Assembly: GCA_017479885.1 (NCBI GenBank)
Contig: JAFVBR010000023.1
Location: 1 to 32,758, forward strand
Source of the DNA: Paludibacteraceae bacterium
GTDB lineage: Bacteria > Bacteroidota > Bacteroidia > Bacteroidales > Paludibacteraceae
Length of the DNA stretch: 32,758 bases
Direction of reading: 5' to 3'
Shown: in pieces, positions 1 to 32,758 of the stretch
Numbering within the stretch: the stretch's first letter is position 1
How the letters are laid out: each line of letters begins with the position of its first letter
Program-made: the position numbers and the translations under genes
Notes under the pieces: generated by a model
The model's input: the letters and a program-made list of their open reading frames with translations, nothing else
What the model was told of the DNA's origin: nothing
Databases searched by the model: none

Positions 1-14
1 AAAATTATACAACA

Positions 15-389
15 ATGGCAGATCTTAAAGCTTTTGCTGAACAATTGGTAAACCTTACGGTTAAAGAAGTTAACGAACTCGCTCAGATTCTGAAAGACGA
101 GTATGGTATTGAACCCGCTGCTGCAGCTGTAGCTGTTGCAGGTCCCGCAGCCGCTGCTGCTCCTGTAGAGGAAGAGAAGACATCGTTTGATGTAGTTCTC
201 AAAGCTCCCGGTGCTGCAAAGCTCCAGGTGGTTAAAGCAGTGAAAGAGCAGACCGGTCTTGGCCTGAAAGAGGCTAAGGATCTGGTTGACGGTGCTCCTT
301 CTGTTATCAAGGAAGGTCTTGACAAAGCAGCTGCTGAGGCTCTCAAGAAGGCTCTTGAGGATGCCGGTGCAGAGGTTGAACTCAAGTAA
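15..389 (+). CDS. rplL: 50S ribosomal protein L7/L12
   Basis: This 124-residue protein forms the flexible stalk of the large ribosomal subunit that recruits and stimulates translation GTPases. Three family features are visible: an N-terminal dimerisation helix region (about residues 1-33), an Ala/Pro-rich hinge (about 35-52, many consecutive Ala), and the compact C-terminal domain with the signature [17 protein letters not shown] around residues 84-100. Length matches the usual 120-128 residues. The ATG at 15 follows an A/T-rich leader without a Shine-Dalgarno, as expected in Bacteroidetes. The gene is first in the rplL-rpoB-rpoC run; rplJ, which normally precedes it, would lie just outside the window. 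A strong hairpin follows the stop codon. Confidence 0.98.
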
Positions 390-420
390 TAAACTTCTGA
401 CCAAGTACCGCCAGGTACAA

Positions 421-453
421 GGTATAGAACCCGAATCGGGTTCTATACCTTTT
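421..453 (+). terminator. Terminator/attenuator between rplL and rpoB
   Basis: A perfect 12-bp stem (421-432 with 438-449, loop GAATC) is followed directly by TTTT. It lies 31 nt after the rplL stop and is a textbook intrinsic terminator shape. Because rpoB follows without an obvious strong promoter, the hairpin probably acts as a partial terminator that lowers rpoBC expression relative to ribosomal protein genes, as the rplL-rpoB attenuator does in E. coli. The rest of the gap (454-625) is A/T-rich; I see no clear TAnnTTTG box in it. Confidence 0.8.
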
Positions 454-625
454 CGTCTAAAATAGCAGTATATATTAAAAACTGCTAAAATCAAGCGGAT
501 AGTGCCGACAATTACTAATAAATATTAATGCTTCAAATATATTAACTCAAGGCCTATCGCATTCATATTTTGTTATTTATAAGTTAGGATATTCTATATT
601 TAACAATTATATAAAACCATTATTT

Positions 626-3600
626 ATGGCTTCAATCAAAAAAACAGAAAGAGTCAACTTTGCTACGATTCAGAAGCAGATGCCTTATCCTGATTTTCTG
701 GATATCCAGTTGAAATCGTTCAAGGAGTTTTTCCAGATGGATTCGTCACCTGAGCAGCGTCGTCAAGAAGGACTCTACAAAGTGTTTTCCGAGAACTTTC
801 CCATTACGGATACCCGGAATAACTTTATTCTTGAATTCCTCGATTATTTCGTGGATCCTCCCCGCTACACCATTGAAGAATGTCTGCAGCGCGGACTAAC
901 TTACAGCGTGCCTTTGAAGGCCAAACTCAAGCTCTCCTGCACCGATCCCGATCATGAGGACTTTGCGACAGAGGTACAGGATGTATTTCTGGGAACCATC
1001 CCATACATGACTCCGAAGGGCACCTTTGTAATCAACGGTGCAGAGCGCGTGGTAGTAAGTCAGCTTCACCGTTCGCCGGGTGTGTTCTTCGGAACAAGCC
1101 GCCATACCAACGGAACCCAGTTGTATTCAGCCCGTATTATTCCGTTCCGCGGTTCGTGGATTGAGTTTGCCACCGACATCAGCAACGTGATGTATGCTTA
1201 CATTGACCGTAAGAAGAAACTGCCTGTCACCACATTGCTTCGTGCCATAGGTTTCGAGAGCGACAAGGATATTCTTGACTGCTTCGGACTGGCCGAGGAA
1301 GTGAAGGTAAGCAAAGCGTCTCTGAACAAACTTATAGGTCGCAAACTTGCAGGTAAGGTGCTCAAACCATGGAGAGAAGACTTCGTGGACGAGGACACCG
1401 GCGAGGTGGTTACCATAGAGCGTAATGAAGTGATAATAGAGCGTGACGAGGAGCTGAACAAGGACAACATTCAGGCTATCATTGATTCGGGTGCGAAGAC
1501 AATTCTTCTTTATCCCGAGGAGCAGAGCAAGAATGACAACAGCATCATCTTCAACACTCTTCAGAAAGACCCGACCAACTCGGAGAAAGAGGCTGTGCTC
1601 TATATCTATCGCCAGCTGCGCAATGCCGAGCCTGCCGATGACAATACAGCCCGTGAGGTGATCAACGGTCTGTTCTTCTCGGAGAAACGTTATGACCTGG
1701 GAGATGTAGGCCGCTACAGAATCAACCGCAAGCTCAATCTTGATATTCCTGTTGACACCCGCGTGCTTACCAAAGAGGATATAATCGAGATTATCAAATA
1801 TCTGATAGAACTTATCAATTCGAATGCTGAAGTTGATGATATCGACCACCTGAGCAACCGTCGTGTCCGCACCGTAGGCGAGCAGTTGTACAACCAGTTC
1901 GGTATAGGTCTGGCACGTATGTCCCGTACAATCCGCGAGCGTATGAACGTTCGCGACAACGAGGTGTTTGCTCCTACCGACCTTATCAACGCAAAGAGCA
2001 TATCTTCCGTTATCAACAGTTATTTCGGAACGAATGCCCTTTCACAGTTCATGGACCAGCAGAACCCGTTGGCAGAAATCACTCACAAGCGCCGTATGTC
2101 GGCTCTCGGTCCCGGCGGTTTGAGTCGTGACCGTGCAGGATTCGAGGTTCGTGACGTACACTATACCCATTATGGCCGTCTGTGCCCGATTGAGACACCT
2201 GAAGGTCCGAACATCGGTCTTATCTCATCTCTCTGTATATATGCCAAAATCAACAATCTCGGTTTCATAGAGACACCTTACCGCAAGGTGGAGGATTCTG
2301 TGGTTGACCTGTCAGACAACGGCGTAGTTTACATGACAGCAGAGGACGAGGAGAAGCATATTGTTGCTCAGGGTAACGCTCCTCTTGATGAGAACGGTCA
2401 TTTCGTTCGCGACAAGGTAAAAGCACGTTACGAGGCTGATTTCCCGGTAGTGGGACCCGACCAGATTACCCTGATGGACGTTGCTCCTTCGCAGATTGCC
2501 TCTATTGCTGCAGCACTTATTCCGTTCCTCGAGCACGACGATGCCAACCGTGCATTGATGGGTTCGAACATGATGCGCCAGGCAGTTCCTCTGATTACTT
2601 CGGAGGCTCCGATTGTAGGTACAGGAATAGAAGGCCAATTGATTCAGGATTCACGCACACAACTTGTTGCAGAAGGCAACGGCGAAGTGTTGTATGTGGA
2701 TGCAGACACTATCAGAATCAAGTATGACCGTACGGAACAGGAAGAGTTCATCAGCTTCGAGCCTTCAGTGAAGGAATACAGTATTCCCAAGTTCCAGCGT
2801 ACAAACCAGAACACCACTATTGACCTGCACCCAATCGTCCGCAAAGGCGACAAGGTGGTAGCCGGTCAGATAATGACGGAAGGTTTTGCTACCCAGAACG
2901 GCGAGCTGGCTCTCGGCAAAAACCTCAAGGTTGCATATATACCTTGGAAAGGTTACAACTATGAGGATGCTATCGTGCTGTCGGAGCGCATAGTACGCGA
3001 AGACATGTTCACTTCAGTCCACGTGGTAGAGCAACTTCTCGAGGTTCGTGAGACAAAACGCGGATACGAAGAGTTCACTTCCGACATACCCAATGTCAGC
3101 GAAGATGCAACGAGAGACCTTGATGAGAACGGTATAGTACGCATAGGCGCACGCATTGAGCCGGGCGACATCATTATAGGCAAGATTACTCCCAAGGGCG
3201 AAAGCGACCCGTCACCTGAAGAGAAACTTCTGAAGGCTATCTTCGGTGACAAGGCAGGCGACGTGAAGGATGCTTCGCTCAAGGCATCACCTTCACTGTC
3301 CGGTATAGTAATCGGCAAACGTTTGTATCAGAAAGCCAACAAGGACCGTAAAGAGAAGCAGGACGACAAACTGCGTCTGGCAGAGATGCAGGCTGAGTTT
3401 GATGCTCAGGTTGCCGAGCTGAAAGAGCAACTTGTAGAGAAACTGCTTGTTCTCACCGACGGAAGGCCTTCAGCAGGCGTTAAAGATTTCATGGGTACCG
3501 ACATCATCTCGCGCAACAGCCGCTTCACACGTGAACGTCTGGAGATGATTGACTACAACTCAGTAATGCTTGCACGCTGGACATTTGACGAGGAGCAGAA

Positions 3601-4438
3601 CGCTCTGATCCGTCAGTGCATACTCAACTATATAAAGAAATACAAAGAGTATGACGCACAACTGAAACGCCGTAACTTCGACCTCACCATCGGTGACGAA
3701 CTTCCGAACGGAATCATCCAGATGGCAAAGGTATATATAGCCAAGAAACGCAAGATCCGCGTAGGTGACAAGATGGCAGGCCGCCACGGTAACAAGGGTA
3801 TTGTCAGCAAGATTGTACGCGTGGAAGATATGCCTTTCCTCGCCGACGGAACACCTGTTGACATAGTTCTGAACCCGCTGGGTGTGCCTTCACGTATGAA
3901 CCTTGGTCAGATTTTCGAGGCAGTGCTCGGTTGGGCAGGTCGCGAACTTGGTGTGAAATTCGCCACTCCTATCTTCGACGGTTGCACAATGGACAACCTG
4001 AACGAATGGACCGACAAGGCAGGACTTCCTCGTGCAGGCAAGACCTATCTGTATGACGGTGGTACAGGCGAGATGTTCGACCAGCCTGCAACAGTGGGTG
4101 TAACCTACTTCATGAAGTTAGGTCACATGGTTGACGACAAGATGCACGCCCGTTCGATTGGTCCTTACAGCTTGATAACCCAGCAACCTCTTGGAGGTAA
4201 GGCTCAGTTCGGCGGACAGCGTTTCGGTGAGATGGAGGTTTGGGCTCTTGAGGCTCACGGCGCCGCTCACGTGCTGCAAGAGATACTGACAGTGAAGTCT
4301 GACGACGTTAACGGTCGTGCCCGTACTTACGAGGCAATAGTAAAGGGTGAGCCTATGCCCACACCGGGATTGCCTGAATCGCTCAATGTGCTGCTGCACG
4401 AACTGCAAGGTCTGGCACTATCAATAAATATGGATTAA
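626..4438 (+). CDS. rpoB: DNA-directed RNA polymerase subunit beta
   Basis: This 1270-residue protein is the beta subunit of RNA polymerase, which with beta' forms the catalytic cleft. Full-length homology is obvious. The rifampicin pocket lies at about residues 473-492 and includes [10 protein letters not shown] and [13 protein letters not shown]. The positions equivalent to E. coli D516, H526 and S531 are D477, H487 and S492, so no classical rifampicin-resistance substitution is seen. [17 protein letters not shown] follows downstream. The C-terminal region has the conserved [20 protein letters not shown] segment and ends [21 protein letters not shown]. The ATG at 626 gives the typical [12 protein letters not shown] start of Bacteroidetes RpoB. 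It is followed after 91 nt by rpoC. Confidence 0.99.
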
Positions 4439-4447
4439 AATGTGAAA

Positions 4448-4510
4448 CTGGTGAATTGGTGAACTGGTGAACTGAAACGATGTTACAATTCCACGATTCA
4501 ACAATTCCAC
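4448..4510 (+). repeat. Short tandem repeats in the rpoB-rpoC gap
   Basis: Three 8-bp units of the form [CT]TGGTGAA lie at 4448-4471. They are followed by a 10-bp direct repeat ACAATTCCAC at 4485-4494 and 4501-4510 (16 bp apart). Together these fill most of the 91-bp rpoB-rpoC spacer. The repeats do not encode anything visible. They belong to the general pattern of short intergenic repeats in this window. Confidence 0.75.
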
Positions 4511-4529
4511 AATTAACCGACATAAAATT

Positions 4530-7500
4530 ATGGCTTTCAAACAAGATAATAAAACAAGCAAAGGTTTCAATAAGATTACTATTGGTCTTGCTTCTCCCGA
4601 AGAGATTCTCCGCCTCTCGAGTGGTGAAGTGCTGAAACCCGAAACTATCAACTATCGTACCTACAAGCCTGAGCGAGACGGTTTGTTCTGCGAGCGCATT
4701 TTCGGTCCTACCCGTGACTACGAATGCCATTGCGGCAAGTACAAACGTATCCGCTACAAAGGCATAGTGTGCGACCGTTGCGGTGTGGAGGTTACGGAGA
4801 AGAAAGTGCGTCGTGAGCGTATGGGTCATATCCAACTGGTGGTTCCCGTTGCTCATATATGGTACTTCCGTTCGCTGCCCAACAAGATGGGTTACCTGCT
4901 TGGTATGCCGACCAAGAAACTCGACAGCATTATTTATTATGAGAAGTATGTGGTAATACAAAGCGGTGTTCTCGAAGGACAAGAGTTCGGCGAAGGACTG
5001 ACTGTGGAAAACAACATGCTGCTCTCCGAGGACGAGTATCTGGAACTGATGGACAAACTGCCTCAGGGCAATCAGTCGCTCGAGGATACCGATCCTCAGA
5101 AGTTCATTGCCAAGATGGGTGCGGAAGCAGTATATGACCTGCTTTGCCGTATCGACCTCGATGCTTTGAGCTACGAGCTTCGCGACAGGGCTTCCAAAGA
5201 TTCTTCGCAACAGCGTAAGACCGAGGCTCTGAAACGTCTGCAGGTAGTTGAGTCGTTCCGTGCTTCGAAGGGCAAGAACCGTCCCGAATGGATGATTCTG
5301 AAGATAATTCCCGTCACTCCTCCTGAGCTCCGCCCGTTGGTACCTCTGGATGGCGGACGCTTTGCAACCAGCGACTTGAACGATCTCTATCGTCGCGTCA
5401 TTATCAGAAACAACCGTCTGAAACGACTTATTGAAATAAAGGCTCCCGAAGTGATTCTGCGCAACGAGAAGCGTATGCTCCAGGAGGCAGTTGACTCTCT
5501 GCTCGACAACTCGCGCAAGAGCACTGCCATCAAGAGCGATGCCAACCGTCCGCTGAAGTCACTGAGTGACTCGCTGAAAGGCAAACAAGGCCGTTTCCGT
5601 CAGAACCTGCTTGGTAAGCGTGTTGACTATTCGGCACGTTCGGTTATCGTTGTAGGTCCGGAACTGAAGATGCACGAGTGCGGTCTGCCTCAGGATATGG
5701 CTGCCGAACTTTACAAGCCTTTTGTTATCCGCAAACTTATAGAGCGCGGTATAGTGAAGACAGTGAAGTCCGCCAAGAAGATTATCGACCGCAAAGACCC
5801 CATCATCTGGGAGATTCTTGAGCACGTAATGGAAGGACATCCCGTACTGCTTAACCGTGCTCCTACACTTCACCGTTTGGGTATTCTCGCATTCCAGCCC
5901 CGCATGATTTCGGGTAAGGCTATTCAGTTGCACCCGCTGGCATGTACCGGTTTCAATGCCGACTTCGACGGTGACCAGATGGCAGTGCACCTCCCGCTGA
6001 GCAATGAGGCTATACTTGAAGCCCAACTGCTTATGCTGGGTTCGCACAACATCCTCAACCCTGCCAACGGTGCTCCTATCACCGTTCCATCGCAGGATAT
6101 GGTGCTTGGTCTGTACTACATCACCAAAGAGCGTGCAGGCGCAAAGGGCGAAGGACTGATATTCTATTCTCCCGAAGAGGCTGAGATTGCCCTCAACGAG
6201 AAGAAAGTTGACATGCATGCCAAAATCAAGGTTCGTACACGCGACATCGTTGACGGTCAGGAGGTAACACGTATCATTGATACCACTCCCGGTAGAATAC
6301 TTGTCAACCGTTATGTACCTGAAGAGGTGGGTTTCGTCAATGTAGTATTGAAGAAAAACACTCTGCGTGATATCATCGGTAACGTAATCAAGACTTGCGG
6401 TGTGGCACGTACGGCTCAGTTCCTCGACGACATCAAGAACCTCGGTTACCAGATGGCGTTCAAGGGAGGTCTGTCGTTCAACCTCAACGACATCATCATC
6501 CCGCCTGAGAAAGAGAGTCTGGTCGCTGAAGGAAACCAGGAAATAGAAGAGATTACCTTCAACTACAACAACGGACTTATCACCAACAACGAGCGTTACA
6601 ACCAGGTGATTGACACATGGACCCACGTTGATACCAACCTTACCCAGGTATTGATGAAAGAGATGGCCCAGGCCGACCAGGGATTCAATGCAGTGTTCAT
6701 GATGATGGACTCGGGTGCCCGTGGTTCAAAGCAGCAGATCAAGCAGCTGAGCGGTATGCGTGGACTTATGGCCAAACCGCAGAAAGCAGGTGCCGAAGGC
6801 GGTCAGACCATTGAGAACCCTATTCTTTCCAACTTCAAGGAAGGTCTGTCAGTGCTTGAGTACTTCATCTCTACCCACGGTGCACGTAAAGGTCTTGCCG
6901 ATACCGCTCTTAAGACTGCGGATGCAGGTTATCTGACCCGTCGTCTGGTTGACGTCAGCCACGATGTGATTATCACCGAAGAGGACTGCGGTACACTGCG
7001 CGGACTTACCGCTACCGAGATAAAGAAGAACGAGAACGTGGTGGCATCGCTTTACGACCGTATACTCGGCCGTGTGAGTGTTCACGATGTATATGACCCG
7101 ATTACCGGCGAATTGTATGTTGCTGCCGGAGATGAGATTCGCGAAGACGCAGCCGAGAAGATAGAGAAATCGGCTATCGAGTCGGTGGAAATACGTTCGG
7201 TACTCACCTGCGAGGCCAAACATGGTGTTTGCGCCAAGTGCTACGGACGTAACCTTGCTACCGGTCGTCTGGTAGAGAAGGGCGAAGCAGTGGGTGTGAT
7301 TGCCGCTCAGTCGATCGGTGAGCCCGGTACACAGCTTACTCTTCGTACATTCCACGTCGGTGGTGTGGCAGGTAACGTTGCAACCGAGTCGAGCTATACA
7401 CTCAAATACGACGGTATAGTAGAACTGGAAGAACTCCGTACAGTCAAGACTGAAAGCGACACCATCGTAGTAAGCCGTCAGACCGAACTGCGTCTGCGTG

Positions 7501-8816
7501 ACGAGAAGACAGGTGTTGTCCTCACTACATTCAACATACCTTATGCAGCCAAACTGTTTGTTGAAAACGGCAAGAAGTACGAGAAGGGCACTCTGATTTG
7601 CGAGTGGGATCCTTTCAACGCAACTATCGTTATCGAAAACAACGGTAAAGTCCGCTATGAGGACGTGCTGGAGAATGTGACAGCCAAGACTGAGACCGAT
7701 GAGACAACAGGTTTAAAAGAGACCATCATCATCGACTCGAAGGACAAAACCAAGATGCCTACCGCTCACATCGTTGACAAGGACGGCAATATTGTACGCA
7801 CATACAACCTGCCTCTCAATGCCCACTTGCAGATTAAGGACGGTGACAACGTGAAGGTTGGTGACTTGCTGATCAAGATTCCGCGTACCGTAGGTAAAGC
7901 AGGCGATATCACCGGTGGTCTGCCTCGTGTAACCGAACTCTTTGAAGCACGCAACTCCAGCAATCCTGCCATCGTGAGCGAGATTGACGGTGAAGTAACC
8001 TTCGGCAAAATCAAACGCGGTAACCGCGAACTGACTGTTACCTCGCGTCTGGGTGAGGAGAAGAAATATCTCATTCCTCTGTCCAAACAGATTCTTGTTC
8101 AGGAGAACGACTTCGTACGTGCAGGTACTCCGCTCAGCGACGGTGCTGTCACTCCCGACGACATCCTTGCCATCAAGGGTCCCACCGCTGTGCAGGATTA
8201 TATTGTCAACGAGGTTCAGGACGTCTATCGTCTGCAGGGTGTGAAAATCAACGACAAGCACTTTGAGATTATCGTTCGCCAGATGATGCGCAAGGTTGAG
8301 ATTCTCGACCCGGGTGACACCCGTTTCCTTGAGAAACAACTTGTTGACAAGAACGACTTCCTTGAGGAGAACGACCGTATCTGGGGCAAGAAAGTGGTGG
8401 TAGATGCCGGTGACTCGGAGAACCTGCATGCAGGTCAGATAGTTGCTCCGCGCAAACTCCACGATGAGAACTCAAGCCTCAAACGCCGTGACAAGAAACT
8501 TGTTGAAGTGCGCGACGCTATGCCTGCCACTTCCGCCCAGGTGCTGCAGGGTATCACCCGTGCCGCATTGGGTACCAAGTCGTTTATGTCCGCCGCTTCC
8601 TTCCAGGAGACCAACAAGGTGCTCAACGAGGCTGCTATCAACGGCAAGGTTGACTATCTTGAGGGCATGAAGGAGAACGTTATCTGCGGTCATCTGATTC
8701 CTGCAGGTACGGGTCTGCGCGAGTTCAAGCAGATTGTAGTCCACAACAGAGAGGACTATGAGCGCCTGCTTGCACAGCGTGCCGCCAACGAGGCTGAAGA
8801 AACCGACGAAGAGTAA
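4530..8816 (+). CDS. rpoC: DNA-directed RNA polymerase subunit beta'
   Basis: This 1428-residue protein is the beta' subunit of RNA polymerase and carries the active-site magnesium ligands. The catalytic motif NADFDGDQM is at residues 476-484, with D478, D480 and D482 as metal ligands. The N-terminal zinc site is C66, C68, C81 and C84 (ECHCGKYKR and CDRCG). The second zinc site is C820, C894, C901 and C904 ([11 protein letters not shown]). The bridge-helix/trigger-loop region includes [19 protein letters not shown]. The C-terminus holds the usual region that packs against omega and ends in an acidic tail ([10 protein letters not shown]). The ATG at 4530 gives the conserved MAFKQDNKT start. 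A terminator follows. Confidence 0.99.
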
Positions 8817-8834
8817 TTCTACTCTCATATAAAG

Positions 8835-8870
8835 CAAAGAAACCTCTCTATATAGGGAGGTTTCTTTGTG
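8835..8870 (+). terminator. Intrinsic terminator of the rpoBC operon
   Basis: A 14-bp stem with one G-T pair (8835-8848 with 8855-8868) closes a TATATA loop, 19 nt after the rpoC stop. The 3' arm contains TTTCTTTG. It ends the rplL-rpoB-rpoC transcript. Confidence 0.85.
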
Positions 8871-8943
8871 TTGTATTGCAATTGCAGAGTTCTCTGTCAG
8901 TAGGTGCAGACCCGAGAAATCTACCCGATGTCATATTCTCTAG

Positions 8944-9040
8944 TATTACTGTCCGATAAAACTTTTTGAGCCGTTAAAAAAACGGGGCTGATTCCTTTGT
9001 GGAGTCAGCCCTTTTGATTTACTTTTATCGGACAGCAATA
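8944..9040. mobile_element. MITE-like inverted-repeat element or IS remnant
   Basis: A 97-bp element is bounded by 18-bp inverted repeats (8944-8961 and 9023-9040) that match at 17 of 18 positions. The inner 13 bp, CTGTCCGATAAAA, are perfect. Inside is a second hairpin: an 11-bp stem with one G-T pair (8985-8995 with 9001-9011) followed by TTTTGATTT, which could work as a plus-strand terminator backing up the rpoC terminator. No transposase is encoded. A clear target-site duplication is not visible. The shape fits a miniature inverted-repeat element or the end-joined remnant of an insertion sequence; the family cannot be named from sequence alone. Confidence 0.5.
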
Positions 9041-9180
9041 AATATCTTATAGTTATTTTCTCCGTGTTAGTTAAAAAGTGCCCCATTTTCAGGGACGAAT
9101 TGTCCGCCGTGGTAATATCATTGTAAATACCATTCTCCTCACTCTTCACCTGCTCTGCCTGCACTCTGCTCATGTTTTGC
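9041..9180. other. Intergenic stretch without a supported gene
   Basis: This completes the 450-bp gap between rpoC and the next gene. A minus-strand open frame of 78 codons (9182-8946) runs through it and through the inverted-repeat element. It has no recognisable domain, and its 3' half is simply the repeat, so I do not call it a gene. It may be sequence belonging to the same mobile-element remnant. Confidence 0.5.
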
Positions 9181-9217
9181 AAATAAAAATACTCAAATGC
9201 TTGGCATTTGAGTATTT
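9181..9217 (-). terminator. Minus-strand terminator of the DUF3298 gene
   Basis: A perfect 14-bp stem (9187-9200 with 9204-9217, 3-nt loop) is followed on the minus strand by TTATTT. It lies about 50 nt beyond the stop codon of the minus-strand lipoprotein gene and is its intrinsic terminator. Confidence 0.8.
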
Positions 9218-9266
9218 GGGCGGATAGGATGTCGTAGTTGTTATCTGTTGTGCCGTGGGTTGTGGC

Positions 9267-10076
9267 TTACTTCTTCAGATAATCCTTGATAAGTGAGCGG
9301 TCAAGAGTGATTTCTGTCTCACCGTAAACGTAAGGTGCAATCTCGTAAGGATTGAAGAGATATGTGACTGCGTCATCGGTGAGCGCGAAGTTGCCGTTGG
9401 GATGAATGGAGTCGAACTCGAAGCCTGCATCCAGAAAGTCTTGTCTGCTGTGGAACTCTTCCGACTGCTCAATCAGTGTATTCTGCAGGAGTCGTGCAAC
9501 AGGCTGCTCAAACCCCTCGCGGAAGATGTCGCTTTCTGTCAGCAGTCGTCCTGTCTGTGTGTCGTAGTTGAAGAACATACGTGTGTTTACTCCGTGTGCA
9601 CCTCCCATGTAAACATATTGCTCGAGTTCGTAGGTGAGGACGCAAATATCGCCGGCAGTCTTGCAGTTGCCGAACCACGTGACTCTGCCTGTAGTAACCT
9701 GTTCTTCGGACAGTGAAGCGGCGAACTCGTCTTCTTCCTGCCGTAGTTTCTCGGCGTATGCGCGGTTGTTAGCCATGTATTCTTCGCGTGAGAAAGCCAC
9801 GTACTTGTTGATAGCCTCTTGCAGTGGCACATTCTTATACTCGTCAGAGAAGATGCGGGAGATGATATCTTGTTGTATGCGAGCGAGCGCCTCCTTGTTG
9901 TCCAGAAGAGTGGGGAACTCTATTTCGTAGGACAGAGAGAGGCTGTCGTTGCAGGCATCAGTCAGGCAGAATGACTTTGTGAAACTGATTTGCTCTGTTT
10001 CAATCAGGTGTTTTGGGTTGCATGATGCAAGCAACAGGCAGAGCACGGCGGTTGCTAAGAACAGATGTTTATTCAT
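9267..10076 (-). CDS. DUF3298/RsiV-like lipoprotein
   Basis: This 269-residue protein is predicted to be an exported lipoprotein. It has a short basic N-terminus, a hydrophobic stretch and the lipobox LLASC with Cys19. The remainder resembles the DUF4163/DUF3298 arrangement found in RsiV-type proteins: an N-terminal region starting near YEIEFPTLLDNKE, then the hallmark YVYMGGAHGVNTRMFFNYD segment and a C-terminal region that ends with NPYEIAPYVYGETEITL. In Bacillus RsiV this fold is the extracytoplasmic part of an anti-sigma factor that binds lysozyme, but here there is no membrane-spanning anti-sigma segment and no sigma factor gene next to it. A direct regulatory role is therefore not supported. 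It has its own terminator downstream and 7-bp repeats upstream. Confidence 0.8.
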   Translation of the reverse strand: MNKHLFLATAVLCLLLASCNPKHLIETEQISFTKSFCLTDACNDSLSLSYEIEFPTLLDNKEALARIQQDIISRIFSDEYKNVPLQEAINKYVAFSREEYMANNRAYAEKLRQEEDEFAASLSEEQVTTGRVTWFGNCKTAGDICVLTYELEQYVYMGGAHGVNTRMFFNYDTQTGRLLTESDIFREGFEQPVARLLQNTLIEQSEEFHSRQDFLDAGFEFDSIHPNGNFALTDDAVTYLFNPYEIAPYVYGETEITLDRSLIKDYLKK

Positions 10077-10086
10077 AACGTTTTAC

Positions 10087-10135
10087 GTTTCAGGTTTCAA
10101 GTTTCAAGTTTCAGGTTTCAGGTTTCAGGTTTCAG
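10087..10135. repeat. 7-bp tandem repeat, seven units
   Basis: Seven consecutive 7-bp units GTTTCA[AG] occupy 10087-10135 without any interruption. The array starts 10 bp upstream of the minus-strand lipoprotein start codon. It therefore lies in that gene's presumed leader or promoter region, where unit gain or loss could alter expression. Confidence 0.9.
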
Positions 10136-10144
10136 TTCTTGATA

Positions 10145-10178
10145 CTTAAGATTCTTAAGATGACTTAAGTCACTTAAG
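10145..10178. repeat. Cluster of four CTTAAG palindromes
   Basis: CTTAAG occurs at 10145, 10154, 10164 and 10173, spaced 9-10 bp, close to one helical turn. The longer string CTTAAGATTCTTA found here recurs at 21472-21484, and another CTTAAG lies at about 18532 between parA and parB. All three copies are intergenic. Confidence 0.7.
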
Positions 10179-10197
10179 ATTCTGCAAGCACCCTAAA

Positions 10198-10230
10198 CTA
10201 AAAAAGTCCCTCTCAAGGGGGAGGGGCTTC
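10198..10230 (-). terminator. Minus-strand terminator after ssb
   Basis: Read on the minus strand, AAGCCCCTC pairs with GAGGGACTT (one mismatch) and is followed by TTTTT. It lies 13 nt beyond the ssb stop and closes that transcript. Confidence 0.75.
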
Positions 10231-10242
10231 GGTTGTTATTAT

Positions 10243-10671
10243 TTAGAAGATGAAGTCGCTGTCAGGGTTGGTTTGCACAGGTTCTTCGGCAGCTCTAACC
10301 TCGTCTTGCTGAGGGTGCTGCTGTTGCTGCGTCTGCTGCGGACGGTAGAGCACCTGAATGTTTTCTGCCACAATCTCGGTGCGCTGTTTTTGTTGCCCGT
10401 CTTTCTCCCAACGTCTGGTCTGAAGTTTGCCTTCCACATAGATTTTCATACCTTTCCTGAGGTATCTCTCCGACCATTCGGCAAGATTGCGGAAAAGGAC
10501 GATGTTGTGCCACTCTGTTCTGTCAGGTACTTGTGTGCCGTTCTGCATGATGTAGCCGCGTTCGGTTGTTGCCAGATTAAAGTTGGCGATTGCTACGCCA
10601 CGGTCAAGGTAACGTACTTCGGGATCATTGCCAACGTTACCAATAAGAATTACTTTGTTTACTGATGACAT
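10243..10671 (-). CDS. ssb: Single-stranded DNA-binding protein
   Basis: This 142-residue protein binds single-stranded DNA during replication, recombination and repair. It starts MSSVNKVILIGNVGNDPEVR, the classic OB-fold entry, and continues with VAIANFNLATTERGY and TEWHNIVLFRNLAEW, all diagnostic of bacterial SSB. A Gln-rich linker (about residues 113-126) leads to an acidic tip ending DSDFIF, a variant of the usual C-terminal DDDIPF-type tail that recruits partner proteins. Size is normal for Bacteroidetes SSB. The gene is transcribed from a promoter shared back to back with the next gene and ends at its own terminator. Confidence 0.97.
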   Translation of the reverse strand: MSSVNKVILIGNVGNDPEVRYLDRGVAIANFNLATTERGYIMQNGTQVPDRTEWHNIVLFRNLAEWSERYLRKGMKIYVEGKLQTRRWEKDGQQKQRTEIVAENIQVLYRPQQTQQQQHPQQDEVRAAEEPVQTNPDSDFIF

Positions 10672-10679
10672 AATAAATG

Positions 10680-10722
10680 TTGTTTGATAATGGTTTGATG
10701 ATAGTTCTACCGTTTTGATAAT
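10680..10722. repeat. Degenerate GTTTGATAATG-type repeat
   Basis: Imperfect 10-11-bp units around TTTGATAATGG (TTTGA at 10683, 10694 and 10717) lie in the ssb leader region. The same TTTGA-ending unit occurs as a clean 11-bp array at 11930-11973. Confidence 0.5.
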
Positions 10723-10757
10723 GGTGTAATATCGTTTGTAGTTGTTATTTTGAGTTG

Positions 10758-10787
10758 CAAAGATACAAAATTATTTGCAGATACAAA
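10758..10787 (-). promoter_or_regulatory. Promoter for ssb
   Basis: On the minus strand the -7 box TATCTTTG (10765-10758) fits TAnnTTTG exactly, with TTTG (10787-10784) 18 nt upstream. It interleaves with the plus-strand promoter for the gene at 10838, so the two transcripts diverge from overlapping DNA. Confidence 0.7.
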
Positions 10788-10805
10788 AGAAAAGTTGTAC
10801 TTTTG
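10774..10805 (+). promoter_or_regulatory. Promoter for the EEP-family gene
   Basis: TTTG at 10774-10777 is followed by a 20-nt spacer and TACTTTTG at 10798-10805, an exact match to the Bacteroidetes TTTG/TAnnTTTG promoter. Transcription would start about 30 nt before the ATG at 10838. Confidence 0.8.
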
Positions 10806-10837
10806 CAAAACAATTGCAATAGTAAAACCCCGCAGCC

Positions 10838-11926
10838 ATGAAGAAATCCCTGTTAATAGCGCTTTCATTGCTTGTTGCAGTGAGCGCAGTTTATGCAAAA
10901 AAGCCCAAGAAAGAGAAAACCCCGAAGAAAGAAACGACCGAGAAGACGTCCTATCGCGTCAGTTGTGTTGCTTTCTACAATCTTGAGAACCTTTTTGACA
11001 CTATCCACGACGAGGGCAAGAACGACTATGAGTATCTGCCTGACGGCGGAATGCGTTGGGACGGACTCAAGTATGAGCACAAGATTAAGAATATGGCATA
11101 TGCCATCTCCCGCTTGGGTACGGATGTCACTCCGCAGGGTGCAGCATGCGTCGGTGTGGCAGAGGTGGAGAACATGCGCTGTATGGAAGACCTTGCTGCC
11201 GAACTCAAAGCCAAGCATGGCAGAAACTATGTGCCGGTGCTGCTCGAAGGTCCTGACCGCCGTGGTGTGGACGTGGGTTTCTTGTATAATCCCGACCTGT
11301 TTACTCCCGTCAATATAAAAGGACATGAGTTGAATGCGCATTATGCCGACGGCGGAGTGGTCAAGACCCGTCTGCAACTGCTTATCTCCGGCTATCTGCA
11401 GGGAGAGAAGATGCACATCATTGTCAACCATTGGCCTTCGCGCTATGGAGGAGAACTCTCTTCTCGTCCTACCCGCGACACGGCTGCTATGCTGACACGT
11501 CAGATTTGTGACAGTATCTACCTGAAAGAACCGCGGGCAAAGATTATCATCATGGGTGACTTGAACGACGACCCCTTCAACCATTCTTGCAAAGATGTAC
11601 TCGGCGCACGCAAAGAGCGCAGCGATGTCGAGAAGCAGGGCTATTTCAACACAATGTGGCAGATGCTTGACAAGGGTAACGGCTCTTTGGCATACAATGG
11701 CTCGTGGAACCTTTTCGACCAAATTATAATCTCTGAGCCGCTTATGAATGCCAACCCCAAGAAAGAGTGGGGCTACTGGAAAGCGCAGATTTTCAACAAA
11801 CCTTTCCTCACCGTGCAGGAGGGGAAGGACAAGGGTACTCCCCTTCGTACTCACAAGGCAGGTATATGGCAGGACGGCTACGGTGACCACTATCCTACAA
11901 TGATTTATCTTATAAAACAAAAGTGA
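10838..11926 (+). CDS. Exported endonuclease/exonuclease/phosphatase-family protein
   Basis: This 362-residue protein has a signal peptide (residues 1-20, ending VSAVYA) and then a Lys-rich segment (21-36). The rest fits the endonuclease/exonuclease/phosphatase (EEP, DNase I-like) fold: FYNLENLFD at about 46-54, GVAEVEN at 106-112 with E109 as the likely metal ligand, VNHWPSRYGG, IIMGDLNDDPFN, and a final GDHYPTMIYL with the catalytic Asp-His pair. All active-site motifs appear intact, so it should be a metal-dependent phosphodiesterase or nuclease acting outside the cytoplasm. The natural substrate (nucleic acid, lipid headgroup or inositol phosphate) cannot be decided from sequence. A good promoter lies upstream. 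Confidence 0.9.
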   Translation: MKKSLLIALSLLVAVSAVYAKKPKKEKTPKKETTEKTSYRVSCVAFYNLENLFDTIHDEGKNDYEYLPDGGMRWDGLKYEHKIKNMAYAISRLGTDVTPQGAACVGVAEVENMRCMEDLAAELKAKHGRNYVPVLLEGPDRRGVDVGFLYNPDLFTPVNIKGHELNAHYADGGVVKTRLQLLISGYLQGEKMHIIVNHWPSRYGGELSSRPTRDTAAMLTRQICDSIYLKEPRAKIIIMGDLNDDPFNHSCKDVLGARKERSDVEKQGYFNTMWQMLDKGNGSLAYNGSWNLFDQIIISEPLMNANPKKEWGYWKAQIFNKPFLTVQEGKDKGTPLRTHKAGIWQDGYGDHYPTMIYLIKQK

Positions 11927-11929
11927 AAA

Positions 11930-11973
11930 ATATGGTTTGAAGGTGGTTTGACAATAGTTTGATAATAATTTGA
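11930..11973. repeat. 11-bp tandem repeat, four units ending TTTGA
   Basis: Four consecutive 11-bp units, each ending [GA]TTTGA, occupy 11930-11973, just before the start of the four-helix-bundle gene. The downstream side of that gene carries the reverse-complement motif TCAAAC in a second array. Confidence 0.85.
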
Positions 11974-11985
11974 CGGTGGTAAATT

Positions 11986-12378
11986 ATGAGCAAGATTTGT
12001 AGCTTCGAAGACTTGCAAGTATGGCAATTATCGCGTGAATTTAATAAGAAAATCTATCAAGCGACAGGGAAAACCCCGTGGAAAGCCGATTGTCGTTTCG
12101 TTAGCCAAATAACAGCAGCAAGCGGCTCAATAATGGATAATATAGCAGAGGGATTTGGAAGAGAAGGCACAAAAGAATATGTTAATTTCCTGTATATAGC
12201 AAAGGGATCATGCGAAGAAGTTAAAAGTCAATTATATCGTGCTTATGATGTGGGATATTTGTCAGTAGAGCAGTTCGATGTCTTGTTTAAGGACATAAGA
12301 ACCATAAGTGTTATGCTACACAACTTTATAAAATATCTTAAGGAATGTGAACATAAGGGAGTAAAGTATAAAGAATAA
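11986..12378 (+). CDS. Four-helix-bundle protein (S23/TIGR02436 family)
   Basis: This 130-residue protein belongs to the four-helix-bundle family first noticed as proteins encoded in 23S rRNA intervening sequences (S23/TIGR02436). Typical strings are the start SFEDLQVWQLSREFNKKIY, then the AASGSIMDNIAEGFGR turn at about residues 44-59, FLYIAKGSCEEVKSQL, and a C-terminal helix. Related Avd proteins act with diversity-generating reverse transcriptases, but no reverse transcriptase or variable repeat is seen here. The molecular role of free-standing members is not established. The gene is A/T-richer in appearance than its neighbours, sits in a gap, and is bracketed by TTTGA repeats upstream and TCAAA repeats downstream, which suggests a later arrival in this locus. 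Confidence 0.9.
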   Translation: MSKICSFEDLQVWQLSREFNKKIYQATGKTPWKADCRFVSQITAASGSIMDNIAEGFGREGTKEYVNFLYIAKGSCEEVKSQLYRAYDVGYLSVEQFDVLFKDIRTISVMLHNFIKYLKECEHKGVKYKE

Positions 12379-12391
12379 AGTCAAGCGATAA

Positions 12392-12460
12392 TCAAACGAC
12401 TGTCGAACAATTTCAAACGAAGTCAAACGACTGTCGAACAATTTCAAACGAAGTCAAACA
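12392..12460. repeat. 31-bp tandem repeat, 2.2 copies
   Basis: A 31-bp unit at 12392-12422 is repeated exactly at 12423-12453, with a partial third copy from 12454. The unit is made of three sub-units (11+10+10 bp) containing TCAAACGA or TCGAACAA. The TCAAA core is the reverse complement of the TTTGA repeats upstream of the four-helix-bundle gene. The array ends just before the DUF4290 start codon. Confidence 0.9.
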
Positions 12461-12472
12461 CCCTATAAAGCA

Positions 12473-13087
12473 ATGTCAAACGATGTTTTGATTATGCCGG
12501 AATACGGCAGAAACGTGCAGCGGATGGTGGAGTATGCTCTCACTATTGAGGATAAAGAAGAGCGAACACGTTGCGTACGCTCTATCATGCATACAATGGA
12601 GAACCTGTTCCCTTATCTCAAAAACGAAGAGTCACGACACAAGATGTACGACCATCTTGCGCTTATGTCCGGATTCCGACTTGATATCGACTTCCCCTAT
12701 AATCGTCCCACTCCCGAAGAATTGCGATACACTCCGGAGCGTCTGCCGTACAACACTACCATACCTCTCAAGTATCGCCACTACGGACGTATAGTCGGCA
12801 ATATGATACAGGAGGCGTTGAAGGAGAAGGATGAGGATATAAGGAAGAAAATGATAATCAGAATTGGTAGCCGTATGAGGCAGGATTTCCTTGTCTGGAA
12901 TAAGGACAACGTGGATGAGGCGCGCTTGTGCACTGATATTGCCGCATTGTCCAACGGACAGATAGATTGCAATTTCCCCGAGTTTCATGAGGCAATTCAG
13001 AAACAATTGCAGCAGAAACAGACCAATAACCAGCAGAAGGGTCAGAATCAGCAAAACCCGAAGAAGAAACGCAAGAAAAAGAAATGA
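12473..13087 (+). CDS. DUF4290 domain protein
   Basis: This 204-residue protein matches the Bacteroidetes-specific DUF4290 family: NDVLIMPEYGRNVQRMV at the start, IMHTMENLFPYL, and the segment HYGRIVGNMIQEALKEKD near residue 107. No catalytic motif is obvious and the family's function is unknown. The C-terminus (from about residue 178) is a low-complexity Gln/Asn then Lys tail ending PKKKRKKKK, which would be strongly basic and disordered and could contact nucleic acid. There is no signal peptide, so it is probably cytoplasmic. In other Bacteroidales this family is often found beside murA; no such gene is present here. A very strong terminator follows immediately. Confidence 0.9.
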   Translation: MSNDVLIMPEYGRNVQRMVEYALTIEDKEERTRCVRSIMHTMENLFPYLKNEESRHKMYDHLALMSGFRLDIDFPYNRPTPEELRYTPERLPYNTTIPLKYRHYGRIVGNMIQEALKEKDEDIRKKMIIRIGSRMRQDFLVWNKDNVDEARLCTDIAALSNGQIDCNFPEFHEAIQKQLQQKQTNNQQKGQNQQNPKKKRKKKK

Positions 13088-13127
13088 TAATAAAAAAAAC
13101 AGGGTCTTGCCCTGTTTTTTTTATTAT
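13087..13127. terminator. Bidirectional terminator between convergent genes
   Basis: A perfect 18-bp stem (13087-13104 with 13110-13127, 5-nt loop) has an A-run on the left arm and a T-run on the right. It can therefore terminate both the plus-strand DUF4290 transcript and the minus-strand nuclease transcript that converge on it. The stem begins inside the DUF4290 stop codon. Confidence 0.92.
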
Positions 13128-13154
13128 GACATAAGCATGTGCAGGCTTGTGCTC

Positions 13155-14516
13155 TTATTTTACTCTTTGTCCGGTTATAGTGTACTGCGTGCCGCCGATA
13201 ACGATTCTGAAGCTGCCGTTGGTAAATACTGTCTTTGGGGCGTTTCCTTTTTTTATTCCTGTGTCTTCAGTTGCCGTTGTTATTTGTGTGCAGGTGCAGC
13301 CGCTCTTGTCCTCTGTATTCTGATATTCGGCACTGGCAGTGAACAGCAGTCTGCCTAAGTCAACTTCTTCGCCCTGCTTGTTGCCCCATATATATTCTGC
13401 AAGACAAGGGTAGTCGATAAACGGGTTGCGGTTGTGCTGTATGCGCGCCACTTCTGCCGTGCGTCTGATTTCTTTGTCAGACACGGGGTCTTGCCTGTGC
13501 CATTGAATGAGCAGATTTCTCAACCATGGCTGAAATTCCTGCCAGTTGCCGTTGTCAAGACATGATGTGGCGGGACTACCGGTCCAAGTGAGTTCGCCGT
13601 ATGCAGTTGCAACATAGAAATACATACGCGCGAAATCGCCTTTGTATTCGTCGGCTGGTTCAAACACACGGTCGGTATATCCTAATCCTGCAGCGGCAGC
13701 ACCCGTTCTGAATCCTCCGTAGTCCTTGAACGAACTGCCAACGAGTCCCGGAGGGCAGTTACTTTTCGACTGATTGGCCGAGCCATCGGCAGGTGTGAGA
13801 TGGTGCAAGTCTTTGTAGGCATCGTTTTGCGTCCCTCCCCACCAAGACTTTGGAAAACTATGTTCAATCTGCAATCCGCTGACAGAGGCGTATGGCTGGT
13901 CCGGGTTGAAATAGCGTTTGTTATTGGAGTACATGTCAAGCACGCTGTTGTCGGCAGTATCGCGGTCGGTATAGTAGAAACCCGCCCATGTCTTGTTTGC
14001 CGATCCGCTACCGTAGGTGTATCTGAAACCGCCTTTTATAATCTGTTGCAGAGCGTCTTTGAGTACTGAGTCCTGAAGTCCGTTTATGTCGTCATAGTAG
14101 CCTGGTTGCAACTGGCTGAAATCAACATAATCGAGCTGAGGCTTCACAATGGTGGCAGGATAGACTTCGGGTGTTGAATTGCCTTGCCAGTCAACATAAT
14201 TATACAGATATCCGAAAAGGAGTACGGTGTCAACATCGTCGAATATTCTCTCATCGAAAGACAATCCTTCTGGTGCACTGAGGTTGTAAGCGCGAATAGA
14301 ACTGGTGCTGTCGCAGATGTCAAATGTAGCCTGTGAACCTGTGATGGTGATGTTGCTGCAAATGACGCCGCATACGTAATATTGCACTTCGCTTGTCTGC
14401 TTTGCCTCCAGCCCGCGGGCCAATTGTACAGCCTGAGTGACGGTTAGAGTGTCTGCTGCGCATACAATGCCGACGTATAAAAGCATAATGAGACCGATGA
14501 GAGAATAACGTTTCAT
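13155..14516 (-). CDS. Exported endonuclease I-type nuclease
   Basis: This 453-residue protein has a signal peptide (about 1-20, ending VCA), an N-terminal beta-rich region (about 25-125) resembling the OB-like domains fused to secreted nucleases, and an endonuclease I (EndA/Vvn type) domain from about 135 to 385. The active-site signature is LQIEHSFPKSWWGG with H219, followed by DLHHLTPADGSANQSKSN (about 236-253) and a late NRNPFIDYPCLAEYIWG that is typical of the family. Metal-dependent non-specific cleavage of DNA or RNA outside the cell is expected. The last about 25 residues (GSFRIVIGGTQYTITGQRVK) resemble the end of a Bacteroidetes sorting tail (GQRV). It probably shares a transcript with the gene upstream (32-nt gap). 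Confidence 0.88.
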   Translation of the reverse strand: MKRYSLIGLIMLLYVGIVCAADTLTVTQAVQLARGLEAKQTSEVQYYVCGVICSNITITGSQATFDICDSTSSIRAYNLSAPEGLSFDERIFDDVDTVLLFGYLYNYVDWQGNSTPEVYPATIVKPQLDYVDFSQLQPGYYDDINGLQDSVLKDALQQIIKGGFRYTYGSGSANKTWAGFYYTDRDTADNSVLDMYSNNKRYFNPDQPYASVSGLQIEHSFPKSWWGGTQNDAYKDLHHLTPADGSANQSKSNCPPGLVGSSFKDYGGFRTGAAAAGLGYTDRVFEPADEYKGDFARMYFYVATAYGELTWTGSPATSCLDNGNWQEFQPWLRNLLIQWHRQDPVSDKEIRRTAEVARIQHNRNPFIDYPCLAEYIWGNKQGEEVDLGRLLFTASAEYQNTEDKSGCTCTQITTATEDTGIKKGNAPKTVFTNGSFRIVIGGTQYTITGQRVK

Positions 14517-14548
14517 ATATTGTCAAGTTGTTGAGGATATCATTTCAT

Positions 14549-15754
14549 TTATTTTAATGTGCTGACAAACTCCTCGAAGAGTTGCCGGTGTGCTCCGCGG
14601 AGAATGATGTGGTGGTTGCCGATAGGCCTTCTGAGGAAATATCCTGAAGAATCGGGAAGACTGACTTTGATCTGAGTGCGGCAGAGTTGCTCTTCCTCAA
14701 GATTTTCGATGAGTTGTCCTTCGGCAAAATAGAACCTCTGCAGGTCACCGCTAAACTTGACGAGTGTGACGGCCCCTTTAGGCATCTTGCCGCGTATAGC
14801 AACTCCGATGCCCGACTCGAAATGAGTGTCGTACTCGTAGGAACTTATCATGTTGAGCGGTATGGTGCAATGTGCGAACACGAATTCTCCTTTGTCGGGA
14901 TCGATACGTGAAGGATTAGCCTGGAATCCTGTCTCGCCGGTGAGGGCGTGGCTTATCATCATCGTAAGCAGAGCAGGCACATCGCCTTCGCAACTCGACG
15001 GAATACCTTCCTGATTGAGAAGAGCAAGGGCGAGGCAACCGGTGTTGCGGACAGAGGTGAGGAGGTCGAAGCAGCGGAGGGTGATGGCATTCAGATTATG
15101 GCGCGTGATGATGCGCTTGAGAGCTCCGTAGATTTCGAGAGCTCCGATGAAATAGTCGCTTGGACAGGTCTGGAGCCGTTTGCGTGCATCGACAGGGTAG
15201 TCACGTTTGCGTATTTCAGTGAGCAGTTCCTGCATATCTATCTCCTCTGTTTCGATGCCGAGTTCCTTACGGATGACATCGCTGTCGAATGATGAGGCGA
15301 TAAGCCAGTCAGAGGGTTGACCTATTATGCCGATTTTCTTTCCGCGCAGTTCACGCAAGGCAATGCTTACTTTGGCTAAAAGCATTATTTTTTGTGCTAC
15401 ATATTCGGCAGTGCCATGCAGAATCTCTCCGTCGGCTCCTTGCCCGCGCAACCATGATAGAATCTCCATGGAGGCGGCAAGCGAGTTGCTTTTGCCTGAG
15501 GTAAGAAGGAGTATTCTCTTTTGCCTGACGAGCGGGTTGCTCTCATAGAGTTGTTTGAAAAGACCTTCGGTGCCTCCTGTACGGACATATATCAGACTGA
15601 GGTCGGCTGTGCCGTAACTGCTGTAGTCTTCACGGCAGTTGAGTATAGAGCCTTCGCCGGTGACGGCTTCAATGGCACCCAACCACTCCTGTGTGGCGAG
15701 TTCTGTCTCTTTCTGGTTGTGGATAGGAGAAGTGAGAGTATAGATGTTAATCAT
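14549..15754 (-). CDS. Fucose-isomerase-like protein
   Basis: This 401-residue protein resembles the L-fucose/L-arabinose isomerase superfamily that interconverts aldoses and ketoses. It begins with a Rossmann-like N-terminal half (GKKIGIIGQPSDWL at about 138-151) and has the C-terminal signature SCEGDVPALLTMM at 254-266, where E256 and D258 would be metal ligands. It is shorter than true L-fucose isomerase (about 590 residues) and lacks enough similarity to name a substrate. No sugar transporter, kinase or aldolase is adjacent. The following nuclease gene lies 32 nt downstream and is probably co-transcribed. A TAnnTTTG box is found about 44 nt upstream of the start codon. Confidence 0.8.
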   Translation of the reverse strand: MINIYTLTSPIHNQKETELATQEWLGAIEAVTGEGSILNCREDYSSYGTADLSLIYVRTGGTEGLFKQLYESNPLVRQKRILLLTSGKSNSLAASMEILSWLRGQGADGEILHGTAEYVAQKIMLLAKVSIALRELRGKKIGIIGQPSDWLIASSFDSDVIRKELGIETEEIDMQELLTEIRKRDYPVDARKRLQTCPSDYFIGALEIYGALKRIITRHNLNAITLRCFDLLTSVRNTGCLALALLNQEGIPSSCEGDVPALLTMMISHALTGETGFQANPSRIDPDKGEFVFAHCTIPLNMISSYEYDTHFESGIGVAIRGKMPKGAVTLVKFSGDLQRFYFAEGQLIENLEEEQLCRTQIKVSLPDSSGYFLRRPIGNHHIILRGAHRQLFEEFVSTLK

Positions 15755-15793
15755 AGTGTTGTAATTGTGTTATATGTAATAGTGTGATTTTCG

Positions 15794-15825
15794 TTTGCAA
15801 AGATAATAAAATTTTTCTACTTTTG
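15794..15825 (+). promoter_or_regulatory. Promoter for the NadR-like kinase gene
   Basis: TTTG at 15794-15797, a 20-nt spacer and TACTTTTG at 15818-15825 match the Bacteroidetes promoter exactly. The ATG at 15830 begins only 4 nt after the -7 box, so the transcript should start at or almost at the start codon (leaderless). Confidence 0.8.
15798..15805 (-). promoter_or_regulatory. Probable -7 box for the fucose-isomerase-like gene
   Basis: The minus-strand sequence TATCTTTG (15805-15798) matches TAnnTTTG. No good TTTG lies 19-21 nt upstream, so the assignment is weaker than for the divergent plus-strand promoter. A start near 15792 would give a leader of about 38 nt. Confidence 0.55.
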
Positions 15826-15829
15826 CACT

Positions 15830-16327
15830 ATGAAAATGAAAATAGGCATACTTGGGGCTGAATCTACCGGCAAATCTACTCTTGCTGAGCAGTTGGCAAG
15901 TCATTTCTCGGGCACTTGTGTACCGGAGTATGCACGTTGGTATGTGGAGAATCATCCGCTGCCTTATGGATTTGCTGATGTCGAAGCGATTGCAAGAAAA
16001 CAGATAGAACAACTGAAGGCAGACTACGATACTGACTATGTGTTTTTCGATACGGAACTCATTATAACCAAAGTCTGGTTTGCCGACAAATATGGAGTCG
16101 TACCTCAGTGGTTAGATCAAGCAATACATGAGTGCCGGCTTGATTTCTGCCTGCTCTGCATGCCCGATCTGCCTTTCCAGACCGACCCTGTCAGAGAAAA
16201 TCCTGACAGACGCGAATATCTCACCTCGCTTTACGAGTACGAACTTAACTCATATAATATTCCTTATTCTCTGTTGTCCGGCAAAGGTGAGGTGCGCCTC
16301 AATAATGCCATTCGTCTCCTCGAATAG
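15830..16327 (+). CDS. NadR-like P-loop kinase (putative ribosylnicotinamide kinase)
   Basis: This 165-residue cytoplasmic protein has a Walker A motif GAESTGKST at residues 9-17 right after the first strand (KIGILG). The spacing and the following VPEYARWYVENHP segment, DTELIITKVWFADKYG and the late DPVRENPDRRE fit the kinase domain of NadR, which phosphorylates nicotinamide riboside. Unlike E. coli NadR it has no DNA-binding or nucleotidylyltransferase part, as is usual for stand-alone Bacteroidetes versions. No pnuC transporter is next to it, so nicotinamide riboside as substrate remains likely but unproven. Translation could start at 15830 or at the second Met (15836); the promoter position favours 15830 on a leaderless transcript. 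Confidence 0.8.
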   Translation: MKMKIGILGAESTGKSTLAEQLASHFSGTCVPEYARWYVENHPLPYGFADVEAIARKQIEQLKADYDTDYVFFDTELIITKVWFADKYGVVPQWLDQAIHECRLDFCLLCMPDLPFQTDPVRENPDRREYLTSLYEYELNSYNIPYSLLSGKGEVRLNNAIRLLE

Positions 16328-16367
16328 ATATATTATACCATAACTGCGCAATATGTCCGTATAATAA

Positions 16368-16397
16368 CAAAAGAGGTGACAATTGTCATCTCTTTTG
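16368..16397. terminator. Bidirectional terminator abutting tRNA-Phe
   Basis: A 30-bp near-perfect palindrome (one G-T pair) spans 16368-16397 and is flanked by A/T-rich DNA on the left. It starts directly after the last base of the minus-strand tRNA gene and lies 40 nt after the stop of the plus-strand kinase gene. It can terminate both. The abutment means the tRNA 3' trailer is the terminator stem itself. Confidence 0.8.
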
Positions 16398-16470
16398 TGG
16401 TGCCAACGGGAATCGAACCAGTGACACAAGGATATTCAGTCCTTTGCTCTACCAACTGAGCTATGGCACC
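16398..16470 (-). tRNA. tRNA-Phe (GAA)
   Basis: The 73-nt minus-strand sequence folds as a complete cloverleaf: acceptor GGTGCCA/TGGCACC, D stem GCTC/GAGC, anticodon stem AAGGA/TCCTT with loop CTGAATA giving anticodon GAA (16435-16437), and T loop TTCGATT. The discriminator is A and CCA is not encoded. The T stem has one T-C mismatch (positions 51-63). An exact promoter lies upstream. Confidence 0.97.
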
Positions 16471-16524
16471 TTCGTTGCAAGCAGTGCTTGCTCGGATTGT
16501 CTGTGCTTTTTCTGAAAGCGGCTG

Positions 16525-16556
16525 CAAAGGTACAACAAGTTTTTTAATTACGCAAA
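16525..16556 (-). promoter_or_regulatory. Promoter for tRNA-Phe
   Basis: On the minus strand TTTG (16556-16553), a 20-nt spacer and TACCTTTG (16532-16525) match the Bacteroidetes promoter exactly. Transcription would begin about 50 nt before the mature tRNA 5' end. Confidence 0.8.
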
Positions 16557-16635
16557 TTATTTAGCAGATTTTTTATTTTTGCACTTTGATGGTGAACCTG
16601 CTATGCTCATGTTTTTATTTCTCATTTTTTTTTCG

Positions 16636-16643
16636 TACCTTTG
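16636..16643 (+). promoter_or_regulatory. -7 promoter box for the family 9 glycosyltransferase
   Basis: TACCTTTG at 16636-16643 matches TAnnTTTG; the -33 region is only T-rich. The box lies 10 nt before the ATG at 16654, so the leader would be just a few nucleotides. It argues against any start codon upstream of 16654. Confidence 0.65.
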
Positions 16644-16653
16644 TCGGCTTAAT

Positions 16654-17691
16654 ATGCGAAAGTGTGCAAATACATATCTTGTGCTCCGGTTCTCAAGCCT
16701 TGGCAACGTGGCTATGCTGGTGCCTGTCCTCGATATTGTGGCAAGGTCTAATCCACACGCAAGGTTCGTTGTAGTGGCACGCAAACGTCTCGGTGATTTG
16801 TTCTGCGGAATGAAGAATGTGAGTTTTCTTTCTGTAGAAACTGAGGAGAACGGGAAAACCGAGTCTGTCAGGTCTGTTTACCGCCGTTTGAAGAAAGATT
16901 ATGATATAACGACGGTGCTTGATTTGCAGAATAATATGAAGAGTAGGTTTCTGTCGTTCATGTTTCGTCTTTCGGGGATTCCATGCCTCCTGATCAGACG
17001 TGACAAAGTGGCAGAGCGTAGGCTGCTTAGAAAAGGATATGCAGAGAGTGCTCCCTTGACTACACAGTTTGAACAGTATGCCGATGTCTTCAGGCGCGCC
17101 GGACTCAGTATGAATGCAGACTTCAATTCGCTTCCTGTCAATGCCGGAGCTGCAGGAGACGTGATGCACAGGTTCTCTGAAAAGAACGGGTCGTGGTTGG
17201 GAATTGCACCGTTTGCCAAAAGCAAAACCAACATGCTGCCATATCGCATAAGCAAGGAGGTGATAGCACATTTCGCGGCAAAACAGGGGACGAGGATATT
17301 TCTTTTCGGGGCAGGAAGAGTGGAGTGTGATATGTTGAGACAATGGGCGGAATTGTATGATAATGTGGAGAGTGTGGCAGGTGAACTCACCCTTTCGCAG
17401 GAACTGGAGTTGATGAGGCGACTGGATTTAATGATTTGTATGGACTCGGCCAACCGCCATCTTGCTTCGCTTGTGGGATTGCGTTGTCTGACGGTATGGT
17501 GCGGTACCCATCCCTTTGCAGGTTTCGGAGGATGGAATATCGGCGGCGAGATTATGATGCAGCAGCCGCTTTCGTGCAGACCATGCACCATACATGGCAG
17601 AAACACATGCAAATACCGCAATTTCCTCTGCCGTCAGTTCACTTCCGCAGAGATTATTGCTGAATGTTCGAAACTGAATCTCGACACGTAG
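16654..17691 (+). CDS. Glycosyltransferase family 9 (heptosyltransferase-like)
   Basis: This protein of 345 residues (from the ATG at 16654) looks like an ADP-heptose:LPS heptosyltransferase-type GT9 enzyme of the outer-membrane glycolipid pathway. The N-terminus YLVLRFSSLGNVAMLVPVLD is the classic GT9 opening, and the C-terminal donor region has LMICMDSANRHLASLVGL then CLTVWCGTHPFAGFGGW. The frame is open upstream to a TTG at 16579, but that would place coding sequence across the promoter box and give an odd N-terminus, so I prefer 16654. It stands alone from other LPS genes and precedes parA by 39 nt. The acceptor sugar cannot be told from sequence. Confidence 0.88.
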   Translation: MRKCANTYLVLRFSSLGNVAMLVPVLDIVARSNPHARFVVVARKRLGDLFCGMKNVSFLSVETEENGKTESVRSVYRRLKKDYDITTVLDLQNNMKSRFLSFMFRLSGIPCLLIRRDKVAERRLLRKGYAESAPLTTQFEQYADVFRRAGLSMNADFNSLPVNAGAAGDVMHRFSEKNGSWLGIAPFAKSKTNMLPYRISKEVIAHFAAKQGTRIFLFGAGRVECDMLRQWAELYDNVESVAGELTLSQELELMRRLDLMICMDSANRHLASLVGLRCLTVWCGTHPFAGFGGWNIGGEIMMQQPLSCRPCTIHGRNTCKYRNFLCRQFTSAEIIAECSKLNLDT

Positions 17692-17730
17692 TGACCGACA
17701 CGAAGTTAACAATGCAAAGTAAATATATAT

Positions 17731-18495
17731 ATGGCGAAAATTATTTCAATAGCCAATCAGAAAGGTGGAGTTGGAAAAACCACCACCTCCATCAACCTCT
17801 CGGCAGCATTGGCAGCCGAGGGCAAGAGGGTGTTGCTTATTGATGCCGACCCTCAGGCAAACGCTTCATCAGGTTTGGGCGTAAACATACGCCAACTGGA
17901 AACAACCATCTATGAGTGTCTCGTAGGGGGGGAACCTGCCCGTAAGGCGATTCTGCCTACTGCACAGGAAAATCTCTTCGTCCTGCCGGCACATATCGAT
18001 TTGATAGGAGCAGAGATAGAGATGATAAATATCCCTGACAGAGAACTACTGCTGAGGAATCTGCTCACAGACGTCAGAGATGAATACGACTATATCATAA
18101 TCGACTGCTCGCCTTCACTCGGTATCATAACTGTCAATTGCCTGACAGCTTCTGACACTGTGGTAATTCCGGTACAATGCGAGTATTTTGCTTTGGAAGG
18201 AATAAGCAAATTGCTAAACACCATTAAAATAATCAAGTCCAAACTCAATCCTTCCCTCAACATCGAAGGTTTTCTGCTTACAATGTTCGACAACCGTCTC
18301 CGCCTTGCCAACCAGGTGTATGAAGAGGTGCGCAGACATTTCGGGACTCTGGTGTTCAACACTGTAATATCACGTAATGTGCGTCTGTCCGAAGCACCTT
18401 CTCATGGTATGTCAGTGCTTACATACGACCCCTCTTCCAAAGGAGCACAGAACTACCGCGAACTGGCAAAAGAACTCATTGCAAGAAACGGCTGA
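17731..18495 (+). CDS. parA: Chromosome-partitioning ATPase ParA (Soj)
   Basis: This 254-residue Walker-type ATPase forms, with ParB, the chromosome segregation system. The deviant Walker A motif KGGVGKTT is at residues 11-18 with the signature Lys, followed by LLIDADPQANASSGLG and IIIDCSPSLGIITVN. Length and the absence of an N-terminal DNA-binding extension match chromosomal ParA/Soj. It is followed by parB after 94 nt. A run of seven G at 17926-17932 sits inside the gene, but the protein reads through intact. The gap to parB includes a CTTAAG copy, and no independent promoter is visible there. Confidence 0.97.
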   Translation: MAKIISIANQKGGVGKTTTSINLSAALAAEGKRVLLIDADPQANASSGLGVNIRQLETTIYECLVGGEPARKAILPTAQENLFVLPAHIDLIGAEIEMINIPDRELLLRNLLTDVRDEYDYIIIDCSPSLGIITVNCLTASDTVVIPVQCEYFALEGISKLLNTIKIIKSKLNPSLNIEGFLLTMFDNRLRLANQVYEEVRRHFGTLVFNTVISRNVRLSEAPSHGMSVLTYDPSSKGAQNYRELAKELIARNG

Positions 18496-18589
18496 GAAGA
18501 CTCAGAGTTTTCAATTCTATACTACGCAGTCACTTAAGAAATTTATGACTCTTAGGTAACTTTATAAAGCAATATAACTGAAATCATAT

Positions 18590-19447
18590 ATGAAACCACG
18601 TACAGGACTTGGCAGAGGGCTTGACGCTCTCATTGATACATCAAACGTTACAACCAACGGCTCGTCTTCAATCTCCGAGGTGGAACTTTCTGAGATTTAT
18701 CCCAATCCCAACCAGCCGCGTCGCAACTTCTCTGAAGAGGCTCTGGAGGAACTGGCGGCGTCTATTCGCGAATTGGGGGTGATATCTCCTATTACTCTGC
18801 GCAAGAATGAAGACGGCACATATCTCATTATTGCAGGAGAACGCCGTTTCCGCGCAGCACATCGTGCAGGGCTCACTTCTATTCCTGCTTATATACGCAC
18901 TGCAAAGGACGAGCAGGTAATGGAGATGGCGCTCATTGAGAACATTCAGCGTGAGGACTTGGATGCGATAGAGATAGCACTCGCTTATCAGCGCCTCATC
19001 GACGAGTACAATCTGACTCAGGAGCGCATGTCGGAACGCGTGGGCAAGAAGCGGGCTACCATCGCCAACTATCTGCGTCTGCTCAAACTGCCTGCTGAGA
19101 TTCAGGTCGGAATAAAAGACCGTAATATAGACATGGGGCATGCCCGTGCTCTGCTCTCATTGAAAACTCCTCAAGAACAACTGCTCCTGTACAAGCGGAT
19201 TCTGAAAGAAGACCTGAGTGTGCGTCGGGTCGAACAAATCGTGAGTGGTGAAGACGTTGCGGAGGAACAGAAAGAGGCTGCTCCCAAACCAAAGAAGATT
19301 CAACTGAAAGCCGAGCAGAAAGCACTGAGCAAGAAGCTTGGTGTGCGCGTCCGGATTTCATGCTCCGAAGACGGGAAGGGCAAGATTGTTCTGCCGTTCA
19401 ATACACAGGAACAGATGGAGGCGCTTATTGCATATCTCGACAAATAG
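18590..19447 (+). CDS. parB: Chromosome-partitioning protein ParB (Spo0J)
   Basis: This 285-residue CTP-binding DNA clamp loads at parS sites and works with ParA. It opens with the usual GLGRGLDALI (residues 6-15), has the ParB/Srx CTPase motif GERRFRA (83-89) and ENIQREDLDAIE (about 117-128), a helix-turn-helix region with MSERVGKKRATIANYLRLL, and a C-terminal dimerisation part. I found no parS-like GTTTCACGTGAAAC sequence within this window, so the binding site presumably lies elsewhere. It is followed by DUF5683 after 18 nt, a Bacteroidales arrangement. Confidence 0.97.
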   Translation: MKPRTGLGRGLDALIDTSNVTTNGSSSISEVELSEIYPNPNQPRRNFSEEALEELAASIRELGVISPITLRKNEDGTYLIIAGERRFRAAHRAGLTSIPAYIRTAKDEQVMEMALIENIQREDLDAIEIALAYQRLIDEYNLTQERMSERVGKKRATIANYLRLLKLPAEIQVGIKDRNIDMGHARALLSLKTPQEQLLLYKRILKEDLSVRRVEQIVSGEDVAEEQKEAAPKPKKIQLKAEQKALSKKLGVRVRISCSEDGKGKIVLPFNTQEQMEALIAYLDK

Positions 19448-19465
19448 CATATCAAACCAAGCAAC

Positions 19466-20158
19466 TTGAAGAGACTTATTGTCATATTGTCCGCTATTGC
19501 ACTTGCCACTCTTGTGTATTCGCAGCAGACACAGCCTGACAACGGTTGGGTGGAGGCAGGTTATGCTCAGTTGGGAGATACATTACAGGTAAGACAGGTC
19601 TCTGCTGACACCATACACGTGAAGACTTTAGGCTGGAAACCTGACCCTATCCGCGCGGTGTGGATGGGCACAATTATTCCCGGATACGGACAGATATACA
19701 ATCGTTCCTACTGGAAACTGCCGATAGTATATGGAGCATTCATGGGTTGTGCGTATGCCATCACGTGGACCAACGGACTCTATACCGACTACAAAACCGC
19801 ATATCGCGATATATCCACCGACCCTTATTACAACCCTGTTGACCCCACCAAATCCTATGTGGCTATTCTGCCCAAAGGCTATACCATTGAACCTTCGGGC
19901 AGTGGCGGCTCTATGGGAGGCAAAGCCAAATATACCACTAATTTGCAGAACAATATGAACTCTTACCGCCGATACAGAGATATTTCTATTGTGGCGACAG
20001 TATTGGTCTATGCTCTTTCGCTTATCGATGCATACGTAGATGCCCAACTCTACGACTTTGATATTTCCACAGACCTGTCGCTCAACGTGACACCCGAAGT
20101 GAATCGCGATGTATTTAACAACCGCACAGGCGAACTGAAACTGGCAATAAGATTCTAA
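19466..20158 (+). CDS. DUF5683 membrane/envelope protein
   Basis: This 230-residue protein carries an N-terminal signal peptide (KRLIVILSAIALATLVYSQ) and then the DUF5683 core: WKPDPIRAVWMGTIIPGYGQ at about 52-71, followed by NRSYWKLPIVYGAFMG and a further hydrophobic segment (VATVLVYALSLIDAYVDAQL). The start codon is TTG at 19466; it is chosen because the signal peptide begins there and no ATG upstream is in frame. Function is unknown. Its conserved place directly after parB and before a lytic transglycosylase suggests an envelope task linked to growth or division. Confidence 0.88.
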   Translation: MKRLIVILSAIALATLVYSQQTQPDNGWVEAGYAQLGDTLQVRQVSADTIHVKTLGWKPDPIRAVWMGTIIPGYGQIYNRSYWKLPIVYGAFMGCAYAITWTNGLYTDYKTAYRDISTDPYYNPVDPTKSYVAILPKGYTIEPSGSGGSMGGKAKYTTNLQNNMNSYRRYRDISIVATVLVYALSLIDAYVDAQLYDFDISTDLSLNVTPEVNRDVFNNRTGELKLAIRF

Positions 20159-20176
20159 CAGTTAAAACAGACTGAC

Positions 20177-21451
20177 GTGAAAAGACTTTTTTCGGTATAT
20201 ATATGCTCTCTGCTTGCTGCTGTAAGCCTGTTTTCTCAGGACGCAGCTGTTCCCGACTCGGCAACTTTTGCCGAGGATACTACTATAGTCGTGGGGCATG
20301 ACAGCATACGCACTTATACCCAGGACGAACTTGACATGCGACTGCTGGAGTACACTCTATCGTGGCTTGATACTACCGGTTGCACGGCACAGACCGACAC
20401 TACCGGTTTGCCCGACTCAGTGTATATAGCAAGACTGTCGTCATTGCCATATATAATTGAGATGCCATACAATACTGTCGTGCGTAGTTTCATCGATATG
20501 TATGTTGTCCGCCGACCAAGGCAGGTGGCAAGGCTTCGCACATTGTCAGGGTTCTATTTTCCGCTCTTTGAAGAGAAACTTCATCAATATGGTCTGCCCG
20601 AGGAACTCAAGTATCTCCCTGTAATAGAGTCAGGACTCAATCCAATGGCATATTCGCCCGTCGGAGCTGCAGGACTATGGCAGTTCATGCCGCGCACTGC
20701 AAAGAACTGCGGACTTGAGGTCAATTCGTTGGTTGACGAGCGTCTCGACCCGATTAAAGCCACCGATGCCGCATGCCGTTTCCTGCGTTCGCTTTACGTG
20801 ATTTATGGAGACTGGAATCTGGTCATTGCCGCCTACAACTGCGGACCCGGAAATGTAAACAAGGCCATACGTCGTGCAGGCGACAAACGTGACTTCTGGG
20901 ACATCTGGCCATATCTCCCTCGCGAGACGCGCTCTTATCTGCCTATATTCATTGCAGCCAACTATGCACTCAATTTCGCTGACGAACACAATATATGCAT
21001 GACTCCGCTGCCGCTCACTCTCGCTGCTGATACCATTCTGACTAACCGACGGCTGCATCTGCTGCAGGTAAGCGAGATTACCGGTATCCCTATGCAGGAA
21101 CTGCGCAGACTAAATCCGCAATACCGCCTTGATGTTCTGCCCGGAAGCAAACCCTACGCTCTCTGTCTGCCTGTTGACATGACGGGCGCATTCATAATGC
21201 ACGAGGATACCATTTACAAACATAAGGCTGACACTCTCATTAACAACCGTCGCGAGGTGATTGACCTTGCGCAGAAAACCGATGCCGACGGTTTCCCCGC
21301 TACAGGTTCTTACACATATACTGTCAAGAAAGGGGACACACTTGGCGGAATAGCCAAAAGACAGAAAACAACAGTTGCCAAAATCAAAAAATGGAACAAC
21401 CTGAAATCGGACAATATTCGTATCGGACAGAAACTGAAGATCTACAGATAA
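20177..21451 (+). CDS. LysM-containing lytic transglycosylase (MltD-like)
   Basis: This 424-residue exported enzyme cleaves peptidoglycan glycan strands non-hydrolytically. It has a signal peptide (1-20), an SLT family 1 domain from about residue 130 with the catalytic Glu in YLPVIESGLNPMAYSP (E151), GAAGLWQFMPRTAKNCGL, and AAYNCGPGNVNKAIRRAG. A single LysM repeat at the C-terminus (about 379-424, YTVKKGDTLGGIAKRQKT) binds peptidoglycan. This matches MltD architecture. The start is GTG at 20177, directly before the basic signal-peptide residues. It lies 18 nt after DUF5683 and belongs to the same transcript. In related Bacteroidales a relA/spoT homologue often follows; here a MerR regulator follows instead. 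Confidence 0.94.
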   Translation: MKRLFSVYICSLLAAVSLFSQDAAVPDSATFAEDTTIVVGHDSIRTYTQDELDMRLLEYTLSWLDTTGCTAQTDTTGLPDSVYIARLSSLPYIIEMPYNTVVRSFIDMYVVRRPRQVARLRTLSGFYFPLFEEKLHQYGLPEELKYLPVIESGLNPMAYSPVGAAGLWQFMPRTAKNCGLEVNSLVDERLDPIKATDAACRFLRSLYVIYGDWNLVIAAYNCGPGNVNKAIRRAGDKRDFWDIWPYLPRETRSYLPIFIAANYALNFADEHNICMTPLPLTLAADTILTNRRLHLLQVSEITGIPMQELRRLNPQYRLDVLPGSKPYALCLPVDMTGAFIMHEDTIYKHKADTLINNRREVIDLAQKTDADGFPATGSYTYTVKKGDTLGGIAKRQKTTVAKIKKWNNLKSDNIRIGQKLKIYR

Positions 21452-21505
21452 TACTTAGGCGGATTTAGAACTTAAGATTCTTATGAAAATAATCGTTTTT
21501 TAGCG

Positions 21506-21823
21506 ATGGAGAAGATTTATTACAAGATTAGTGAGGTGAGTGAGATGCTGCAGGTGCCTGCAAGCAAACTCCGCTATTGGGAGAAAGTGATTCCTCAGCT
21601 TAATCCTCATAAGCAGGCAGGAAAGACAAGGCGCTTCTACACGCCAGAGAATGTAGAACTGCTTCGCCGTATAAAGTTCCTTCGCGAAGAGCAGAATATG
21701 CCCGTCGAAGTGGTTATTGCAACTCTCAATGCCTCTGCATCTGATGTTGATATGCGCCTTGAAACCATAAGTCTCCTACAACAACTAAAAACAGAATTAA
21801 CAGAAATACGCAGTAAGATATGA
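21506..21823 (+). CDS. MerR-family transcriptional regulator
   Basis: This short 105-residue DNA-binding protein has a MerR winged helix-turn-helix (YKISEVSEMLQVPASKLRYW, then KTRRFYTPENVELLRRIKF), followed by a helical segment for dimerisation. It lacks the long effector-binding C-terminal domain of the large MerR regulators, like many Bacteroidetes members. Its stop codon overlaps the start of the next gene (ATGA at 21820-21823), so it is translationally coupled to the membrane protein. Whether it regulates that gene or others is unknown. CTTAAGATTCTTA at 21472-21484 lies upstream of its start. Confidence 0.93.
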   Translation: MEKIYYKISEVSEMLQVPASKLRYWEKVIPQLNPHKQAGKTRRFYTPENVELLRRIKFLREEQNMPVEVVIATLNASASDVDMRLETISLLQQLKTELTEIRSKI

Positions 21824-24231
21824 AAACATTCAACTGGAAATCTTTCATCCCGTATGTGGTCGCTATTATGACTTTTGTTGTGATGGCACTGGCATATTGT
21901 TCTCCTATGTTGTCCGGCAAAGTGCTTCGGGCAGGTGATGTGAACAATTGGAAAGGTGCTGCCAACGAGGCTATTGAATACCGTCAGCAGACTGGGGAAA
22001 CAACTTGGTGGACCAACTCCATGTTTGGCGGTATGCCCACATTTCAGATTACAGGCAGCATGCCTTCCGGAAAACTCAGAAAGGCTTTGGAGAATATATT
22101 CCACTTCGGGTTCGATAATGCAATTGGTATTATAATTGCCTATATGATAGGTTTCTATCTGATGTTGCTGTGTTTCGGAGTAAATCCGTGGCTTTCTTTG
22201 GCGGGGGCAATAGCTTTGGCTTTCTCTTCCTATTTCTTTATAATTATTCCGGCCGGACACATGACCAAGGCGAGTGCCATCGGGTTCCTTGCTCCTATGA
22301 TAGGTGGTTTTTATGCCGTGTTCAGAAAGAAATATTGGTTGGGGGCACCTGTTTTTATGGTCTTTGGTGCCATAGGTTCCAATTTACATCCTCAAATGAC
22401 CTATTATGTGGGACTCCTAATGGGAGTGTTTGCATGTGCCGAACTCTACATTCACATTAAAGAACGCAGGTGGAAAGACCTTGCTATGTCACTTCTCGTA
22501 TTGGTTGTGGCAGGCGGAATGGTAGTCGCCACCAAGGCAAGTTGGATGCAGATGAACAACTCATATCTCAAGCAGACAATGCGCGGAGGGCATTCAGAAC
22601 TGACTAAGGACAAAGCTGTGGAACAAAACAAGGATAAAGGTCTTGATATCGAATATGCTACTGCCTGGAGTTACGATATAGACGAAACTCTTACCTTGCT
22701 TGTGCCCAATGTGAAGGGTGGGGCATCCGGCTATGCACTCTCCGACAAGAGTCAGACATACCAGGCTCTTGTGAAGAACGGCTATCCTAAAAAACAAGCG
22801 GCGCAAGCCTGCCGGCAACTGCCGATGTATTGGGGTACACAACCATTTACCTCCGGACCTGTGTATGTGGGCGCTATTGTGTGCCTCTTGTTCCTGCTCG
22901 GACTGATTGTCGTCAAAGGACCGTACAAGTGGGCATTATTGATTGCAACGTTGTTCTCTGTTATGCTCGCATGGGGAAAGAACTTTATGCCGATGACCGA
23001 GTTGTTCTTCAACTACTTTCCTATGTACAACAAGTTCCGTGCTGTCAGTTCAGTGCTCATTGTAGCGGAGATTACGATGCCGCTGCTCGGCTTCATGGCA
23101 CTGCAGCAGATTGTGGAAGAAAAGAAAAACGGTACTCTTGATTTCAAACGTACACTTGTTTCCCTGTATGTATGTGCAGGAATAACGGCTGGTATATGCC
23201 TGTTTCTTGCATTGTTCGGCGGAATGTTGTGGGATTTCAAGGGACATAATGACCCGCAGTGGTTGCAACAGGCTCTGGTTGATGACCGCCGTCATCTGCT
23301 TTCTGTTGATGCATGGCGCAGTTTCGCCTTTGTTGCGGCAACGGCTCTGCTTCTTTGGGCATATCTGAAATATAATGTAAAAAATGTGTGGCTATACGCA
23401 GTGATTGCGGTTCTCGTGGTTGCTGATATTGTGCCTGTTGACAGAAGATATTTCGGTAGTGGTGATTTCATTTCCGACAAAGAGGACAAGTCCTATTTTG
23501 CAATACAGCCGTGGGAGCAGCAGATTCTGCAGGACAAGAGTCTCGATTACCGCGTGCTCAATGTCAATACCAATACTTTCAATGATGCCCGTACAAGCTA
23601 TCGTCTGAAGTCTGTCGGCGGTTATTCAGCAGTCAAACTGCGCAGGTATCAGGACCTGATTGATGAACACATCAGCAAGAACAACATGGCTGTGCTCAAT
23701 ATGCTGAATACAAAATACATTGTTACTCAAAACGGAGTAATGCGTAATCCTGATGCTATGGGTAATGCATGGTTCGTTGACAATGTGAAGTATGTTGATA
23801 CTCCCGATGAGGAGTCTGAGGCTTTGTGGAATCTTGCTATGCAGAACGAGGCTGTTGCTGACCGCTCGTTCTCAAATCTCTTGCCCGAAAATACTGAGGG
23901 CAGCGGAAACATTGAACTTATAGAGTATAAACCCAACAGTTTGTCATACTCTGCTTCGGCAGACGCTGACAAGGTTGCCGTCTTCTCCGAAATTTACTAT
24001 CCTGAAGGATGGCATCTGTATATCGACGGAAAAGAAGCGTCTCTTGCCAGAGTCAACTACATACTACGTGCGGCTCTCATACCGGCAGGAGAACATATGA
24101 TAACTATGCAGTTCGTTCCTCAGGCTTTGAAAACCGACCGTCTCTCTCTTGCCTGCTTCATACTGCTTCTGTTGCTCTCCGTTGTGGTGCTCTGCTCACC
24201 TCTGTACGCTTCACGTATCAGTCGTAAATAA
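21820..24231 (+). CDS. YfhO-like polytopic membrane protein
   Basis: This 803-residue protein has many hydrophobic segments: one at about 10-30 followed by a large exterior loop, then repeated membrane spans between about 105 and 560, and a single final span (about 775-795). Between the last two lies an extracytoplasmic region (about 560-770) ending with SEIYYPEGWHLYIDGKEA and AGEHMITMQFVPQAL. This matches the YfhO family (PF09586), related to GT-C type glycosyltransferases that modify wall polymers or lipids; in Gram-positives YfhO glycosylates lipoteichoic acid, while the Bacteroidetes role is not known. The start overlaps the MerR stop by 4 nt. Downstream are 11-bp repeats and a terminator. 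Confidence 0.88.
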   Translation: MKTFNWKSFIPYVVAIMTFVVMALAYCSPMLSGKVLRAGDVNNWKGAANEAIEYRQQTGETTWWTNSMFGGMPTFQITGSMPSGKLRKALENIFHFGFDNAIGIIIAYMIGFYLMLLCFGVNPWLSLAGAIALAFSSYFFIIIPAGHMTKASAIGFLAPMIGGFYAVFRKKYWLGAPVFMVFGAIGSNLHPQMTYYVGLLMGVFACAELYIHIKERRWKDLAMSLLVLVVAGGMVVATKASWMQMNNSYLKQTMRGGHSELTKDKAVEQNKDKGLDIEYATAWSYDIDETLTLLVPNVKGGASGYALSDKSQTYQALVKNGYPKKQAAQACRQLPMYWGTQPFTSGPVYVGAIVCLLFLLGLIVVKGPYKWALLIATLFSVMLAWGKNFMPMTELFFNYFPMYNKFRAVSSVLIVAEITMPLLGFMALQQIVEEKKNGTLDFKRTLVSLYVCAGITAGICLFLALFGGMLWDFKGHNDPQWLQQALVDDRRHLLSVDAWRSFAFVAATALLLWAYLKYNVKNVWLYAVIAVLVVADIVPVDRRYFGSGDFISDKEDKSYFAIQPWEQQILQDKSLDYRVLNVNTNTFNDARTSYRLKSVGGYSAVKLRRYQDLIDEHISKNNMAVLNMLNTKYIVTQNGVMRNPDAMGNAWFVDNVKYVDTPDEESEALWNLAMQNEAVADRSFSNLLPENTEGSGNIELIEYKPNSLSYSASADADKVAVFSEIYYPEGWHLYIDGKEASLARVNYILRAALIPAGEHMITMQFVPQALKTDRLSLACFILLLLLSVVVLCSPLYASRISRK

Positions 24232-24235
24232 CGTC

Positions 24236-24290
24236 ACCGTACTTTCACCGTACTTTCACCGTAGTATCACCGTAGTATCACCGTAGTTTC
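24236..24290. repeat. 11-bp tandem repeat, five units
   Basis: Five contiguous 11-bp units fill 24236-24290: ACCGTACTTTC twice, ACCGTAGTATC twice and ACCGTAGTTTC once. The first and second pairs are identical within themselves, suggesting recent unit duplication. The array starts 5 bp after the YfhO-like stop. Confidence 0.92.
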
Positions 24291-24322
24291 AAAATAACAC
24301 GTAGAGACTGCTCCAGTAAACA

Positions 24323-24361
24323 GCGGAGGTCTGTCATTTTCCTGACAGACCTCTGCTTACA
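24323..24361. terminator. Terminator between convergent genes
   Basis: A 14-bp stem with one mismatch (24323-24336 with 24343-24356) encloses TTTTCC and is followed by TTACATTTC. It should stop the long parA-to-YfhO transcript. The minus-strand glycosyltransferase stop codon falls within its left arm (24334-24336), so the stem overlaps the end of that gene. Confidence 0.7.
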
Positions 24362-25236
24362 TTTCTTCGGAAAAGCACTAATTTCCACCCCTTTGCCGGA
24401 GACAAAGTCAGTGTGTACCAAACCGCTAACACTATTGTCCCCCCCCATTTGACCAATTCTGACAACCACCTCTTTATATATTTCTTTCTTGAAATGCCGA
24501 GAGTGCGCTGTCTCTCGCTTCTGCCTATCTGCAATGTAAGTTTGTCAAAATACTCCTTTCCCAGTTTCTTTTGCGGAATTATATGGTGAAGTACAGCTTG
24601 GGGCAAATAGTAAAACCTCATGCCCTGTGTCTGCATCTTGTCGAAGATGTCCTTTTCTTCCGCTCCCATCAGACTGTCTCCTTTTCTGCCTAATGCTGTG
24701 TTGAATAGTCCTGTTTTCTCAAATACCGTTGCTCTGTATGCCGCATTCCCTCCTCCCGGGTATTTGCCTTTCGGGTATTCCCGCTCCTTGTCACCATAGT
24801 ACATATATGCCGTGAGCAGAGCCTTTGTGTATGTGCTCATCCACTTTGGTTCCTCTGTTTCGTATAGAGGGATTATAGGTCCTCCCGCAGCCGCTATGTC
24901 AGGGTTTCGCTTGAAGAAATCCATGTATGTGCTCAGATACCGCTCGTCCACAAGTGCATCGTCGTCAACATATAGCAGCACCTCACCTTTTGCCTCCCGT
25001 ATTCCTTTGTTGCGGGCAGCAGACAGACCTTGTTCCGTTTCCTTCATGTATCTGAAACAAACGTCAGGATGACGTTCGCTGAACTCTATGCACACCTCAT
25101 GTGTCCGGTCAGTGCAGTTATTGTCAACAAGCAGTATCTCATATTCCGCCTTTGCAAGCGTATTCCTGGCAATACTCTCCAATAGATTGCCTATGTATTT
25201 CTCTCTGTTATATGTGCAGATGATGACAGATATCAT
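24334..25236 (-). CDS. Glycosyltransferase family 2
   Basis: This 300-residue GT2 enzyme opens MISVIICTYNREKYI, has VDNNCTDRTHEV, the donor-binding VDDDALVDERYL and the acceptor/base region GRKGDSLMGAEEKDI. The last about 35 residues are partly hydrophobic (TIVLAVWYTLTLSPAKGWKLVLF) and may associate with the membrane. The frame opens 10 codons earlier (25266), but that start overlaps the upstream gene; ATG 25236 gives the canonical N-terminus and a 19-nt gap. A run of eight G (minus strand; 24446-24439) lies in the codons for WGG, so slippage would change the hydrophobic tail. Last gene of the polysaccharide cluster. Confidence 0.93.
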   Translation of the reverse strand: MISVIICTYNREKYIGNLLESIARNTLAKAEYEILLVDNNCTDRTHEVCIEFSERHPDVCFRYMKETEQGLSAARNKGIREAKGEVLLYVDDDALVDERYLSTYMDFFKRNPDIAAAGGPIIPLYETEEPKWMSTYTKALLTAYMYYGDKEREYPKGKYPGGGNAAYRATVFEKTGLFNTALGRKGDSLMGAEEKDIFDKMQTQGMRFYYLPQAVLHHIIPQKKLGKEYFDKLTLQIGRSERQRTLGISRKKYIKRWLSELVKWGGTIVLAVWYTLTLSPAKGWKLVLFRRNVSRGLSGK

Positions 25237-25255
25237 AATTGTTTTGTTTAGATGC

Positions 25256-26089
25256 TTAGTTGTCATTGAGGTAGCTGTCTAACAAATCTTTGACGAGATG
25301 GTCTTTTCCGGCAGCAATCTCTTTCCAGCACGAGCCGTTGATTGTATGTAACCAATGCTTGTTGTCAAACCATTCCAGTGAATCTCCGTGACGGTCACCG
25401 CCCTCGCGAAGAGGTTCTATACATTCGTCGGGGAAGTATAGTTCTTTCATGTTTAAGCGGGAATAGATATCATACCAGTTCCCGCCACCTGAATCCAAGT
25501 AGGTCTTATACGGCATTACCGGCATAAAATCCACTTTCTTGTTCTGCACATAGTCGTAACGGAAGAACGACATGATTGCAGACAGGTACCAACATTCTTT
25601 TCTCTCTCTTAATGGTCCGTAAACAGGCTGTGTTGACAAAATGTTGCATATAGAAAGTTTCCTGACAGGAAACAAATCATGATCAATGTATCCGAATATC
25701 TCAGGACGCAAAGTCCTGACGATATGGTGATACACATAGTTTAGACACATGGCATGTGAGTAACTGCCGCCTATCTTGTTCAGTGAGTTTCGGGGCAGCG
25801 ATAAATAAGCAACTTGGTTTTGTCTGCAGAATGACTCTATTTGTACTCTTGCCTCTTTGTCCGCAGAATTATCTGCAACAAGATAGATATAGTCATCGGT
25901 GATATTCTTCTTTAGAAGTTCATACTGATACTGTATGAGTTCGGCATTGTTGAAAGCAATAGTGGTTATAAGCAGTTGGCAAGAGGTGTTGCTTTGAGGC
26001 AATCCGATTTGCTTAAGCGGTTGTTTTGAGAGAGTCAGCCGTTCGAGAAAACGAACCAGTATGCGGAATATGATACGTTGCGGAGTCAT
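25256..26089 (-). CDS. Putative glycosyltransferase (GT-A-like)
   Basis: This 277-residue protein looks like a nucleotide-sugar glycosyltransferase: an opening strand LLITTIAFNNAELIQYQYE, a second strand with YIYLVADNSADKEA, and GYIDHDLFPV around D136-x-D138, a likely DxD metal/nucleotide motif. Beyond that come GGGNWYDIYSRL and an acidic C-terminal part (EPLREGGDRHGDSLEWF). I cannot assign a GT family. It lies 6 nt after the cytidylyltransferase and 19 nt before the GT2, inside the minus-strand polysaccharide run. Base composition looks A/T-richer than the housekeeping genes. It is probably cytoplasmic or membrane-peripheral. Confidence 0.7.
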   Translation of the reverse strand: MTPQRIIFRILVRFLERLTLSKQPLKQIGLPQSNTSCQLLITTIAFNNAELIQYQYELLKKNITDDYIYLVADNSADKEARVQIESFCRQNQVAYLSLPRNSLNKIGGSYSHAMCLNYVYHHIVRTLRPEIFGYIDHDLFPVRKLSICNILSTQPVYGPLRERKECWYLSAIMSFFRYDYVQNKKVDFMPVMPYKTYLDSGGGNWYDIYSRLNMKELYFPDECIEPLREGGDRHGDSLEWFDNKHWLHTINGSCWKEIAAGKDHLVKDLLDSYLNDN

Positions 26090-26095
26090 TCTGTC

Positions 26096-26785
26096 TCAGA
26101 GTTTGCATTTGAGAGCCTGATATAACGTTTGAGCATATTCAAAGTCTTCGGGCCAATCAATGTCGATGGATTCTAAATTGCTTGTCTGATACATCTGTAC
26201 AGACTTGCCTATCCTGTCATGCAGATTGATATAGGTGCTTATATCTGCAATAAATGCGCCACTGTTGACCTCATACCATACTGGAAGGGTCTGTGTGCGC
26301 GGCCACTTCTCGGTCTCTCTGTTGTAATTGACAGGAGCATCATCCTTCCATATAAATGTACGCAAGGAATTGACAGACATAAGTGAATCATATTCAGACA
26401 AGCAATCATAATATGAATCAATCATTGCTTTGTAAGTATCTGCCGAAATAAAAGGTGATGTTACATGAGTCCAGATGATGGTGGCATCTTCTTTTATGAT
26501 GGATGGTACGTAGTTTATCAGTTCATCGGTGGTAGTGGAAGACAGGCAGAGTTGTTCGGGTCGTGGCATAGGTTTTATGCGCTTGTCGGAAAAATCAGCC
26601 CCGATTTGAAGAACAGTCTCATCGTCGGATGACAAGATAATCTCATCAATGGCTTCTGTCAGAAGCAATTGTTCGAGTTTGATTCTGAGAAGTCCTCCCT
26701 CAATACCTGCGAATGTGCGGGTGTTCTTGTTGGGTATGCGCTGACTGCCTTTGCGGCATGGGAGAAAAACTATGTTCTTTTTCAT
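26096..26785 (-). CDS. CMP-sugar (acylneuraminate-type) cytidylyltransferase
   Basis: This 229-residue enzyme belongs to the CTP_transf_3 family that activates ulosonic acids as CMP-sugars (NeuA, KdsB and relatives). The CTP-binding P-loop-like motif FLPCRKGSQRIPNKNTR lies at about residues 7-23, then SSDDETVLQIG, MPRPEQLCLSSTTTDELI, IWTHVTSPFISADTYKAM and a final SIDIDWPEDFEYAQ, all as in NeuA-type enzymes. The substrate is probably a nonulosonic or related 2-keto-3-deoxy acid; which one cannot be told. Its ATG overlaps the stop of the aldolase fusion (ATGA), so the two are translationally coupled, which supports a joint pathway. Confidence 0.9.
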   Translation of the reverse strand: MKKNIVFLPCRKGSQRIPNKNTRTFAGIEGGLLRIKLEQLLLTEAIDEIILSSDDETVLQIGADFSDKRIKPMPRPEQLCLSSTTTDELINYVPSIIKEDATIIWTHVTSPFISADTYKAMIDSYYDCLSEYDSLMSVNSLRTFIWKDDAPVNYNRETEKWPRTQTLPVWYEVNSGAFIADISTYINLHDRIGKSVQMYQTSNLESIDIDWPEDFEYAQTLYQALKCKL

Positions 26786-28344
26786 AAGGCCAATAGCGAG
26801 TATATGGATTTCTCTTTCAAATTGTGATATTTAGTGGGGAGTAATGAACACATCTGATGTTTGCCCGAAAAGTAGTCAATCACTGACTGGGTTTCTTCCA
26901 TCATGTTGAACTTGTCGGATTGTATATCTGCATCGTAACCGTCGTAACCAAGCAGCAGCAATGAATCTGCACCAAGATATTCCGCAATCTTTACTGATGC
27001 AAACAAAGGCGAATCGGAAAGACTGTAATCATCATTTTGCCCCGGAAGAGAATATGTCTGGTTTGTGGCGGTAGATGGTATGTAAATATCCATGTCGGGA
27101 TCTTGGCGGCTGACAACAAGGATGTCGCTACTGCGAAGTGATGCAAGTTGCGTTTCAAGACGTTTGCCTTCAATACCTATCATATATATGTATCTGCTAA
27201 CCGAATTGTCAACGGAGTCAAACAAGTGCAGATGCTTGCTTGAAGAGAATATCAGCTGTACTTTTTTTGTCTGATTGGCTATCAGTTCCAAAATAGCTTT
27301 TATGTGCATGCCGACAGACTCTCCTCCGCCGATTAACATGGTAATGTGCTCTGTATCATTTGCAGACGGCAAATCGTGGTAGATATTATCATGGTTGATT
27401 GGTTTGATGTGGGATTGCAACCGGCGTACTATGCTGCTTGTAGAGTATCGTTTCTTGGTAATCCACTCCATTATGTCTTTTTGTGGAAGCGAGTTGCAAC
27501 CGGAAATCATGTACGGCAAGTTGGTCCCCCAACAATACTTTTGTCTAAGTAGTTCAAAGTCTTCTATCGTTTCCATCAGTTGGTTGAGTGAAACGGATTG
27601 GTCGTATTTTGCGCAATATGTCAGTAATAGTTCGGTACGCAAGTTTCCGGCACCTCGTCCCATGCCTGTCATAGTGGCATCAATACCGTCAATTCCTGCG
27701 TTGATGGCAGCAAGAGAATTGGCAAAAGCGAGTTCTATGTTGTTGTGTCCATGGAAACCTATTTTTCCCTTGTATTGCTCTCTTATCTTGCATATACAAT
27801 CTGCTATCTGGTCAGGATAGACGCTTCCGTAAGAATCAACCATCATAATGTTGTCAACATATTGTTCCGTGCCCTTCAAGTGCTTGGCAAACTCAGGATT
27901 CTCCACCCATGTTGACATATACATTATGTTTATGGCAGTTTCCAATCCTTGCTGCTTGGCTATACGGGCAATCTTGACGGCTTTGCTTGTCTCGTCTGGT
28001 TTGGTTGCAAAGCGTACAAGATTTACATATTGGGAGAGATTACTGAGTAGCGGAACCACACTGTTCTCGTCAACCTCTTTCAAATTGATCATTATGGCTG
28101 TTTTCTTGTTAGGACACAATTGCCTGCTTCGTTGTAACACGTATCTTGGCAGGTAATTGTATTCGCCATGATATACCGAGGTGTCAAGACTCCGATAGCC
28201 TAATTCTACGTAATCAATAGGTAAGGTATTGACTGCATTAAGGTATTTCTCGACCAGTGCCAATGGAAAGTCCCAATTGGTGTAGTACCCTCCGTCCCGC
28301 AGAGTGCAGTCCAAAAGTGTGATATGTTTATTGTTGATTAACAT
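26782..28344 (-). CDS. HMGL/DRE-TIM aldolase fused to a Rossmann-like domain
   Basis: This 520-residue protein has an N-terminal TIM barrel of the HMGL-like (PF00682) group that includes 4-hydroxy-2-oxovalerate aldolase and HMG-CoA lyase. Visible are the metal/substrate motif LLDCTLRDGGYYTNW (D12, R16), VELGY, the metal ligands in GFHGHNN (H198, H200) and the loop GMGRGAGN (227-234). All key residues are present. A second domain begins near residue 330 with a glycine-rich strand-turn (MLIGGGESVG) and ends with YLGADSLLLLGYDGYD (about 456-471), a Rossmann-like pattern reminiscent of MptE/DUF115 domains; this second assignment is tentative. It likely forms a carbon-carbon bond with pyruvate in sugar-acid synthesis. 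Confidence 0.82.
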   Translation of the reverse strand: MLINNKHITLLDCTLRDGGYYTNWDFPLALVEKYLNAVNTLPIDYVELGYRSLDTSVYHGEYNYLPRYVLQRSRQLCPNKKTAIMINLKEVDENSVVPLLSNLSQYVNLVRFATKPDETSKAVKIARIAKQQGLETAINIMYMSTWVENPEFAKHLKGTEQYVDNIMMVDSYGSVYPDQIADCICKIREQYKGKIGFHGHNNIELAFANSLAAINAGIDGIDATMTGMGRGAGNLRTELLLTYCAKYDQSVSLNQLMETIEDFELLRQKYCWGTNLPYMISGCNSLPQKDIMEWITKKRYSTSSIVRRLQSHIKPINHDNIYHDLPSANDTEHITMLIGGGESVGMHIKAILELIANQTKKVQLIFSSSKHLHLFDSVDNSVSRYIYMIGIEGKRLETQLASLRSSDILVVSRQDPDMDIYIPSTATNQTYSLPGQNDDYSLSDSPLFASVKIAEYLGADSLLLLGYDGYDADIQSDKFNMMEETQSVIDYFSGKHQMCSLLPTKYHNLKEKSIYSLLAL

Positions 28345-28347
28345 ATA

Positions 28348-29364
28348 TTATGATATTGGTTCTGATATTTTGTTCATTATTTCAGTCGGGTGATAAGCAG
28401 GAGTATCCTCGAGAAGCGGCATCATGCTATAGCATTTGACTCCTGTCTGCTGAGCATATAGAGCGACAGAGGAGTCGCAGGAATAGAAATCTGCTTTGCA
28501 CCATGCCAACAGACTCTCAAGTACGACATCTTGAGGAAGTTCATACAGGTTGTTTATATGTCTATTCAAAATGTCAAGATATGCACTCTTCTGTGCCTTA
28601 TTGGCAGGCGCATTGAATCGGGGATGAAACTTAACGGCTATGTTTTGATAATTTTTCGTGCTAAGATAACCGGCTAATACTGTGTATGCTTCCTCTACCT
28701 TATCAAGTGTTACTCCTGAATTGAAAAGCGGATCTACTGAAATAACGGCATCAGGTCTGTAATCATACTCTTTTTCCTCGAAAGCGAAACCTATAACTCT
28801 CAGATGTTGCTGATGCATAGGAAAACAGAGTTGCGAGGTCGCTATACATTCGTGGAACTTGGGATGGTCGGTTGTTATAAAGTGATTCTTGAGTGCAAAA
28901 ATTCTTGGGAAACAAGGTAATAAGAAACATTTGTAAACAATTCGTTTCCAGCCTGTGAATGTTTCAGGGTTCTTTTTCTCGTATGAAACCAATCCGTCCT
29001 CGATAATGTTATATGCCTTACATAGTTTGTTAGTCACAATCATGCTGCAGATGTCATTGTAGCAAACAGATGTATAGAAGATAAAGTCATTATGTGCGGT
29101 AAATTTGTCAATCTGTCTGTCAAAAGCTCTCATGTTATTGAGAGTTGCCCATATCTTCCAACCTTCGAATATCCTGCCGTGTCGTGAGTCAATGTTATAA
29201 GTAGTCGCTAACTGGTGAGGGAATACATGCTCATACTCTGATGGCATACGGTAGCCTCTGAGCAGAAGAAAGTAGCAATCTGTTGGTGAAATGTTATCAG
29301 AAACAATAATTTTCTTCGCTACGTTGAATGTGAGATGACTTGCTATGCAGAAAAGGTGTTTCAT
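28348..29364 (-). CDS. Putative sialyltransferase-like (CMP-ulosonate) transferase
   Basis: This 338-residue protein shows the three short signatures known from bacterial sialyltransferases of GT38, GT52 and GT80: an acidic pair followed by Gly (IEDGLVSYE, 122-124), an HP motif in VKFHPRF (H247, P248) and a Ser-Ser pair in CDSSVALYA (298-299). Overall length and the two-lobed GT-B-like distribution agree. In those families the acidic residue and the His bind acceptor and CMP. Similarity outside the motifs is low, so the donor could be any CMP-linked ulosonate. It starts at the end of the KdsC-like gene and stands 3 nt from the aldolase gene. The base composition seems A/T-rich. Confidence 0.68.
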   Translation of the reverse strand: MKHLFCIASHLTFNVAKKIIVSDNISPTDCYFLLLRGYRMPSEYEHVFPHQLATTYNIDSRHGRIFEGWKIWATLNNMRAFDRQIDKFTAHNDFIFYTSVCYNDICSMIVTNKLCKAYNIIEDGLVSYEKKNPETFTGWKRIVYKCFLLPCFPRIFALKNHFITTDHPKFHECIATSQLCFPMHQQHLRVIGFAFEEKEYDYRPDAVISVDPLFNSGVTLDKVEEAYTVLAGYLSTKNYQNIAVKFHPRFNAPANKAQKSAYLDILNRHINNLYELPQDVVLESLLAWCKADFYSCDSSVALYAQQTGVKCYSMMPLLEDTPAYHPTEIMNKISEPIS

Positions 29365-29389
29365 GTAGTAATGCTAAAGCTTCAATATG

Positions 29390-29863
29390 CTATATTTCCC
29401 TTGTCATATCTGCCCACTCTCTCACAGCTCCGTGTCCGCCCGCATGGTTCATGATGTGTATGTGAGGCAGGGCGAGCACTTCGTTGCATGCGTCTTGGGG
29501 GCAGGCTGCCATACCTACAGCTGAAAGCAGGTCGATGTCGTTCACATCGTCACCTATGTATGCCACTTGTTGCATGGTGATACCGAGTTCGGAGCATATT
29601 TTCTTTACAACTGACAGTTTGCCGTCGAAGCGCACTCCCTGACAGAGGTAGTCAACGCCGAGTTTCTTTGCCCGGGCTTCAACAACAGGTGTGGTCTCTG
29701 AAGTGATTATGCCGATTCTTACGCCGGACTGTTGCAGCAGTTTCATCCCCATGCCGTCTCTCACATAGAATCGTTTCATTACGTCACCTTCGGCAGAATA
29801 ATACATTCCTCCGTCGGTCAGAGTGCCGTCAACATCGGTAAGAAAGAGTTTGATTTTATTCAT
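29390..29863 (-). CDS. KdsC-like HAD phosphatase
   Basis: This 157-residue cytoplasmic HAD enzyme has the catalytic pair in LTDVDGTLTDGG (D10 nucleophile, D12), GIITSETTPVV with the motif II hydroxyl residue, a Lys in the FDGKLSVVKK stretch, and GDDVNDIDLL as motif IV. It lacks a cap domain, matching the C0 subfamily that includes KdsC (Kdo-8-phosphate phosphatase) and the KDN-9-phosphate phosphatase known from Bacteroides thetaiotaomicron. The role fits dephosphorylating a 2-keto-3-deoxy sugar acid before CMP activation. It could alternatively be the cell's ordinary KdsC for lipid A core synthesis. It lies 12 nt after the GT4 stop. Confidence 0.88.
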   Translation of the reverse strand: MNKIKLFLTDVDGTLTDGGMYYSAEGDVMKRFYVRDGMGMKLLQQSGVRIGIITSETTPVVEARAKKLGVDYLCQGVRFDGKLSVVKKICSELGITMQQVAYIGDDVNDIDLLSAVGMAACPQDACNEVLALPHIHIMNHAGGHGAVREWADMTREI

Positions 29864-29875
29864 GTCGTTTCCAAT

Positions 29876-31015
29876 TTATTCTTTTATTGTGGTTCCCAGA
29901 CCCACGAACTTGGCTGTAAGTTTGTCCCATGTGTATTTGTCTTTCTCTTTTACCACAAAGTCAGTGAAAGATTGTGCCCTGTTGTTTTGATAGAAATCTG
30001 TCAGTGCCTCAGCAATGGCGCATGAATCCGGTTCGACAGCATATCCCATCTTTCCGTGTCTTACTATTTCGCCGAGTCCGCCGACATTGGTAACAAGCAT
30101 AGGTTTATTGAAATGAAAAGCGACTTGAGTCACTCCGCTTTGTGTGGCTGATTTGTATGGCTGAACAATCAGATCTGCAGCCGAGAACCAGTATTGCAGT
30201 TCACTATCGGCAATGAACTCGTTGTGTACAACCACCTTGTCTGTGAGGCCGCTGTCAGCAATCTTTTTCTTGTATTTTTCTTCGTCTTCATAAAACTCGC
30301 CTGCAACAAGCAGTCTTAGTTCCGGAAGTTCCTTATGCATCAAAGCGAATGCGTCCAGCAGGAGGTCCAGACCTTTGTAAGCTCTTACAAGACCAAAGAA
30401 AAGCATGTATTGCCAGTGCGGGTCAAGTGCAAGATGCAGGCATGCCTCTTCTTTAGTATGAATGCTGCCATAGTGGTCGTAGATGGGGTGTGGGGAGAAC
30501 GTTTTCGGTTTGTTATGCCGGTCGTATTTCGAGATGTCTGTTACTACTGATTCCGAGAGTGCCACAAACCCGTCGGTGCTTCGGACGAACAGAGGGGCGA
30601 AGAACTTGTCGATGAACGAGGGCTCATGCGGGAGCAAGTTGTGAACAAGAGCTATGCAGCGTGTTTTCCCGTTTCGCTTGACAATGCGTTCTACAGTGGA
30701 CATGCACGGTGCCATGAATGATGTCCAATAGCAGCAAATCAGCATGTCAGGACATGCTTTCTCTATCAGGTGTCCGGTGCGTAACCACGATATAGGATTG
30801 CAAGAGTTGAGCGTGCGCGTTATGTGCAGGTCGGCGGGTTGCCGTTCTGTTGAGAACTGTGTTTTGCCGGGGAAGAGGAAAGAGGGATACTGGAGTGTAA
30901 AGGTATAGATATGCACTTCATGCCCTTCTTGCATAAACTGACGGGCAAGTCGCTCGTTGAAAGTCGCGAGACCGCCTCTGTAGGGATAAACTGTGCCGAG
31001 TATTGCTATCTTCAT
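29876..31015 (-). CDS. Glycosyltransferase family 4
   Basis: This 379-residue protein is a GT-B glycosyltransferase of family 4. It opens MKIAILGTVYPYRGGLATFN, has an N-terminal acceptor lobe, then the donor lobe with MLFFGLVRAYKGLDLLLDAF, LLVAGEFYEDEE and VVHNEFIADSELQYWFSAADLIVQPY. In the usual E-x7-E position the sequence is SATQSGVTQVAFHFNKP, so the classical acidic pair is replaced, as in a known subgroup where the first Glu is absent. It should add a hexose to a lipid-linked or LPS acceptor in the cytoplasm. First gene of the polysaccharide run, 63 nt after the thiL stop. Confidence 0.92.
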   Translation of the reverse strand: MKIAILGTVYPYRGGLATFNERLARQFMQEGHEVHIYTFTLQYPSFLFPGKTQFSTERQPADLHITRTLNSCNPISWLRTGHLIEKACPDMLICCYWTSFMAPCMSTVERIVKRNGKTRCIALVHNLLPHEPSFIDKFFAPLFVRSTDGFVALSESVVTDISKYDRHNKPKTFSPHPIYDHYGSIHTKEEACLHLALDPHWQYMLFFGLVRAYKGLDLLLDAFALMHKELPELRLLVAGEFYEDEEKYKKKIADSGLTDKVVVHNEFIADSELQYWFSAADLIVQPYKSATQSGVTQVAFHFNKPMLVTNVGGLGEIVRHGKMGYAVEPDSCAIAEALTDFYQNNRAQSFTDFVVKEKDKYTWDKLTAKFVGLGTTIKE

Positions 31016-31030
31016 AATCTTCAGATTATC

Positions 31031-31075
31031 AAATATCCAAATATGAGCATAACTCCATTCAAATCTTCAAATATT
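31031..31075. repeat. A/T-rich CAAATA-type repeats before the GT4 gene
   Basis: Units of the form TCAAATAT, TCCAAATAT, TTCAAATC and TTCAAATAT recur in the 63-nt gap between thiL and the GT4 gene. No exact TAnnTTTG promoter is found on the minus strand here, so the polysaccharide genes may be transcribed from the thiL promoter or from a less typical one. Confidence 0.5.
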
Positions 31076-31078
31076 TAA

Positions 31079-32098
31079 TCATTTGAACGCTTCCCAACCT
31101 TGTGCCCTCAGGGGCAGTTCCTCGCCGTTTCTGCCGATGAGGTTGCAGCCGTATTCGGGTTTGGTGATATGTCCGATGATATATACGTCGTCAAGCGGAA
31201 TGAGTTTCTCGTAGTCGCTGAGGCTGACGGTGAACAGCAGTTCGTAGTCTTCCCCTCCGTTGAGTGCGCAGGTGACTATGTTCAGGTTCATCTCCTCTGC
31301 AAGCACGGCAGCCTGATAGTCAATGGGTATCTTGTCTTCGAAAACAGCGCAGCCGCAGGCAGATTGCTTGCATATATGCATCAGTTCGCTGCTAAGGCCG
31401 TCGGAGATATCCATCATGGCGGTTGGATGGATACCCGCCTCGCGGAGTTTCTTTACTATGTCAAGCCGTGCCTCGGGTTTGAGTTGGCGCTCAAGTAGAT
31501 ATTCTTTGCCTTCGAAAGCGGGCGTACCTTCAGGATTGGCTTGCATCACTATCCGCTCGCGTTCAAGCAGTTGAAGCCCGAGATATGCACTTCCGAGGTT
31601 GCCTGTGCAGCAGATGAGGTCGTTCAGTTTGGCACCGTTGCGATACACTATCTCGTCCTTTTTTGCCTCTCCGATGCAAGTTATGCTGATGGTCAGTCCT
31701 GTAAGACTTGCGCATGTGTCGCCGCCTACTATGTCAACGCCGTAGTTCTTGCAGGCAAGACGTATGCCGTTGTAAAGTTCTTCTATGTTCTCTATCGAGA
31801 AACGTTTTGATATACCGAGACTTACTAACATCTGCGTAGGTGTGGCGTTCATTGCGCAGATGTCTGAAATGTTGACCACAGCCGCCTTGTATCCAAGGTG
31901 TTTGAGGGGCACGTATTCAAGATTGAAATGTACGCCTTCAAGCAGCAGGTCGGTTGTGACGAGTGTGCGCTTGTTGTGGAAATTGAGGACAGCCGCATCA
32001 TCGCCGACACCTTTCTCCGTACTCTTGTTTTGTATTTTGATTTTCTCTGTTAGACGGCGGATTAGTCCGAATTCGCCAAGTTCTTTTATTTGAGTCAT
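31079..32098 (-). CDS. thiL: Thiamine-monophosphate kinase
   Basis: This 339-residue cytoplasmic enzyme makes thiamine diphosphate, the last step of thiamine biosynthesis, from thiamine monophosphate and ATP. Signatures include KGVGDDAAVLNF at about 29-40, TDLLLEGVHFN, AAVVNISDICAMNATPTQMLVSLGI, DIVGGDTCAS, MMDISDGLSSEL and NGGEDYELLFTV; these hold the metal-binding Asp residues of the PurM/ThiL superfamily. Length fits. No other thiamine gene is nearby, and no thiamine riboswitch-like element is recognised upstream. A clean promoter precedes it. Its 3' end adjoins the polysaccharide cluster, which runs in the same direction. Confidence 0.96.
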   Translation of the reverse strand: MTQIKELGEFGLIRRLTEKIKIQNKSTEKGVGDDAAVLNFHNKRTLVTTDLLLEGVHFNLEYVPLKHLGYKAAVVNISDICAMNATPTQMLVSLGISKRFSIENIEELYNGIRLACKNYGVDIVGGDTCASLTGLTISITCIGEAKKDEIVYRNGAKLNDLICCTGNLGSAYLGLQLLERERIVMQANPEGTPAFEGKEYLLERQLKPEARLDIVKKLREAGIHPTAMMDISDGLSSELMHICKQSACGCAVFEDKIPIDYQAAVLAEEMNLNIVTCALNGGEDYELLFTVSLSDYEKLIPLDDVYIIGHITKPEYGCNLIGRNGEELPLRAQGWEAFK

Positions 32099-32124
32099 GC
32101 GGTGTGTGTTTATTGTTTAGGCTG

Positions 32125-32156
32125 CAAAGATACGATTTTTTTGCATAGTATGCAAA
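32125..32156 (-). promoter_or_regulatory. Promoter for thiL
   Basis: On the minus strand TTTG (32156-32153), a 20-nt spacer and TATCTTTG (32132-32125) match the Bacteroidetes promoter exactly. The leader to the ATG at 32098 would be about 20 nt. Confidence 0.8.
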
Positions 32157-32433
32157 CAATTCATGCCGCATGATATGACGAAACAGAGAATTATTATTAG
32201 AAGACGCGTTTTCTAACCATAAACAGGTATGAATAAAGAAAAATATTTGTTATAAAGCGGCTTGAGTTTATTGCTGCCAGGATGGTTGATGCTGATATGA
32301 CATTCCGATAATTCCTAAAATTATGTTTATGTGTAAGAAAAAATGCTTATTGAAGATGATGCGTGAATGTGTTAGTTATTACGTAATTAGGCTCAGGCTG
32401 TTCTTACTTTTTTCAAAAAAAATGCATAGGGGT
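32157..32433. other. Gene-free region between thiL and tRNA-Asp
   Basis: No coding sequence, RNA or tandem repeat is supported here. A 10-bp palindrome ATTACGTAAT lies at 32378-32387. A plus-strand frame of 63 codons (32323-32514) overlaps the tRNA promoter and has no protein-like signature, so it is not called. Confidence 0.6.
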
Positions 32434-32465
32434 ATTGCGGGAATGAAAATTTTGCAGTACTTTTG
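32434..32465 (+). promoter_or_regulatory. Promoter for tRNA-Asp
   Basis: TACTTTTG at 32458-32465 matches TAnnTTTG. The upstream -33 sequence TTGC at 32434-32437 is a weak fit. Transcription would begin about 55 nt before the mature tRNA. Confidence 0.65.
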
Positions 32466-32524
32466 CACCCGCTTTGGGAAACCAATGGCACTTCAAACTC
32501 CGGATAGAATATAAGGAGTGAGAT

Positions 32525-32598
32525 GGTGCGGTAGTTCAGCTGGTTAGAATGCCGGCCTGTCACGCCGGAGGTCGCGAGTTCGAGTCTCGTCCGCACCG
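32525..32598 (+). tRNA. tRNA-Asp (GTC)
   Basis: The 74-nt sequence folds as a complete cloverleaf: acceptor GGTGCGG/CCGCACC, anticodon stem CCGGC/GCCGG with loop CTGTCAC giving anticodon GTC (32559-32561), and T loop TTCGAGT. The discriminator is G, as expected for tRNA-Asp; CCA is not encoded. Confidence 0.97.
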
Positions 32599-32601
32599 CA
32601 A

Positions 32602-32689
32602 GTGCTGAAAATCAACGAGTTACGCTTGAGACGCGTTGAAATCTGCACAAAATCTGCACAAATGACTTTCACTGATGTGAAGGTCATTT
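32602..32689. other. Possible integration-site region after tRNA-Asp
   Basis: Beyond the tRNA there is TCAACG near 32612 and CGTTGA near 32634 in opposite orientation, then an 11-bp direct repeat ATCTGCACAAA at 32641 and 32652, then a 13-bp stem (32660-32672 with 32677-32689, one G-T pair). Such repeats next to a tRNA gene are typical of sites used by tyrosine recombinases, but no integrase is seen before the window ends. The stem could also simply be the tRNA terminator; its trailing sequence is not T-rich. Confidence 0.4.
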
Positions 32690-32758
32690 GCCGTATATAA
32701 GACCTAAACTAATAAAAATTCCTGCTGTCAATCAGAAAAATGGTTGGCGGCACTAATT

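Follow-up and report, generated by a model that had tools for sequence, protein, structure and literature searches.

A two-domain aldolase and its cytidylyltransferase partner: a candidate NeuB- and KdsA-independent module for CMP-activated 3-deoxy-2-ulosonic acids

The window, by which we mean the whole stretch of 32,758 nucleotides analyzed here, carries on its minus strand a run of genes in the order thiL, family 4 glycosyltransferase (GT4), kdsC, PF07388 transferase, aldolase, cytidylyltransferase, an unassigned protein and a family 2 glycosyltransferase (GT2). The five central genes had been reported by a first-pass annotation of this DNA, and all were found where it had placed them. The GT4-type glycosyltransferase (29876..31015; PF13692, 77.5 bits) is read in the same direction as a KdsC-type HAD protein (29390-29863), which falls in the KdsC family by TIGR01670 (136.2 bits, cut-off 106.95) and scores 163 bits, below the cut-off of 180, with NF058599. 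Then comes a transferase of 338 aa (28348-29364). The sialyltransferase-like signature that had been read in it held only just, because PF07388 was passed at 25.6 bits with a cut-off of 23.3. PF07388 predicts a weak likeness to alpha-2,8-polysialyltransferases, making this protein a candidate user of a CMP-sugar, and its relatives also adjoin the aldolase in three other loci (L033, L034 and L035). The aldolase itself has 520 aa (26782-28344; PF00682, 74.6 bits, cut-off 29) and two domains, an HMGL-like DRE-TIM barrel of residues 1-313 (27406..28344) and a C-terminal domain of residues 316-520 (26785..27399). It overlaps by 4 nt, as had been noted, a predicted PseF/NeuA-like CTP:ulosonate cytidylyltransferase of 229 aa (26096-26785; PF02348, 45.9 bits, cut-off 22.6), the sequence ATGA serving as both the stop of the former and the start of the latter. 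The run continues with a 277-aa protein (25256-26089), a possible transferase, and a GT2 glycosyltransferase in the same operon direction (24334..25266; PF00535, 111 bits). The 277-aa protein had been labeled a glycosyltransferase; that label is unproven because the protein matched no family above any cut-off, and among the listed neighbors it was seen only in the window and its two nearest relatives (L033 and L034).

We analyzed the aldolase domain by family, fold and residues. PF00682 places it in the HMGL-like superfamily above the gathering score, as it does 65 of 65 relatives, whereas TIGR03217, the model for 4-hydroxy-2-oxovalerate aldolase, has its cut-off at 286 bits and scored the domain at 101. 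LLDCTLRDGGY and HGH, the motifs from which a likeness to pyruvate aldolases had been drawn, are both present, and that likeness was borne out by the fold comparison: among proteins of known function, pyruvate aldolases have the most similar folds, and aldolases of the DmpG type are nearer than acyl-CoA-using synthases. Along with the DmpG-like fold, the window aldolase has D17, H198 and H200, which we take by their likeness to DmpG to be metal ligands. In DmpG, the His beside the DRDG motif is catalytic; the window aldolase has Tyr at this place. The aldolase domain is followed by a GGGxS...GYDGY domain in the window and in 64 relatives, the structure of BVU_2661 having been compared over the aldolase domain only. 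PMC9858101 gives a gene called 4-hydroxy-2-ketovalerate aldolase in a capsule locus of Campylobacter jejuni.

The C-terminal domain resembles Maf, MptE (HPPK) and CstII in fold, with a Foldseek E value of only 2.6e-3; a fold search found no match to this domain better than Maf, and no GT42 or GT29 sequence match was found in the fused protein. The likeness had escaped the first-pass annotation. From its fold, the domain would probably bind a cytidine nucleotide; it could thereby exert feedback control or provide a second site of catalysis.

To our knowledge, the routes to CMP-activated ulosonic acids that are established so far rely on a PEP-dependent synthase. The first-pass annotation had reported no NeuB beside these genes, and this held genome-wide: NeuB (PF03102) was without a match in the assembly (2.80 Mb, 50 contigs, 93.8% complete). 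A search of the window, L018 and L021-L112 for KdsA-like ORFs gave none at E <= 1e-5. The window cytidylyltransferase belongs to the NeuA/KdsB/PseF family, scoring above the PF02348 cut-off, and lies far below the PseF model TIGR03584 (59.3 bits, cut-off 205.7).

How widespread is this aldolase? Among 395 genomes drawn from the phylum, 14 matched it at E <= 1e-20; the match ran over nearly the whole length in 9 of these (10 gene copies) and over the aldolase domain only in the rest. A scan of bacterial and archaeal genomes gave at least 576 relatives, of which the best 80 were kept; because they were chosen by likeness to a fused query, unfused aldolases are under-sampled among them. An ORF of at least 480 aa was present in 78 of these 80; in the remaining two, L071 and L079, the frame is cut off where the contig ends. 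Their carriers were found in Bacteroidota, Balneolota, Pseudomonadota, Campylobacterota, Bacillota and Cyanobacteriota and in a Microthrix MAG; they include Prochlorococcus and Pelagibacteraceae, and rumen, gut and marine bacteria. The nearest listed relatives, L033 and L034, are Paludibacteraceae MAGs whose aldolases are 63 and 65% identical to that of the window over the best segment. For two proteobacterial versions, a DNA-level search of E. coli genomes gave no match. We found no prior description of the aldolase/cytidylyltransferase pair in open PubMed Central, subscription papers and bioRxiv being outside the scope of that search.

The first-pass annotation had proposed a survey of co-occurrence, and such a survey, using six-frame ORFs, showed a conserved pair. 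In 72 of the 78 full-length loci from the best 80 of at least 576 relatives, the strand that carries the aldolase also has a cytidylyltransferase no more than 6 kb away. Of the remaining six, three have a contig end within 234 bp (L041, L076 and L090), and three have no cytidylyltransferase match within 6 kb on the same strand although their contigs continue (L077, L082 and L086). At a distance of -60 to +100 bp on the same strand, a cytidylyltransferase was found for 55 of 72 aldolases and for 44 of 883 control ORFs, which were of at least 200 aa from the same loci with cytidylyltransferases and HADs left out; the pairing is thus above background. Among unfused relatives, L019, L020, L030 and L032 had no cytidylyltransferase match and none was annotated near L147; the records of L148 and L149 are without annotation. 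A relative of a different kind, L031, is a DmpG-like protein of 681 aa with another C-terminal part; its gene is separated by 109 bp from a cytidylyltransferase and by about 5 kb from a NeuB. On two Leisingera plasmids the annotated order is aldolase, 3-deoxy-manno-octulosonate cytidylyltransferase, HAD hydrolase.

The pair also occurs in genomes without NeuB, which was absent from 16 of the 38 carrier genomes searched and present somewhere in 22. A completeness value is available for 9 of these 38, and five of the 9 lack NeuB; two entries (G203 and G403) are probably one genome, since their NeuB coordinates are identical. These numbers bear on the possibility that a NeuB elsewhere, missing from an incomplete assembly, serves the cytidylyltransferase, or that the sugar is taken up from a host. 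The incompleteness of the window's assembly and the 22 carriers with NeuB speak for it; the 16 without NeuB speak against it, as they include both nearest relatives as well as G198 and G112, each of which is a single contig, with completeness of 100 and 99%. Within the loci, NeuB was found in 10 of 78 (best 80 of at least 576 relatives), each time with at least two cytidylyltransferase matches, so that a second enzyme was near in all ten; the cluster of L072, for example, holds a set of NeuB, KdsC-type HAD and cytidylyltransferase and another of aldolase, cytidylyltransferase and HAD. We consider this explanation very improbable.

The partners of the aldolase fall into two groups, PseF/NeuA-like and KdsB-like, and the reaction shared by these families is the CMP activation of 3-deoxy-2-ulosonic acids. 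We mapped the partners on an aldolase tree with 80 tips (the window, L018 and 78 loci), built by a quick method with SH-aLRT support only and including three long branches and many sequences of odd composition. Among these best relatives of at least 576 and the window, the labels were PseF for 43, KdsB for 31 and none for 6. The label requires 14 changes on the tree, with the six lacking a partner uncounted, compared to a mean of 23.9 with shuffled labels, and the starred branches force at least 10 switches between PseF and KdsB. Because members of both families have been exchanged repeatedly beside one aldolase, the product of the aldolase would be a 3-deoxy-2-ulosonic acid, and we regard this exchange as the strongest single argument for such a product. 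It could be argued that the two enzymes merely contribute to one surface polymer, the cytidylyltransferase by providing CMP-Kdo or some other known ulosonate and the aldolase by forming an acid unrelated to it. The KdsB-like partners (31/80, best of at least 576 relatives) and the genes for making Kdo in the window's genome (KdsA, KdsD and KdsB) fit this idea. It would require, however, that members of both partner families came to adjoin this one aldolase over and over again, and the two genes are mostly only a few bases apart; it also has to accommodate the lack of a KdsA-like ORF nearby and a KdsB already present elsewhere in the window's genome; we therefore think it unlikely. Comparison of sequences across genomes suggests instead that the aldolase and the cytidylyltransferase probably form the center of a module that yields CMP-activated 3-deoxy-2-ulosonic acids independently of NeuB and KdsA.

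The KdsC at 29390-29863, which the first-pass annotation had listed with the genes of its candidate pathway, is the only KdsC match in the window's genome, where KdsA with KdsD adjoining was also found, together with one further cytidylyltransferase, KdsB, so that the Kdo route is complete without the window's cytidylyltransferase. Since it is the sole KdsC in a genome with KdsA, KdsD and KdsB, it is most simply the household Kdo-8-phosphate phosphatase. Both nearest relatives likewise have a single KdsC match per genome, which further weakens KdsC as the pathway's own phosphatase; in both, that match is close to the aldolase. Most relatives have a phosphatase of another kind: a HAD of about 200-220 aa was found near 52 of 80 aldolases (best of at least 576 relatives), 51 times on the same strand. 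Its scores are with the beta-phosphoglucomutase and phosphoglycolate phosphatase groups and, on these scores and its length, it is probably capped, unlike KdsC. No such HAD was found near the other 28 of 80, which include the window and part of its wider clade. The assignment of KdsC to the new pathway is probably wrong, or the enzyme is shared.

Other neighbors point to the chemistry of 2-keto-3-deoxy acids. In six loci (L025, L026, L027, L046, L099 and L102, of which L026 and L027 belong to the same genome), a gene for an HpaI-type aldolase separates the aldolase from the cytidylyltransferase; in L094 such a gene directly precedes the cytidylyltransferase. A gene like 2-keto-3-deoxygluconate kinase, scoring below cut-offs, follows the cytidylyltransferase in L058 and L063, and SDR epimerase genes lie within the set in L025, L027, L062 and L102. 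Because of the second, HpaI-type aldolase, the HMGL-type enzyme may carry out another step in these seven loci. An alternative is that the HMGL-type enzyme works in the pathway by making the aldehyde or condensing another acid while the ulosonic skeleton comes from another aldolase. The HpaI-type aldolases in 7 of the best 80 loci of at least 576 relatives speak for it, as do the acyl-CoA-using synthases and carboxylases among HMGL-like proteins. Against it, no other skeleton gene recurs in most of these loci, and DmpG-type aldolases are closer in fold than synthases; we think it unlikely. We saw no conserved aldehyde-making gene beside the pair in the same best 80 of at least 576; the commonest neighbors after the module genes were a mixed SDR/epimerase set (31/80). 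In eight loci from these best 80 of at least 576 relatives, the HAD is adjoined by sialyltransferase-like genes of family GT29, nine in all. Among 129 downstream genes, PF00777 matched 9 and PF07388 matched 6, and two GT29-like genes are named singly by Pfam.

The pathway of the phosphonate FR-900098 has an HMGL-type synthase and a CMP-phosphonate transferase and so combines the two broad enzyme families seen here. A phosphonate pathway of this kind is hardly credible here, however, since the window's genome has no PEP mutase above the cut-off; the sole match was weak (22.4 bits against 31.5) and lay in a 276-aa frame.

Taken together, these data suggest the following pathway. The metal-dependent aldolase domain would join pyruvate and an aldehyde; because no other gene is conserved with the aldolase, the aldehyde is probably a phosphorylated sugar of central metabolism. 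A HAD phosphatase, the pair-adjacent one in most relatives and perhaps KdsC in the window, would remove the phosphate. Family and partner switching support the cytidylyltransferase as the likely maker of the CMP-sugar, and gene linkage suggests that transferases of the polysialyltransferase-like, GT29-like or another type put it on a surface polysaccharide. Of the route first proposed, the NeuB-free aldolase path to a CMP-ulosonic acid was well supported by the comparison of genomes and the assignment of KdsC was not. "Sialic-acid-like" is too narrow for the predicted sugar, as the evidence also allows Kdo-like or shorter acids. There is an even chance, in our estimate, of a third class of activated ulosonic acids, spread through several phyla beside PEP-made Kdo and nonulosonic acids, in which a two-domain aldolase/nucleotide-binding enzyme would use pyruvate to build a 3-deoxy-ulosonic acid that is unusual or has a shorter chain, its transfer being left to dedicated bacterial enzymes of the GT29-like or polysialyltransferase-like kind. 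If so, genome surveys that seek NeuB or KdsA would miss each polymer made by the aldolase route, and, given the rumen, gut and marine carriers, one would expect many cell surfaces to bear acidic sugars that have been overlooked. The aldolase would also be usable for making such sugars, and bacterial GT29-like genes would gain a likely donor.

The proposed module can be compared with several known systems. It shares the order of its steps (C-C bond formation, dephosphorylation and CMP activation) with the NeuB-phosphatase-NeuA and KdsA-KdsC-KdsB routes, and its cytidylyltransferases come from the families used in those routes. It differs in that no NeuB or KdsA is tied to it, a pyruvate-type aldolase replacing the PEP-dependent synthase, and in that its phosphatase is mostly of another HAD class. 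Compared with the 4-hydroxy-2-oxovalerate aldolases DmpG, BphI and AmnG, the window aldolase has added Arg residues at 51 and 230, another C-terminal domain and a cytidylyltransferase neighbor. The putative aldolase BVU_2661 (PDB 3dxi), whose structure covers the aldolase domain alone under a title that gives no function, is homologous to the N-terminal domain, and the C-terminal domain, with its fold likeness to the Maf glycosyltransferase, MptE, CstII and GT29 sialyltransferases, is here fused to an aldolase.

Bacterial genes resembling family 29 (GT29) sialyltransferases were found next to the HAD phosphatase gene of the set that includes the fused aldolase and its cytidylyltransferase; nine such genes were present in eight loci (L037, L038, L040, L045, L047, L070, L072 and L106). 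A second aldolase gene, of the HpaI/GarL type, lies within or adjoins the set in L025, L026, L027, L046, L094, L099 and L102. In L058 and L063, the cytidylyltransferase gene is immediately followed by a PfkB kinase gene (12267-13292 and 12307-13332, respectively) that is 2-keto-3-deoxygluconate kinase-like, with matches below the family cut-offs. The gene at 12892-13617 of L088, which sits between the aldolase and HAD genes, gave a borderline match to Kdo kinase (PF06293, 21.3 bits against a cut-off of 21.3). The window itself also carries two very long plus-strand ORFs, at 626-4438 (1270 aa) and 4530-8816 (1428 aa).

Genome G112 has two full-length copies of the aldolase, L009 and L017, about 20 kb apart. 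When a cytidylyltransferase was sought near the fused aldolase in the Pelagibacteraceae loci L077, L082 and L086, no match was obtained.

Aldolase relatives of other architecture were also seen. A DmpG-like aldolase of 681 aa with a different C-terminal part is encoded at 7504-9549 of L031 (genome G225), where a cytidylyltransferase gene lies at a distance of 109 bp and a NeuB gene at about 5 kb. Two relatives without the C-terminal fusion, L019 9977-10999 and L147 5968-6993, are located on rhizobial plasmids. Their neighbours are SDR, HAD-IA and other metabolic genes, a setting that hints at a different pathway for these two.
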